A stretch of 64,000 nt of DNA from Candidatus Planktophila sp. (GTDB taxonomy: Bacteria > Actinomycetota > Actinomycetes > Nanopelagicales > Nanopelagicaceae), in NCBI GenBank assembly GCA_003569185.1, contig BGOJ01000001.1, forward strand, positions 252,557-316,556, given 5' to 3'. The notes under the pieces were generated by a model. That model was not told the DNA's origin and did not search any database. It worked only from the letters and a program-made list of their open reading frames with translations. Positions 1 to 64,000 of the stretch are shown here, one piece after another. The position numbers and the translations under genes were made by a program. The first letter of the stretch is position 1. Every line of letters starts with the position of its first letter.

Positions 1-129
1 ATTAGTTGAATCTAGCTTTGCGCAGTAGGTAGTGCTTTCACAACTTATATTTTCATAATCACCAAAGAAGATTCCAATCACCACCCCAATCACAAGGGTT
101 GGCAGAAGGTAGCTGTATTTCACCCCCAT
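1..129 (-). CDS. hypothetical protein, N-terminal part, runs off the window edge
   Basis: An open minus-strand frame of 43 codons continues past the left edge. After a short start (Met-Gly-Val-Lys) it has a hydrophobic stretch at about residues 7-22 that could be a membrane anchor or signal peptide. A polar segment with two cysteines follows. It is divergent from rpsB. I see no clear Shine-Dalgarno sequence and no TANNNT box at leaderless spacing, so the start is uncertain. I do not recognise the family. It could also be a chance open frame. Confidence 0.35.
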   Translation of the reverse strand, partial: MGVKYSYLLPTLVIGVVIGIFFGDYENISCESTTYCAKLDSTN

Positions 130-305
130 ATTTTGGATTATTTAAGCAGGCCAATGCGTGGGCCAGGTGGTAGTGCTGTGGAAATTGGGGTGTAAAAGTT
201 CAGGTAGGATTTACCTCAGCACAAGACCTTAAAAAAGTTTTGTGACTTCACGCATCTTAAAGTGATTAATTGATTACCAATTAAATGCTTAAGAACCTGT
301 TCGGT

Positions 306-373
306 GTAGTTAGCAATAACTACTCGGTTCGAAGATGCTAGGGATTTAGCAAATTGCTAGATCACAAACCGAG
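306..373 (+). promoter_or_regulatory. structured 5' leader upstream of rpsB
   Basis: A 7-bp perfect stem GTAGTTA/TAACTAC closed by a GCAA (GNRA) loop occupies 306-323. A second 7-bp pairing, CTCGGTT (323-329) with AACCGAG (367-373), encloses a small TAGC/GCTA hairpin at 347-359. The first open codon of rpsB follows about 50 bases later behind an AAAGGAG. Ribosomal protein S2 operons are autoregulated through mRNA leaders in some bacteria. That this leader does the same is an inference. The 130-305 stretch shows no gene. Confidence 0.45.
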
Positions 374-425
374 TGCTCTTTAATTACCTTGCGTAAATAA
401 AGAGTGAAAAAAGGAGTGTGCCTAA

Positions 426-1241
426 ATGGCAGTTGTAACAATGCGAGAGCTTCTCGACAGCGGTGTTCACTTTGGACATCAGACTCGTCGATGGAATCCA
501 AAGATGAAGCGCTATATCTTCACTGAGCGCAACGGCATCTACATCATCGATATCCAACAATCATTAGCGCTAATTGATGCCGCTTATGAGTTTATTAAAG
601 ATGCAGTTGCAAAGGGTGGCCACGTACTTTTCGTTGGCACCAAAAAGCAAGCACATGAGCCAATCAAGCAGCAATCTGCCCGAGTTGGTATGCCTTATGT
701 AACAGAGCGTTGGTTAGGCGGAATGCTTACCAACTTCCCAACTGTTTATAAGCGCGTGCTTAGATTAAAAGAGTTAGAGGCGCTAGAGACAGCAAATGAT
801 CAACTTCTAACCAAAAAAGAGTTACTTGTTCTTCGCCGTGAGCGCGAGAAGTTAAATAAGAACCTTGATGGAATTCGTAATATGACCAAGCTGCCTGCGG
901 CAATTTGGGTGGTTGATACTAAGAAGGAGCACTTAGCTGTTGCTGAGGCGAAAAAACTTGGTATTCCAGTTATTGCAATCTTGGATACAAATTGTGATCC
1001 AGATGAGGTTGATTTCAAGATTCCTGGCAATGATGATGCGATTAGATCTATTGCGCTTCTAACTAGAGTAATGACTGATGCAATTGTGGCTGGACTTCAA
1101 ATTAGATCAGCAAATGCTGCAAAGATTGCTGATAAGGCAGCTGCTGAAGCAGCCGCTGCGGCTGAGAAAACAGCTGAACAACCGCTTGCTGATTGGGAAA
1201 AAGATCTAATCAAAGAGCCAACTGAAAACAAGGGTGCATAA
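426..1241 (+). CDS. rpsB: 30S ribosomal protein S2
   Basis: Structural protein of the small ribosomal subunit, needed for S1/mRNA docking on the 30S head. The 271-residue product has the N-terminal S2 block (Met-Arg-Glu-Leu-Leu-x-x-Gly-Val-His-Phe-Gly-His, residues 6-18) and the [10 protein letters not shown] signature at 95-104. The C-terminal tail is alanine- and lysine-rich and acidic at the end, normal for actinobacterial S2. The ATG is preceded by AAAGGAG at good spacing. It is the first gene of the rpsB-tsf pair; the tsf start lies two bases after its stop. The long structured leader in front suggests autoregulation. Confidence 0.97.
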
Positions 1242-1242
1242 G

Positions 1243-2069
1243 TTGGCCTATACAGCAGAGGATGTTAAGAGATTACGGGAGCAGACCGCTGCCGGAATGC
1301 TTGATTGCAAAAAAGCATTAGATGAAGCAGATGGTGATTACCAAAAAGCGGTAGAGATCATTCGCGTCAAAGGTCAAAAGGGTGTTACAAAACGTGAAGG
1401 CCGAGCCACCTCAAATGGTTTGGTAACAGCAAAAGCAGAGGGTGACTTGGGTGTAATGCTTGAGTTAAATTGCGAAACTGATTTCGTTGCAAAGGGAGAA
1501 AAGTTTCAAGCTTTAGCTGATGAGTTGTTAAACCATCTAGCGGCATCAAAAATTGGTGAGCTAGATAAGTTTTTATCATCAAAGCTAGCCTCAGGTAAAA
1601 CTGTGCAAGAGGTCGTTGATGAGGGAAATGCGATGTTGGGGGAGAAGATTGAGATTAAGCGAATCTCTGTTTTAACTGGTTCACCAGTCTCTTTATATCT
1701 ACACAAAACCTCTCCTGATCTACCACCACAGGTTGGTGTGCTAGTTCAGCTAAAGAGTGCTGCTGAAAATGTTGGTAAAGATATTGCCCAACATATTGCA
1801 GCCTTCGCGCCACTTTTTGTAGCCGAGATCAAGTACCAGCTGATGAAATTGCTAAAGAGCGCAGATTGGCGGAGGAGACAGCAAAGGCTGAAGGAAAGCC
1901 AGAAGCCTCAATCGCCAAGATTGTGGAGGGCCGTGTTACTGGCTTTGTTAAAGAGGTATCTCTTCTTGAGCAAGCATTTGCTAAGGATGCTAAAAAGACT
2001 GTGCAACAAATTCTGGATGAGGCTAAGACCGCCGTGTCTGCCTTTAATAGATTCCGCGTAGGTCAGTAA
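1243..2069 (+). CDS. tsf: elongation factor Ts, frameshifted in this sequence
   Basis: Guanine-nucleotide exchange factor that recycles EF-Tu. The TTG start (Met-Ala-Tyr-Thr-Ala-Glu-Asp-Val) fits the family better than an in-frame GTG nine bases upstream inside rpsB. The first frame carries the UBA-like segment VKRLREQTAAGMLDCKKAL (residues 8-26) and the NCETDFVAK core. At about 1823 the frame breaks: GTAGCCGAG should read GTAGCCCGAG. After restoring one C the protein continues Val-Ala-Arg-Asp-Gln-Val-Pro-Ala-Asp-Glu and on to the normal C-terminal domain ending FRVGQ. The loss of one C from a CCC run is most likely a sequencing error, because the gene is essential. Confidence 0.93.
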
Positions 2070-2101
2070 ACTAGTAATACAAATTAATTAAAGGAGCGCT
2101 C

Positions 2102-2819
2102 ATGCCACGTAAAGGTTATAAACGAGTGCTCCTTAAATTATCTGGTGAGGTTTTTGGCGGAGAAAAAAGGCATCGGTGTTGATCCTGATGTAGTCCATGA
2201 TGTGGCAAATCAAATCGCAGAGGTTGTTAGAGGCGGAACGCAGATTGCCATTGTGGTCGGCGGCGGAAATTACTTTAGAGGAGCTGAGCTTCAACAACGC
2301 GGCATGGATAGAGCGCGTGCTGATTACATGGGCATGCTTGGCACGGTAATGAATTGTTTAGCGCTACAAGATTTTCTAGAAAAAGAGGGTATTGAAACCC
2401 GCGTGCAAACTGCAATCACAATGGGTCAGGTGGCAGAGCCTTATGTGCCACGTCGTGCGATTAGACATTTAGAAAAGGGCAGAGTTGTAATTTTTGGAGC
2501 TGGTGCTGGTATGCCATTTTTTACCACCGACACAGTTGCCGCGCAGCGCGCACTTGAAATTGGTGTGGACGCACTCCTTTTGGCAAAAAGTGGTGTGGAT
2601 GGTGTTTATTCAGCTGATCCTCGTAAGGATAAGAGTGCAACAAAGTATGAGGCAATTTCCTATGATGAGGTTTTAAGTAAATCACTTGCAGTTGCAGATG
2701 CAGCTGCCTTTGCACTTTGCCGTGAGAACAAACTGCCAATTGTGATCTTTGATCTTAAAAATCAAGGCAATATCAGGCGGGCAGTATCTGGTGAAAGCAT
2801 TGGCACACTCGTCTCCTAA
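2102..2819 (+). CDS. pyrH: UMP kinase, frameshifted in this sequence
   Basis: Phosphorylates UMP to UDP in pyrimidine synthesis (amino acid kinase fold). The ATG follows AAAGGAGCGC and begins [16 protein letters not shown], the PyrH start. A run of six A at 2163-2168 should be five: removing one A gives Gly-Gly-Glu-Lys-Gly-Ile-Gly-Val-Asp and joins the rest of the enzyme, including the [11 protein letters not shown] block and the conserved [14 protein letters not shown]. The corrected length is about 238 residues, as usual. It lies between tsf and frr, the standard order. Confidence 0.94.
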
Positions 2820-2893
2820 GCCTCATTTATTACCGTATTTATAACCCTAAGTAATTTGCTAGTAGAGTTGGATTAATTAAAGGAGATGCAAAG

Positions 2894-3457
2894 ATGTCAG
2901 ATTTAAATAGCTCACTGGCTGAGTGCAACACCAAGATGAATAAAGCTATTGATGTTGCTAAAGAGGATTTCGCCACCATTAGAACCGGCAGAGCTCACCC
3001 AGCGATGTTTGCAAAGTTAATGGTTGATTACTACGGCACCGGCACTCCCTTATCTCAACTTGCAACTGTGCAGGTTCCAGAGGCCCGGCTTGCGCTAATT
3101 ACTCCTTATGACAAGGGCGCGATGGCAGCTATTGAAAAGGCAATTCGCGATTCAGATCTAGGTGTTAATCCAGGAAGTGATGGCACTGTAATTCGCGTTA
3201 ACTTTCCACAATTAACTGAAGAGCGACGCAAAGAGTTTATTAAGGTTGCAAAGGGCAAGGCGGAGGATTCAAAGGTTTCAATTCGTGCAATTAGGCGAAG
3301 TGCGAAAGAGGCGATGGAGAAGTTAGAAAAAGATGGCAAGGTTGGCAAAGATGATTTAGCCAGAGCTGAAAAAGAGCTAGAAAAAGTTACTGGTGAGCAC
3401 ACCGCGAAAATTGATGAGTTGCTAAAGCATAAAGAAGCTGAGCTGCTGGAGGTTTAA
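2894..3457 (+). CDS. frr: ribosome recycling factor
   Basis: Splits post-termination ribosomes together with EF-G. The 187-residue product matches the family length and its layout: a three-helix bundle with an inserted beta domain containing YYGTGTPLSQLA (about 46-57), then the long C-terminal helices with RKEFIKVAKGKAEDSKVSIR. The ATG has a strong AAAGGAG seven bases upstream. Its stop overlaps an ATG of the next gene. A 74-base spacer separates it from pyrH, so it may have its own promoter; a TAGAGT hexamer at 2863-2868 is a possible -10 box. Confidence 0.97.
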   Translation: MSDLNSSLAECNTKMNKAIDVAKEDFATIRTGRAHPAMFAKLMVDYYGTGTPLSQLATVQVPEARLALITPYDKGAMAAIEKAIRDSDLGVNPGSDGTVIRVNFPQLTEERRKEFIKVAKGKAEDSKVSIRAIRRSAKEAMEKLEKDGKVGKDDLARAEKELEKVTGEHTAKIDELLKHKEAELLEV

Positions 3458-3459
3458 TG

Positions 3460-4304
3460 ATGGCAGACCTGCACGCAATAAATGATGCGATAAATAAAAA
3501 GGCAGGTCGCAAACTTCTTCCTTCTATTTTAGTATCCCTATTTTTACTGGGATTAATTTTGGCACCATCAATACCCAACCACTCTTATTTTTTGGCCTTA
3601 TTTGGATTGTTATCATGATCGGAGTTCGAGAGATCACCGCTGCCTATGGCAAGGGCGGAATTGAACTACCTGATTATGTATTAATGATTGCAGCCACTGT
3701 TTTACTAGTGGCAACCTGGAATGGCAATACCCAAGGCCTTGCAGTTTCTGCTGGTCTTACCATCCCGATTTTAATGTTTACTTTGCTTTTAATCTCTCAA
3801 AAAGATTTTATTAAACGATCAACCTCCGCTGTTTTTATTACCTTCTACCTAGCTGTCCTTGGTGGATTTATCTTGTTGCTAGCAAATCATGAGGATGGGG
3901 CAACAAGAATTTTTGCATTGGTTGCCTTAATTGCCTGCAATGACACCTTTGCATATATTGCTGGAGTTTTAATTGGTAAGCACAAACTTGCGCCAAGTAT
4001 TTCTCCAAAGAAAAGTTGGGAAGGATTAATTGGGGGAGCGATCGCAGCTGTGATCGGTGGCTCATTTATCTTTAACTCACTCTTTGAAACCGCCTGGTTT
4101 GTTGGCGCATTAATTGGGTTGATGACAGTAGTTACTGCAACCTGTGGGGACTTGATTGAATCTGCGATAAAGAGAGATTTAGCAATTAAAGATATGTCTA
4201 ATTTACTGCCGGGCCATGGCGGGATTATGGATCGTTTAGATTCTGCCCTTTTCACAGCCCCAGCTGTTTGGTTTGCAATTGAATTAATTAATCGGTACTT
4301 ATAG
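3460..4304 (+). CDS. cdsA: phosphatidate cytidylyltransferase, frameshifted in this sequence
   Basis: Makes CDP-diacylglycerol from phosphatidic acid and CTP; an integral membrane enzyme. The start chosen is the ATG seven bases after GGAGG; another in-frame ATG lies three bases upstream. The first frame gives a basic N-terminus and the first membrane helix and then stops. A run of six T at 3588-3593 should be seven, which joins Ser-Tyr-Phe-Phe-Gly-Leu-Ile-Trp to IGVREITAAYGKGG. The second part has several membrane helices, the SPKKSWEGLIGG block and the C-terminal signature GDLIESAIKRDLAIKD followed by GHGGIMDRLDS. The corrected product is about 281 residues. Confidence 0.92.
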
Positions 4305-5402
4305 ATGGCTGATTTAGTATTTGATGCCCCAGCTGTTAAGAAAAAAACACCAATACATCTTGCTGATTTAACCCCGACTGAGCGCAAGGCGCGGGCAGTT
4401 GAGTTAGATCTGCCGCCATTTAGAGCTAATCAATTGGCGGTGCATTTTTTCACCCATCACAATGATGATGTTGAAAGCTTTACCGATATTCCAAAGGATT
4501 TGCAGGCAAAATTAGGTGAGGCATTTTTACCTAAATTACTTACGCTAGTTAAATCTGTTACCTGTGATGGTGGTAAAACTAGAAAAGATCTATATCGATT
4601 ACATGATGGAGTTTTAGTTGAATCTGTTTTAATGCGTTATACCGATCGCACCACAGTTTGTATTTCATCCCAAGCCGGATGCGGCATGCAATGCCCATTT
4701 TGCGCAACTGGCCAAGCAGGATTAACTAGAAATTTAACCGCAGGTGAGATTACAGCGCAGGTAATGATGGCAGCTCGTGCATGTGATTTAGGTGAGATGC
4801 CAGGTGGGCCAACACGGTTATCTAATGTGGTTTTTATGGGCATGGGTGAGCCGATGGCTAATTACAAAGCGGTGATGCAAAGTATTAGAAATATTACAAA
4901 TCCTCAGCCAGATGGTTTAGGCATTGGGGCAAGATCGGTAACTCTTTCAACTGTTGGCTTAGTAAGTGGCATTGAAAAGTTAATTGAAGAGGATATTCCA
5001 GTAACCTTGGCAATTTCATTACACACTCCAGATGATGAGTTACGCGACACCTTGGTGCCAATTAACTCAAGATGGAAAGTTAAAGAGGTGCTGCAAGCAG
5101 CTGATAAGTATGAAGCTAAAACTGGCAGGCGGTACTCAATTGAGTATGCATTGATTAGAGATATTAATGATCAAGCTTGGCGAGCTGATTTATTAGGTCG
5201 GTTATTAAAAAATAAAAATGCTCATGTCAATTTGATTCCATTAAATCCAACCCCTGGATCTAAGTGGACCGCATCTCGAGCCGAAGATGAGCGGGCCTTT
5301 GTTGAAACATTGGAAGGGTATGGGGTGCCAGTTACGGTGCGCGATACCAGAGGGCGGGAGATTGATGGTGCCTGTGGTCAATTGGCGGCATCTGAAAAAT
5401 AA
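4305..5402 (+). CDS. rlmN: 23S rRNA (A2503-C2)/tRNA (A37-C2) methyltransferase RlmN
   Basis: Radical SAM enzyme that methylates C2 of A2503 in 23S rRNA and A37 in some tRNAs. The 365-residue product has the 4Fe-4S motif [11 protein letters not shown] around residue 126, the family hallmark GMGEPMANY, and the later NPTPGSKW and [11 protein letters not shown] segments; the cysteine near the C-terminus is the expected partner in catalysis. It begins on the base after the cdsA stop, so translation is probably coupled. rlmN after cdsA is the usual actinobacterial order. Confidence 0.95.
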
Positions 5403-5428
5403 GTAACAAATCTTAAATAATTGCGCTA

Positions 5429-5457
5429 TTGATTACAGCTGGGCGGATAACTAGACT
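5429..5457 (+). promoter_or_regulatory. predicted sigma-70-type promoter for the aldehyde dehydrogenase gene
   Basis: TTGATT, a 17-base spacer and TAGACT lie about 30 bases upstream of a GTG start that has its own AAGGAG. The spacing and the TANNNT -10 fit an actinobacterial housekeeping promoter. Confidence 0.5.
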
Positions 5458-5489
5458 CTCACACAAGTTAATTAGCCAAGGAGTATTTA

Positions 5490-6917
5490 GTGAAAACGCT
5501 GCAAAACTTTGTCAATGGTAAAAAGGTAAGTGCCACCTCAGATAAGGTCCAGGATTTAATTAATCCAGCTACTGGTCAGGTTTTTGCAAAGGCGCCAGTC
5601 TCCAACGCATCCGATGTTGATAAGGCAATGGTCGCTGCAGCAAGTGCCTTTGAAGTTTGGAAAGAGTCAACACCAGGGGAGCGACAAAAGGCGATAAATA
5701 AGATTGCAGATGCAATTGAGGATAGAAGTGAAGAGTTAATCGGAATTGAATCAGAAAATACTGGCAAACCAATTGCGGTCACTCGGGCCGAAGAGATTGG
5801 TCCAATGCTTGATCAGATTAGATTTTTTGCAGGAGCGGCTAGAAATTTAGAGGGAAAATCTGCAGCTGAATACTTTAAAGGTCACACCTCATTTATTAGA
5901 CGTGAACCAATTGGCGTTTGCGCGCAGGTGACACCATGGAATTATCCAATGATGATGGCGGTGTGGAAGTGGGCGCCAGCAATTGCGGCTGGAAATACTG
6001 TTGTCTTAAAGCCAAGTGATACCACTCCAGTTTCAACACTTTGGATGGCAGAGTTAATGCAGGAGTTTTTGCCAGAGGGTGTAATAAATGTTGTGGTGGG
6101 AGATCGTGATACTGGTAGAGCATTGGTTGAACATGAGATTCCACAGATGGTCTCTATTACTGGCTCAGTAAGAGCTGGTATGGAGGTTGCCGGAAGTGCT
6201 GCTAAAGATTTAAAGAAGTTACACCTTGAGTTAGGTGGCAAAGCACCAGTTGTAATCTTTGATGATGCTAATTTAGAGGCAGCTTGTGAATGGATTGCAG
6301 TTGCTGGTTACTTTAACGCTGGCCAAGATTGCACAGCTGCCACTCGAGTATTGGTTGAGGCAAGTGCTTATGATGATGTGGTGGCGCTGCTTTCAGAGCA
6401 GGCAAAAAATGTAATTAAAGTTGGTATGCCAGATGAGGATGTATTAGTTGGCCCAGTTAATAATGCTAATCAATTAGCAAGAGTCCAAGGATTCTTAGAT
6501 CGTGTGCCAGCCCACGCAAGAGTTACTGCAGGAGGAACTGCAATTAAGGGTCCTGGATACTTCTGGAATCCAACTGTGGTGGCAGATCTAAAACAGGATG
6601 ATGAGATGATTCAAAATGAGATCTTTGCGCCAGTTATTACTGTGCAAAAGTTTAAGGATGAGGCAGAGGCGGTTCGTTACGCCAACGGTGTTAAGTATGG
6701 ATTGGCCTCAAGTGTTTGGACAAAGGATCATGGCCGAGCGATGCGAATGGCAAAGGCCTTTGATTTTGGTTGTGTATGGATCAATACCCATATTCCAATG
6801 GTGGCGGAGATGCCTCATGGCGGATTTAAGCACTCCGGTACCGGTAAGGACCTATCAGCTTATGGATTTGAGGAGTACACCCGCATCAAACACGTGATGA
6901 CTAACCTCAACGCCTGA
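5490..6917 (+). CDS. patD: gamma-aminobutyraldehyde dehydrogenase
   Basis: NAD-dependent aldehyde dehydrogenase, 475 residues, probably oxidising 4-aminobutanal (from putrescine) to GABA. The catalytic glutamate lies in LELGGKAPVV (about residue 247) and the nucleophilic cysteine in FNAGQDCTAATR (about 280). The GQDCTA context is typical of the PatD/aminobutyraldehyde branch rather than succinate-semialdehyde dehydrogenases. GTG start with CCAAGGAG upstream. The polyamine importer genes follow directly, which supports the substrate. A betaine aldehyde or other omega-aminoaldehyde substrate cannot be excluded. Confidence 0.82.
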   Translation: MKTLQNFVNGKKVSATSDKVQDLINPATGQVFAKAPVSNASDVDKAMVAAASAFEVWKESTPGERQKAINKIADAIEDRSEELIGIESENTGKPIAVTRAEEIGPMLDQIRFFAGAARNLEGKSAAEYFKGHTSFIRREPIGVCAQVTPWNYPMMMAVWKWAPAIAAGNTVVLKPSDTTPVSTLWMAELMQEFLPEGVINVVVGDRDTGRALVEHEIPQMVSITGSVRAGMEVAGSAAKDLKKLHLELGGKAPVVIFDDANLEAACEWIAVAGYFNAGQDCTAATRVLVEASAYDDVVALLSEQAKNVIKVGMPDEDVLVGPVNNANQLARVQGFLDRVPAHARVTAGGTAIKGPGYFWNPTVVADLKQDDEMIQNEIFAPVITVQKFKDEAEAVRYANGVKYGLASSVWTKDHGRAMRMAKAFDFGCVWINTHIPMVAEMPHGGFKHSGTGKDLSAYGFEEYTRIKHVMTNLNA

Positions 6918-6984
6918 TAGATTTCCCCACACTCCCCAAAGCAGAAGAGCACTGTTCCTACGAGAGTAATAAGAAAGAGAAGTA

Positions 6985-8184
6985 ATGAAAAAAGATATTA
7001 ACTCCTTATCTCCTGAAGCTCGCGCAATTATTCGCGCTCAGGTTTCTCGTCGTTCAGTTCTTGCTGGCGTTGGCGCAGTTTCAGCTGCTGGTTTATTAGC
7101 AGCATGTGGCACAGGTTCATCTACCGGAGCAAAGGTTGCAGTTGATGTTAGTGATACTGAAAAAATTGTGCGGTGGGCAAACTGGCCACTTTATTTAGAT
7201 TTTAATGAGGATACAAAGGTTTACCCAACTCTTGCTGCCTTTGAAAAGCAGAGTGGTTTAAAGGTTACTTATGAAGAAGCAATTGATGACAACAATACTT
7301 TTTATGGCAAAGTGCAAGGACAACTTTCAATCGGATCAGATATTGGTTATGACATTGTTGCCCCAACTGATTGGATGGCAGCTAGATTTATTGAGCAGGG
7401 ATATGCTCAAAAATTAGATCCAGCTAATGTGCCAAACAAAACAAATATTCGCCAAGTTTTATCAGATGTTGGCTTTGATAAAGGTCGTCAGTACTCATTA
7501 ACCTGGCAATCAGGTTTTGCTGGCTTTGGCTGGAATACCCAAAAACTTCCAAAGGGTGTTCGTACCATGGAGGATCTCTTTGCACCAGCAAATAAGGGAA
7601 AGGTTGTAGTTCTCTCTGAGCTACGAGACACAATCGGTGTAATCATGCTTTATCAGGGTGTAGATCCATCCTCAAACTTCACTGAGGATCAATATATGAA
7701 TGCAATTGATTTCTTCAAGAAGAAGATTGCTGATGGCTTTATTCGCCAAGTTAAGGGCAACTCTTACTCAGAGGATCTAAAACGAGGCGATGCCAACGCC
7801 GTAATTGGATGGTCTGGCGATATATTTATTTTGAAATCTGAGTCTGGTGGCAAGTTTGATTTTGCTATCCCTGAGTCAGGTGGAACATTATGGAGTGATA
7901 ACTTGTTGATTCCATCAACATCAACTCATAAGAAAAATGCTGAGAAGTTAATCAATTACTACTACGAGCCCGCAGTTGCAGCGCAGGTTGCCGCATATGT
8001 TAATTACATCTGCCCAGTAGAGGCTGCCCAACCTGAGCTTGAGAAGATTGATCCAGCTCTTGCTGCCAGCCCATTTATTTTCCCAGATGCTGCCACCCTT
8101 GCAAAGGTGAAGGTGTTTAGATCTCTTAGCGCTGATGAGAGCACTAAATTCCAAACAGCATTTGATGAAGCTATCGGCAATTAG
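6985..8184 (+). CDS. potD: polyamine ABC transporter substrate-binding lipoprotein
   Basis: Extracytoplasmic binding protein for putrescine or spermidine (399 residues). The N-terminus has a twin-arginine motif, Ser-Arg-Arg-Ser-Val-Leu-Ala-Gly at 21-28, a hydrophobic stretch and a lipobox LLAAC with the acceptor cysteine at 41, so it appears to be a Tat-exported lipoprotein. The mature part matches the PotD/PotF family, with the early block NWPLYLDFNED and the YDIVAPTDWMA segment. The order potD-potA-potB-potC and the flanking putrescine catabolism genes support polyamine as substrate. Which polyamine it binds cannot be read from the sequence. Confidence 0.88.
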   Translation: MKKDINSLSPEARAIIRAQVSRRSVLAGVGAVSAAGLLAACGTGSSTGAKVAVDVSDTEKIVRWANWPLYLDFNEDTKVYPTLAAFEKQSGLKVTYEEAIDDNNTFYGKVQGQLSIGSDIGYDIVAPTDWMAARFIEQGYAQKLDPANVPNKTNIRQVLSDVGFDKGRQYSLTWQSGFAGFGWNTQKLPKGVRTMEDLFAPANKGKVVVLSELRDTIGVIMLYQGVDPSSNFTEDQYMNAIDFFKKKIADGFIRQVKGNSYSEDLKRGDANAVIGWSGDIFILKSESGGKFDFAIPESGGTLWSDNLLIPSTSTHKKNAEKLINYYYEPAVAAQVAAYVNYICPVEAAQPELEKIDPALAASPFIFPDAATLAKVKVFRSLSADESTKFQTAFDEAIGN

Positions 8185-8205
8185 GTTTTAGACAAGTAGC
8201 TGGTG

Positions 8206-9332
8206 ATGGCGAACAGTAAAGTCTCACAAGATACTGGTGATTTAAAACTTAATAGAGTCTCTAAACATTACGGTGATTTTTGCGCCGTTGATGATCTGTC
8301 ATTAATCGTGCCAGATGGCTCCTTCTTCGCACTCCTTGGACCATCTGGTTGCGGTAAAACCACAACACTTCGAATGATTGCAGGCTTAGAGGAGCCAAGT
8401 GCTGGAACTATTTCAATTGGCGATACTGATATCACAACCCAAAAATCATATCGACGAAATGTAAATACAGTATTTCAAAATTACGCATTATTTCCTCACC
8501 TAACAATTTTGAAAATATCGCCTTCGGTTTACGTCGGCGTGGAATTAAAGATGTTAAAACTGAGGTTGAAAATGCGTTAAATCTGGTGGAGATGGGCCAT
8601 TTGGCTGAGCGCAAACCAAATCAATTATCAGGTGGGCAACAACAACGTATTGCAGTGGCTAGAGCAATTGTTAACCGGCCAGAGGTTTTATTACTTGATG
8701 AGCCACTTGGCGCACTTGATCTAAAGCTGCGCCGGCAGATGCAGATTGAGTTAAAGCGAATTCAAACTGAGGTTGGAATTACCTTTATTCACGTCACCCA
8801 TGATCAAGAAGAGGCAATGACCATGGCTGACACCATTGCGGTGATGAATCAAGGAAAGATTGAGCAAATGGGAAGTGCAACTGATCTTTATGAGGCGCCA
8901 AAGACCGCATTTGTTGCTAACTTTTTAGGTCAATGCAATTTGATTAAAGGAAAAATAACTTCAAGAGGTGGGGATAAGGCAACAGTTACCGCTAAAGGCT
9001 TAACCTTTGAAGTTCCACTATCTCGGGTTGCAACTAGCAGTGATAGCGTATTTTTGGGAGTCCGCCCAGAAAAACTTCGCTTAGATGACAGCGGCGTTAA
9101 CTCAATTAAGAATTGTGTTGTTACCGATCGCTCATTTGTTGGCACCTCAACCCAATACTTAGTAAGAGCGCCATGGGATTTAGAGCTGGTTGTTTTTGAA
9201 CAAAATGATGAAGGATTACATGATCTTCGGGTTGGCGATACCGTCTCTCTTGAGTGGGATGCCGAACACACCTTTGCATTAGATGGTGCTGGCGATATTA
9301 ATGCTGGCGCTGATCTTGATGATGAAGAGTAA
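8206..9332 (+). CDS. potA: polyamine ABC transporter ATP-binding protein, frameshifted in this sequence
   Basis: Cytoplasmic ATPase of the importer. The first frame has Walker A GPSGCGKTT (about residues 46-54) and the Q-loop segment VFQNYALFPHLT. T4 at 8507-8510 should be T5: this restores Thr-Ile-Phe-Glu-Asn-Ile-Ala-Phe-Gly-Leu-Arg and leads into the second frame with the ABC signature LSGGQQQRIA, Walker B LLLDEPLGALD, the switch histidine HVTHDQEEA and a C-terminal TOBE domain. A GTG directly before the ATG is an alternative start. The deletion is most likely a read error, since both halves are well conserved. Confidence 0.9.
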
Positions 9333-9335
9333 GTA

Positions 9336-10238
9336 ATGGCTTTTCTGCACGCAGTCTCATCTGGTCACTCAGCTACTAAAAATGTTTTAAAGAAAAGATC
9401 TTTAACTCCCTATTTACTTCTTGCCCCTGGCTTAATTTGGCTAATCACATTTTTTATCATTCCGATATTTTCCTTGGCCAGCACATCAACCATGGTCAGA
9501 CCAGATGGTGCTCAGGTTGGGGTTTATGAACAAAAGCTTAGGTTTGCAAATTATGTTGATGCATTTGTGGCCAACCAGGATCAATACCTTCGATCATTTT
9601 TCTATGCTGCCCTTGCAACTTTGCTGGCATTAGCAATTGCTTATCCGCTGGCTTATGCAATTGCTTTTAAATCAGGTAAGTATCGAAATATTTTACTTGT
9701 CTTAGTTATCGCACCATTTTTTACCTCATTCTTATTAAGAACTATTGCCTGGACTCAGATTTTGGCTGACTCTGGCCCAGTAGTTAGTGCAATAAAGGTT
9801 TTACCTTTTATTGATGATTTGTTTCGAATAAACAACACCTCAACTGCGGTAGTAATTGGCCTTGCCTATAACTTTCTTCCCTTTATGACCTTGCCACTTT
9901 ATGCAAGCTTGGAGCGAATTGATCCAAGAACTCTTGAGGCGGCAGGGGATTTATATGCAAATGGTCTGACCACCTTTAGAAAGGTGACACTTCCATTATC
10001 TATGCCAGGAGTTGTAGCTGGCACTCTTTTGACCTTTATCCCTGCAGCTGGTGATTATGTGAACGCTGCGATCTTAGGTAATCCAAATACCAAGATGATT
10101 GGAAATGTTATTGAGTCTCGCTTCTTTGCTGTGGTGGATTACCCAACTGCTGCTGCGCTTTCATTTACTTTAATGGCAACTATTTTAATTTTGGTAACAC
10201 TTTATATTCGAAAGTCTGGAACGGATGAGTTGGTATGA
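9336..10238 (+). CDS. potB: polyamine ABC transporter permease, PotB type
   Basis: Inner-membrane permease, 300 residues, with about six predicted helices and the cytoplasmic EAA loop LEAAGDLYANGLTTFRKVTL that contacts the ATPase. A long extracytoplasmic stretch after the first helix (roughly residues 45-85) is normal for PotB. The gene starts three bases after potA and overlaps potC by ATGA, so the three transporter genes are translationally coupled. Confidence 0.9.
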   Translation: MAFLHAVSSGHSATKNVLKKRSLTPYLLLAPGLIWLITFFIIPIFSLASTSTMVRPDGAQVGVYEQKLRFANYVDAFVANQDQYLRSFFYAALATLLALAIAYPLAYAIAFKSGKYRNILLVLVIAPFFTSFLLRTIAWTQILADSGPVVSAIKVLPFIDDLFRINNTSTAVVIGLAYNFLPFMTLPLYASLERIDPRTLEAAGDLYANGLTTFRKVTLPLSMPGVVAGTLLTFIPAAGDYVNAAILGNPNTKMIGNVIESRFFAVVDYPTAAALSFTLMATILILVTLYIRKSGTDELV

Positions 10239-11062
10239 CAACTATTAACGCTCCAATGCCAAGTTTGAGCCATCGTGCCTCAAGATGGTTTTCCCGAAAC
10301 TTAATCAGAATTTATGCTGCCCTTGCATTTATTTATCTATTTATTCCAGTTGCCTACACATTTGCCTTCTCATTCAATAATGCTGGAAAAAGCAACCTGG
10401 TTTGGCAAGGTTTTACTTTAGAAAACTGGAAAAACCCATGTGGTGCACCGCAAGTTTGTGAGGCGGTAGGAAACTCATTAAAGATTGGTGTGATCTCAAC
10501 ATTACTGGCCACCATATTAGGAACCATGATTGCTTTTGCATTAGGTAGATATAAATTTAAAGGGCGCACATCAACAAATCTTCTAATTTTCCTTCCAATG
10601 GCAACACCAGAGGTAGTACTCGGCGCCTCTTTACTTGCAATGTTTTTAAACCTACGAGTTAACCCTGGTTTTTGGACCATCGTTATCTCACATGTGATGT
10701 TTTGTATTTCCTTTGTGGTGGTAACTGTTAAGGCAAGAATTGCATCTTTAGATCCTCGGCTTGAACAGGCGGCAATGGACCTTTATGCAAATGAGAAGGA
10801 AACCTTTAGATATGTGACCTTGCCACTTGTGATGCCAGGTATTGCAGGAGCTGCACTATTGGCCTTTTCACTTTCCTTTGATGATTTTATTATCACTAAC
10901 TTTAACTCCGGCACAGTTTCAACATTTCCAAAGTTTGTTTATGTATCAGCGGCTCGCGGAATCCCAGCACAAGCAAATGTGATTGGTAGTGCGATGTTCT
11001 TTATTGCGCTGATCATTGTTATAGTCGGCCAAGTTGTTAGCCGGAAACGAAAGAAGTCATGA
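10235..11062 (+). CDS. potC: polyamine ABC transporter permease, PotC type
   Basis: Second permease of the importer, 275 residues. It has six predicted membrane helices and the EAA loop LEQAAMDLYANEKETFRYVTLP. The insert GGAPQVCEAVGN-like region (about 67-79) with two cysteines sits in the first external loop. The start overlaps potB by ATGA. Its own stop overlaps, again by ATGA, the start of a truncated copy of the downstream ureohydrolase gene. This indicates that potB, potC and the ureohydrolase were once one coupled unit. Confidence 0.9.
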   Translation: MTTINAPMPSLSHRASRWFSRNLIRIYAALAFIYLFIPVAYTFAFSFNNAGKSNLVWQGFTLENWKNPCGAPQVCEAVGNSLKIGVISTLLATILGTMIAFALGRYKFKGRTSTNLLIFLPMATPEVVLGASLLAMFLNLRVNPGFWTIVISHVMFCISFVVVTVKARIASLDPRLEQAAMDLYANEKETFRYVTLPLVMPGIAGAALLAFSLSFDDFIITNFNSGTVSTFPKFVYVSAARGIPAQANVIGSAMFFIALIIVIVGQVVSRKRKKS

Positions 11063-11112
11063 CAAATATCGGCAATATGTATGGCCCCGATTTTACCTTT
11101 CTTGGTAATTAG
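11059..11112 (+). pseudogene. orphan 5' end of an agmatinase-family gene (first 16 codons)
   Basis: Codons 1-16 encode exactly the same peptide, MTNIGNMYGPDFTFLG, as the start of the intact ureohydrolase 1.6 kb downstream, followed by one codon and TAG. Over the 48 bases the two copies differ at five sites, all third codon positions and all synonymous (AAT/AAC, CCC/CCA, TTT/TTC, ACC/ACA, GGT/GGC). The ATG overlaps the potC stop as ATGA. The pattern indicates divergence under protein-level selection in two lineages, followed by recombination, rather than a fresh tandem copy. Confidence 0.8.
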
Positions 11113-11168
11113 AAAAAGGTTTGATATTTAGTTTTTATACCCACACATATTGGGGCTATGTACGAACC

Positions 11169-11184
11169 TTCTAGATTTCTAGAA
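11169..11184. repeat. perfect inverted repeat TTCTAGA-TT-TCTAGAA
   Basis: A 7-bp dyad with a two-base centre lies about 100 bases upstream of the metallopeptidase start, in the intergenic part of the accessory insert. It could be an operator for a dimeric regulator; no matching regulator is visible nearby. Confidence 0.5.
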
Positions 11185-11234
11185 TTAGCAATAATCTACA
11201 TCCAAGGACTTACATTTGCTAGATATTGAACGGG

Positions 11235-11253
11235 TTTAGGTCAGATATGGGCG
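11235..11253 (+). repeat. 19-bp direct repeat, left copy
   Basis: TTTAGGTCAGATATGGGCG occurs identically at 12609-12627, on the other side of the metallopeptidase gene. A repeat of this length is not expected by chance in 64 kb. The left copy continues into ATGGGCGATTACC, a 13-mer also present in the intact ureohydrolase gene (codons 59-62 region), which may be a remnant of the original gene. Confidence 0.75.
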
Positions 11254-11284
11254 ATTACCCATTGCATCAGCTAAATACACAATC

Positions 11285-11296
11285 TATTCTCTATCA
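11285..11296 (+). promoter_or_regulatory. leaderless promoter -10 box of the metallopeptidase gene
   Basis: TATTCT ends six bases before the ATG. There is no Shine-Dalgarno sequence between them. Confidence 0.5.
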
Positions 11297-12585
11297 ATGA
11301 ACAAGAAGTTGATTACTTTCTTATCAATACTTTTTCTTTTCCTGTCCACTCCCATAATTCCAGTAAATGCTGCTGCCAAAGCAGGAGCGAAATGCAACAA
11401 GGCTGGATTTACTACTATTGCAGCTGGCAAGACATATACATGCATTAAATCTGGCAAGAAATTGGTTTGGAGTAAGGGTATTCCGCTATCAAAATTACCT
11501 GTAGTGCAAGCAATAGATCTTTCTAAATTTACAAACATAACTCCCTCAACTGAACTTTCTGCGCCAGAAATCTGTAAAACTGTTGATATAACTCCAAGTA
11601 TGACTTTCAGTAATGGTTTTCCTAGACCAAGTTTTAGCCTGAATGGAAAAACTGAAATAAAGTTGCTTGTATTGCCAATAATATTTGATGAAATTCCCTT
11701 TACAAATACTGATCTTACAAACTTAGAAAATGCAATTAAGAGTACAAGTGAATTTTACTCAAAAATGTCCTATGGAAGACTAAAGCTGATTTTCGAAATA
11801 CCAGAACGAGAATTATGGGTTAAGCTTTTAAAATCAGCTAAATCATATGGAATCATTCCTAATTTGCCACAACAGAATAATGAAATAATTGCAGTGGATG
11901 CTATTGCACTTGCTGATAAGCAAATTAATTTAAGTGCATACCAAAGTGTGATTATAGAGTCTGGCTATAGTACTTTGACCAGTATTGGCCAAGGAATGGG
12001 TGGGAAAACCTTTGTCGGAAAAACTGGATCTATTGTTGGAGCAACGCTAGAAATAGGTGAAGCAGTTGGTCGTGCATCCGTAATTTCACATGAGCTGGGG
12101 CATAACCTCTTTGGTTTAGAAGATCTGTATGTTTTTTTAAATAGTAAACGCCCCACAGTTCCAGAGCCGCAACCTGCTGGCAAGTGGGATGTAATGAGCG
12201 AAGGCGGATCGCTTGTTCCTGGATTCTTTGGATGGAATCGATTACTTATGGGTTGGCTATCTGACAGTGAAATCAGGTGCATAAAAAATCAAAACTCTAC
12301 AACGCACTTTCTATCCAATATAGATAGCGTAACTGATCCTAAATTGGTTATGATCAATGTTGCTAGTGGAATTACCATAGCAATGGAATCTCGTGTGATT
12401 GATTCAAAAATCAGGGGTTATTGGTGTATAAAATTGATTCAAATACAAATCATGGAGATGGCCCAATTAATGCTGAGAAAAACCTTTTGTCTTTGGGTGA
12501 GAGCATAAGATTAGATAATTGGAATATTTCTGTGTCTGCCACTTCACCTTCAGGATTAATAGTTAAAGTAGAAAAATCTGCTTAG
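11297..12585 (+). CDS. secreted M6-like zinc metallopeptidase, frameshifted in this sequence
   Basis: Predicted exported protease. Residues 1-25 form a signal peptide (basic start, hydrophobic core, Val-Asn-Ala-Ala). A small module with a cysteine pair (Cys33, Cys49) ending in Lys-Leu-Val-Trp follows. The zinc site HELGHN begins at His265, with Leu-Glu-Asp seven residues further on, as in M6/immune-inhibitor-A-like peptidases (HExxH plus a downstream acidic ligand). Near 12414-12419 one base is missing; restoring it gives Ile-Arg-Gly-Leu-Leu-Val-Tyr-Lys-Ile-Asp, a usual M6 C-terminal strand, and a product of about 429 residues. The gene looks more AT-rich than its neighbours and sits in an insert bounded by repeats, so it is probably acquired. 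A short GCCC-AA-GGGC dyad overlaps the stop. Its target is unknown. Confidence 0.75.
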
Positions 12586-12608
12586 CCCAAGGGCGAATCT
12601 TCTTTTTA

Positions 12609-12627
12609 TTTAGGTCAGATATGGGCG
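12609..12627 (+). repeat. 19-bp direct repeat, right copy
   Basis: Identical to 11235-11253. Together the two copies bracket the metallopeptidase gene and its leaderless promoter, giving a repeat unit of about 1.37 kb. Confidence 0.75.
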
Positions 12628-12682
12628 GATACTATAAAATATTGAATGTTTAATTCATAATCACTTATAAAACCAGTACATA

Positions 12683-12694
12683 TATACTGCTCTC
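12683..12694 (+). promoter_or_regulatory. leaderless promoter -10 box of the ureohydrolase gene
   Basis: TATACT, close to the consensus TATAAT, ends six bases before the ATG. This gives the gene transcription independent of potABCD, unlike the ATGA-coupled orphan copy behind potC. Confidence 0.6.
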
Positions 12695-13693
12695 ATGACA
12701 AACATCGGCAATATGTATGGCCCAGATTTCACATTTCTTGGCATTCCAAGATGTGATTTAGATAAGCCTGAGAGTTATAAAGGTGCAGATGTAATTATTG
12801 TTGGTGCACCAATTGATAGCGGAACCTCTCATCGATCAGGGGCGAAGATGGGTCCACAAGCTATTCGAATGGGCGATTACCTTCCACATGATGCCTCCCG
12901 GCCACATCTTGCAATGCGAATTGATCCATTACAAAAACTAAAGATTTTTGATGCAGGAGATTTGTTAATGCCAGGTGGAGATTTAGTTAATTCACTCAAA
13001 GTTTTAGAGGTTGCAACTGAGAAGATTTCAAAAGCTGGCGCAATCGCTGTTGTATTAGGGGGAGATCATTCAATTGCTTCAGCTGATGTGGCAGGAATTG
13101 CAAATCATTTAGGTAAGGGCAAAGTTTCAATGATTCATTTTGATGCTCATGCTGATACTGGTGAGGATCAATTTGGCGCACTAATTGGTCATGGCACACC
13201 AATGCGCAGATTAATTGAATCAGGATCTGTTCGTGGAGATCGCTTTTTGCAATTAGGACTTCGTGGTTACTGGCCAGATGATGCCACTTTAAAGTGGATG
13301 GCTGGCAAAGGAATGAAATCTTATGAGATGACTGAGATTCATCACCGCGGAATGAAAGCGGTATTAGATGAATCATTTTCCATTCTTACCGATGGTTGTG
13401 AAGGAGTCTTTTTATCTGTTGATATTGATGTAGTTGATCCAGGTATGGCGCCTGGCACTGGCACACCAGAGCCAGGGGGAATGACTAGTAGAGAGTTATT
13501 AGAAGCGGTACGAAGAATTTGTTTTGAATTACCAATTGTTGGCATTGATGTGGTTGAGGTGGCACCTGCTTATGACAGCAGCGATATCACTGCAATCTTG
13601 GCTAATCGAGTGGTGCTTGAGGCACTTAGTGCGATTGCGCTTAAGAAAGCAGGCGGTACTTACTCTGCCACTAGAAACTTACTGGATCGTTAA
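12695..13693 (+). CDS. speB: agmatinase-family ureohydrolase
   Basis: Manganese enzyme of the arginase/agmatinase superfamily, 332 residues, most likely converting agmatine to putrescine and urea. The metal ligands are visible: His134 in GGDHS, Asp150/His152/Asp154 in HFDAHADT, and Asp243/Asp245 in SVDIDVVDPG. Polyamine import and aminobutyraldehyde oxidation genes upstream and a GABA-type transaminase downstream support an amine role. Guanidinobutyrate or another guanidino compound is a real alternative, because the motifs are shared across the family. The gene replaces a truncated copy left behind potC. Its stop abuts that of the convergent GNAT gene with no spacer. Confidence 0.85.
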   Translation: MTNIGNMYGPDFTFLGIPRCDLDKPESYKGADVIIVGAPIDSGTSHRSGAKMGPQAIRMGDYLPHDASRPHLAMRIDPLQKLKIFDAGDLLMPGGDLVNSLKVLEVATEKISKAGAIAVVLGGDHSIASADVAGIANHLGKGKVSMIHFDAHADTGEDQFGALIGHGTPMRRLIESGSVRGDRFLQLGLRGYWPDDATLKWMAGKGMKSYEMTEIHHRGMKAVLDESFSILTDGCEGVFLSVDIDVVDPGMAPGTGTPEPGGMTSRELLEAVRRICFELPIVGIDVVEVAPAYDSSDITAILANRVVLEALSAIALKKAGGTYSATRNLLDR

Positions 13694-14179
13694 TTAAATA
13701 GCTTTACGGAAAAAAGTTGAGCTAACCTTTTCATCTCCGGCCGGAACTTTCTTTGCAGCAGCTTCTGCCTTAATTAATCCAGCAGATTCCACCACTTTTT
13801 GTGAAGCGATATTTAAATCAGCAATGCATGCTTGTAAAAACTTAATTTTTGGATCACTTTTTGCGTATTCTTCAATTAAATTTATTGCATCCTTTATTGC
13901 ACCTTTTCCTCTTCCCCAAGGTGCCACAAAATAACCAAGCTCAGCATTTCCAGCCTCATCGATTCCGTGAATTGAGATTATGCCAACAGCTTTAGATTCT
14001 TTATCTTCAATAACCCAAATTTTGTACTCTGGAAATTCACCTCTTATAAATCCTTGCGCATGTTGCAATTCGTAAGGACGGGGGACTGTAGTCCAAAATA
14101 GAATCTCTTTATCTTGGCAAGCTTCAACTATCCAATTTGCATCAGATTCTGCAATTTCTCTGATTGAATGAGAGATCAT
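13694..14179 (-). CDS. GNAT-family N-acetyltransferase
   Basis: A 161-residue acetyl-CoA-dependent acetyltransferase of the RimJ/RimL-like type. Visible features are the N-terminal IREIAESDANWIVEACQD, the central strand AVGIISIHGIDEAGNAELGYFV and the acetyl-CoA loop segment PWGRGKGAIKDAINLIEEYA. Its start overlaps the stop of the upstream transaminase gene by one base (TAATG), so the two are co-transcribed. The substrate cannot be told. A polyamine or amino acid is possible from context, but the fold is also shared by ribosomal-protein acetylases. Confidence 0.8.
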   Translation of the reverse strand: MISHSIREIAESDANWIVEACQDKEILFWTTVPRPYELQHAQGFIRGEFPEYKIWVIEDKESKAVGIISIHGIDEAGNAELGYFVAPWGRGKGAIKDAINLIEEYAKSDPKIKFLQACIADLNIASQKVVESAGLIKAEAAAKKVPAGDEKVSSTFFRKAI

Positions 14180-15528
14180 TACTTAATACTTGCTAGCGCC
14201 TCATCCAATACAGATAAGCCATCGCGTAGTAAATCCTCTTCAATTACAAGAGGTGGAAGCAATCTAATTACGTTGGCATATGTGCCAGCAGAAAGGATTA
14301 ATACACCCTTGTTGGTGCAGTACTTAATTACAGCTGTTAAGGCTTCCGGGTTTGGTTCGGTTGTGCCAGGTTTTACTAATTCAATTGCTTGCATTGCGCC
14401 ACGGCCTCTAACCTCACCAATGATTGAGTATCTCTTCATCATGGCGGTAAGTTCATCATGCATTATCTGACCAATTTTATTTGCGCGTTCAACTAAATTA
14501 TCTTGCTCAATTACCTCAATTGCGCCAAGTGCTGCAGCACAGGCAATTGGATTTCCACCATATGTGCCACCAAGACCAGATAGATGAATTGAATCCATAA
14601 TTTCAGCACGGCCAGTAACACCAGATAGTGGCAAACCAGCAGCAATTCCCTTTGCGGTAGTGATTAGATCTGGCTCAATATTTTCATCCTCACTTGCAAA
14701 CATCTTGCCAGTTCGAGCAAATCCAGTTTGAACCTCATCTGCGATAAAGATAATTCCATTTTCTTTAGCAAAATTAACCATGCCTGGTAGGAAGCCCTTA
14801 GGTGGAACAATAAAGCCGCCTTCACCTTGAATCGGTTCAATCACAATTGCAGCAACATTTTTTGCGCCAATTTCCTTTTCAATCTTATGAATCACCATAT
14901 CTAATGCCTCTTGCGCACACTTTGATTGATCGCCATTCCATCTAAACGGGTATGCCATCGGCATGCGATAAATCTCGGGGGCAAATGGTCCAAAGCTATC
15001 TTTGTAAGGCATATTTTTTGCAGTCATTGCCATAGTTAAATTAGTACGGCCGTGATAGCCATGTTCAAAGACAATTACTGCTGATCGCTTTGTGTATGAA
15101 CGGGCAATCTTTACCGCATTCTCTAAAGCTTCTGCTCCTGAGTTAAAGAGTGCTGATTTTTTCTTAAACTTTCCAGGTGTTAATCGGTTAAGAGCTTCAC
15201 AGACTTCAACATAACCGGTGTATGGCACAACCATAAAACAGGTGTGGCTGAAGGCATCAATTTGGGTTTTTACTCGATCTGCTACACGATTTTGTGTGTG
15301 ACCAACATTTAATACCGCAATACCTGCGCCTAAATCTAAAATTGAGTTGCCATCAACATCAACAATAATTGCACCTTGCGCGTGGTCAATAAAAACTGGG
15401 AATGCAGTACCAAGTGAGGCAGAGACCGCCTCGCCTCTTCGCTTAATTAGCTCAGCAGATTTAGGTCCGGGGATAGCAGTTACTAGCTTTCGTTTTTGCG
15501 CTACCGGTTTTTTAGCCTCTGAGTACAT
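14179..15528 (-). CDS. gabT: 4-aminobutyrate-2-oxoglutarate transaminase
   Basis: Class III PLP aminotransferase of 449 residues that moves the amino group of GABA (or a related omega-amine such as putrescine) to 2-oxoglutarate. Visible family features: substrate and cofactor block NSGAEALENAVKIARSYT, FEHGYHGRTNLTMAMT, the PLP-contact aspartate in FIADEVQTGFARTGK, and the Schiff-base lysine in LITTAKGIAAGLPLSG. It completes the putrescine-to-succinate route with the aldehyde dehydrogenase on the other strand. A leaderless TAGTAT box lies six bases before the ATG; dxr diverges from the same short spacer. Confidence 0.88.
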   Translation of the reverse strand: MYSEAKKPVAQKRKLVTAIPGPKSAELIKRRGEAVSASLGTAFPVFIDHAQGAIIVDVDGNSILDLGAGIAVLNVGHTQNRVADRVKTQIDAFSHTCFMVVPYTGYVEVCEALNRLTPGKFKKKSALFNSGAEALENAVKIARSYTKRSAVIVFEHGYHGRTNLTMAMTAKNMPYKDSFGPFAPEIYRMPMAYPFRWNGDQSKCAQEALDMVIHKIEKEIGAKNVAAIVIEPIQGEGGFIVPPKGFLPGMVNFAKENGIIFIADEVQTGFARTGKMFASEDENIEPDLITTAKGIAAGLPLSGVTGRAEIMDSIHLSGLGGTYGGNPIACAAALGAIEVIEQDNLVERANKIGQIMHDELTAMMKRYSIIGEVRGRGAMQAIELVKPGTTEPNPEALTAVIKYCTNKGVLILSAGTYANVIRLLPPLVIEEDLLRDGLSVLDEALASIK

Positions 15529-15540
15529 GCCTAAATACTA
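15529..15540 (-). promoter_or_regulatory. leaderless promoter -10 box of gabT
   Basis: TAGTAT (minus strand) ends six bases before the ATG, in the 52-base divergent spacer shared with dxr. Confidence 0.55.
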
Positions 15541-15568
15541 TCTGAGAAGGCTCAAAACTCGACACAGT

Positions 15569-15580
15569 TAAGATAGGCAT
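15569..15580 (+). promoter_or_regulatory. leaderless promoter -10 box of dxr
   Basis: TAAGAT ends six bases before the ATG. There is no Shine-Dalgarno sequence. Confidence 0.55.
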
Positions 15581-16709
15581 ATGCGTGATGTGGTGGTTTT
15601 GGGTTCAACTGGATCTATCGGGGTGCAGGCCCTGGAGATTGTTGCTGCCCATCCAAATAAGTTTCGCTTAGTTGGCTTAAGTGGTGGCCGTAAAAACCCA
15701 CAACTATTAATGGCGCAAGCTAAAAAATTTAATGTGCCAATAGTTGGCTCGATGGCACCAGCACCTAAAACTGCCGGAGTTGAGGTAATAGATGGTGATA
15801 ACTCATCAATTGAGATTGCCGCCCTGCCCTGTGACATTGTTTTAAATGGCATCACCGGATCAATTGGATTAGGACCAACGCTCTCTGCCCTCGGTGTTGG
15901 AAACAAGGTTGCCCTGGCTAATAAAGAGTCCTTAGTTGCCGGTGGGGATTTAGTAATGAAGTTTGGCGCAGACAAAATCATTCCAGTTGATTCTGAGCAC
16001 TCAGCCATTTTCCAAGCATTACTTGCCGGAAAGAAAAGTGATGTTAAGAAATTGATTTTAACTGCAAGTGGTGGCCCTTTTAGAAATAGAGCAGATCTAT
16101 CTGATGTGACGGTGGCTGATGCGTTAAATCATCCAACCTGGTCAATGGGTGAGGTGGTAACGATAAATTCTGCAACCTTATTAAATAAAGGATTAGAGAT
16201 TATTGAAGCGCATTATTTATTTGGTCTTGATTATGAAAATATTGAAGCGGTAATTCACCCACAATCTGTGGTGCACTCATTGGTTGAGTATGTGGATGGC
16301 TCCACAATCGCCCAAGCATCTCCGCCAAATATGAAAGGCCCAATTGCTTACGCTCTGTCATATCCTGAGCGAATTAATAAAGCTACCGCTGCAATTGATT
16401 GGAGTAAATCTCACACTTGGGAGTTTTCCCCAATTGATAATGAGAAGTATCCAGCGATTGAGTTGGCAAAAAGATGTGGTCAGGTGGGCGCAGGATTGCC
16501 TGCTGTTTATAACGCAGCTAATGAGGTGGCAGTTGCCGCATTTTTAGCAGGTCAGATTAAATTCACAGCCATTATTGATACAGTCGAATCAGTTGTTCAA
16601 TCATTTGGCAGTAACACCACTAACTACAATTAGAGATATTTCCGATGTCAGTGGGATAGAGCAAAGTGCGCGCTCTAAAGCAACAGAGTTAATTAAGGAG
16701 ATCGCTTAA
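15581..16709 (+). CDS. dxr: 1-deoxy-D-xylulose-5-phosphate reductoisomerase, frameshifted near its end
   Basis: Second step of the MEP isoprenoid pathway (DXP to MEP, NADPH-dependent). The NADPH-binding GSTGSIG is at residues 8-14, the metal/substrate block VPVDSEHSAIFQAL follows mid-protein, and ASGGPFR, NHPTWSMG and IHPQSVVHS are intact. Near 16615-16625 one base is missing: the current frame ends early, while the neighbouring frame continues Leu-Thr-Thr-Ile-Arg-Asp-Ile-Ser and stops just before the rseP ATG. The corrected product is about 376 residues. dxr-rseP-ispG is the standard actinobacterial order. Confidence 0.93.
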
Positions 16710-17900
16710 ATGGCAATTCTTGGCATTCTCGCCTTTGTAGTCGCACTATTAGTTTCTGTAATGATTCATGAGGCTGGACATTATTTAACTGCTAAAAAAT
16801 TTGGTATGAAGGTAACTGAGTTTTTCTTAGGTTTTGGACAAAAGATTTGGTCATTTACTAGAGGTGAGACCGAGTTTGGTTTAAAGGCAATACCAGCTGG
16901 TGGTTACTGCCGAATTGTTGGCATGACGCCACGGGAGGAGTTATCACCAGAAGATGCCCCACGCGCATTTGTTAAAGCATCAGTTGCGCAGCGATTAATA
17001 GTTTTAGGCGCTGGTTCATTTCTGCACTTTGTTATTGGTTTTGTGCTGCTATTTGTTTTATTTTCCTCAGTTGGGGTGACCTCATTAACCAACAAGGTGG
17101 AGCGGGTAAGTGAGTGCATTCCCCAAACTGCCACTGAAGTGTGTTCTGCAAAATCTGTGCCATCTCCTGCTAAAAATGTCGGAATAGTTGCTGGCGATAA
17201 AATTGTTAAGGTGAATGGAATCTCATATCAAGAGTGGAATGATGTTGTAACAGTTATTAGAGCATCTGCTGGAAAACAATTAGATATTACAGTTGATCGA
17301 AATGGCAGTTTGATAAATCTATTGGTAACTCCAGCTGCTCGTGATTTAGATGGTGAAAAAATTGGTGTGCTGGGTGTGGTTAATGAGATTGGCACAATAA
17401 CTTATGGACCATTTACCGCTCTTGGCAAAGCAACCACCTTTACCGGTGAGATTTTGCGAAATAGCATCACATCTTTGATCTCACTGCCAAGCAAGATTCC
17501 AGATTTAATAAATCAAACATTTGGTAATCAAGAGCGTGATCCAGAGGGATTAGTTGGTGTAGTTGGTGTGGCGCGGGTAAGTGGTGAAACAGCTGAAACA
17601 AAGGCGTTAACAACCAGAGAGAAGATCGCCACCTTTATTTTGATAGTTGCATCCCTTAACTTATTTGTGGGCATGTTTAATTTATTACCCCTTCTGCCAT
17701 TAGATGGTGGACATATGGCAGTTGCAATTGCAGATGGTTTTAGAAATGCACGCGCAAAGCGAAAAGGGTTGGCAAAGCCTGCTCCCTTTGATGTTGAGCG
17801 GCTCACACCAATTACTATGGTGGTCTTTGTGTTGATGGCTTCTTTATCACTATTGCTGCTTACTGCAGACATACTCAACCCAATTCGGCTTAATTTCTAG
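16710..17900 (+). CDS. rseP: RIP (site-2) metalloprotease RseP
   Basis: Intramembrane zinc protease, 396 residues, that cleaves membrane anchors such as anti-sigma factors. The active site HEAGH lies in the first helix (residues 20-24) and the second metal-ligand motif LLPLDGGH near residue 333. A PDZ domain (VGIVAGDKIVKVNGISYQEW) sits between the membrane segments at about 150-210. It begins on the base after the reconstructed dxr stop, so the two are coupled. Its cellular substrate in this organism is not visible. Confidence 0.93.
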   Translation: MAILGILAFVVALLVSVMIHEAGHYLTAKKFGMKVTEFFLGFGQKIWSFTRGETEFGLKAIPAGGYCRIVGMTPREELSPEDAPRAFVKASVAQRLIVLGAGSFLHFVIGFVLLFVLFSSVGVTSLTNKVERVSECIPQTATEVCSAKSVPSPAKNVGIVAGDKIVKVNGISYQEWNDVVTVIRASAGKQLDITVDRNGSLINLLVTPAARDLDGEKIGVLGVVNEIGTITYGPFTALGKATTFTGEILRNSITSLISLPSKIPDLINQTFGNQERDPEGLVGVVGVARVSGETAETKALTTREKIATFILIVASLNLFVGMFNLLPLLPLDGGHMAVAIADGFRNARAKRKGLAKPAPFDVERLTPITMVVFVLMASLSLLLLTADILNPIRLNF

Positions 17901-17901
17901 G

Positions 17902-17913
17902 TAAGGTTTACCT
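17902..17913 (+). promoter_or_regulatory. leaderless promoter -10 box of ispG
   Basis: TAAGGT followed by TTACCT and the ATG, a six-base spacer. proS and dapA have nearly the same 12 bases. Confidence 0.55.
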
Positions 17914-19065
17914 ATGGTTGATTTAGGAATTCCATCAGCACCACCTCCAACTCTTGCTCCTCGCCGTAAATCCCGGCAGTTAAAGGTTGGCTCAGTCTTA
18001 GTTGGTGGCGATGCACCAGTTTCTGTTCAATCTATGTGTACAACTCTTACTGCAGATGTAAATTCAACCTTGCAGCAAATTGCAGAGTTAACTGCATCTG
18101 GTTGCCAAATTGTTCGAGTGGCTGTTCCATCGCAAGATGATGCGGATGCACTTGCTCAGATTGCTAAGAAATCTCAGATTCCTGTAATTGCCGATATTCA
18201 CTTTCAACCAAAGTATATTTTTGCAGCCATTGATGCAGGTTGTGCGGCAGTTCGAGTTAACCCAGGAAATATCAAACAATTTGATGACAAGGTTAAAGAG
18301 GTGGCAAAGGCTGCCGGGGATGCTGGAATTCCAATTCGAATTGGTGTTAACGCCGGCTCACTTGATCCAAGGTTGCTGGCAAAGTATGGCAAGGCAACAC
18401 CAGAGGCATTAGCTGAGTCGGCATTATGGGAAGCATCATTATTTGAAGAGCATGGCTTTAGCGATATTAAAATTTCAGTTAAACATCATGATCCAGTAAC
18501 CATGGTTAAGGCTTACCGATTACTCGCTGCAAAATGTGATTACCCATTACATCTTGGTGTGACAGAGGCTGGTCCAATTTTCCAAGGAACAATTAAATCT
18601 GCTACCGCTTTTGGCATATTACTTGCTGAAGGAATTGGCGACACTATTCGTGTTTCACTTTCTGCTCCACCAGTTGAAGAGGTCAAGGTTGGTATTTCAA
18701 TTTTAGAATCCCTTAATTTGCGCCAACGAAAGTTAGAGATTGTCTCCTGTCCATCATGCGGCAGAGCCCAAGTTGATGTTTACTCTTTGGCGGAGAAAGT
18801 CCAAGCAGGATTGCAAGGAATGACTGTGCCACTTCGCGTTGCAGTTATGGGTTGTGTTGTTAATGGACCAGGTGAGGCAAGAGAGGCAGATCTTGGTGTG
18901 GCATCTGGAAATGGTAAGGGTCAAATATTTGTAAAGGGTGAGGTAATTAAAACTGTGCCAGAGGCACAGATTGTTGAGACGCTAATTGAAGAGGCGATGC
19001 GCCTTGCTGAAGAGATGGAGGCTGCTGGAGTGGCATCAGGTGAGCCATCGGTTGCTGTTCAATAG
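17914..19065 (+). CDS. ispG: 4-hydroxy-3-methylbut-2-en-1-yl diphosphate synthase
   Basis: Iron-sulfur enzyme of the MEP pathway that turns MEcPP into HMBPP. The 383-residue product has the TIM-barrel part ([31 protein letters not shown]) and the C-terminal 4Fe-4S domain with CPSCGR (about residue 277) and [10 protein letters not shown] (about 311). It has its own leaderless promoter, so isoprenoid synthesis can be transcribed apart from dxr-rseP. Confidence 0.95.
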
Positions 19066-19066
19066 A

Positions 19067-19078
19067 TAGGCTTTACCT
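19067..19078 (+). promoter_or_regulatory. leaderless promoter -10 box of proS
   Basis: TAGGCT-TTACCT-ATG, six-base spacing; strongly similar to the ispG and dapA starts. Confidence 0.55.
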
Positions 19079-20785
19079 ATGTTAAAGATGTCCACCTTAT
19101 TGTTGCGCACATTGCGTGATGATCCAGCTGATGCTGAGGTTGCATCCCACCGCTTATTAGTTAGAGCAGGATTTGTAAGAAGAGTTGCCGCTGGTATTTA
19201 CTCATGGTTGCCACTTGGTTATCGAACATATCGCAAGATTGAAAATGTGGTTCGGGAAGAGATGGATAAGGCTGGATTTCAAGAGGTTCACTTTCCAGCA
19301 CTTTTACCAAAGGATCCATATGAACAAACAAATCGCTGGGCTGAGTACGGACCAGATTTATTTAGATTACAAGATCGAAAAGGTAATGATTACTTATTAG
19401 GACCAACTCATGAAGAGATGTTCACCTTGATGGTTAAAGGTGAGTTCTCTTCATATAAAGATTTGCCATTATCGATCTATCAAATTCAAACTAAGTACCG
19501 CGATGAACCACGTCCTAGGAGTGGAATTATTAGAGGACGTGAGTTTGTGATGAAGGATTCATATAGCTTTGATGTTGATGATGAAGGTCTTGAGCTTTCA
19601 TATAACAAACATCGCCAGGCTTATATAGATACCTTTGATCGCTTAGGTCTTAAATACAACATTGTTTCGGCGATGAGCGGTGCGATGGGTGGATCAAAAT
19701 CAGAGGAGTTCCTAGCGCCATGTCCAACTGGTGAAGATACCTATGTTTTATGTAATGGCTGTGGGTATGCCGCAAATGTGGAGGCAATGATTACCAAGGT
19801 TGCACCATTTAAGGGAGAAAAAGTTGGCGCAATTGAGGTTTTAGATACACCAAATACCCCAACTATTGATTCATTAGTTCAAGTTTTTAATAGTAAATAT
19901 GGCGCCAATATCACCGCAGTTGATACCTTAAAAAATGTTTTATTGATGGCTGATGAAAAACCAATAGCGGTTTTAGTGCCAGGAGATCGTGAGGTTGATC
20001 TAAAGCGATTGGAGGCAAATTTAGCTGGGGTTAAAGAGTTGCGTTTATTTGAGGATGCTGATTTTGCTAAACATCCAAAGTTAGTTAAAGGTTATGTTGG
20101 ACCACAAGATGCCAAAGCATTTGGAATCACCTTATATGCCGATCCAAGAATTGTGGAAGGGTCTCATTGGATTACCGGTGCCAATCAAAAGGATAAGCAC
20201 GCACGCTTTGTAACCTGCGGACGTGATTTTAAGGTTGATCAATATATTGAAGCAGCCGAGGTTAGAGCTGGTGATAACTGTCCAAAGTGTGAAAAGCCGG
20301 TGGTAATTGATCGAGCAATTGAGATCGGTCATATATTTCAACTAGGTAGAAAGTACGCACAATCTCTAGGACTTACCGTGCTAGATAAAGAGGGTAAGCC
20401 AGTTGTTGTAACGATGGGATCTTATGGAATTGGTGTATCAAGAGCGGTAGCTGCAATTGCTGAACAAACTTATGATGAGCTTGGTTTAAATTGGCCAGCA
20501 GAGGTAGCACCTGCGGATGTTCACATCGTGGCAACTGGTAAAGAGGATCAACCATTTGATGTGGCAGAACAGATTGCTACAGATTTAGAGGCAAAAGGTC
20601 TTGAAGTTCTCCTGGATGATCGCCGGGAGGCATCTGCTGGGGTTAAGTTTAAAGATGCTGAGTTAATCGGTATTCAAAAGATAATTATTGTTGGTAAAGC
20701 ATTAGCAGATGGCAAGGTGGAGGTGCGGGATCGTAAATCTGGTGATAAGCAAGAGGTGCGCTCGCAGATGTTGTTAAAACAATAG
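19079..20785 (+). CDS. proS: prolyl-tRNA synthetase
   Basis: Class II aminoacyl-tRNA synthetase charging tRNA-Pro. The 568 residues show the bacterial-type layout: motif 2 region [17 protein letters not shown] near 140-156, an inserted YbaK-like editing domain (about 230-390), motif 3 [14 protein letters not shown] and a C-terminal anticodon-binding domain. It has an independent leaderless promoter, although ispG ends only 13 bases earlier. Nothing looks unusual. Confidence 0.96.
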
Positions 20786-20796
20786 TTAACTAATTT

Positions 20797-21563
20797 ATGA
20801 GTATTGAGATCGCAATCTTTTTGGCGATCGCATCAGGATTTGCCGGCTTTGTGGATGCCATGGCAGGTGGTGGGGGATTAATTCAATTACCAGCTCTCCT
20901 TGTTGGTCTACCAAATAAAGAGCTGCCCTTAATTCTAGGTACTAACAAAGTTCCATCTATTTTTGGCACAGCAGCTGCTGCTCGAAATTACTTTAAAAAT
21001 ATTAAGCAGATATTCCACTTACCTTAACCATGATGGTGCCAGCCTTTGCTGGTTCTATGGGTGGGGCAGCGCTAGCGGCATTTGTGCCAAAGGATTTTTT
21101 CAAACCATTTATTGTCTTTTTACTGATCCTGGTTGCTATCTACACCTGGCGCAAACCTGAGTTAGGTATGGCTGAGAATTTAAAATTTACTCATAAAAAA
21201 AGATTAGTAATTGTTGGGTTGATTGGATTGATGATTGGCTTCTATGACGGAATCTTTGGTCCAGGAACTGGCACATTCTTAGTCTTCTTTCTTGTTTCAA
21301 CAATCGGTTATGCATTTTTAAAAGCCTCTGCCACTGCAAAATTAGTAAACATTGCAACTAATGCTGGTGCGATCTTAAGTTTTCAATTAACTGGTCATAT
21401 CTGGTGGCAATTAGGTTTACTTCTAGCTTTTGCCAATGTGACGGGTGCGATTATTGGCTCACGCCTTGCAATCAAAGGTGGCTCACCATTGGTCCGAAAA
21501 GTATTTTTAGCAGTTACCTTTTTACTTATCACCCGCGTTGCTTTGGATACTTTTATAAGTTAA
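20797..21563 (+). CDS. TauE/SafE-family membrane transporter, frameshifted in this sequence
   Basis: Integral membrane protein of the sulfite/sulfonate exporter family (about 255 residues after correction, roughly eight helices). Signature pieces are GFVDAMAGGGGLIQLPAL, LGTNKVPS in the first repeat and GFYDGIFGPGTGTF in the second. At about 21004-21007 the text ATTAAGCAGAT should read ATTAAGGCAGAT; this restores Asn-Ile-Lys-Ala-Asp-Ile-Pro-Leu-Thr-Leu-Thr-Met and joins the halves. Substrate unknown; the family moves sulfite, sulfoacetate, taurine and other anions. It lies between proS and rimP and may be co-transcribed with proS. Confidence 0.85.
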
Positions 21564-21599
21564 ACTCATCCACACAACTTAATATCGAAGAAGGAAAAA

Positions 21600-22046
21600 A
21601 TGGGAAAGAAAGAAGAGATAATTGCGGCGATTACTCCCGCATTAGAAGCCCTCGGTTTTTACCTAGAGGATGTAACAATTACTTCAGCTGGCAGGCGCAG
21701 CATGTTAACTGTCATAGTAGATGGGGATACTCATCTCTCACTCGATCAAGTTACAACAGCTACCAAGGGAATTAGTGAGATTGTTGAAGGCATTCAAAGT
21801 TTAGGTCAAACCCCTTTTACCTTAGAGGTTACCTCGCCTGGTTTAGATCGACCACTTACCAAGCCAAGGCATTGGCGAAAAAATCTTGATCGTTTAGTAA
21901 AGGTAGTTTTGCTAGATGGCAAAGAGGTTAAGGGCAGAGTTAAAGATGTAAGTGAAAGTAATGCAACTCTTGATGAGCAGGTAATTAACTTCGCCGATAT
22001 TAAGCGCGCCACCCTTGAGATTGAGTTTAAGCAGGTGGGCAAGTGA
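21600..22046 (+). CDS. rimP: ribosome maturation factor RimP
   Basis: Assists 30S subunit maturation. The 148 residues match the two-domain RimP fold: N-terminal part with TLEVTSPGLDRPLTKPRHW (about 78-96) and a C-terminal SH3-like barrel. GAAGGA lies upstream of the ATG. It opens the rimP-nusA-ylxR-infB-rbfA run, and its stop overlaps the nusA GTG start. Confidence 0.95.
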   Translation: MGKKEEIIAAITPALEALGFYLEDVTITSAGRRSMLTVIVDGDTHLSLDQVTTATKGISEIVEGIQSLGQTPFTLEVTSPGLDRPLTKPRHWRKNLDRLVKVVLLDGKEVKGRVKDVSESNATLDEQVINFADIKRATLEIEFKQVGK

Positions 22047-23069
22047 GTGTTGATGTTGAAGCACTTAAACTTTTAGCCCAAGAAAAGAAATTACCACTTG
22101 AGCGATTAATCAATGCAATTGAAAATGAGGTTGCAAAAGCATATGCCGAGCTACCAGTTGCCAAACCACATGGACGTGCGGTTTTAAATCGCCAAACTGG
22201 TGAGTTAGTAATTTATGTGCCACTACTTGGTCCAGATGGTGATCGGTTAGACACAGTTGTTGATAACCCAGATGGTTTTGCAAAGTTAGCTGATAAAACT
22301 GCGCGCAAAGTTATTAAAGAGAAGATGCGCGAGGCAAAAGATCTTGAAGTTGTTACAGAGTTCTCCGGCAGTGTCGGTGATGTGATTGGTGGGATTGTGC
22401 AGCAAGGAAGAGATGCTGATGTTATCTATGTAAGTTTGGGAAGAGTTGAAGGAAAGGTGCCACCTAGTGAGCAGGTAAAGGGTGAGGTTTATAACATGGA
22501 GATCGAATTAAATGTTTTGTGGTTGATGTTAAGCAGGGTGAAAAAGGACCAGAGGTAACTTTATCTAGAACACATCCAGCATTTGTAAAGATGTTATTTG
22601 CACTGGAGGTTCCAGAGATTAAAGAGCGAGTAGTAGATATTGTTGGAATAGCACGAGAGCCTGGGGCAAGAACAAAGTTATCGGTTAGAACTCATCGCGC
22701 CGGAGTAAGCGCCAAGGGTGCATTAATTGGCCCGCAAGGTTCTAGAGCGCAAAATGTTATGAATGAATTAAATGGTGAAAAATAGACATCATTGATTTCT
22801 CTGAAGATCCTGCTACTTATGTTGCAAATGCGTTAGCGCCTGCCAAGGTAAGCTCAGTTGAGATTGTTGATTTAGAGAGCAAATCTGCCAAGGTGATTGT
22901 GCCGGATTATCAATTATCACTTGCAATTGGTAAGGATGGTCAAAATGCCAGACTTGCCGCTCGCCTTACCCAATGGCGAATTGATATCCATCCAGATAAT
23001 CCAGTAACGCAGATTAAGGCGGAAAAGACAGAGGAAGCGGCAACTATTTCACCCATCCAAGGGGCTTAG
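22043..23069 (+). CDS. nusA: transcription termination/antitermination protein NusA, two frameshifts in this sequence
   Basis: RNA polymerase-binding factor for pausing, termination and antitermination. The N-terminal domain occupies about residues 1-125, an S1 domain follows ([19 protein letters not shown]), then two KH domains ([39 protein letters not shown]). Break 1 at about 22495: AACATGG should be AACCATGG, giving Tyr-Asn-His-Gly-Asp-Arg-Ile-Lys. Break 2 at 22778-22782: A5 should be A6, giving Gly-Glu-Lys-Ile-Asp-Ile-Ile-Asp. Corrected length is about 342 residues, the actinobacterial size without the acidic C-terminal repeats of enterobacteria. GTG start overlaps rimP. Confidence 0.92.
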
Positions 23070-23082
23070 GGTAGAGTGCGCG

Positions 23083-23343
23083 ATGTTGGGTAAAAAACTA
23101 AGGCAACGCAGCTGCATCGCTTGTCGAAAGTTAGATACCAGAACAGATTTAATTCGAACAGTTTTGATCGGCAATGAAATAAAGGTTGATCTAAACCATC
23201 GGATGAGCGGCCGGGGAGCTTGGCTTCACGCAAACTGCTTTAAGGTGGCAACTGAGCGAAGATCGTTTAATCACTCCTTCAAGTTCGAAGGTGAGATTAA
23301 AACCGATGAGTTAGATGATTACTTAAAAAATTTAGGTAATTAA
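23083..23343 (+). CDS. ylxR: YlxR-family (DUF448) RNA-binding protein
   Basis: Small basic protein of 86 residues always found between nusA and infB. It has the YlxR hallmarks: the N-terminal RSCIACRK segment (about 9-16) and SGRGAWLH around residue 43-50. Structures of the family suggest nucleic acid binding, and a role in transcription or RNase P regulation has been proposed. A TAGAGT hexamer ends five bases before the ATG, so it may also be made from a leaderless transcript. Confidence 0.92.
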   Translation: MLGKKLRQRSCIACRKLDTRTDLIRTVLIGNEIKVDLNHRMSGRGAWLHANCFKVATERRSFNHSFKFEGEIKTDELDDYLKNLGN

Positions 23344-23452
23344 CAAACAGTATGGAGCGAGCGAGAATGACACTCTAATGAGCACTACAAGATTATGAGT
23401 AGTTCTATTTAGGCTCGTGCGTAAATAACGCGGGGCCAGAAGAAGGAGAAGT

Positions 23453-26082
23453 GTGGCCAAGGTCCGCGTTTATGAGTTAGCGAAAGAGTTAGGGCTAGAA
23501 AGCAAAGAGCTCTTATCTAAGCTGCAAGAGGTTGGCGAATTTGTTCGCTCAGCATCATCAACTGTTGAAGCACCGGTTGTGCGCAAGTTGATGGATAAGT
23601 TTCCAGATTTAGTACCGGCAGAGGCTGCGCCAAAAGCTAAAAAAGCTCCAACGAAAAAAGCTGCGGCTAAGAAAACTGTGAAGGTGGAGGATTTACCACC
23701 TGAGTTACAAAAAATGGTTGAGGATGCAACACCAGTAGCGCGCCCTGCAACACCAACAGCACGCCCAGCTAATAATCCATTCTCAGCAGGTAGTGGCACA
23801 CCAACACCACCAAGTGCAATGCCACGACCACCAAGAGCTGGAAATAATCCATTTAGTACTGGCGGCGGTGGACCACGACCACCTGCAAGACCAATTAGAC
23901 CTGGTGAGGCGGGAAGAACTCCAGGAAAATTACAACCTGGTCAACGTCCACCAATGTCAGGTGCTCGTCCTGGCTCTGTTCGTCCAGGATTTGCAGCTCG
24001 TCCACCATCTAGTAATCCAAGACCAAATACTGGTGCGCCAACATCATCTCGTCCTGGCTCCTCTTCATCTCCGTATCGCACACCCTCCTCATCGCCAGCT
24101 GGCTCACCATTTGGTGGTAAAGGTGGCGGACGTCCACCACAACGTGGTGGTGCAGCGGGTGCATTTGGTAAAGGTGGTAAAGGTAAAAATAAAAATCGCG
24201 GACAAAAGAGTAAAAAAGAAAGACGTGAAGATTTTGAAAATCTACCAGCACCACAATTAGGTGGCGCAGTAGTTCCAAGAGGTGATGGCAAGACGGTAGT
24301 TCGCATGCGCCGTGGTGCAACTTTGATGGATTTTGCCGAGAAAATTAAGCAGATCCAGCCGCATTGGTTTCAGCCCTTTTCCATTTAGGTGAGATGGTTA
24401 CTGCAACTCAATCAGTTGATGAAGACACCTTCACATTGTTGGGAGCAGAGCTTGGCTTTGTAATTCAGATCGTAAGCCCTGAGGATGAAGATCGTGAGTT
24501 GCTTGCAGAGTTTGAGATCAATTTAGAGGAGGAGTTAGCTCAAATTGATCCAGAGGATCTGGTTGTGCGCTCGCCAATTGTTACTGTTATGGGACATGTT
24601 GATCATGGTAAAACTAGATTGTTAGATGCAATTCGATCAACTGAGGTTATAAAGTCTGAGGCAGGTGGAATTACTCAGCATATTGGTGCCTACCAAATTC
24701 ACCATGAACATGATGGAGCAGAACGCGCAATTACCTTTATTGATACTCCGGGCCATGAAGCTTTTACAGCGATGCGTGCTCGAGGTGCGAAGGTAACTGA
24801 TATTGCAGTACTTGTTGTGGCTGCCGATGATGGAGTTATGCCACAGACAATTGAAGCGTTAAATCACGCCCAAGCTGCTGATGTACCAATCGTGGTTGCA
24901 GTAAACAAAATAGATAAAGAGGGTGCTAACCCAGACAAGATTCGTCAGCAGTTAACTGAGTACAACCTGATCGCTGAAGAGTATGGCGGACAGACCATGT
25001 TCGTAAATGTCTCTGCTCTTTCTGGCAAAGGAATTGATGATCTAATCGCGGCAATTTTGTTAACAGCAGATGCAGCGATTGATTTGCGCGCAATTGCAGA
25101 TGACATTGCCAGAGGTGTTGCGATTGAAGCAAATCTTGATAAGGGCCGTGGACCAGTTGCAACTGTTTTGGTCCAACGCGGAACTTTGCATGTTGGAGAT
25201 GCGATTGTGGCTGGTGGTGCATATGGCCGCGTTCGTGCGATGTTAGATGAGCATGGACAAACCTTGGAAGAGGCAGGTCCATCACGTCCAGTTCAAGTTC
25301 TTGGATTTACATCTGTTCCAGGTGCTGGTGATTCATTTATTGTTGCCGAGGATGATCGAACTGCACGACAGATCGCAGAGAAGCGTCAACTTGCATCAAG
25401 AAATGCATCCTTAGCTAAGGCACGCAAGAAGGTTTCACTTGAAGATTTCTTGGAGCAATCAAAGGTAACTACTTTGAACTTAATTCTAAAGGGCGATGTT
25501 TCTGGATCGGTAGAAGCCTTAGAGGATGCGTTAGTTCAATTAGATGTTGGTACTGAGGTTGATCTAAGAGTTATTCACCGTGGTGTTGGTGCGATTACTA
25601 AGAATGACGTTACCTTGGCATCTGCTTCAACGGCAGTAATCATTGGCTTTAACGTCAAGCCTGAGCCACAAACTGCAATCTTTGCTGAACAAGAAGGTGT
25701 GGAAGTTAAGTTCTACACCGTTATTTACAAGGCAATTGAAGAGATCGAAGCATCTCTTAAGGGACTTCTTAAGCCAGAGTTTGAAGAGGCAGTACTTGGT
25801 AATGCTGAAATTAGAGACATATTTAAATCAAGCAAGTTTGGAAATATTGCTGGTTGCGTAGTTTCTGATGGAATTATTCGCCGAAATGCCAAGGTTCGAA
25901 CTATGCGAGCTGGTGTTGTGATTGGTGAAAACTTAAGCATTGAATCACTTCGAAGATTTAAAGATGATGCCACTGAGGTTCGCGATGGATTTGAGTGCGG
26001 TATTGGTCTTGGATCATTTAAGGATCTTCAGGTAGGAGATGTAATTCAAGCTTATGAAATCCGTGAGAAAAAGCGGGCTTAA
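23453..26082 (+). CDS. infB: translation initiation factor IF-2, frameshifted in this sequence
   Basis: GTPase that brings initiator tRNA to the 30S subunit. GTG start with AGAAGGAGAA. Residues 1-50 form the N-terminal IF2 helix domain ([16 protein letters not shown]). Residues about 85-265 are low-complexity Pro/Gly/Arg/Ser linker, then [18 protein letters not shown]. At about 24348 ATTAAGCAGAT should read ATTAAGGCAGAT, restoring [13 protein letters not shown]. The G domain then follows with [10 protein letters not shown] (G1), DTPGHEAF (G3) and NKIDK (G4), then the C-terminal domains. Corrected length about 877 residues. Confidence 0.94.
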
Positions 26083-26085
26083 CAT

Positions 26086-26498
26086 ATGCCAAGTAAACGT
26101 CCACTACAGGTTGCCGATCGCATCAAAGAATTAGTTGCAACGCACTTGAGTCGCGGGTTAAAGACCCACGACTTGGGTTTGTGACAATTACTGATGTTCG
26201 AGTAACTGGTGATTTGCAACAGGCTTCAGTTTTTTACACAGTTCTTGGTGATGCAGCTGCACATGAATCAAGTGCTGCAGCATTAAGTAGTGCAAAGGGA
26301 ATGCTTCGATCTGAGGTTGGTCGAGCACTTGGCTTAAGAGTTACACCATCAATTGAATTTTTCTTAGACGGCATGGCTGATTCTGCTTCAGCGATGAATG
26401 ATTTAATTGAGCAGATGCATAAGGCTGATGCAGAGCTTGAAAAGTTAAGAGCTGGTGCAAAACCTGTTGCTGAAGATCCATATAAAAAACATAATTAA
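26086..26498 (+). CDS. rbfA: ribosome-binding factor A, frameshifted in this sequence
   Basis: Late 16S/30S maturation factor with a KH-like fold. The start MPSKRPLQVADRIKELVAT is in one frame and the rest in another. Adding one G at about 26142 (ACGCACTT to ACGGCACTT) gives Ala-Thr-Ala-Leu-Glu-Ser-Arg-Val-Lys-Asp-Pro-Arg-Leu-Gly-Phe-Val-Thr, the RbfA core. Corrected length is about 138 residues, normal for the family. It starts four bases after the infB stop. Confidence 0.9.
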
Positions 26499-26509
26499 CA
26501 GGTGATTTA

Positions 26510-27385
26510 ATGGATGGCTTTTTATTAGTAGATAAAGCCGGCGCAATGACTAGCCATGATGTAGTTGCGATGGCGCGTAAAAAACTTGATACAAAAAAAG
26601 TGGGCCATGCTGGCACATTGGATCCAATGGCAACTGGAGTATTAGTGCTTGGTGTCGGTATTGCTACCAGACTTCTTACCTACATAACAGATGGCAAAAA
26701 GGCATATGAAGCAACTATTAATTTGGGAAGTGCAACACATACTGATGATAAAGATGGCGATGTAATCTCAACTGCCACTGCTGATCAAATCGCTAATATG
26801 GATGATCAAGTCATAACAAATGAGCTGGCAAAGTTTGTTGGAACCATTAAACAAAGACCCAGTTCAGTCTCTGCCATAAAAATTGATGGAAAATCTGCCC
26901 ATGCCAGAGTTAGGGCAGGGGAGAGTGTTGAAATTCCTGAGCGAGATGTAACTATTGATGAAATAGTTGTTAAAGAGATTAGACACACAGCCACAGCGAT
27001 CGAAGTTGATGTATCGGTCACCTGCTCGGCCGGAACTTATATTCGAGCAATTGCAAGAGATTTAGGGGAAAGATTAAATCTTGGTGGCCACTTAACCACA
27101 CTACGTCGTACATTAGTTTCACCATTTACTTTGCAAGATTGTCATCCCTTAGCGCAGGCGCCATTAATTTCTATCACTGAAGTAATTGAAAAGTTGTTCC
27201 CAATCAGAAAGTTAGATTTAGCCCAAAGCAGAGAGATCACATTTGGTCGAGTGATTGAACAAAATCAGCAAAGTGGCATAGTGGCGGCCTTGGATTCACA
27301 AGATAATTTCCTGGCCTTGCTAGAAAACAAGTTACAAGGTTCTCAAGTTGTGGCTGCCCCAATTTTAGTTAAGGTCAGTGAGTAA
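26510..27385 (+). CDS. truB: tRNA pseudouridine(55) synthase
   Basis: Makes pseudouridine 55 in the T-loop of tRNAs. The catalytic aspartate is Asp38 in GHAGTLDPMATG; the downstream KAYEATINLG and the SCSAGTYIRAIARDLG-like stretch (VTCSAGTYIRAIARDLG) are typical. Length 291, with a short C-terminal PUA-like part. ATG with AGGTGA upstream. Order rbfA-truB-ribF is conserved in bacteria. Confidence 0.96.
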   Translation: MDGFLLVDKAGAMTSHDVVAMARKKLDTKKVGHAGTLDPMATGVLVLGVGIATRLLTYITDGKKAYEATINLGSATHTDDKDGDVISTATADQIANMDDQVITNELAKFVGTIKQRPSSVSAIKIDGKSAHARVRAGESVEIPERDVTIDEIVVKEIRHTATAIEVDVSVTCSAGTYIRAIARDLGERLNLGGHLTTLRRTLVSPFTLQDCHPLAQAPLISITEVIEKLFPIRKLDLAQSREITFGRVIEQNQQSGIVAALDSQDNFLALLENKLQGSQVVAAPILVKVSE

Positions 27386-27410
27386 TTATGTTTTATGAAA
27401 CAATACGCAG

Positions 27411-28283
27411 ATGAAGGTGTTAGCTGTTGGAATCTTTGATGGAGTTCACGCTGGCCATCAACAGATAATTGCCACCGCAAAACATCTAGGTGAAGTAACG
27501 GTTATGACCTTTGATCCACATCCAACCTCGGTGGTAGCACCTGAGCGCACACCTTCGCAATTGATCTCTGTTAAAGATCGAATTGAATTGCTCAAGCAAG
27601 CAGGTGCTACTTATGTGGAGGTAGTTAACTTCAATAAGGATTTTTCACAGCTATCGCCAGATCAATTCATTGAAGATGTTTTACTTGGCAGATTCAAAGC
27701 CGAACATGTTGTAATTGGTGAGAACTTTAATTTTGGCTTTAAAGCTCAAGGTTCACCAAAGTACTTATCAGAGGTTGGGCCTAAGTATGGCTTTGGTGTT
27801 TCTATAGTTAAGTTACAAGAAGAGCGTGGTTCAACAATTTCATCTACTCGAATTAGAAGTTTAATAATTGATGGTGAGATTGAGCGGGCAAATGAATTAC
27901 TAACCAGAAGATTTTATTTAAAAGGTCCAGTTGTGCATGGTGAAAAGCGGGGAAGAGAAATTGGCTACCCAACTGCCAACCTCGGCTTAACTCCACTTGC
28001 CACAATTCCTGCTGATGGTGTTTATGCCGGTTGGTTAAGTGTTGGTGAAAGCAGATGGGCAGCTGCAATATCAATTGGAACAAATCCAACTTTTCCAGGA
28101 GTTAGAGGAAGACAAGTAGAGGCGTATGCAATTGATCAAGTTGGACTAGATTTATATGATCAAGAAGCGAAGATTGAGTTTGGTTTTAGATTACGTGACA
28201 CCTTAAAGTTTGATGGATTAGCACCACTTCTTGAGCAGATGAAAAAAGATTGTGATCAGGCAAGGGAATTGACCAGTAAATAA
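27411..28283 (+). CDS. ribF: bifunctional riboflavin kinase/FAD synthetase
   Basis: Converts riboflavin to FMN and then FAD. The N-terminal nucleotidyltransferase has GIFDGVHAGHQ (residues 7-17) and TMTFDPHPT-like VMTFDPHP; the C-terminal flavokinase (from about 180) has RGREIGYPTANL and ends with the usual LRDTLKFDGL. Length 290 is normal. The ATG start follows a 25-base spacer from truB. Confidence 0.95.
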   Translation: MKVLAVGIFDGVHAGHQQIIATAKHLGEVTVMTFDPHPTSVVAPERTPSQLISVKDRIELLKQAGATYVEVVNFNKDFSQLSPDQFIEDVLLGRFKAEHVVIGENFNFGFKAQGSPKYLSEVGPKYGFGVSIVKLQEERGSTISSTRIRSLIIDGEIERANELLTRRFYLKGPVVHGEKRGREIGYPTANLGLTPLATIPADGVYAGWLSVGESRWAAAISIGTNPTFPGVRGRQVEAYAIDQVGLDLYDQEAKIEFGFRLRDTLKFDGLAPLLEQMKKDCDQARELTSK

Positions 28284-28349
28284 CGCTCAAATACGCGTGG
28301 ATTTTAAGTATCAACTACTGCGCTGGTAATCTTGCCTTTACTAAAGCGA

Positions 28350-28385
28350 GAAGGTGCGCCTTCGTGAATAACACCGAGGCCCTCG
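28350..28385 (+). promoter_or_regulatory. hairpins in the rpsO leader
   Basis: GAAGG-TGCG-CCTTC (28350-28363) is followed by CGAG-GCC-CTCG (28375-28385), 25 bases before the AGAAGGAG of rpsO. S15 controls its own mRNA through different leader RNAs in several phyla, so this pair is a candidate S15-responsive element. The function is inferred. Confidence 0.4.
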
Positions 28386-28409
28386 TGACAGACAGAAGGA
28401 GCAATACAA

Positions 28410-28679
28410 ATGGCATTAACGCCAGAAGTTAAAAAGGAAATCGTAAGTAAGTACGGCTCATCTGCAACTGACACAGGTAGCCCAGAAACACAGGTAGCAC
28501 TTCTTTCAAAGCGTATTGATGAGATAACACAACATTTGCAGACAAATAAGAAGGATCATCACAACCGTCGTGGTTTGTTATTGATGGTCGGTAAGCGTCG
28601 TCGGATTTTGCAGTACCTCGCCAAGACGGATATTGAGCGCTATAGAGCGATTATCGAAAAGCTCGATCTTCGCCGTTAA
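28410..28679 (+). CDS. rpsO: 30S ribosomal protein S15
   Basis: Primary 16S rRNA-binding protein of the 30S platform, 89 residues, the exact family length. The signature helices are visible: [24 protein letters not shown] (16S contact region) and [29 protein letters not shown] precedes the ATG. It is followed by pnp, the classical rpsO-pnp pair. Confidence 0.97.
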
Positions 28680-28735
28680 ATAACAATCAGCAAAAAACTT
28701 TATCGCTAAGAGTTTTGGTCCTCGGTAGTGGTTTC

Positions 28736-28768
28736 CGGAAAACGATTTTCCGTGAACTTCGATCGAAG
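28736..28768 (+). promoter_or_regulatory. hairpin and palindrome in the rpsO-pnp spacer
   Basis: A 7-bp stem CGGAAAA-CGA-TTTTCCG (28736-28752) is followed by the 12-bp palindrome CTTCGATCGAAG (28757-28768), about 45 bases before pnp. There is no T-run, so it is not a simple terminator. In enterobacteria the same spacer holds an RNase III-cleaved hairpin used for PNPase autocontrol; a similar role here is a guess from position. Confidence 0.45.
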
Positions 28769-28811
28769 ATCCATTCTCTAGATTTAAAGTGTTGAGAAAT
28801 GGAGATGACCC

Positions 28812-31010
28812 ATGGAGGGTCAAGATGTGCAATCAGCCGTTGCAAAAATAGACAACGGTAAATTTGGAAAGCGGGAGATCCGCTTTGAAACTGGCCGACT
28901 AGCTCGGCAAGCAGCGGGAACAGCCGTTGTTTATTTAGATGATGACAGCATGTTGCTATCTGCAACTACTGCATCAAAAAATCCGAAGGATCAATTTGAT
29001 TTCTTCCCACTAACAGTTGATGTGGAAGAGCGAATGTATGCTGCTGGAAAAATTCCAGGATCATTTTTCCGTCGTGAAGGACGTCCCTCTGAGGATGCAA
29101 TCCTTACCTGTCGATTAATCGATCGCCCACTACGTCCATCCTTTATTAAAGGATTGCGTAATGAGGTTCAGATTGTTGTAACAGTTATGGCGTTAAATCC
29201 TGATCACATGTATGACGTGATTGCGATCAACGCAGCATCAATGTCAACACAATTAGCAGGACTGCCATTTTCTGGCCCAATCGGTGGTGTGCGAGTTGCA
29301 CTAATCGAAGGTCAATGGGTTGCTTTCCCAAATCACTCTGATTTAGATAAAGCTGTCTTTGACATGGTAGTTGCTGGTCGAATTTCAGATGGTGATGTTG
29401 CAATCATGATGGTTGAAGCTGAAGCTACTGTTAAGACAATTGAATTAATAAAGGGTGGCGCAACAGTGCCAACTGAAGAGATTGTCGGTCAAGGACTTGA
29501 GGCAGCAAAGCCATTTATTCGCACACTATGTGAGGCACAACTTGCATTAGCGAAATTGGCAGCAAAGCCAACTGGAGAATTTCCAGTATTCCTGGATTAC
29601 CAAGAGGATATTTACGCAGTAGTTGAAAAGGCTGCTAAAGATGATCTAGCTAAAGCGCTAACAATTGCTGGTAAGCAAGAGCGTGAGACTAAGTTAGATG
29701 AAATCAATAAGAGTGTTACTGAGAAAATCACAGCAGATTTTTCAGAGCGCACTAAGGAGATTTCAGCAGCGCTTAGATCTGTAACTAAGAAGTTAGTTCG
29801 TCAACGAGTATTACGAGATAAAATTCGTATTGATGGCCGCGGGTTACGCGATATTCGTGCATTAACTGCTGAGGTTGAGGTAATTCCTCGAGTCCATGGC
29901 TCTGCAATATTTGAACGTGGTGAGACTCAGATTTTGGGTATTACAACATTAAATATGCTTAAGATGGAACAGCAACTAGATACTCTGTCACCAGAGGATC
30001 ACAAGCGTTATATGCATAACTACAACTTCCCACCATATTCTGTTGGTGAAACTGGAAGAGTTGGATCTCCAAAGCGACGAGAAATTGGACATGGTGCACT
30101 TGCTGAGCGAGCTCTTGTTCCAGTTCTACCAACTCGCGAAGAGTTTCCATATGCAATTCGTCAGGTTTCTGAAGCACTTGGATCAAATGGATCAACATCT
30201 ATGGGATCAGTTTGTGCTTCAACAATGTCGTTGCTAAATGCAGGTGTGCCACTTAAGGCTGCTGTTGCAGGTATTGCAATGGGACTTATCTCTGATGATG
30301 TTGATGGAAAAACTGAATATGTAGCATTGACCGATATCTTGGGTGCAGAGGATGCATTCGGCGATATGGACTTTAAGGTTGCTGGTACAAAAGAGTTTGT
30401 TACCGCACTTCAGTTAGATACAAAACTTGATGGAATTCCTGCATCAGTTCTATCTGCTGCACTTTTGCAAGCAAAAGAAGCAAGACTTGCAATTTTAGAT
30501 GTTATGAATCAAGCAATTTCATCACCTGATGAAATGTCACTGCTAGCGCCAAGAATTATTTCGATCAAGGTGCCAGTTGACATGATTGGTGCAGTTATCG
30601 GGCCTAAGGGCAAGATGATTAACCAGATTCAAGATGAGACTGGTGCTGATATCACCATCGAAGATGATGGAACTATTTATATCGGAGCAACTGAAGGATC
30701 TGCTGCTGAGGCGGCGAAAGCGCAAATCAATGCGATCGCAAATCCAGTGCAGTTATCAGTTGGCGATAAGTTCAATGGTTCAGTTGTGAAACTGGCAACC
30801 TTTGGTGCTTTCGTAAACCTTGCTCCTGGTAAAGATGGCTTGCTACACATCTCGCAGATTCGCAAGATGCACGGTGGTAAGCGAATTGAAAACCTTGAAG
30901 AGGTAATGAAGGTTGGAGAGAAGATTGAAGTAGTAATTAACGAGATTGACCCTAAGGGTAAGTACTCATTAGTTCCTGCAAATCTTCCTGAGGAAGCTAA
31001 GAGCGAGTAA
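28812..31010 (+). CDS. pnp: polyribonucleotide nucleotidyltransferase
   Basis: Phosphorolytic 3'-5' exoribonuclease and RNA degradosome component. The 732 residues show two RNase PH-like domains (first: [16 protein letters not shown]; second: [14 protein letters not shown] and [14 protein letters not shown]), a KH domain ([20 protein letters not shown], about 588-607) and an S1 domain ([21 protein letters not shown], about 655-690). The C-terminus is short. GGAGATG lies upstream of the ATG. A longer-than-usual structured spacer separates it from rpsO. Confidence 0.96.
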
Positions 31011-31011
31011 T

Positions 31012-32283
31012 TTGGCAAGAACAGTTCTTCCTAGTGGCTTGCGAATAGTCACTGAAGAGGAAAAATCTGTTCGCTCTGCAGCTTTTGGTATTTGGGTCAA
31101 TGTTGGCTCCCGCGATGAATCACTTTCAACTGCGGGAGCTTCACATTTTCTAGAACACCTATTGTTTAAAGGAACCAAGCGAAGAACATCTCTAGAAATT
31201 TCCTCAGCGATTGAAGCTGTTGGTGGTGAAACCAATGCATTTACATCTAAGGAGTACACCTGTTTTTACGCACGAGTTATAGATAAAGACTTGCCCCTGG
31301 CAGTTGATGTCATAAGTGATTTGATTACCTCTTCAGTTGTAAAACAAGAAGATGTTGATGCAGAGCGCAAAGTAGTTTTAGAAGAGATCGCCATGCGAGA
31401 TGATGATCCAAGTGATTTGATCCATGATCTATTTCTTGAAAAATACTATGGAGATACACCCCTTGGTCGGCCAATTTTGGGCACCGTTGAATCAATTAAA
31501 TCTATGCAGCGAAGCACAGTCTTTAATTACTACAAAAATCGATATCAACCAAGTGATCTTGTGGTGGCAGTTGCAGGAAACATTAAGCACAAAAATGTTG
31601 TGAACATGGTTGAAGATGCTCTTAGTAAAGATGGTTTCCTAGATCAACCAAAGAGTGATTATGCATTGCGAACCTCCGGAAAAATTAAAGTACCTGGTCG
31701 GGGTGAAGTAACTTTGCTTGATCGCAAAACTGAGCAGGCTCACATAATTTATGGCGTACCGAGCGTGGCTAGAGATGATAAGAAAAGGTTTGCTTTAAGT
31801 ATTTTATCTTCAGCACTTGGCGGCGGAATGTCCTCTCGTTTATTTCAAGAGATTAGAGAAAAGCGCGGACTGGCATATTCAACTTATGCCTACAATCAAC
31901 AATTTGCAGGCAGTGGGGTTTTATCTTTTTATGTTGGCTGCAAACCAGAAAAAGCTGAAGAGGCGATTAAGATCATTCAATCTATCTTGCAAGATGTGGC
32001 ACATAATGGATTAACAGATGAGGAGATCTCTCGTGCAAAGGGGGCTGTCTCTGGGGCGCTGGTTCTTAGCCAAGAGGACACTGGTTCTCGAATGACTCGA
32101 ATTGGTAAAAGTGAGTTGGTATATGGACAAGTTCTTAGCTTTGATGAAATTCTGCGTGAGATTGCCGATGTAACACAGGATCAAATAAAGGAAATTGCCC
32201 GCCAAATCCTGCCGGAATCTCCTACCCTTGCGGTAGTGGGACCATTTAGATCTACAAGTAAATTTGAAAGGCTGATCAAATGA
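31012..32283 (+). CDS. M16-family zinc peptidase (processing-peptidase type)
   Basis: Insulinase-like protease of 423 residues. The inverted zinc motif HFLEH is at 45-49, with the more distal glutamate expected in the EIAMRDDDPSDLIH region, and the C-terminal half has the arginine/tyrosine segment GGGMSSRLFQEIREKRGLAYS. The TTG start lies one base after the pnp stop and begins Met-Ala-Arg-Thr-Val-Leu-Pro-Ser-Gly-Leu-Arg. M16 after pnp and before dapB is common in actinobacteria. Its physiological substrate is unknown. Confidence 0.9.
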   Translation: MARTVLPSGLRIVTEEEKSVRSAAFGIWVNVGSRDESLSTAGASHFLEHLLFKGTKRRTSLEISSAIEAVGGETNAFTSKEYTCFYARVIDKDLPLAVDVISDLITSSVVKQEDVDAERKVVLEEIAMRDDDPSDLIHDLFLEKYYGDTPLGRPILGTVESIKSMQRSTVFNYYKNRYQPSDLVVAVAGNIKHKNVVNMVEDALSKDGFLDQPKSDYALRTSGKIKVPGRGEVTLLDRKTEQAHIIYGVPSVARDDKKRFALSILSSALGGGMSSRLFQEIREKRGLAYSTYAYNQQFAGSGVLSFYVGCKPEKAEEAIKIIQSILQDVAHNGLTDEEISRAKGAVSGALVLSQEDTGSRMTRIGKSELVYGQVLSFDEILREIADVTQDQIKEIARQILPESPTLAVVGPFRSTSKFERLIK

Positions 32284-33023
32284 AGGTTGCAGTATTAGGC
32301 GCTAAGGGAAGAATGGGCGCAGAGGCAGTGGCAGCGATTAATTCTGCAACTGATTTAACGCTAAGTGCTGCATTAGATTTAGGAGATTCACTAGATCAAC
32401 TACTTTCAACTGGTACTGAAGTGATAGTTGATTTCACTACACCTGATTCAGTTATGAAAAATCTTGAATTTGCTATCAATAATGGTATTCATGTTGTAGT
32501 TGGCACTACTGGCTTTGATGATAAGAAACTTGCGCAGCTTAAAACTTTGTTAAGTAATCATCCAAAGGTTGGCGCGCTAATTGCCCCAAACTTTGGCTTA
32601 GGCGCGGTTTTGATGATGCAATTCTCCCAAACCGCTGCAAAATATTTTGAAAGTGCTGAGATTGTTGAGATGCACCATGCACATAAGGTGGATGCCCCAT
32701 CTGGAACTGCAATTCGAACTGCCCAAATGATTACAGATGCCAGAAAGCAAAGTAAGAAGGCGGCTATGCCTGATGCAACAAAATCTGAGATACCTGGCGC
32801 ACGTGGTGGAAAAGTTGGGGATGTGCCGGTGCATTCAATTAGATCTCATGGATATGTTGCACATCAAGAGGTTATTTTCGGTGACGCTGGGGAGACCTTA
32901 ACAATTCGCCATGATTCAATAAATCGGGCAGGATTTATGCCAGGAGTACTAATCGGCGTTAGAAATGTTGCAAAAAATCCGGGCCTTACCGTAGGTTTGG
33001 AAAACTATATGGGAGGTATGTAA
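32280..33023 (+). CDS. dapB: 4-hydroxy-tetrahydrodipicolinate reductase
   Basis: NAD(P)H-dependent second committed step of lysine/diaminopimelate synthesis. The 247-residue product has the nucleotide-binding GAKGRMG (7-13), the catalytic block EMHHAHKVDAPSGTA and the GARGGKVGDVPVHSIR stretch with substrate contacts. It overlaps the M16 gene by ATGA and the next gene by TAATG. dapA lies 2 kb downstream, after a glutaredoxin, azlCD and thyX. Confidence 0.95.
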   Translation: MKVAVLGAKGRMGAEAVAAINSATDLTLSAALDLGDSLDQLLSTGTEVIVDFTTPDSVMKNLEFAINNGIHVVVGTTGFDDKKLAQLKTLLSNHPKVGALIAPNFGLGAVLMMQFSQTAAKYFESAEIVEMHHAHKVDAPSGTAIRTAQMITDARKQSKKAAMPDATKSEIPGARGGKVGDVPVHSIRSHGYVAHQEVIFGDAGETLTIRHDSINRAGFMPGVLIGVRNVAKNPGLTVGLENYMGGM

Positions 33024-33274
33024 TGAGTGAGATAACAATGTACGGCGCCGAGTGGTGTGGAGATTGTCGTAGATCAAAGAAGTTCTTAGATGCAAATAAT
33101 GTTAAATATAATTACATCGATGTTGAAGCAGATGTATCAGCCTCAGAAAAGGTTATTGAAATCAACGGTGGCATGCGATCAATTCCAGTAATTCTATTTT
33201 CAGATGGAACTCACCTTACCGAGCCATCAGATGCGGCATTAAAGGAAAAACTAGAGGCGCTGAAAGTTCTTTAA
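33023..33274 (+). CDS. glutaredoxin-like (mycoredoxin-type) protein
   Basis: Small thioredoxin-fold protein of 83 residues with a CGDC active site (Cys12, Cys15), the cis-proline in SIPVILF and a GTHLTEPSD C-terminal segment. This resembles actinobacterial mycoredoxins and NrdH-like proteins, which reduce mixed disulfides with mycothiol or take electrons from thioredoxin reductase. The CGDC pair is unusual compared with CPxC. The start shares one base with the dapB stop. It converges on azlD with a 4-bp overlap of the two ends. Confidence 0.85.
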   Translation: MSEITMYGAEWCGDCRRSKKFLDANNVKYNYIDVEADVSASEKVIEINGGMRSIPVILFSDGTHLTEPSDAALKEKLEALKVL

Positions 33275-33578
33275 AACCAGTTATAAATTGCCGCAGATGT
33301 GATTGCAGCTGAGATAACAACCACCGGAAATGGTGCTTTGAATTAAGTGCAACTAGAGCTACTAGTACGCCAACAAATCTTTGATCAATAACTAGCTCCT
33401 TTTTATTAGCAAAGGTTTGCACTCCCACTAATGCACTAAGTAGAACTATTGGGACTAGTGCATTTATTCTCATAAAGCTTGGTCGATTTAGCCATTTTTC
33501 TGGAACGCTATGACCGATATATTTATTTAGAAAAGCGGTCAAACTTGCCCCTATAACTGCAATCCAGATGGCGCTCAT
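33271..33578 (-). CDS. azlD: branched-chain amino acid exporter small subunit AzlD, frameshifted in this sequence
   Basis: Small membrane partner of AzlC in export of branched-chain amino acids or analogues. The frame has membrane helices and the Pro-Glu-Lys-Trp-Leu turn. At about 33336 one base is missing: minus-strand AAGCACC should be AAGGCACC. Restoring it gives Asn-Ser-Lys-Ala-Pro-Phe-Pro-Val-Val-Val-Ile-Ser-Ala-Ala-Ile and a stop after Tyr-Asn-Trp-Phe, about 102 residues, the normal size; the uncorrected frame would run deep into the glutaredoxin gene. It overlaps azlC by ATGA. Confidence 0.85.
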
Positions 33579-34237
33579 TTTTTCAATCCAAAAATTACAG
33601 CAAGTAGCACGGTAGTAATAATAGGAATACCAGCTGGTGCGATCGGTGTCAGTAATAAAGCCCAGGCAATGGCTACAGCTGAAACTACAAAGTGAGTTTT
33701 GTTTTTAAGACGTGGCCAAATCAAGCCGCAGAAAGCTGCTGGAACTGCAGCATCTAATCCCCATACAGATGGATCTCCGATTGCGCTAGCACCTAAAGCG
33801 CCAAGGAAGGTGAATAGATTCCAAAAGACATAAACACCAATTCCGGTAACATAAAAACCTCTTCTGCGATCAGCATCATTTTCCTGCAAGGTTGCAACTG
33901 CTGTTGATTCATCAATAGTTATTTGTGCGGCCAGGATTCTTTTCAATCCTTTAACTTTTAAAATAGGTGCCATTTGCAGGCCATAAAGTGCGTTTCTAAA
34001 TCCAAGTAAGGTTGCAGTTGCAATTGCACTAACTGCCGCTCCACCAGCTCCCATAATTCCAACTACTGCAAATTGCGATGCACCTGAGAAGAGCAAGATT
34101 GAGAGCAAGCAGGTTTGCAGGATTGAAAAACCTGCAGTCACACCAGCGGCCCCAAAGGCCGCGCCGTAAAGTCCAACGGTAAATGCAACGCTAAGAGCGG
34201 TGCGATCGACCTGATTTCTCTTTGGATTTACTGACAC
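33575..34237 (-). CDS. azlC: branched-chain amino acid exporter large subunit AzlC
   Basis: Integral membrane protein of 220 residues with the AzlC-family start (AFGAAGVTAGFSILQTCLLS) and the LLFSGASQFAVVGIMGAGG segment. Together with AzlD it forms a heteromeric exporter (LIV-E family) for valine, leucine, isoleucine or toxic analogues. The GTG start has a TAAAGT leaderless box six bases upstream. The pair sits on the minus strand inside a plus-strand dapB/thyX/dapA neighbourhood. Confidence 0.88.
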   Translation of the reverse strand: MSVNPKRNQVDRTALSVAFTVGLYGAAFGAAGVTAGFSILQTCLLSILLFSGASQFAVVGIMGAGGAAVSAIATATLLGFRNALYGLQMAPILKVKGLKRILAAQITIDESTAVATLQENDADRRRGFYVTGIGVYVFWNLFTFLGALGASAIGDPSVWGLDAAVPAAFCGLIWPRLKNKTHFVVSAVAIAWALLLTPIAPAGIPIITTVLLAVIFGLKK

Positions 34238-34249
34238 GCCGACACTTTA
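34238..34249 (-). promoter_or_regulatory. leaderless promoter -10 box of azlCD
   Basis: TAAAGT (minus strand) ends six bases before the GTG start, showing the rule also holds for GTG. Confidence 0.5.
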
Positions 34250-34289
34250 ATCCAGCCAATCACCAATCACCAAAGATAGGGTCGCAACC

Positions 34290-35009
34290 ATGAGTGATGA
34301 GATCATATTTAGAGACGATATGTCGGTAGAGCTTGTTAAATCAAGTGCAAGTGATGCTGATGTTATTTGGGCAGCCCGTGTTTCTACCGCTGGCGATAAA
34401 TCATTGGAAGATGTCGGCGCAGATGCTGCGAAATCTGAAGGTCTGATTAATTATTTAGCGCGTGAGCGCCATGGCTCTCCATTTGAACATACCTCAATGA
34501 CTTTCTTCATCTCTGCTCCTATTTTTGTTTTTCGTGAGTTCATGAGACATCGAATTGCCTCTTATAACGAGGAGAGCGGAAGGTATCGAGAGTTAAAACC
34601 TGTTTTCTATATTCCGAGCAAAGAACGAAAGTTAGTTCAAATTGGTAAAGCAGGCGCCTACACATTTGTTGATGGCACAGCAGAGCAGTTTGAAATTACA
34701 GTTGCCGCGATTAAAGAAACTTGTAATTTAGCCTATGCAAACTACCAAAAAATGTTAGAGGCAGGTGTGGCACGTGAAGTGGCTAGAGCAGTATTACCAG
34801 TAACTTTGTACTCATCTATGTATGTCACAATGAATGCAAGAGCATTAATGAATTTTCTTTCATTAAGAACTGCACGTGAAGGATCACATTTTCCCTCATA
34901 TCCACAACGGGAAATTGAGATGGTGGCGGAGAAAATGGAAGCACATTTTGCCAAGTTAATGCCGATTACCTACGGAGCATTTCAAAAATCTGGCCGCATA
35001 GCCCCGTAA
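34290..35009 (+). CDS. thyX: flavin-dependent thymidylate synthase
   Basis: Makes dTMP from dUMP with FAD and methylene-tetrahydrofolate; mechanistically unrelated to ThyA. The ThyX signature RHRxxSxNEESGR is at residues 96-108, and the C-terminal LRTAREGSHFPSYPQREI has the dUMP-binding arginines. Length 239 is normal. TAGGGT ends seven bases before the ATG, so expression is probably leaderless. thyX next to dapA is frequent in actinobacteria. Confidence 0.95.
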   Translation: MSDEIIFRDDMSVELVKSSASDADVIWAARVSTAGDKSLEDVGADAAKSEGLINYLARERHGSPFEHTSMTFFISAPIFVFREFMRHRIASYNEESGRYRELKPVFYIPSKERKLVQIGKAGAYTFVDGTAEQFEITVAAIKETCNLAYANYQKMLEAGVAREVARAVLPVTLYSSMYVTMNARALMNFLSLRTAREGSHFPSYPQREIEMVAEKMEAHFAKLMPITYGAFQKSGRIAP

Positions 35010-35017
35010 ATAAGCGG

Positions 35018-35029
35018 TAGCCTTTACCC
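35018..35029 (+). promoter_or_regulatory. leaderless promoter -10 box of dapA
   Basis: TAGCCT-TTACCC-ATG, six-base spacing; nearly the same as the ispG and proS starts. Confidence 0.55.
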
Positions 35030-35920
35030 ATGCAAATCACACCACCATTTGGTCGGCTAATCACCGCCATGGTCACTCCATTTTCAAAATCAGGTGAGAT
35101 TGATTGGGCAAGTGTTGAAAAGATTGCGGCACATTTAGTTTCAACTGGCCATGATGGAATTGCCGTTAATGGCACAACAGGTGAGGCACCAACCACCTCT
35201 GACGATGAAAAAGATCAAATAATTAAAGTTGTTCGCAAAGTTGTGGGAGATAAAATTAAAATTGTTGCTGGTGCTGGAAATAATGAGACATCTCATTCAG
35301 TTGAGCAAGCACAGCGCGCTGCCAAAGCAGGTGCAGATGGATTACTAGTTGTTACCCCTTATTACAACAAACCACCACAAGCAGGAATCGAAGCTCACTT
35401 TAGAGCGATGGCAGATGCCACTGATTTACCAGTCATGATGTATGACATTCCTGGTCGTACTGGTGTTGAAATTGAGTCAGATACGATTGTAAAACTTGCA
35501 GAACATAAAAATATTGCAGCGTTGAAAGATGCAAAGGGAAACCCAGCAGCAACCTCATGGGTAATAAAACGTTCTTCAATCCCTGTTTATTCTGGTGATG
35601 ATATTTTGAATCTGCCATTACTTTCAGTTGGCGCAGTAGGTTTTGTTTCAGTTTGCGGCCATACTGTTGGCGCAGATTTAAGAATCATGCTCGATGCTTG
35701 GTTTGCTGGAAATTCTGCTAAAGCATTAGAGGTGCATCAAAAGCTTCTGCCAGTATTTACTGGAACATTCCGCACACAAGGTGCGATATTAACTAAAGCT
35801 GCTTTAAATTTGATGGGCCTTCCTGGCGGATTTACAAGATTGCCACTTGTTGATGCAACTGATGCGCAAATTGCGCAATTAAAGGTTGATCTGCAAGCAG
35901 GCGGCGTTAAATTAAAATAA
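35030..35920 (+). CDS. dapA: 4-hydroxy-tetrahydrodipicolinate synthase
   Basis: Class I aldolase-type enzyme condensing pyruvate with aspartate semialdehyde in lysine/DAP synthesis. Schiff-base lysine Lys166 in AALKDAKG, catalytic Tyr138 in MMYDIPGRTG, and the GTTGEAPT loop at 48-55 are all present. Length 296. A second DapA-fold protein in this window (in the hydroxyproline operon) lacks the GTTGE motif and belongs to a different branch. RNase J follows with a four-base gap. Confidence 0.95.
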   Translation: MQITPPFGRLITAMVTPFSKSGEIDWASVEKIAAHLVSTGHDGIAVNGTTGEAPTTSDDEKDQIIKVVRKVVGDKIKIVAGAGNNETSHSVEQAQRAAKAGADGLLVVTPYYNKPPQAGIEAHFRAMADATDLPVMMYDIPGRTGVEIESDTIVKLAEHKNIAALKDAKGNPAATSWVIKRSSIPVYSGDDILNLPLLSVGAVGFVSVCGHTVGADLRIMLDAWFAGNSAKALEVHQKLLPVFTGTFRTQGAILTKAALNLMGLPGGFTRLPLVDATDAQIAQLKVDLQAGGVKLK

Positions 35921-35924
35921 TTAG

Positions 35925-37599
35925 ATGAATCATCCCCATCCTGGTCTGCCTTACCCTGCAAAGTTAGCTAAAAAAACTCTTCGAATAGTTGCTCTCGGCG
36001 GCTTAGGCGAAATTGGCCGCAACATGACAGTGTTTGAATATGAAGGCAGATTATTAATTGTTGATTGCGGTGTGTTATTTCCAGGCGATGATCAACCAGG
36101 TATTGATTTAATTTTGCCTGATTTTTCATACCTGAAAGATCGAATGAATGATATTGAGGCAATATTTCTAACCCATGGCCATGAAGATCATATTGGCGCT
36201 GTTCCTTACTTACTTAGAGAACGAAGTGATATTCGGATTATTGGATCTCAACTAACACTTGCATTTGTTGCCCCTAAATTAAAGGAGCGCCGAATTACTG
36301 CGCCAATGACCCAAGTTAAAGCTGGGCAAGTTGAACAAGTTGGACCATTTACTTTGGAGTTTGTAACAGTTAATCATTCAATTCCAGATTCATTGGCGGT
36401 TGCGATTAAAACACCGGCCGGAGTTATCTTGCACACTGGAGATTTTAAAATGGACAAAATGCCACTTGATGGCAAAGTTACAGATTTAGAAACCTTTGCC
36501 AGGTTAGGAAAAGAAGGAGTTGATTTATTCTTAGTTGACTCAACAAATGCTGATGTACCAGGACTGACTGTTGCAGAAAAAGACATCTATCCGGCGTTAA
36601 AAGAGGCAATCGATAAGACGCCAAGAAGAGTGGTTGTTACCTCATTTGCATCTCATGTTCACAGAATCCAGCAGGTATTAAATGCTGCTGATGAATCAAA
36701 TCGCAAGGTTGCCTATGTTGGCAGATCAATGATTCGTAATATGAAATTGGCTGAGGACTTAGGTTATTTGAAGGTGCCAAATGGTTTAGTTGTTGATTAT
36801 AAAGATATCGATTCTTTCGGTGACAAAATCGTATTGGTTTGTACTGGCTCACAAGGTGAACCACTTGCAGCACTTTCTAGAATTGCAAATGGTGACCATG
36901 AAATCCAGGTTGGTAAAGGTGACACAGTAGTTTTAGCATCATCTCTGATTCCTGGCAATGAAAAATCTGTTTACCGTGTGATAAATGAATTAACTAGATT
37001 TGGTGCTCATGTTGTCCATAAAGGAAATGCAATGGTTCACGTTTCCGGACATGCATCAGCTGGGGAGTTATTGCACTGTTATGAAGTAGTTAAACCTAAA
37101 AACGTTTTACCAGTACATGGTGAGTGGCGACATATGAGAGCAAATGCTGATCTTGCTATGAAATCAGGTTTGTCTGAGCACAACGTTGTAATTGCTGAGA
37201 ATGGAATAACTATTGATGTAGCAGATGGCCATGCTGACATATCAGGCTCCGTACCTTGTGGTTATGTTTATGTTGATGGACAAAGTGTTGGTGAGATAAC
37301 TGAAAGTTCACTTAAGGATCGTAGAATTTTAGGAGATGAAGGGTTTATCTCAGTTGTAGTTGTTATTGATTCCCAAAGCGGAAAAATAGTTGCAGGCCCT
37401 GATATTCATGCTCGAGGATTTACCGAGGATAAAACATTATTTGATGATGTGAAAGGTGATATCGAAAAAGCATTAAGCAAGGCAGTTGCTGGTGGATTTA
37501 ATGGAACACATCAACTATCTCAAGTAGTACGCAAAACCATTGGCAGCTGGGTGGGGGAGGAACATCGTCGTAAGCCGATGATCATTCCGTTAGTTGTTG

Positions 37600-37607
<8 letters not shown>
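35925..37607 (+). CDS. rnj: ribonuclease J
   Basis: Metallo-beta-lactamase/beta-CASP ribonuclease (endo- and 5'-exonuclease) for mRNA decay and rRNA processing. The zinc motif HGHEDH is at residues 84-89, later ligands are in ILHTGDFKMD, and the beta-CASP part has CTGSQGEPLAAL and HVSGHAS. Length 560 is normal for RNase J1. It is co-transcribed with dapA (four-base gap). A terminator hairpin overlaps its stop codon. Confidence 0.95.
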
Positions 37608-40026
<2,419 letters not shown>

Positions 40027-40173
40027 TTCACTTGGCAGGGTGAGTGGATGGGTGAAAATTTTCTAAACTCCTAATTGAGCGTGCTGACCCCCAAAAATTT
40101 CTCAAAATTTATTGTTCATTACTGCCCCTAAGTTCTACCATTAAGCCTCCCCAAAGCAGGATTGGTTAGCTAA

Positions 40174-40908
40174 ATGGAAAGTAAATCTTCACTAGCGCAG
40201 GCAAGAGAAACTGCTGGCTTAACCGTTGAACAAATCTCTGCATTAACAAATATTCGAGTTGCTGTAATTAAAGATTTAGAAAACAATTCCGTTGATATCT
40301 GTGGAGGCATTGCATATGCCCGCGGACATATCCGAACCATTGCAAAGGTTTTAAATCAAAAAACACCTAAATCAATCTCCTTTGATGCAGATTTAATCGT
40401 TGCCGAAATAGAGGCAGCACAGAGTCAGGACGGTCGAAAGATCATTGAGCGTTTAGCAGAAAATAATGTTGCAGATAAGCCAAAAGAGAAAAAGCGAATG
40501 AAGTTTCGAACATTGGCTTCAATTTCAGCTGCAGTTTTAAGCATTGGCTTTGTTGCACAGGTTGCAATAAATAATGTTTCAAATATTGATGTTGATACCT
40601 CTCAAATCACAACTACTCGTAAAAGCTTTCAAAATGAAGCTGCTAGTACGCCAGCTGGTGTTAACTTAGTTGTAACTGGTATTAGTGGAAAAAGTTGGAT
40701 TGGCCTAACCAATGCAAATGGCGAGCAGGTATTTAATGGACAAATTTCATCAGGTCAGGTTGCAACTTTTACTGATCCACAATTAATTAAAGCTGTGATT
40801 GGAAATGCTGGCGCAGTCAAATTAAATCTAAATGGCTCAGATTTAGGAGTGGCTGGAGCCGAAGGTGAGGTAGTTCGCTTAGATTTTGATGCGAATGGGC
40901 AGTTGTAA
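40174..40908 (+). CDS. RodZ-like helix-turn-helix membrane protein
   Basis: A 244-residue protein with an N-terminal HTH of the RodZ type (LAQARETAGLTVEQISALTNIRVAVIKDLE), a basic linker (KEKKRMKFR), a single membrane helix at about 112-132 and an extracytoplasmic C-terminal domain (about 165-244; DUF4115-like). RodZ proteins couple MreB to the cell-wall machinery; actinobacterial versions often lack MreB, so the role here is open. The preceding 147 bases hold no gene. Confidence 0.8.
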   Translation: MESKSSLAQARETAGLTVEQISALTNIRVAVIKDLENNSVDICGGIAYARGHIRTIAKVLNQKTPKSISFDADLIVAEIEAAQSQDGRKIIERLAENNVADKPKEKKRMKFRTLASISAAVLSIGFVAQVAINNVSNIDVDTSQITTTRKSFQNEAASTPAGVNLVVTGISGKSWIGLTNANGEQVFNGQISSGQVATFTDPQLIKAVIGNAGAVKLNLNGSDLGVAGAEGEVVRLDFDANGQL

Positions 40909-40958
40909 TTCGCTAAATTAGAAGTTATGTAAGCCCCGCGCTGTATCCTTAGCGCACA

Positions 40959-42371
40959 GTGAGTTCAAAAATCCTTAATGAGAAAAAACCACGTACGGTT
41001 GCGTTGGTTACTTTGGGTTGTGCCCGAAATGAAACAGACTCAGAGGAGTTAGCCGGACGCCTTGCCGCAGATGGTTGGCAATTAGTTACCAATCCTGCTG
41101 ATGCTGAAATTGCGGTAATTAACACATGTGGGTTTATTGAAAGTGCTAAGAAAGATTCGATTGATGCTCTAATTCAAGCTCACTCACTTAAGGCAAATGG
41201 TGTTACTAAAGCGGTAGTAGCAGTTGGCTGTATGGCTGAGCGGTATGGCACTGAACTTGCTCAAGAAATGAGTGAGACTGATGCCATCTTAAGTTTTGAT
41301 GATTACAAAGATATTTCAGAGCGTTTAAATACCATTATTGAGGGTGGAAAGATTAAAACCCATGTACCAAAAGATCGCAGAACTTTGCTTCCGATCGCAC
41401 CAGTTGATCGTGCTGCCAGCCGAGATATAGCCAAGGGCAAAGAGATAAATCCACTTGGCACGGTACTGCGCAAACGACTTGATAATGCGCCGATCGCGCC
41501 ATTAAAAATTGCTAGCGGATGCGATCGAAGATGTTCATTTTGTGCCATCCCGTACTTCCGAGGCTCCTTCATCTCTCGCAAGCCAGCTGAAATTATCGAG
41601 GAAGCTAAGTGGCTGGCAGATAATGGTGTTACCGAGCTTTATCTAGTTAGCGAAAACACCACCTCATTTGGCAAAGATTTTGGCGATTTAAAAATGATGG
41701 AGAAAATGCTGCCTGAGCTTTCTAAGATTGACGCAATCAAGCGAATCAGACTTTCCTATCTACAGCCAGCCGAGGTTAGGCCAACATTGCTGCAAGCGAT
41801 GATTTCAGTAGATAAAGTGGTTCCTTACTTTGATCTATCTTTCCAACATGCCAATGGCGATCTGCTTAGAAGTATGCGCAGATTTGGCGATGGCGAGAAA
41901 TTCTTACATCTAATCTCCCAAATCAGAGCGCTTTCGCCAACTGCCGGTATTAGATCAAACTTTATTGTTGGTTTTCCTGGGGAAAGTGATGCTGCGTTTA
42001 TGGATCTAATTGAGTTTTTATCGGAAGCACAATTAGATGCAATTGGAGTTTTTGGATACTCAGATGAGGATAAGACTGAAGCAGAAACTCTCCCAAATAA
42101 GGTTGCCCCAGAGATAATTGCCGAAAGAGTTTCTGAGCTTTCAACTTTAGTAGATGAGTTAATTACGCAACGATCTGAGATGAGAATTGGTGAGAAGATT
42201 TCTGTATTAATTGAGGATGAGGCAGAACAGGAGGGAAGGGCGGAGCATCAAGGCCCAGATGTTGATGGCTCAACCTTTGTGAAATCACGAAATAAGTATC
42301 GTGTTGGTGATTATGTGGATGCAGTTGTCAGTGATGTTGCAGGTGTTGATTTGATAGCGCAGGTAATATGA
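40959..42371 (+). CDS. rimO: ribosomal protein S12 methylthiotransferase RimO
   Basis: Radical SAM enzyme that methylthiolates an aspartate of ribosomal protein S12. The N-terminal UPF0004 domain starts with TLGCARNETDSEELAGRL, typical for RimO rather than MiaB; the radical SAM motif is CDRRCSFCAIPYFRG (around residue 188-202). A C-terminal TRAM domain ends the 470-residue protein. GTG start; TATCCT lies nine bases upstream. It overlaps pgsA by ATGA. A paralogous MiaB is encoded 4 kb downstream. Confidence 0.94.
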   Translation: MSSKILNEKKPRTVALVTLGCARNETDSEELAGRLAADGWQLVTNPADAEIAVINTCGFIESAKKDSIDALIQAHSLKANGVTKAVVAVGCMAERYGTELAQEMSETDAILSFDDYKDISERLNTIIEGGKIKTHVPKDRRTLLPIAPVDRAASRDIAKGKEINPLGTVLRKRLDNAPIAPLKIASGCDRRCSFCAIPYFRGSFISRKPAEIIEEAKWLADNGVTELYLVSENTTSFGKDFGDLKMMEKMLPELSKIDAIKRIRLSYLQPAEVRPTLLQAMISVDKVVPYFDLSFQHANGDLLRSMRRFGDGEKFLHLISQIRALSPTAGIRSNFIVGFPGESDAAFMDLIEFLSEAQLDAIGVFGYSDEDKTEAETLPNKVAPEIIAERVSELSTLVDELITQRSEMRIGEKISVLIEDEAEQEGRAEHQGPDVDGSTFVKSRNKYRVGDYVDAVVSDVAGVDLIAQVI

Positions 42372-42910
42372 AAAAGGTTGAGCGTCCTAACTTGCCAAAT
42401 TCACTAACAATTTTTCGAATTGCGGCTTTGCCATTTTGCGCATATGCCTTATTTAAAAATGGTGGCAATGATGAGAATTGGCGAATTATTGCCTTCACCC
42501 TATTTTTTATTGTTGGCTTAAGCGATATTTTAGATGGCAAGATTGCTCGGGACCGAAATCAAATTACAGAGTTTGGAAAATTACTAGATCCAATTGCTGA
42601 TAAAGCAATGTTGGCCACGGCCACAATCGGCGCCTCACTCCTTGGCTATTTATCTTGGTGGGTGACGGCAATATTTTTAATCCGGGAGGTTGCGGTAACA
42701 ATCTTGCGGTTTGCAGTGATTAAAAAGGGTGTTATTCCAGCAAGTAAGGGTGGCAAACTTAAGACTTTTTTCCAGAACTTTGGCGTGGGATTTTATATAT
42801 TGCCACTACCTGCACTGTTAAATCTGCCCCGAGATATTTTCATGGCAATTGCTATCTATTTAACAATTTCAACTGGCGTGGATTACTTTAGAAAGGCATT
42901 AAAGAAGTGA
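42368..42910 (+). CDS. pgsA: CDP-diacylglycerol-glycerol-3-phosphate 3-phosphatidyltransferase
   Basis: Membrane enzyme making phosphatidylglycerol phosphate. The CDP-alcohol phosphotransferase signature D-x2-D-G-x2-A-R-x8-G-x3-D-x3-D is present as SDILDGKIARDRNQITEFGK followed by LLDPIADK, at about residues 56-84. Length 180 with several helices is normal. Overlaps rimO (ATGA) and pncC (GTGA); the order rimO-pgsA-cinA is typical for actinobacteria. Confidence 0.93.
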   Translation: MKKVERPNLPNSLTIFRIAALPFCAYALFKNGGNDENWRIIAFTLFFIVGLSDILDGKIARDRNQITEFGKLLDPIADKAMLATATIGASLLGYLSWWVTAIFLIREVAVTILRFAVIKKGVIPASKGGKLKTFFQNFGVGFYILPLPALLNLPRDIFMAIAIYLTISTGVDYFRKALKK

Positions 42911-43383
42911 GCTCTCAGGTGCTGGCTAAATCTATTGTTAAAAAACTTACAAAAAAAGGATTGAGCCTTTCAGTTGCCGAATCGGTAACTGCCGGTGGCT
43001 TAGCTAGTGAATTGACCAAGATAGCTGGCTCATCAAAGGTTTTTAAAGGTGGTGTGATTGCATATAGTGATGAGGTTAAGATCTCAGAATTAAAAATTAG
43101 TAAAGCTGATTTAAAAAAACACACCGCAGTTTCAGAGGAGATTGCAATTGCAATGGCGCAGGGTGTGCGATTGAAATTAAAAACAGATTACGCAATTTCC
43201 ACTACTGGGGTAGCCGGACCTGGTAAGGCATATGGCCAGAAAGCCGGAACTGCCTGGGTTGGGGTCTCTAGTAAAAATGAGAGTTTTGCAGTGGCGTTGG
43301 CCCTTTCCGGTGATAGGGAATCGATCCGACATGCCATTATTACCAGCGCATTAGCAGCTCTAGAGCGTATTCTTAAGCCGTGA
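42907..43383 (+). CDS. pncC: nicotinamide-nucleotide amidase, CinA C-terminal domain only
   Basis: Deamidates NMN to nicotinate mononucleotide in pyridine nucleotide salvage. The 158 residues consist only of the CinA C-terminal fold: [25 protein letters not shown] and [22 protein letters not shown]. The N-terminal CinA-like domain of longer homologues is absent, as in many actinobacteria. GTG start overlapping pgsA. Confidence 0.9.
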
Positions 43384-43664
43384 TACTTCTACGAACTCAT
43401 ATCGGAAGCACTTTGCGTGCTGCCCGGATTGAACAAGGACGCACCCTTCGCGATGTTGCAAAGAGCGCCCGGGTTTCTCTTGGTTATTTATCTGAGGTTG
43501 AGCGCGGACACAAAGAAGCATCAAGTGAGTTATTAAATGCAATTTGCTCAGCCCTTGATCTATCTCTTTCCACAATCTTGGTTGATGTTGCCACTGTGGT
43601 TAAAAACCACGAATCCCCAGTATTAACAATCTCGACTTTGCAAGTGGTAGAGACCGCAGCTTAA
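43380..43664 (+). CDS. ClgR-like XRE-family transcriptional regulator
   Basis: A 94-residue DNA-binding protein whose HTH is [40 protein letters not shown] (about residues 9-47). The [11 protein letters not shown](x)KEAS wording and the position between cinA and recA match actinobacterial ClgR, the activator of clp protease genes. A short C-terminal tail ends in Val-Glu-Thr-Ala-Ala, which could serve as a degron, as reported for ClgR elsewhere. GTG start overlapping pncC by four bases. Confidence 0.8.
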
Positions 43665-43665
43665 A

Positions 43666-44205
43666 TTGTCAGCCGAGCCGGCGGCACCACTTTACGCCCG
43701 CCAAACTCTTACCAGCAACAAATCTCGCGCCGCTATCTTTAATGGCGCAAAGGCGGTAATCGCTGAGGTTGGAAATTACCAATCTAATATTGCAGATATT
43801 GCACTGCGAGCGCAGGTTTCAAAAGCCACAATTTACAATCAATTCGCCGACAAAGCCGAGATGATGGAGTGCTTAGTTGAGGCGGAAGTTATGAGATTGA
43901 CCGATCTGGCACTCAACGCGTCTTCAAGACAAGAGGCGTTATACCTACTTTCCAAAGAAATCTCTCAAGATATTGCACTTCGTAAATTAGTTGAAAGTGA
44001 TCCACTAGATATTGCAAAGTTGGTAACTATCACCCCTCATCCAACCTGGGTGTTAGTTCATCAGGGGATTGCCAAGGTTTTTGGCGCAGACTCAGCCACC
44101 CTTGGGGTAATTCTTCGCTGGTTAATTGGCCAGATCCCATCGCCAATTACCCAAGAGGAGTCATTGCAGCAATCAAAGCGATTATCTGCCACCTTATTTA
44201 GCTAG
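43666..44205 (+). CDS. TetR-family transcriptional regulator
   Basis: A 179-residue regulator with an N-terminal HTH: AVIAEVGNYQSNIADIALRAQVSKATIYNQFADKAEMM (about residues 25-65). The C-terminal ligand domain is short and not recognisable. TTG start one base after the preceding stop, so it is probably co-translated with the ClgR-like gene. The target genes are not evident. Being next to recA hints at a stress role only by position. Confidence 0.8.
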   Translation: MSAEPAAPLYARQTLTSNKSRAAIFNGAKAVIAEVGNYQSNIADIALRAQVSKATIYNQFADKAEMMECLVEAEVMRLTDLALNASSRQEALYLLSKEISQDIALRKLVESDPLDIAKLVTITPHPTWVLVHQGIAKVFGADSATLGVILRWLIGQIPSPITQEESLQQSKRLSATLFS

Positions 44206-44217
44206 TAGTTTTTCACT
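44206..44217 (+). promoter_or_regulatory. leaderless promoter -10 box of the DUF3046 gene
   Basis: TAGTTT ends six bases before the ATG. Confidence 0.45.
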
Positions 44218-44409
44218 ATGCGCATCTCAGAGCTTCGTTCTCGATTAGCAGATTACTTTCCAGATTCAGATACCTATGCCAGAGATATCATCCACTCCGA
44301 GCTGGGCGGCATAAGTGTTAATGCCGCGATTGAGATTGGCATGGAGCCAGATGAGATTTGGAAGGCGGTCATCCGCCATAACCCTGCGATGCCAGCTAAG
44401 TACAGATAA
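44218..44409 (+). CDS. DUF3046 family protein
   Basis: A 63-residue protein of the actinobacteria-specific DUF3046 family, always found just upstream of recA. It shows the family pattern: MRISELRSRL at the start, DIIHSELGG in the middle and EIWKAVIRHNPAMPAKYR at the end. The function is unknown. Its link to recA is positional; the SOS box lies between the two genes, so this gene is not obviously DNA-damage controlled. Confidence 0.85.
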   Translation: MRISELRSRLADYFPDSDTYARDIIHSELGGISVNAAIEIGMEPDEIWKAVIRHNPAMPAKYR

Positions 44410-44437
44410 CGGCGTGTCCTAGCCCGGTTTTACCCTT

Positions 44438-44453
44438 TCGAACAGTTGTTCGA
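44438..44453 (+). promoter_or_regulatory. LexA/SOS box of recA
   Basis: TCGAACAGTTGTTCGA is a perfect 16-bp dyad matching the actinobacterial SOS box TCGAAC-N4-GTTCGA. A TACAAT -10 element follows immediately (44454-44459), so LexA bound here would cover the promoter. No lexA gene is in the window. Confidence 0.9.
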
Positions 44454-44475
44454 TACAATTATCCCGCCCAACCAG

Positions 44476-44511
44476 AGCGGTTCCACAGTTCCGCTGGCAT
44501 CAGATGCCAGC
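44476..44511 (+). promoter_or_regulatory. overlapping hairpins in the recA 5' untranslated region
   Basis: AGCGG/CCGCT (44476-44495) and the perfect 8-bp GCTGGCAT-CAG-ATGCCAGC (44493-44511) share three bases and cannot form together. There is no T-run. The region up to recA (about 80 bases more) holds two tiny overlapping ATG frames of 15 and 27 codons without good ribosome-binding sites. Confidence 0.45.
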
Positions 44512-44614
44512 CGTCAGTGATCTTCCGTACCTTCTGGACCGAACAATATGACCTCGCTACTGGAGATGAAAACCCCAAGAGCTGGTCAAGGAGATGAAAG
44601 GAAACAAATCAACT

Positions 44615-45709
44615 ATGGCCTCTGCAAATAGAGAACCACAAGATGATAAAAAAGAAGATAAACGATCTAGTGATCGTGCTAAATCCCTAGATACCGCCCT
44701 TGCCCAAATCGAGCGTCAGTTCGGTAAAGGATCGGTAATGAAAATGGGAGATCGCAAAGCTGTTGCCATGGAGGTTATTCCAACTGGCTCAGTTGCATTA
44801 GATATCGCACTCGGCGTCGGTGGCTTGCCACGTGGTCGCGTTGTTGAAATCTATGGCCCAGAATCATCTGGTAAAACCACGGTGGCATTGCATGCAATTG
44901 CTAATGCCCAAAAAGCTGGCGGTATTGCAGCATTTATTGATGCTGAGCACGCCCTTGATCCTGAGTATGCAAAGAAACTTGGCGTTGATATTGATGCGCT
45001 ACTTGTTTCCCAACCAGATACCGGCGAGCAGGCACTTGAAATTATGGATATGTTGGTCAGGTCAGGTGCGATTGATATTGTCGTAGTTGACTCAGTTGCA
45101 GCTTTAGTACCACGAGCTGAAATTGAAGGCGAGATGGGTGACTCACATATGGGTCTGCAAGCCCGCCTTATGTCACAAGCACTTCGTAAAATGACTGGTG
45201 CACTGCACCAATCAAATACCACTGCAATCTTTATCAATCAACTGCGAGATAAGATCGGTGTTTTCTTTGGCTCACCTGAGACAACTACTGGTGGAAAAGC
45301 ACTTAAGTTCTACGCATCAGTGCGTATGGATGTGCGCCGAATTGAAACCTTAAAAGATGGTCAAGAGGCGGTTGGTAATAGAACTCGCGTCAAGATTGTT
45401 AAGAACAAGGTTGCGCCCCCATTTAAGCAAGCAGAGTTTGACATCATTTACGGCGTTGGTATTAGCCGTGAAGGTTCATTAATTGATCTTGGTGTTGAAG
45501 CTGGCATCGTTAAGAAATCTGGCGCCTGGTTCACCTACGAGGGTGATCAACTAGGTCAGGGTAAAGAAAATGCCCGTGCCTTCTTAATTGATAATCCAGA
45601 TCTAGCCAATGATATTGAGAAGAAGATTCGGGCATCATATGTGCCTGCTGAAATCGACCCGGCACTAGTGGCAGCAGTTGATGAGGCCACAGCTGATGTT
45701 GAGTTCTAA
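44615..45709 (+). CDS. recA: recombinase RecA
   Basis: ATP-dependent strand-exchange protein and LexA coprotease. P-loop GPESSGKTT is at about 81-89 with this start; the [20 protein letters not shown] and [20 protein letters not shown] stretches are standard. Start choice: an in-frame ATG 21 bases upstream has AAGGAG directly touching it, leaving no spacer, so the ATG beginning Met-Ala-Ser-Ala-Asn is preferred; the longer form (371 residues) remains possible. It is preceded by an SOS box and followed by recX. Confidence 0.96.
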
Positions 45710-45732
45710 TCTCTAACTCATTCAAAAATACC

Positions 45733-46221
45733 TTGAAGAAAAATCAAGAGGTAGTAGCTGATCCCTACTCTGAGGCGATGTCGATTGCGTTATACGCTCT
45801 CGCCCCACGCGCTAAGAGTAGGGATGAGTTATTTAAACAATTACTAAAACGTGGTGTTGATGCTGACAATGCCAATGCAGTCTTAGATTCATTGGAGCTA
45901 CAGGGTTTATTAAATGATTTAGAGTTTGCCAAATTATGGAGTGAATCTAGGCAGCGGGCTAAGAAGTTAAGTAAGCGAGTAATTGCCGGTGAGCTTCGTA
46001 CTAAAGGAGTCTCACAAGATATTATCAATGAGGTTATTGAATGCATTGATGATGAATCTGAGTACAACCAAGCATTTTTATTGGCAGAGCGAAAATATAA
46101 ATCAATTGCCCATCTAGATCCGGAGGTCGTATATCGAAGAATTTCCGGATTATTAGCGCGTAAAGGTTATGGTCATGGAATTTGCGCAAGAATTATGCGG
46201 GAGTTAACTCAGGTTAATTAG
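45733..46221 (+). CDS. recX: RecA regulatory protein RecX
   Basis: Binds RecA filaments and limits recombinase activity. The 162 residues match the three-helix tandem-repeat RecX fold ([28 protein letters not shown] in repeat 1; [29 protein letters not shown] in repeat 2). TTG start 24 bases after recA, so SOS induction should include it. Confidence 0.9.
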
Positions 46222-46238
46222 CAAGTAGAATTGGGCAT

Positions 46239-47675
46239 ATGCCTACCTTTGTAGTTGAAACCTACGGCTGTCAGATGAATGTTCATGACTCCGAACGTAT
46301 CTCAGGTCTTTTACTAGATGCTGGTTACACCCAAGCATTGGCAGATACTCAACCAGATTTAGTTGTTTTCAATACCTGTGCGGTTAGAGAAAATGCTGAT
46401 AATAAACTTTATGGAAATCTATCCTTCTTAGCACCTCGCAAGAAAAGTGATCCAAACTTTCAAATTGCAGTTGGTGGTTGCATGGCGCAAAAAGATCAAG
46501 ATGCGATTATTAAGCGAGCTCCATATGTGGATGTGGTGTTTGGAACTCACAATATTGGCTCTCTGCCAATCTTGTTAGAACGTGCTCGAATTGAGGAAGC
46601 ATCTCAGGTTGAAATTAAAGAATCACTAGAGCACTTCCCATCCACCTTGCCGGTCAAACGTGATTCGGCCTTTTCTGCCTGGGTTTCAGTTTCAGTTGGT
46701 TGTAATAACACCTGCACATTTTGCATCGTGCCATCCCTGCGCGGAATTGAGAAAGATAGGCCAGCGGATGAAATTATGAAAGAGGTTAAAGCATTAGTTG
46801 CTCAAGGGGTAATTGAAATTACCTTATTAGGCCAGAATGTAAATGCATATGGCGTTGATTTTGGTGATCGAGGTGCTTTTGCAAAATTGCTTCGTCCAAT
46901 GTGGTGAGGTTGAAGGCTTAGAGCGGGTTAGATTTATGTCGCCTCATCCAAGAGATTTCACTGATGATGTAATTGAAGCGATGGCGCAAACCAAAAATGT
47001 TATGCCTCACCTGCACATGCCATTGCAATCAGGTAGTAATCAGATTTTACAAGCGATGCGAAGGTCCTACCGCAGAGAGAGATACTTAGGAATTATTGAG
47101 AAGGTGCGAGAAGCTATGCCGGAGGCTGCAATTACGACCGACATAATTGTTGGCTTTCCTGGGGAAAGTGATGATGATTTTGCCCAGACTATTGATTTGG
47201 TTAAACAAGCTAAATTTTCAGCAGCTTATACATTTCAATACTCAAAGCGTCCGGGCACACCTGCTGCCAGCATGCCTAATCAAATAGCTGATGATGTAAT
47301 GGCAGATCGGTATAACCAGCTGCATAAAATTCAGCAGGAGATTTCAAAGAGTGAAAATGGCAAGTTAATTGGTAAAGATATTGAATTACTGGTTTCAGGC
47401 CATGAGGGTCGTCATGATATTGATCAAAATCGGATGAATGGGCGCAGCGCAGATTTTAGGCTAACCCATTTTGATAACTCAGCTGCAACTGCCAGACCTG
47501 GTGATCTAGTTAAGGTGAAGGTAGTTGAAGCTTTTGCAAACCACATTGTGGCAAGTGCGCCGATATCTGTAACAAAACTCGTGGTGGTGATGCTCATGCC
47601 AGTTGGATGGCAGAAAAAGGGGATAAAAAGATTTTACTTGGGATACCAACTTTGGCATCTTTAAAATCTTTATGA
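46239..47675 (+). CDS. miaB: tRNA-2-methylthio-N6-dimethylallyladenosine synthase MiaB, two frameshifts in this sequence
   Basis: Radical SAM methylthiotransferase acting on i6A37 of tRNAs. UPF0004 domain with [20 protein letters not shown]; radical SAM motif [15 protein letters not shown] (about 157-171). Break 1 at 46896-46897: CGTCCAATG should be CGTCAATG, giving Leu-Leu-Arg-Gln-Cys-Gly-Glu-Val-Glu-Gly. Break 2 at 47574-47577: A4 should be A5, giving Val-Thr-Lys-Thr-Arg-Gly-Gly-Asp-Ala and an end that overlaps miaA by ATGA. A TRAM domain lies near the C-terminus. TAGAAT ends seven bases before the ATG. Confidence 0.92.
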
Positions 47676-48574
47676 GTTTAATAATTATTTGTGGCGCGAC
47701 TGCAACTGGAAAAAGTGATTTAGCCCTAGCAGTTGCCAAGGAAATAAATGGTGAAATTGTTAATGCCGATTCAATGCAGGTTTATAAGGGCATGGATATT
47801 GGAACAGCAAAATTGCCAATCACAGAGCGAAATGAGATCCCACATCACCTTCTAGATTTACTTGAGGTAACTGCGGAGGCAAATGTTTCCTGGTATCAAG
47901 CATTAGCTAGGGAAAAAATCGACCAACTTCTTGGTGCAGGAAAATCAGTTGTAGTTGTTGGTGGAACTGGTCTTTATATCAAAGCCATTTTGGATGATTT
48001 GAATTTCCCAGATACAGATCCAATCGTGCGCCAACAATTAACTGATGAGGCTCAAGTAGTTGGAAATGATCAGATGCATCAGCGGCTTGCAAAGTTAGAT
48101 CCAGCAGCAGCTCTTGCAATTCCAAAAGAGAATATCAGGCGAGTCATTAGAGCACTTGAGGTAATCCAAATTACTGGTAAACCATTCACAGCTAATTTGC
48201 CGAGAGAGGCAAGTAGTAAGTATCCGCAAGCTAAACAGTTTGGTTTAGTACTGGATCGAGAAAATTTAGATAGCAAGATCGATAGACGAGTTGAAAAGAT
48301 GTGGGAGAAGGGATTTGTTCGAGAGGTAATGCAACTTATGACTAAAGGTTTAGAGCAGGCCACTACTGCCAAGATGGCTCTTGGTTATAGCCAGATAATG
48401 AATTATCTAAATGGTGAGTGTGATGAAGCATTTGCAAAAGAGGAGACCAAACGAGTTACTCGAGCATATGCCAGGCGGCAAGAAACATGGTTTTCTCGGG
48501 ATGATCGAATTAAGTGGTTGGCGCCAGAAAGTAAGGCTGGCCAGTTAGAAAAACTGTTGGCTAGTATTAATTAA
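47672..48574 (+). CDS. miaA: tRNA dimethylallyltransferase
   Basis: Adds the isopentenyl group to A37 of tRNAs; MiaB then methylthiolates it, so the two coupled genes are successive steps. P-loop GATATGKSDLALA is at residues 6-18, DSMQVYKGMDIGTAKL and the GGTGLYIKA motif follow. Length 300. Overlaps the reconstructed miaB (ATGA) and dapF (one base). Confidence 0.95.
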   Translation: MSLIIICGATATGKSDLALAVAKEINGEIVNADSMQVYKGMDIGTAKLPITERNEIPHHLLDLLEVTAEANVSWYQALAREKIDQLLGAGKSVVVVGGTGLYIKAILDDLNFPDTDPIVRQQLTDEAQVVGNDQMHQRLAKLDPAAALAIPKENIRRVIRALEVIQITGKPFTANLPREASSKYPQAKQFGLVLDRENLDSKIDRRVEKMWEKGFVREVMQLMTKGLEQATTAKMALGYSQIMNYLNGECDEAFAKEETKRVTRAYARRQETWFSRDDRIKWLAPESKAGQLEKLLASIN

Positions 48575-49368
48575 TGATAAAAGCTACCTACGGCCATGGC
48601 ACACACAATGATTTTGTGCTGGTCTTTGATGAAGCAGATCAGCTTAAATTTACACCAGAACAGATAAAGCGAATTTGTGATCGAAAAACTGGGATTGGCA
48701 GTGATGGGTTTATAAAGATTGTTAAAAAAGATGGCCAGTGGTTTATGGATTATCTAAATGCTGATGGCAGCGTGGCTGAGATGTGTGGCAATGGAATTCG
48801 AGTGATGGCCCGATACCTTACGCAAAATAATCACCAGGGCAGTGGTATTTATGCAATTAACACTCGGGATGGTCGAAAGTTTCTTTCAGTACCAGATGAT
48901 GGTGATATCGCAGTGAATATGGGACAGGTAAGTCAAATTCCTGGTGAGATAAAAGTGAGTGTAAATGGCCATACTTTTCGTGGATTTAATATTGATATGG
49001 GCAATCCACATGCAGTGGTTTTTGTTGAAGATATGAATTTAATTGGCGACCTAAAAACACAGCCAATTGTTGAGCCAGCTTCGGAGTATCCAGATGGTGT
49101 AAATATTGAGTTTGTTAAGTTTTTAGAAAATGGCGAGTTGCAAATGCGGGTGCATGAGCGAGGAGTGGGTGAGACTCAATCTTGTGGAACCGGTACCTGC
49201 GCAGTTGCACTTGCTGCCAGTATTGAAAAGAGAAAATCTCTTCCAATTAAATGGGTTATTAACCCACCTGGTGGCAGATTAATGGTTGAAATAGATGGCC
49301 ACAGTAATGCGACCTTAACTGGACCGGCGGTATTAGTTAAAGAGGTTGAGTTGGATAAGTATCTGTGA
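48574..49368 (+). CDS. dapF: diaminopimelate epimerase
   Basis: Interconverts LL- and meso-diaminopimelate without cofactor. The two catalytic cysteines are in AEMCGNGIRVMARYL (about Cys73) and ETQSCGTGTCAVALA (about Cys209). Length 264. It overlaps miaA by one base and hflX by GTGA. miaA-dapF-hflX is the usual actinobacterial order. Confidence 0.95.
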   Translation: MIKATYGHGTHNDFVLVFDEADQLKFTPEQIKRICDRKTGIGSDGFIKIVKKDGQWFMDYLNADGSVAEMCGNGIRVMARYLTQNNHQGSGIYAINTRDGRKFLSVPDDGDIAVNMGQVSQIPGEIKVSVNGHTFRGFNIDMGNPHAVVFVEDMNLIGDLKTQPIVEPASEYPDGVNIEFVKFLENGELQMRVHERGVGETQSCGTGTCAVALAASIEKRKSLPIKWVINPPGGRLMVEIDGHSNATLTGPAVLVKEVELDKYL

Positions 49369-50819
49369 GTAAAAATAAGTTTGGTGAAGAAGATGGTCTT
49401 GAGATAGATATAGACACTTTAATTAGAGAAAATGCTCAAGCGGTTGCAGATTATGAATTACAGGATTCGCCAGAAAGTGATAACCAAGATCTACAAGATC
49501 GACAAGCACTTCGTCGGGTAAGTGGCTTATCAACCGAGTTACAAGATGTATCCGATGCTGAGTACCGTCAATTACGATTAGAAAAAGTTGTATTAGTTGG
49601 TGTGTGGACCGAAGGCAGTGCCAAGGATGCAGATAACTCAATTAAAGAGTTAGCAGCATTAGCTGAGACTGCGGGATCACAGGTTATGGAGGCGTTAATT
49701 CAGCGCCGTGATAAACCTGATTCTGCAACCTTTATTGGCTCTGGAAAGGTTAAAGAGGTTCGAGATGCGGTGGTGGCAACTGGAGCTGACACTGTCGTTT
49801 GTGATGGTGAGCTATCTCCTGCACAACTTAGAACTTTGGAGCAAAAGGTTAAAGTAAAGGTGATTGATCGAACCGCTTTGATTTTAGATATTTTTGCACA
49901 GCATGCAAAAAGTCGTGAAGGTAAAGCGCAGGTTGAATTAGCGCAAATGTCTTATATGTTGCCAAGACTTCGTGGTTGGGGTGAGTCTTTATCAAGACAA
50001 GCAGGTGGTATTGGTGGACGCGGTCCTGGTGAAACCAAAATCGAAACAGATAGACGAAGAATTAATGACAAGATGTCTAAATTGCGCCGTGAGATTAAAG
50101 AGATGAAGGTTTCTCGTGATACCAAGCGAAATGAACGGCGTAAAAACAATATTCCATCGGTTGCGATCGCAGGTTACACAAATGCCGGTAAATCATCCCT
50201 GTTAAATCGCCTAACGGGAGCAGATGTATTAGTAGAAAATGCATTGTTTGCCACCTTGGATCCAACTGTTAGAAAAACTCAAAGTAGTGATGGGCGAATT
50301 TATACATTGGTCGATACCGTGGGATTTGTTAGGCATTTACCGCACCAATTGGTAGAGGCTTTTAAATCAACCCTGGAAGAGGTTTCACAATCTGATTTGA
50401 TCGTGCATGTTGTTGATGGTGCTCATCCAGATCCAACTGAACAATTACGCGCGGTTCGGGAGGTAATAACTGAAATTGGTGGCGGTGAGATTATGGAAAT
50501 AATTGCAATTAACAAAGCAGATGTTGCCGCTCCTGAAGTTTTGATGGAGCTGCTACGGAAGGAAAGTAATGCCTATGCGATCTCAGCCCGAACTGGTTAT
50601 GGCATTGAAACTTTGGTTAAAGCAATTGAATCAGCGCTACCAAAACCAAAGGTGGAGGTTAATGCAGTAATTCCATTTAATAGAGGAGATTTAGTGAGCG
50701 CCGTGCATGAGCAAGGTGAAATTATTTCAGAGGAGTATTTACCAGAGGGAACAAAACTTCATGCCATGGTTGGTGGCGCACTTGCTCGAAAAATAGAGAT
50801 GCTGGCGGAGAAGATTTAA
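49365..50819 (+). CDS. hflX: GTPase HflX
   Basis: Ribosome-binding GTPase that splits stalled or heat-damaged ribosomes. The N-terminal HflX domain has SATFIGSGKVKEV and the glycine-rich RQAGGIGGRGPGETKIE; the G domain has GYTNAGKSS (about 268-276), DTVGFVRHLPHQLVEAF and INKADVAAP. Length 484. GTG start. It converges on the hydroxyproline epimerase gene with a 4-bp overlap and no visible terminator. Confidence 0.94.
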   Translation: MSKNKFGEEDGLEIDIDTLIRENAQAVADYELQDSPESDNQDLQDRQALRRVSGLSTELQDVSDAEYRQLRLEKVVLVGVWTEGSAKDADNSIKELAALAETAGSQVMEALIQRRDKPDSATFIGSGKVKEVRDAVVATGADTVVCDGELSPAQLRTLEQKVKVKVIDRTALILDIFAQHAKSREGKAQVELAQMSYMLPRLRGWGESLSRQAGGIGGRGPGETKIETDRRRINDKMSKLRREIKEMKVSRDTKRNERRKNNIPSVAIAGYTNAGKSSLLNRLTGADVLVENALFATLDPTVRKTQSSDGRIYTLVDTVGFVRHLPHQLVEAFKSTLEEVSQSDLIVHVVDGAHPDPTEQLRAVREVITEIGGGEIMEIIAINKADVAAPEVLMELLRKESNAYAISARTGYGIETLVKAIESALPKPKVEVNAVIPFNRGDLVSAVHEQGEIISEEYLPEGTKLHAMVGGALARKIEMLAEKI

Positions 50820-51820
50820 ACTATAAATCCATTTGGGAATGGATCTGTTGGATCTAACAACCAAGTTGCCTCACCCATTACCCAGGCTCTACCAGTAACA
50901 GTTGGCACAATCGCATCTAGGCCGGCAACGCTTGTGTGCTCTTTAATTCTTCCTTCAAATTGGGAGCCAATCCAAGATTCATTTATCAATACATCAGTGT
51001 CTTTAAATTCACCCCTTGCCACCATCTGTGCTAATCGGGCGCTAGTTCCTGTTCCACATGGGGATCTATCAAACCAACCAGGATGAATTGCCATGGCATT
51101 TTTCCAATGTAATGAATTCTTACCTGGGGCTATGAAATCAATATGGTGGCAAACTGCAATATCTGGATTCTCTGGATGAATAGGTCTATTTTGTTGGTTT
51201 ATCGCATCACTAATTGCAAGGCCAGCTGTTAAAAACTTTTGGCCATTTTCTCTTTTGAAATCTATTCCTACTCGATCAATTGGAATGATTGCATAAAAAT
51301 TTCCACCAAATGCCATGTCATATTTAATTTTCCCATAGCCAGGAACTTCTACTGTTTGATCTAATTGATAAGAAAATGAAGGAACATTTGTTAAGGTCAC
51401 TTTTTCGGCTTTACCGGCCTTGACTTGAACATCAACAACAACTAATCCCGCTGGGGTATCAAGTCGGACTGTGGTGATTGGTTCAGTGACTGCAACTAAT
51501 TTCTTTTCAACTAAAACTGTGGCAACTCCAATGGTGCCATGGCCACACATTGGCAAGCACCCTGAAACCTCGATGAAAATAACACCCCAGTCAGCATCAG
51601 CTCTGGTTGGTTTTTGCAGAATAGCCCCACTCATCGCAGGGTGACCACGTGGTTCATACATAAGCCACTGCCGGATGTAATCCATGTTTGCCATGAAGTT
51701 CATCCGCTTTTCAAACATGGTCTTGCCTGGGATCTCTTCAATCCCGCTGGTAACTACCCGGGTAGGCATTCCCTCAGTGTGCGATTCCACCGTGGTTACG
51801 GTGCGCAGACTATTTTTCAT
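50816..51820 (-). CDS. 4-hydroxyproline 2-epimerase (proline racemase family)
   Basis: Converts trans-4-hydroxy-L-proline to cis-4-hydroxy-D-proline, the entry step of hydroxyproline catabolism. Both catalytic cysteines are present: Cys92 in LPMCGHGTIG and Cys255 in RSPCGTGTSA. Family dehydratases have threonine at the second site, so epimerase is favoured; proline racemase is less likely given the operon. 334 residues. The next genes upstream encode a DapA-fold deaminase and a three-subunit flavin dehydrogenase, the remaining core steps. Called HypE or LhpA in other bacteria. Confidence 0.87.
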   Translation of the reverse strand: MKNSLRTVTTVESHTEGMPTRVVTSGIEEIPGKTMFEKRMNFMANMDYIRQWLMYEPRGHPAMSGAILQKPTRADADWGVIFIEVSGCLPMCGHGTIGVATVLVEKKLVAVTEPITTVRLDTPAGLVVVDVQVKAGKAEKVTLTNVPSFSYQLDQTVEVPGYGKIKYDMAFGGNFYAIIPIDRVGIDFKRENGQKFLTAGLAISDAINQQNRPIHPENPDIAVCHHIDFIAPGKNSLHWKNAMAIHPGWFDRSPCGTGTSARLAQMVARGEFKDTDVLINESWIGSQFEGRIKEHTSVAGLDAIVPTVTGRAWVMGEATWLLDPTDPFPNGFIV

Positions 51821-51824
51821 CTAA

Positions 51825-52727
51825 CTATTTTCTATTTTTATAGAAATCTAGTACTTGCTTAATATCTTTATTTAGCTGAGCTAAATCATTAGCTGGTAGT
51901 GGCAACCTAGGCAATCTAGTTGGTCCGCCATAGCGACCGACCGCTTCCATTGCTACTTTGATTGCAACAATAAACTCTTTTCGACTGTCCCAATTAAAGA
52001 GATTATGAACTGCAGCATAAATTGGCTTTGCTTCAGCATATTTTCCAGCTAAACAAAGGTTATAAAGTTCAACAGATTCTTTAGGTAGTGCATTTGGAAA
52101 ACCGGCAATCCAACCAACTACACCGCCAGTTGATAATTCAAGCAAAACATCATCAGCTCCAACTAATACTTCAATTCTTGGGGCGTAGTGATGCAACTGC
52201 CAAACCCGGCGCACATCTCCGGAAAACTCTTTGATTGCCACAACATTTTCGGCAGCCTCTGCAATTCGACCAACTAATTGTGGGGTCAAATCAACCTTGG
52301 TATCAAAAGGATTGTTGTAAGCAATAATCGGCAATCCAACCTTGCTCACCTCTTTGTAGTGAGCGATAATCTCTTCATCATTGGCGCGGTAGGCAGTTGG
52401 TGGCAAAAGCATTACGCACTTCGCGCCCATCTCAGCTGCTTGCTCAGTCCATCTGCGAGACTCAGCTGCGCCATAAGCGGCAACACCTGGCACAACATTA
52501 AAACCGGCAGGTGCGGCATCAAGGGCGGTCTTTAAAACTTTAGTGCGCTCCTCAGGAGTTAATACCTGATACTCACCAAGTGAGCCATTGGGAATTGCGC
52601 CATGAACGCCATTTTCTGCTTGCCACTTAATGTGGTCGGCATACTTATCAAAATCAATAGAAAGATCTGGTCTAAATGGAAGTGCGGTTGCAGTTAAAAC
52701 TCCATGCCATGGCTTTGATGTTGTCAT
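51825..52727 (-). CDS. delta1-pyrroline-4-hydroxy-2-carboxylate deaminase (DapA superfamily)
   Basis: Probable deaminase forming 2-oxoglutarate semialdehyde from pyrroline-4-hydroxy-2-carboxylate. The Schiff-base lysine is Lys166 in VVAIKEFSGD and the catalytic tyrosine Tyr137 in IIAYNNPFD; the GSLGEYQVLT loop replaces the GTTGE of true DapA. 300 residues. A genuine dapA is elsewhere in the window, and the location between the epimerase and D-hydroxyproline dehydrogenase genes supports the assignment. A dihydrodipicolinate-synthase-like sugar aldolase is the alternative. Confidence 0.83.
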   Translation of the reverse strand: MTTSKPWHGVLTATALPFRPDLSIDFDKYADHIKWQAENGVHGAIPNGSLGEYQVLTPEERTKVLKTALDAAPAGFNVVPGVAAYGAAESRRWTEQAAEMGAKCVMLLPPTAYRANDEEIIAHYKEVSKVGLPIIAYNNPFDTKVDLTPQLVGRIAEAAENVVAIKEFSGDVRRVWQLHHYAPRIEVLVGADDVLLELSTGGVVGWIAGFPNALPKESVELYNLCLAGKYAEAKPIYAAVHNLFNWDSRKEFIVAIKVAMEAVGRYGGPTRLPRLPLPANDLAQLNKDIKQVLDFYKNRK

Positions 52728-52736
52728 GGCTAAACC

Positions 52737-54124
52737 TTATTCGCCCTTTGCTAAAACACCAAGTGGAATTGGCGAAATAATTGGTCGATTGACGGCAGAA
52801 AATCGATCAGTATCAGAAGGTGAGATATTTAATTCTGCTGCCACCAGATCAACAACTGATCGGCCACATACTCTTCCTTGGCATAGACCCATACCGCACC
52901 TAGTTAGTAGCTTTGCAGTTCTAGAATCGGTCGCACCTAATTCTTCAATTGCATACTTTAAATTATTAACCGTAACCTCTTCGCAGCGACAAACAACAGT
53001 TTGTCCATTTAACCAAGAGATCCAACCAGCCTTTACTGGGTAAGATTTAATTAATGCATTTGCAAATCTTTGCTTCTTTGCGCGTCGCTTACGATGAGCT
53101 TTAAGAACCTCTACTTGGCAGCCAACAAATTTCGCTGCAGAGATTCCAGCAATTACACACCTTCCGCCATTGAAAGTTCAGAACCACCAATTCCAGTTAT
53201 CTCACCTGCCACAAAAATTCCAGGAATAGAACTTTGCTGATCCTGATCAGCAACTACCACTACGCCACCATCTTTCGCCACAGATTGCTTACATCCCAAA
53301 GCGCCAGCAAGTGAGGTATCTGCAGTAAAGCCCCAACCGACCGCTGCCACATTGCATTTAACATTTCGAATCTTCTTAACCTTAAATTTGCGACCAATAG
53401 TTGCAATATCTACCGACTCTAAACTGCCATCACTGCCTTTGTGGGCAGCAACCACAGCTTGACCAAACCTGGCACGCAACTTTGATTGACTGATAGTTTT
53501 TATATAGTAAAAAGCCTCTTTTAATTTTGATACATTTTCCAGGAGTACAAAAGGTGAAAGTAGCCATCGATAAGATTTATTTGCTTCAAGTAACTCCACG
53601 ACCTCACCTCCCGCTTTAATCACGCCAGCAGCAACTGGTAATAAGAAAGGTCCACTTCCTGCAACCACGACTTTTTTGCCAGCTAATACGCCATGTCCTT
53701 TTAATAGTGATTGCACGCCACCTGGCGTCATAACTCCTGGAATATCCCAGCCAGGAAATGGCAAGGTTCGATCATAAGCACCCGTACACAAAATCAAATT
53801 TCCAGTATTGATTATTTTTTCAACACCATTGTGGAGTACTCGCAAGGTGTTAATACCATCCTTGTGGGTAGCACTCCAGATTTGTGCACCACTGTATATT
53901 TCAATCTCTTTGCGATCTTTAACTGCGTTAATGAGTAGCAGGCCAGTATCTAGATCAAAATGTTGATCATGTTGATCGCCAAAATTATCAGCTGGCAATC
54001 GCCAGTACTGACCGCCCAATCTTGGATTGCTATCGATTAACAACACTGGCGCTCCAGCAGCTGCGGCTGCGATTGCCGCGCTTAAACCAGCCGGACCTGC
54101 GCCAACAATTACTACATTATGCAT
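52737..54124 (-). CDS. D-hydroxyproline dehydrogenase, NAD(P)/FAD-binding alpha subunit, frameshifted in this sequence
   Basis: Pyridine-nucleotide-disulfide-type flavoprotein with a C-terminal BFD-like iron-sulfur domain. FAD motif IVGAGPAGLSAA is near residue 5, and a second GSGPFLLPVAAG loop lies mid-protein. At about 53159 one base is missing (minus strand GGTGTGTAA should be GGTTGTGTAA); restored, the protein continues Glu-Gly-Cys-Val-Ile-Ala-Gly-Ile-Ser-Ala-Ala and gains VVCRCEEVT and CGMGLCQGRVC, the four-cysteine cluster. Corrected length is about 462 residues. It overlaps the gamma gene by eight bases. Heterotrimeric enzymes of this kind act in Pseudomonas hydroxyproline degradation. 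Confidence 0.85.
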
Positions 54125-54383
54125 CGCTACCTACCTGTGTTTGAACCTTCATTCCTGGCTTTGCTTCAATCAAGCAAGCCCGCTGATTAGTAATGCCATC
54201 AATTACAACTAAACAATCAAAACAAACACCAATGCCACAAAATACGCCTCGATCATTATTATTAAATCTAGTTTTGCGAAGTGCGCGTTGGTTTGCTGCC
54301 AATAGGGCAGCGGCCACAGATTGCCCAGTAATTGCATCGATTTTCTCACCATCAAATGTGAACTCAATATTAAATTGCGACAT
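54117..54383 (-). CDS. D-hydroxyproline dehydrogenase, 2Fe-2S gamma subunit
   Basis: Small ferredoxin-like subunit of 88 residues. The cysteines Cys49, Cys54, Cys57 and Cys70 in FCGIGVCFDC and RAC give the C-x4-C-x2-C-x12-C pattern of plant-type 2Fe-2S domains, and the glycine-rich surroundings fit. It overlaps both neighbouring subunit genes, so all three are made at matched levels. It should pass electrons between the beta FAD and the alpha subunit. Confidence 0.87.
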   Translation of the reverse strand: MSQFNIEFTFDGEKIDAITGQSVAAALLAANQRALRKTRFNNNDRGVFCGIGVCFDCLVVIDGITNQRACLIEAKPGMKVQTQVGSDA

Positions 54384-55527
54384 TTGATGCTTCCTTAAAT
54401 CGTTTTGGTGAAAATGGTGTTGGGTCCATAAAGGTTTTTCTAGATGTAATTTGGGCTGTAATTAACTCACCAGTTGCGGGAGCTAAACCAATTCCTGCTC
54501 CTTCATGGCCTGCTGCATGCCAAAGCCCTTTTACATTGGCATCCTCACCAATTACTGGCAGATGATCTGGCGCGTATGGACGAAATCCCCGATAAGCACG
54601 CAGTAGCGCAATATTTGAAAGAATTGGAAATAATGAAATTGCTTGTCTTGCTAACTGCCGTAGAACTGCCACATCTAAATCAGATTTAAATCCAACACGT
54701 TCACGGGAGGCGCCAATTAAAATTGTGCCACTTTCAGTTCCCTCCACCACTGCGGATGATTGCAGGTCAGCATCGCTGCTGGCCACATTTGCCACATAAT
54801 CAGCATCATAAACTTTGTGGTGAATTATTTTTGGCGCCGGGGCAGTAACTAAGATAAAGCCGCGTCTGGGCATAATTGGTAGATAGGAACCGGCCATCTT
54901 TGCAATCTCACCAGCCCAAGTTCCAGTGGCATTAATAACGATAGGACAGGCGTAGGTATTTTTCTCAGTGGATAGGCCAACGATTTTTCCAGATTTAACA
55001 TTAATTGATTTAACATTTTCACCTTGAATAAATGCTCCGCCCCGTTTTTTAACTGCTCGCATAATTTGCGCGGCAGCTAACATCGGTTGACACTGAGCAT
55101 CCTGCGGATAAAGAACGGCATACTCAACACTGTTTGAGATATGTGGCTCAATCTGCCTTATGCCCTTGGCATCTAACTCCACAACTTGGATGCCATTCTG
55201 GGCTTGCAGAGCTGATAATTTCTTTAAATCTGCAATTCCTTTTTCACTGCGTGAAACAACTACGCCACCTTTATCCTCTAACTCAAAACCACCACCAATA
55301 TCGGTGTTTATTTCAAACCAAGCATCTCTAGATCTAAGAGCTAGTGTTAATTCAGCACTTGGTTCTTTGTCAGAAACTAAAATATTTCCTTCACCAGCTC
55401 CAGTTGTGCCACTTGCAACTGGGCCACGATCTAAAACTAAAACCCTTAATCCTGCATTTACTAGTGAAAGTGCGCTGCAAGCACCAACTAACCCGGCTCC
55501 AATCACAATCGCATCTGGGTTTTTCAT
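54370..55527 (-). CDS. D-hydroxyproline dehydrogenase, DadA-like FAD beta subunit
   Basis: FAD-dependent amine oxidoreductase of 385 residues, expected to oxidise cis-4-hydroxy-D-proline. The Rossmann motif VIGAGLVGACSAL is near residue 8, PIMPRRGFILVTAPAP and the C-terminal RAYRGFRPYAPDHLPVIGE with GLWHAAGHEGAGIGLAP are typical of DadA/sarcosine oxidase-like proteins. First gene of the minus-strand operon, with a TAGATT box six bases before the ATG. A D-amino acid or sarcosine substrate would be the alternative, but the epimerase and deaminase genes in the same operon favour hydroxyproline. Confidence 0.85.
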   Translation of the reverse strand: MKNPDAIVIGAGLVGACSALSLVNAGLRVLVLDRGPVASGTTGAGEGNILVSDKEPSAELTLALRSRDAWFEINTDIGGGFELEDKGGVVVSRSEKGIADLKKLSALQAQNGIQVVELDAKGIRQIEPHISNSVEYAVLYPQDAQCQPMLAAAQIMRAVKKRGGAFIQGENVKSINVKSGKIVGLSTEKNTYACPIVINATGTWAGEIAKMAGSYLPIMPRRGFILVTAPAPKIIHHKVYDADYVANVASSDADLQSSAVVEGTESGTILIGASRERVGFKSDLDVAVLRQLARQAISLFPILSNIALLRAYRGFRPYAPDHLPVIGEDANVKGLWHAAGHEGAGIGLAPATGELITAQITSRKTFMDPTPFSPKRFKEASNVAI

Positions 55528-55539
55528 GTGGCAAATCTA
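55528..55539 (-). promoter_or_regulatory. leaderless promoter -10 box of the hydroxyproline operon
   Basis: TAGATT (minus strand) ends six bases before the beta-subunit ATG. It appears to be the only promoter for the five overlapping or closely spaced genes. Confidence 0.55.
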
Positions 55540-55598
55540 CTGTCAGTGGCGCCTGTTTAACTATTAGTAGTGGGTAACCTCACCAAGAAAGGGCAGGT

Positions 55599-55847
55599 AT
55601 GTACTGGATAAACCTAATTGCCATTCCATTTGTACTTCTACTGGCATGGGCAAAGGGACGAGGATTATTCCGCTGGGCGGTGATGGCCTACATATTTGGA
55701 TTTTGGTCATTTGTGCCATTGTTTATGGTCAGAGTTAAGCCAATTCAGATTTATGAGATTCCTAAGCCTATTAAGCAGTTTGTTACTACACATGTATTCA
55801 AAAGAGAACTAAAAGGCATTATGTATCCGAAAGATCTACAAAAATAG
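55599..55847 (+). CDS. small hypothetical membrane protein
   Basis: An 82-residue protein with two predicted membrane helices (about 3-17 and 26-44), a conserved-looking Phe-Val-Pro-Leu-Phe-Met-Val-Arg-Val turn and a basic C-terminal tail. The ATG has AAGAAAGGGCAGG upstream, a good ribosome-binding site, which supports a real gene. I do not recognise the family. It stands alone between the divergent hydroxyproline operon and comEA. Confidence 0.65.
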   Translation: MYWINLIAIPFVLLLAWAKGRGLFRWAVMAYIFGFWSFVPLFMVRVKPIQIYEIPKPIKQFVTTHVFKRELKGIMYPKDLQK

Positions 55848-55907
55848 CTTTAGCTTTTCCACAAATTAATTAAATCATCGATCTAACTCATCAAAATAAT
55901 ATTTGAT

Positions 55908-56495
55908 ATGCCCATGATTGATTTAAACATCACAAATGAACAAAAGCGCGGATTGGCAGTTCTCTTTACCTTAAGCATCGGCATTGCTGGGTTTTACTTT
56001 CTAAACTCAAGACCACAAGATCAAATGCCAATCATTAGTGATATGCCGCCAATTATTTCCCAGGCAGAGACAGCCAAATTGATTATTAATGTTGCTGGCA
56101 AAGTTGCCAACCCTGGGGTTTATCAACTACCAAGTGGATCACGGGTAATTGATGCAATTGAGGCTGCCGGAAATCAATTAAAAGGTGTGGATATTAGCGA
56201 CATTAACTTGGCCAGAGTTTTAGTTGATGGTGAGCAAATTTTAGTTGGCGCAAGTAAGTACTCCAGTGGAAAAGTAGTGGCTAAGAAAGTTTCACCAGAT
56301 AATCCACTTGATATAAACCGAGCCACCTTGTCTCAGTTAGATACCTTGCCAGGGATTGGACCAGTAACTGCTCAAAGAATAATTGATTACCGAATCAAGG
56401 TTGGCCGAATTAACGCACTTGATGAGTTGAAGAAAATTTCCGGGTTAGGTGGTTTGAAATTCGAAGAGATCAAACCGTTGCTGCGCGTTTTATAG
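55908..56495 (+). CDS. comEA: competence protein ComEA, helix-hairpin-helix DNA-binding
   Basis: Membrane-anchored DNA receptor for uptake. Of 195 residues, about 14-30 form the anchor, 60-115 an SLBB domain (INVAGKVANPGVYQLPSGSRVIDAIEAAG) and 130-195 a double helix-hairpin-helix (DINRATLSQLDTLPGIGPVTAQRIIDYR; ISGLGGLKFEEIKPLL). TAATAT lies five bases before the ATG, so it may be leaderless. comEC follows and overlaps its stop. Confidence 0.92.
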   Translation: MPMIDLNITNEQKRGLAVLFTLSIGIAGFYFLNSRPQDQMPIISDMPPIISQAETAKLIINVAGKVANPGVYQLPSGSRVIDAIEAAGNQLKGVDISDINLARVLVDGEQILVGASKYSSGKVVAKKVSPDNPLDINRATLSQLDTLPGIGPVTAQRIIDYRIKVGRINALDELKKISGLGGLKFEEIKPLLRVL

Positions 56496-58741
56496 ATTAC
56501 CGTCTACTTCTAATTAGTAGCAGCCTTTGGCTAAGTGCTGCAATAAGTTGCTTTTGGCCAGGATTAAAAATTCTGCTTCTACTTTCAATACTAGTACTTG
56601 CCATTGGCTATCGCCGTACCTCCTTTCTTATTTTGGCAGTAACCGCACTTGTTGGCATATCCCTAGTTTCCTTTCGACAAGCAGCTTTAAACAATCAATT
56701 CCTACAAAGCAAAATTGGCTCAGTTGCAAGGTTAGAAGGTGTTATTACAACTGATCCGGTGCTAAAAGAAGGTTTGGTTATTGGTTCCTTTAAAAAGCCT
56801 GATCAATTAAGTGCATTATTTAAACTCACCGCTATCGATGGCAGAGGAATTGATTTGCCACTTCGAATCCGTTTTAGCCCCGCAAGTGATCTTGAAATAG
56901 ATCAAAATCTAATTGTGAATGCTCGGTTGGTTAAATCAAAAGAGCGCAAAGTTGCCGCCCTTGCTATTGCAAATGGTGAAATAACAAAGGTTGGAAAGCC
57001 GCGAAATCTATTTAGATTTACCTCAAAGATAAGAGATGATTTTCGAACACTGGCAAGTGATAGCAAAGCGGGGGCATTAATTCCAGGTCTGGTTTTGGGG
57101 GATACCTCATTACAAACCCAATCCTTTATTACGCAGATGCGCAGAGTTGGACTTTCACACCTGACTGCAGTTAGTGGAGCTAATTTTGCGATGGTTGCGA
57201 CATTCCTATTTTGGCTGCTTCAGTACTTCATCAAGGGATTGCGAAATCGACTTTGGTTAGTTGGGGTAATTCTTTTCCTATTTATCTTTTTAGTTCGCCC
57301 AACCCCATCTGTATTACGGGCAGCGGTGATGAGCGCAGTTGTAATCCTGGCTAAGTACTTTGGTGAGCGTTCCTTTGGGGTTCCATCATTAGCTGCTGCA
57401 ATCATGCTCTTATTGTTATTAGACCCAATTCAATCAACTGATCCTGGTTTTGCCTTATCGGTTTTGGCCACAGCAGGAATTCTTCTGCTCTCGCCAGTAA
57501 TTGAGGATAAGTTGAGTCAGAGGATAAAGACAACTTGGATTGTGCAATCAATTTCTATTCCCGTTAGTGCAACAATTTTTTGCTTACCGGTAATAGTATT
57601 ACTATCAAATCAAATCTCATTAGTCAGCGTGCCAGCAAATATTCTGGTAGCACCAGTTATTGCCCCAATTACTTTACTTGGATTTGTTGCTGCAATATTT
57701 GCCCCCATCACACCTTTTTTCTCATCCTTTCTCTTACTCCTTGCCACACCCTTTGCTCACTGGATAGTAATTGTTAGCCAATCAATGGCTAATTTGCCAG
57801 CGATTTCTTTCAATCGAAGCTTTGTATTCTTCCTAATATTTGTCGCCGTACTTTTTGGATTAATAAGTAGCAGAAAATGGGTGATTTATCTAGCGATCTT
57901 TTTTATAACAATCCAATTAATAACCTCACATTTTGCTTGGCCTGGCAGCGGCTGGCAGATTGCCAACTGTGATGTTGGTCAAGGCGATGGGTTAGTAGTT
58001 AATTTAGGTAAAGGTAATGCGATTGTGGTTGATGTTGGGCCAGAGCCAGAAAAGATGGATCAATGTTTAAATAAATTAGGGATTAAATCAATTCCACTTC
58101 TAATTCTGACTCATTTTCACTCAGATCATGTTGGCGGTATTTCTAAGGTAATCCAAAATAGAAGGGTCTCACAAGTTTGGATCTCCAATTTGGCGCAGCC
58201 AGAAGCTGCTTATCATTCAACTATGAAGGAAGTAAGCGGGATTGATTTAAAAATTGTGGAACAGGGTGAAAAATATCTTCTACCAAATTTTGGTACACAA
58301 GTTTTGGTGGTTTGGCCCAAATTACTTCTAGGTCAAATGCCTACCCTTCCTGGGGATGGTTCAGAGGTTAATAACTCAAGCATCTCGGTGATCATCAAGA
58401 CTAGAACTTTAACGATTTTTGCTGGCGGTGATATTGAGCCGGCAGCGCAAGAGATGATTACTACTTCCGGCTACTTGTCACAGGTGGATGTTTTGAAAGT
58501 TTCACATCATGGATCTGCTTACCAGTACTTGCCTATGCTGGATCTATTAAATCCCAAAGTAGCCATTATCTCGGTTGGGCAAGGCAACTCATATGGTCAT
58601 CCAGATCAGCAATTTATAGCAGAGTTAATTTCGCGAAATATCCAGGTTTGGCGCACAGATCAATCTGGTGGGATATCACTTGCCACACCTAATAAGATCA
58701 GGGTAACTGGCAAAGAATGGTGGCAAATAAGGTGGGGTTAG
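56492..58741 (+). CDS. comEC: competence protein ComEC, DNA channel with metallo-hydrolase domain
   Basis: Polytopic membrane protein that moves single-stranded DNA. The competence domain lies at about 200-430 (LSHLTAVSGANFAMV; PTPSVLRAAVMS) and a C-terminal beta-lactamase-like domain from about 490 has THFHSDHVGG and SHHGSAYQ. Start problem: the native-looking N-terminus Asp-Tyr-Arg-Leu-Leu-Leu begins one codon after an ATA that overlaps the comEA stop, and the frame upstream has no ATG, GTG or TTG until codon 48. The ATA is taken as the start position, either a non-canonical codon or a misread ATG. Starting at the TTG at 56633 would lose the first membrane helix. Confidence 0.85.
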   Translation: MDYRLLLISSSLWLSAAISCFWPGLKILLLLSILVLAIGYRRTSFLILAVTALVGISLVSFRQAALNNQFLQSKIGSVARLEGVITTDPVLKEGLVIGSFKKPDQLSALFKLTAIDGRGIDLPLRIRFSPASDLEIDQNLIVNARLVKSKERKVAALAIANGEITKVGKPRNLFRFTSKIRDDFRTLASDSKAGALIPGLVLGDTSLQTQSFITQMRRVGLSHLTAVSGANFAMVATFLFWLLQYFIKGLRNRLWLVGVILFLFIFLVRPTPSVLRAAVMSAVVILAKYFGERSFGVPSLAAAIMLLLLLDPIQSTDPGFALSVLATAGILLLSPVIEDKLSQRIKTTWIVQSISIPVSATIFCLPVIVLLSNQISLVSVPANILVAPVIAPITLLGFVAAIFAPITPFFSSFLLLLATPFAHWIVIVSQSMANLPAISFNRSFVFFLIFVAVLFGLISSRKWVIYLAIFFITIQLITSHFAWPGSGWQIANCDVGQGDGLVVNLGKGNAIVVDVGPEPEKMDQCLNKLGIKSIPLLILTHFHSDHVGGISKVIQNRRVSQVWISNLAQPEAAYHSTMKEVSGIDLKIVEQGEKYLLPNFGTQVLVVWPKLLLGQMPTLPGDGSEVNNSSISVIIKTRTLTIFAGGDIEPAAQEMITTSGYLSQVDVLKVSHHGSAYQYLPMLDLLNPKVAIISVGQGNSYGHPDQQFIAELISRNIQVWRTDQSGGISLATPNKIRVTGKEWWQIRWG

Positions 58742-59676
58742 TTTTAGTGCAAGGTGCTGAAAGCTTGTTAGCTGATCGCGCCATCACACAGGTTATTGCC
58801 GCTAAAGCTGATGCTCAGGTTATTACGCTGTCATCAGATGAAATTGAGATTGGTGTCATTACCGATAATTTAGCGCCATCACTTTTTGGCGACCAACGAG
58901 TTGTTGTAATTAAAGAAATTCAAGATTTAGATTCCGAGTGCAGTGATGAGATTGCTACCTACCTAGAAAATCAAGATGAGAATCTAACCTTACTTCTTTG
59001 GCATAAAGGGGGAGTCAAAGGCAAAGCATTGGTAGATAAAATCAAAAAAGCCGGGGCTCAGATAATTGCCGCCGAAGCTGTGAAAAAAGAGAGTGAAAAG
59101 TCAGATTTTGTTAGAGCAGAGTTCAAACGTTTAAATCGAAAAATTACTACTGAGGCAGTGCAGGCATTGATAGATTCACTTGGAAGTGATTTACGTGAGT
59201 TAAGCGCTGCCTGCTCGCAACTTGCATCCGATGTGGCCTTGCAAAAAACTATTGATGAAGATGATGTGACTGCTTACCAGCAAGGCAGAGTTGAGAGCAC
59301 TGGTTTTGATGTGGCTGATGCTGCCGTGGAGGGCAATACTCCGATTGCAATAATTAATTTAAGAAATGCTTTGGCAACAGGAACTGATCCAGTTTTGATT
59401 GTCAGCGCCCTGGCTTCATCTTTTCGCACCTTAGCCAAAGTTTCAGGTGCATCTCGGACTGTTAAATCATTTGAACTAGCCCAGAGCATGGCGATTCCAC
59501 CTTGGCAGATTGATAAAGCCCGTCGTCAACTTGTTGGCTGGAGTGAAAATGCAATGGCAAAAGCTGTGATCGCAATTGCAGCCGCTGATGCTGATATCAA
59601 AGGCGCGGCAGCCGATCCGATCTACGCCCTAGAACGGGCGATAATGACCGTTTGTGCTGCTAGAGGATCTAGGTAA
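58717..59676 (+). CDS. holA: DNA polymerase III subunit delta
   Basis: Clamp-loader subunit that opens the beta sliding clamp. The 319 residues show the HolA fold: GLVLVQGAESLLADRAI near the start, LFGDQRVVVIKEIQDL, and a C-terminal collar domain. It overlaps the comEC end by 25 bases; in-frame GTG codons 3 and 15 bases downstream are alternative starts. The order comEC-holA-rpsT is conserved in actinobacteria. Confidence 0.92.
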   Translation: MVANKVGLVLVQGAESLLADRAITQVIAAKADAQVITLSSDEIEIGVITDNLAPSLFGDQRVVVIKEIQDLDSECSDEIATYLENQDENLTLLLWHKGGVKGKALVDKIKKAGAQIIAAEAVKKESEKSDFVRAEFKRLNRKITTEAVQALIDSLGSDLRELSAACSQLASDVALQKTIDEDDVTAYQQGRVESTGFDVADAAVEGNTPIAIINLRNALATGTDPVLIVSALASSFRTLAKVSGASRTVKSFELAQSMAIPPWQIDKARRQLVGWSENAMAKAVIAIAAADADIKGAAADPIYALERAIMTVCAARGSR

Positions 59677-59687
59677 TTAGGCTCAGT

Positions 59688-59717
59688 TTGAGTCGAACGG
59701 GTCTGCGCTGATACCCT
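59688..59717 (+). promoter_or_regulatory. predicted promoter for rpsT
   Basis: TTGAGT, an 18-base spacer and TACCCT, about 55 bases before the rpsT start, in the only longer spacer of this region. Confidence 0.45.
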
Positions 59718-59771
59718 TACGCTCTTATTAAATAAGTTTTTAAGACAATTAACGAGAAAAGGTAATTTCAA

Positions 59772-60041
59772 GTGGCAAATATTAAGTCCCAGATTAAACG
59801 CATTCGCACCAACAACAAGGCGCAGGATCGCAACAAGGCTTATCGTTCAGCTCTTCGTACTGCAATCCGCAAATTCCGCGATGCTGTTACAGCTGGCGAT
59901 GCCGCAAAGATTAAAGCAGAGTTCACAGATGCTTCTCGTACATTAGACATGGCTGTTTCAAAGGGCGTAATTCATGCCAATAACGCAGCTAACAAAAAGT
60001 CAGCTATGGCTAAATTGGCCAACAAAGCTGGCGTTCGTTAA
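59772..60041 (+). CDS. rpsT: 30S ribosomal protein S20
   Basis: 16S rRNA-binding protein of 89 residues, all helical and lysine/arginine-rich, with the start [21 protein letters not shown] and the end [18 protein letters not shown], both S20 signatures. GTG start. GAGAAAAGG lies upstream. It is transcribed opposite to holA in some genera but in the same direction here. Confidence 0.95.
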
Positions 60042-60066
60042 TTTTCTAGAAACTGCGAAGGCATAA

Positions 60067-61933
60067 ATGCCTGCCATCTCGATTGCAAAAGCACCTCAAC
60101 CTGCTGCCACAAATCCGGCACAGATAAGAAACTTCTGCATCATTGCCCATATCGATCACGGTAAATCTACTTTGGCTGATCGAATGTTAGGAATTACTGG
60201 TGTTGTCGAAGACCGAAATATGCGTGCGCAATATCTGGATCGAATGGATATCGAGCGCGAACGCGGCATAACTATTAAGAGCCAAGCGGTTCGTTTGCCA
60301 TGGAAATCTGGCATTGATGGTCAAGATTACATATTAAATATGATCGATACACCTGGGCATGTGGATTTCACATATGAAGTTTCTCGATCTCTGGCAGCAT
60401 GCGAAGGTGCAATATTGCTGGTGGATTGTGCTCAAGGAATTGAAGCTCAAACCTTGGCAAATCTTTATCTTGCGATGGAGAACAACTTAACGATTATTCC
60501 AGTGTTAAATAAAATTGATTTACCCGCTGCTCAACCTGAAAAATTTGCTGAAGAGCTAGCCAATCTAATTGGTTGCAAGCCTGAGGATTGCTTAAGGGTC
60601 TCTGGTAAAACTGGTGAGGGCGTTGAAGTTTTATTGGATCAAATTGTTAAACAATTACCACCTCCAGTTGGAGATCCAAAAGCACCAACTAGAGCGCTAA
60701 TTTTTGATTCAGTTTATGACTCATATCGCGGTGTGGTTACATATGTTCGAGTTGTTGATGGCCATCTTTCACCACGAGATCAAATTCAAATGTATTCAAC
60801 GGGCGTGCGACATGAAATGCTAGAGGTTGGCGTGATATCGCCAGAACCAATTGCAAGTAAAGGTTTAGGTGTTGGCGAGGTAGGTTATTTAATTACCGGC
60901 GTAAAGGATGTTAGACAATCTCGAGTTGGCGACACTGTTACTACCTATAACAACCCAGCAACAGTGCCCCTTGCAGGTTATGCAGATCCAAAACCGATGG
61001 TATTTTCTGGATTATTTCCTTTAGATGGCGCGGAGTATCCAATGCTGCGTGAAGCTTTAGATAAATTGCAATTAAATGATGCAGCGCTAGTTTTTGAACC
61101 AGAATCTTCTGCAGCCCTTGGCTTTGGATTTCGTTGTGGTTTCTTAGGTTTATTGCATATGGAGATTGTGCGAGAAAGATTAGAGCGGGAAGCTGGTTTG
61201 ACTTTAATTTCAACAGCGCCCAGCGTGGTTTATAACGTGACTTTAGATGATGGTAAGAAGTTAACAGTTACTAACCCATCTGAGTATCCAGATGGAAAAA
61301 TTGCCGAGGTAAATGAGCCAATTGTTAAAGCAACAATATTGGCGCCCAGTGAGTTTATTGGCACCATCATGGAGCTATGCCAACAGCGCAGAGGCATACA
61401 AAAAGGCATGGATTACTTATCTGAGGATCGGATTGAGATTCGATACACCTTGCCATTGGCTGAAATAGTTTTTGATTTCTTTGATCAACTTAAATCAAGA
61501 ACGCGTGGATATGCCTCCTTAGATTATGAACCAATTGGGGAAGAGGCCGGAGATTTAGTTAAGGTCGATATCTTGTTGCAGGGTGAAAAAGTTGATGCAT
61601 TTAGCCAGATAGTTCATCGAGATAAGGCGTATACCTACGGTGTAAAGATGACTGAGAAGTTAAAAGAATTGATTCCTCGCCAACAGTTTGAGGTTCCAAT
61701 TCAAGCTGCGATCGGCGCAAAAATTAATTGCAAGAGAAAACATCCGAGCAATTCGTAAAGATGTGTTGGCTAAATGTTATGGCGGAGATATAACAAGAAA
61801 GCGCAAACTGTTGGAGAAGCAAAAAGAGGGTAAGAAGCGCATGAAGATGGTCGGCAGAGTTGAGGTACCACAGGAAGCCTTTATTGCCGCCTTAACCACA
61901 GATTCAGATAAAGCGAGTGAAAAGAAAAAGTAA
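60067..61933 (+). CDS. lepA: elongation factor 4 (LepA), frameshifted in this sequence
   Basis: Ribosome-associated GTPase implicated in back-translocation and 30S biogenesis. The G domain has [15 protein letters not shown] (G1), [23 protein letters not shown] (G3) and NKIDLP (G4). At about 61724-61728 AAAATTAATTGCA should read AAAATTATTGCA; removing one A gives Ala-Lys-Ile-Ile-Ala-Arg-Glu-Asn-Ile-Arg and then the LepA-specific C-terminus [20 protein letters not shown]. Corrected length is about 622 residues. hemW starts on the base after the stop. Confidence 0.94.
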
Positions 61934-63079
61934 GTGAATCTTGCCTTTTATATTCACATTCCTTATTGCGTCAAAAGGTGTGGTTACTGCGACTTTAATA
62001 CTTACACACCAAGTGAGTTGAAAATAACTGAAGGTCTGGCTCAAATCTCTAACTCATACATTGATTTACTACTAATGGAAATGAAAGCGGCAAAGGTGCA
62101 GGTTGGTCAGAGCGCCAATGTGCCATCAATTTTCTTTGGCGGGGGAACACCATCACTTATGCAACCAGATGATATCGGCCGGGTGATTTCTACAATTAAA
62201 TCTGAATTCACACTTTTACCAGATGCTGAAATAACTATGGAATGTAACCCGGACACTGTAACTAAGGAAAGCTTGGCTGCCTTTCGAGCAATTGGTGTGA
62301 ATCGTGTTTCATTTGGTATGCAATCAGCAGTTAAACATGTATTAGCAACACTTGATCGCACGCACAATCCTGAGAATTTGTTGCAGGTTACAACTTGGGC
62401 AAAGGAGGTTGGATTCTCCGAAATTTCAGTTGATTTAATTTATGGAACACCTGGGGAGTCTTTATCTGATTGGCAAACATCTATTGATGCAGCTCTTGCT
62501 CTTCCAATCACACATATTTCTGCTTATGCATTAATCGTTGAAGAGGGCACAAAATTAGCTGCTCAGATTAAACGTGGTGAAGTTGCGCAAGTAGATGATG
62601 ATTTAACTGCTGAGAAATACTTGGTTGCAGATAAAGCATTTACTGCAGCGGGATTTGAATGGTATGAGTTGAGTAATTGGGCAAAATCTGGATCATTAAG
62701 TAAACATAATTTGGCATATTGGTTAGGTGATAATTGGTGGGGTGCAGGTCCTGGTGCCCATTCACACTTGAATGGGAAGAGATTTTGGAATGTTAAACAC
62801 CCCAATTTGTATAAAGAAAGAGTTCTTGCAAATCAATCACCAGTTGCAGATTCAGAAGTACTTGAAGAATTGCAGATTGAAAGTGAAAGATTGATGTTGT
62901 CGTTAAGATTGCCAAGCGGTGTAGATAAACAAAGTTTAAATGAACTACAACTTGCAGAGCTTTCAAGTTACGTCGAAAGCGGTCATTTAGATCAAGCAAA
63001 TTGGAATCAAGGCCGAGCAACTTTAACCTTAGATGGTCGTCTAATCGCCGACCGAATACTAAGACAAATACTCTTGTAG
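61934..63079 (+). CDS. hemW: HemW-type radical SAM protein (heme chaperone / coproporphyrinogen dehydrogenase-like)
   Basis: Radical SAM protein of 381 residues. The motif is YCVKRCGYCDF (Cys about 12, 16, 19), followed by FFGGGTPSLM and the HemW/HemN-type SFGMQSAVKHVLATLDRTHN. HemW proteins bind and insert heme rather than oxidise coproporphyrinogen; the absence of the extra HemN N-terminal segment supports HemW. GTG start directly after lepA. lepA-hemW-hrcA is the standard order. Confidence 0.93.
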   Translation: MNLAFYIHIPYCVKRCGYCDFNTYTPSELKITEGLAQISNSYIDLLLMEMKAAKVQVGQSANVPSIFFGGGTPSLMQPDDIGRVISTIKSEFTLLPDAEITMECNPDTVTKESLAAFRAIGVNRVSFGMQSAVKHVLATLDRTHNPENLLQVTTWAKEVGFSEISVDLIYGTPGESLSDWQTSIDAALALPITHISAYALIVEEGTKLAAQIKRGEVAQVDDDLTAEKYLVADKAFTAAGFEWYELSNWAKSGSLSKHNLAYWLGDNWWGAGPGAHSHLNGKRFWNVKHPNLYKERVLANQSPVADSEVLEELQIESERLMLSLRLPSGVDKQSLNELQLAELSSYVESGHLDQANWNQGRATLTLDGRLIADRILRQILL

Positions 63080-63091
63080 TAGCGTTGGCTT
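63080..63091 (+). promoter_or_regulatory. leaderless promoter -10 box of hrcA
   Basis: TAGCGT ends six bases before the ATG and overlaps the end of hemW. No CIRCE-like TTAGCACTC-N9-GAGTGCTAA dyad is seen here. Confidence 0.45.
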
Positions 63092-64000
63092 ATGAGTAAT
63101 GCGATGCCAGGTCGGCAACTTGAGATCCTCAAAGCAATTGTGGATGAGTATGTTGCAACCGAAGAGCCAGTAGGTTCAAAGACTCTTGCTACGCGCGCGG
63201 GGTTAGGCGTTTCACCAGCAACAATTAGAAACGAGATGGCTTTACTAGAGGATGCTGGGTTAATAACTCAACCCCATACAAGTGCGGGCCGAATTCCTAC
63301 AAATAAAGGTTATCGAGTATTTGTTGATCAATTAGCTAAGGTGAAACCTTTATCCTCAGCAGAACGTAGAGCGATTGAAAACTTTTTAGATGGCGCAACT
63401 GATTTAGATGATGTTATATCCCGAACAGTTAGATTATTAGCTCAGGTAACTAAGCAAGTTGCAGTAGTTCAGTATCCATCATTAATTAAGGCAAAGGTTC
63501 GCCACATTGAATTGGTTCTATTAAACCCAAGTCGAGTAATGATTGTATTAATTACCGATGCTGGCCGAGTTGAACAGCGAATGGTTGAATTAGCATTTGA
63601 AATCACCGAAGGTGCTCTCTCTGATCTTCATAAGAAAGTAAATTCCCTTATCGCCACACAATCGCTTTCAAATGTGGCCAGCAAATTAGAGAGTTTGTCT
63701 AGTAATTATCGTGGCAGCGATAAATCCAATATTGTCGTGATAATTACAACTTTAATTGAAATGGCCATTGAGCATCCAGAGGAGAAGGTGGTATTGGCTG
63801 GAGCTTCAAATCTTGCAAGAGCAAACCAGGATTTATCTAGCAGTATTCATCCAATTTTAGAGGCGTTAGAGGAGCAGGTGGTTTTACTTAGATTGCTTTC
63901 TGGCACAGATTCTTCGGTTAAAGTTGAAATCGGTGATGAACAAAGTGAAAAGAGTTTGAGAAAAACTAGTTTAGTAAAGGTTGGTTATGCAGATATCGGC
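63092..64000 (+). CDS. hrcA: heat-inducible transcription repressor HrcA, 3' end outside the window
   Basis: Repressor of groE/dnaK-type chaperone genes through CIRCE operators. 303 codons are visible of a usual length of about 340. The N-terminal winged helix has RQLEILKAIVDEYVATEEPVG and the HTH VSPATIRNEMALLEDAGLI with SAGRIPTNKGYR, both family hallmarks. The central GAF-like dimerisation domain follows. In the usual order dnaJ would be next, outside the window. Confidence 0.94.
   Translation, partial: MSNAMPGRQLEILKAIVDEYVATEEPVGSKTLATRAGLGVSPATIRNEMALLEDAGLITQPHTSAGRIPTNKGYRVFVDQLAKVKPLSSAERRAIENFLDGATDLDDVISRTVRLLAQVTKQVAVVQYPSLIKAKVRHIELVLLNPSRVMIVLITDAGRVEQRMVELAFEITEGALSDLHKKVNSLIATQSLSNVASKLESLSSNYRGSDKSNIVVIITTLIEMAIEHPEEKVVLAGASNLARANQDLSSSIHPILEALEEQVVLLRLLSGTDSSVKVEIGDEQSEKSLRKTSLVKVGYADIG

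Follow-up and report, generated by a model that had tools for sequence, protein, structure and literature searches.

How can a bacterium take in new genes at the very start of a core gene and still keep that gene whole? In other words, what happened between potC and speB in a 64,000-nucleotide stretch from Candidatus Planktophila sp. (the window, meaning the whole of that stretch), where the beginning of speB occurs twice? On the plus strand, potC (10235..11062), a polyamine ABC transporter permease gene whose best NCBIfam match is PotC at 211 bits, under the equivalog cut-off, overlaps an orphan speB start in the ATGA of its stop (AAGTCATGACA). This orphan, or stub (11059..11112, plus strand), holds 16 speB codons and then AAT TAG. 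The intact gene, of the agmatinase/ureohydrolase family, follows at 12695..13693 on the same strand and matches Pfam Arginase (PF00491; 277.5 bits, 1.7e-82, over the curated cut-off) and TIGR01230 agmatinase (186.5, passing a cut-off of 174.3); six nucleotides 5' of its ATG stands TATACT (12683..12688, plus strand), which, to judge by its sequence, would be a leaderless-type -10 element. The first-pass annotation of the window had reported the doubled 16 codons with five synonymous differences, and a repeat search of the region returns just that: a 49-nt direct repeat (11057-11105 and 12693-12741, 92% identity, spacing 1636) made up of the first 16 codons of speB, by far the longest repeat of the region. 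As that annotation also held, the insert has parted speB from potC and given it a promoter of predicted leaderless type.

The duplicated start is not a matter of chance: no other repeat in the region is as long, and relatives have it too. Nor is it a misassembly of two strains, which the annotation had named as a possible refutation; this is ruled out by the same junction in independent assemblies (G013, G001, G016 and G224). The window-type stub, with the left end of the insert attached, is found in two near-complete one-contig genomes (G013 and G001), in the single-cell genome SCGC AAA278-I18 (G016, KB900443.1), assigned to acI-B1 (PMC5962901), and, at potC-ATGA, in G224. That is, the class extends to three congeners and one genome of a second genus, with the stub ending there within codons 22-25. 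As G016 is an acI-B1 genome, the window belongs to the acI lineage. In the three congeners the stub is ~74 nt long and ends at one nucleotide, with GATAAGCC before the junction and GTTTATTTAG after it; the end in G224 lies within ~3 codons of that point, and G010 has similar sequence. A 27-codon ORF, MTNIGNMYGPDFTFLGIPRCDLDKPFI, runs across stub and left end in G013 and G016, with a start variant in G001. By this comparison, the stub in the window is a decayed form of the 25-codon stub of its relatives: it has lost ~12 nt and ends at codon 16-17, after which comes the common left end. The 16-codon duplication is thus present as described, but the original was ~25 codons long.

How widely has this boundary been disturbed? 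We surveyed 296 genomes of the family, among them 18 of the window's genus with a speB start. The annotation had predicted strains in which potC and speB are directly joined by ATGA, and such strains turned up both in this genus (4 of 18: G005, G008, G012 and G023) and in a second one, g17 (seven genomes: G040, G072, G155, G165, G170, G175 and G232). Three more of the 18 have a gap of <30 nt (G007, G016 and G018), and the other 11 carry inserted DNA (G000, which is the window's genome, G001, G006, G009, G010, G011, G013, G014, G015, G019 and G022), as do G051, G150, G215, G224 and G228 in the second genus. Occupied junctions contain 0.2-3.7 kb of differing cargo, and the content is not the same among G000, G001, G009, G010, G013, G015, G019, G022, G051, G150, G215 and G228. 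The other feared outcome, that all relatives would be alike with identical copies, is not what is seen: the junction varies, and in many strains it is uninterrupted. Displaced speB 5' stubs occur in nine genomes of the two genera (G000, G001, G010, G013, G014, G016, G051, G150 and G224) and in several contexts, so the single event that had been proposed does not hold. In the remainder of the 296, a second match to the speB start occurs only in G038, G219 and G261.

Several neighbors of this arrangement are worth recording for themselves. G009 (L065/L067) has a secreted-protein gene whose start shares the ATGA of the potC stop; in G019 (L065/L067), only the first codons of a gene of that type are left at potC, a second displaced 5' end at the same spot. 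G215 and G228 (L137, L139) have a tryptophan synthase beta-like gene between potC and speB, without a stub. G051 (L132, reverse strand, 2227-3470) has a 1.2-kb insert between the copies of a 72-75-nt direct repeat of the potC end and the speB start, and this insert holds the apparent 5' half of a tRNA gene.

Which came first, the joined gene or the interrupted one? Two upstream backgrounds provide before and after states. In the first, the ATGA-joined speB of G005 and others stands against the potC-ATGA-stub-left end order of G000; in the second, G006 and G014 have an upstream block, TATACT and an intact speB, whereas in G013 and G001 that block and promoter lead into a stub of 25 codons. The second genus adds another pair, with the intact ATGA-joined speB of G165 and G170 before and G224 after. 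On these pairs, in both upstream backgrounds, it is the resident speB 5' end that was displaced. G000 and G013 share 92.6% identity across the 11 kb that end at window position 11058; the interval from potC to the stub differs between them, and from the stub onward they are alike again, a pattern that on this alignment would be a breakpoint at the stub.

We therefore come to the explanation that we favor, and that we hold to be somewhat more probable than its contrary: an island with its own speB start and promoter has been loaded recurrently at potC-speB, with its present spread owed to homologous recombination, possibly on top of an ancient site-specific insertion. The potC-speB boundary would be a recurrent cargo loading site in two sister genera of acI (Nanopelagicaceae). 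Incoming DNA would consist of a left end, at least one secreted-protein gene, and a promoter of its own along with a working speB 5' end, and its point of entry would fall within codons 1-25 of the speB already there; the resident promoter and 5' codons would then stay upstream as the stub, with the incoming promoter and codons completing the gene. Movement in the present would be RecA-type homologous recombination, for which the two speB 5' copies could serve as homology arms when an island enters, or leaves, a strain whose speB is not interrupted, and a common promoter/signal-peptide module would permit islands to exchange cargo bodies. The constant left junction and the conserved palindromes described below may be a relic of the older, site-specific insertion. 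That islands move by transfer at all is something we infer from comparing genome sequences.

This fits the flexible islands of aquatic prokaryotes, for which exchange by homologous recombination has been proposed and boundary substitutions are mostly synonymous (PMC4033161). Replacement islands of that kind also place differing genes for exposed or secreted products at one location (PMC4033161), and close strains do have different content at this one. The speB locus differs in having for its boundary a displaced, incomplete copy of the adjoining gene, which is its unusual feature, and in being uninterrupted in many strains. Some observations count against our favored explanation. Arms of 48-75 nt are short for RecA. 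The duplication in G051 takes in the last 24 nt of potC as well as the speB start, and several inserts have no stub at potC (G009, G010, G015, G019 and G022 in the first genus, G215 and G228 in the second).

Did the two speB starts ever belong to different cells? Replication template switching says not: a segment copied within one cell would have been inserted, with 50-75 nt of potC/speB duplicated when replication resumed and no donor speB involved. The near-perfect direct repeat of ~72-75 nt over the potC end and speB start in G051 counts in its favor. Yet copies made in this way would start identical, and the stub would then drift without constraint, whereas the stub and intact gene of the window differ by five synonymous changes and no nonsynonymous ones over 16 codons. 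Of random single changes in the speB 48-mer, ~20-22% are synonymous, and drift without constraint would give five of five with p ~3e-4 to 6e-4. Moreover, in G000, G013 and G001 the two copies have unlike sequence upstream. We consider template switching very improbable. The claim that the copies diverged in separate lineages, which had been drawn from this synonymy, agrees with the five of five; but synonymy by itself is weak ground for it, as nearly every difference at the speB 5' end among strains of this genus is of that kind. The proposed comparison of codons 1-16, with 3 to 11 differences in 48 nt, is too short to resolve a tree.

The stubs outside the window's class end elsewhere: ~codon 17-19 in G051, codon 15 in G150 and ~codon 16 in G014. 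Scatter of this kind counts against our favored explanation, and more than one mechanism may act. It would be accounted for by one-sided homology (homology-facilitated illegitimate recombination, HFIR): the right end of a linear molecule would pair with the resident speB, its left end would be joined illegitimately close to where speB starts, each stub would be an independent accident, and selection would preserve potC along with a complete speB. Documented cases of HFIR come from competent bacteria, and like the speB inserts, it combines one homologous with one illegitimate end, a short foreign insert and no recombinase of its own (PMC3240628), so the missing recombinases would be explained too. 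However, joints spread uniformly predict stubs of up to 1 kb, and all those seen have <=25 codons; the class-1 left junction (that of the window's class) recurs in nearly the same place in two genera; and the deletion that usually accompanies HFIR is about the size of the insertion (PMC3240628), whereas no compensating deletion is seen in the flanks. HFIR is, in our estimate, an unlikely explanation.

The left end of the insert (11120..11205, plus strand) brings us to hints of something more specific than homology. Joined to the stub, it occurs among the 296 family genomes in the five that have such a junction and nowhere else. It contains two palindromes: the first (11142..11164), with 8-bp arms and a variable 7-bp spacer, has the consensus CATACATA-N7-TATGTATG and in the window reads CACACATA-N7-TATGTACG; the second (11169..11184) is TTCTAG-N4-CTAGAA. 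The G224 left end is ~80% identical to the copies of the first genus, and against G001 none of its 28 stem bases has changed versus 8 of 15 loop or spacer bases (p=4e-5). The stub of G224 is native to its own genus, differing at 1 of 66 nt from the intact speB of G165. In G224, then, the stub is young and the left end old: either the left end would have been rejoined to fresh host sequence near the same nucleotide, or the stub would have been homogenized with an intact copy. Homologous recombination through the duplicated speB 5' end could explain such rejoining without a new enzyme; site-specific loading could do so as well, and could explain the palindromes besides. The stem-biased conservation suggests a protein-binding site, which homologous recombination would not need. 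No compensatory changes (covariation) were found in the left-end palindromes and, for that reason, DNA binding appears as good a reading of them as RNA structure.

Might the islands, then, be elements in the strict sense? One possibility, which we rate as tentative and well short of probable, is a non-autonomous site-specific integrative element that targets codon 25 of speB, brings a replacement 5' end (as SXT does in prfC), and is moved at its palindromic left end by a recombinase acting in trans, from a phage, a plasmid or Xer. To about the same low degree, we can imagine a recombinase-less cassette family of streamlined freshwater actinobacteria, with the speB 5' end as target, a replacement promoter and 25 codons, the two left-end palindromes, and movement in trans. 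A left junction common to two genera and to several upstream contexts speaks for a site-specific element, as does the stem conservation, and so does the distribution of palindrome 1, of which (allowing up to 2 mismatches) every one of the five class-1 genomes has a single copy and the uninterrupted genomes G005 and G165 have none. Against it, no serine recombinase (PF00239) was found in the 11 genomes searched, and PF00589 matches there roughly equal the XerC/XerD complement, plus weak partial ones in G001 and G014; the palindromes do not sit at the junction but downstream of it; right ends vary; no full dif-like match rises above chance; and the left end is missing from viral contigs.

SXT supplies prfC with a new 5' end and promoter. 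The SXT/R391 ICEs integrate in the 5' end of prfC (PMC2791158), and the speB islands are like them in targeting the 5' end of a conserved gene. They share with them, too, a constant junction in that 5' end with a displaced native copy (G013, G001 and G016, with G224 ~3 codons off). They differ in being 0.2-3.7 kb long, without integrase or conjugation genes: no integrase borne by an element was found in the 11 genomes, and the window insert has no integrase ORF. The loading, as the annotation had supposed, looks to be of a non-transposon kind. The replacement 5' end is present, but its flank is not constant: the TATACT flank is common to G000 and G013, and G001 and G010 have other right flanks, so that no single, unchanging promoter was brought in. 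Recombination is what we favor for present movement; the left junction may have had a site-specific origin.

Other identities for the left end were tried and set aside. It is not a decayed speB copy (the local alignment is not significant), it is not carried by viruses (no match in viral contigs), and palindrome 1 is not a regulon operator (one site per genome only). A Xer/dif-type site is likewise ruled out: the left end and the putative dif of G001 and G005 have ATAATCTACA in common, but no dif-like 28-mer of the islands exceeds shuffles, and G224 has no ATAATCTACA match. The putative dif itself is CGCCGATAATCTACATTATGTAAA in G001 and G005 (L148-L150), and G013 differs by one base.

Could the stub be there for the cargo? 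We give very little credence, the least that we give to any reading here, to the idea that stub and left end, with the 27-codon ORF and the palindromes, have been retained as a leader that regulates expression of the cargo gene. The stub does lie upstream of the cargo gene on the same strand, the stop of the 27-codon ORF and the palindromes are conserved, and speB codons 5-9 have their exact complement in CCATACATATT (0-1/400 controls in G001, G013 and G016). Nevertheless, stubs decay in G010, G014 and G150, codons have been lost in G000, and the cargo has a 5' module of its own; an RNA leader is ruled out by the lack of an Rfam match and of covariation.

If our favored explanation of recurrent island loading is right, the speB stubs make it possible to read how very small genomes without obvious mobile elements have gained genes, each stub marking one displacement of a core gene's start, and they suggest that streamlined bacteria may swap secreted proteins without transposons. 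Stub, left end and palindromes together offer an exact sequence with which homologous and site-specific loading could be compared in population reads. A partial literature search found no paper on the speB-stub locus.

What, finally, is being loaded? The cargo of the window (11297..12508, plus strand) is a secreted metallopeptidase, as the annotation had it, and M6-like, with a signal peptide, a shared N-terminal domain and HELGHNLFGLEDLY; its HExxHxxGxxD-type motif is HELGHNLFGLED. Against the M6 domain model TIGR03296, it scores 71.2 bits (E 1.3e-19; cut-off 110.8), and it has no match among sequences of solved structures. A 49-nt 5' module (promoter/leader; 11206..11254, plus strand) lies ~43 nt before its ATG, and the same module precedes secreted-protein genes in other islands of the family, ~43-50 nt 5' of the ATG at the loci inspected. 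Cargo genes thus have a common promoter and signal-peptide module with variable bodies; the window cargo resembles both G013 cargo genes over the first ~180 nt only (5' module and N-terminus). A 20-nt remnant of a second module (12608..12627, plus strand) is probably the trace of a lost second cargo gene. G016 has a stub, left end and cargo gene within an array that other conserved genes border, and its own speB is uninterrupted, which suggests that the module was relocated. The polymorphic toxins, with a conserved N-terminal part and swappable C-terminal bodies spread by recombination (PMC3482391), are similar in design, but the cargo at speB resembles secreted proteases with a common promoter and signal peptide.

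Arrays of secreted-protein genes also occur at L071 3700-9500, L074 1300-6500 and L072 7900-13000, with a common promoter, signal peptide and ~65-residue N-terminal part and with dissimilar bodies; an island adjoining bcp differs in content between G016 and G021. The cargo frame changes at a G run near 12413-12419, and the other frame carries the C-terminus on to 12585. Apparent frameshifts are found in core genes of the window too (tsf, potA, nusA, infB and miaB by ORF content; 1234-2061, 8203-9332, 22043-22558, 23453-26082 and 46239-47664); these look like base-run indel errors of assembly.
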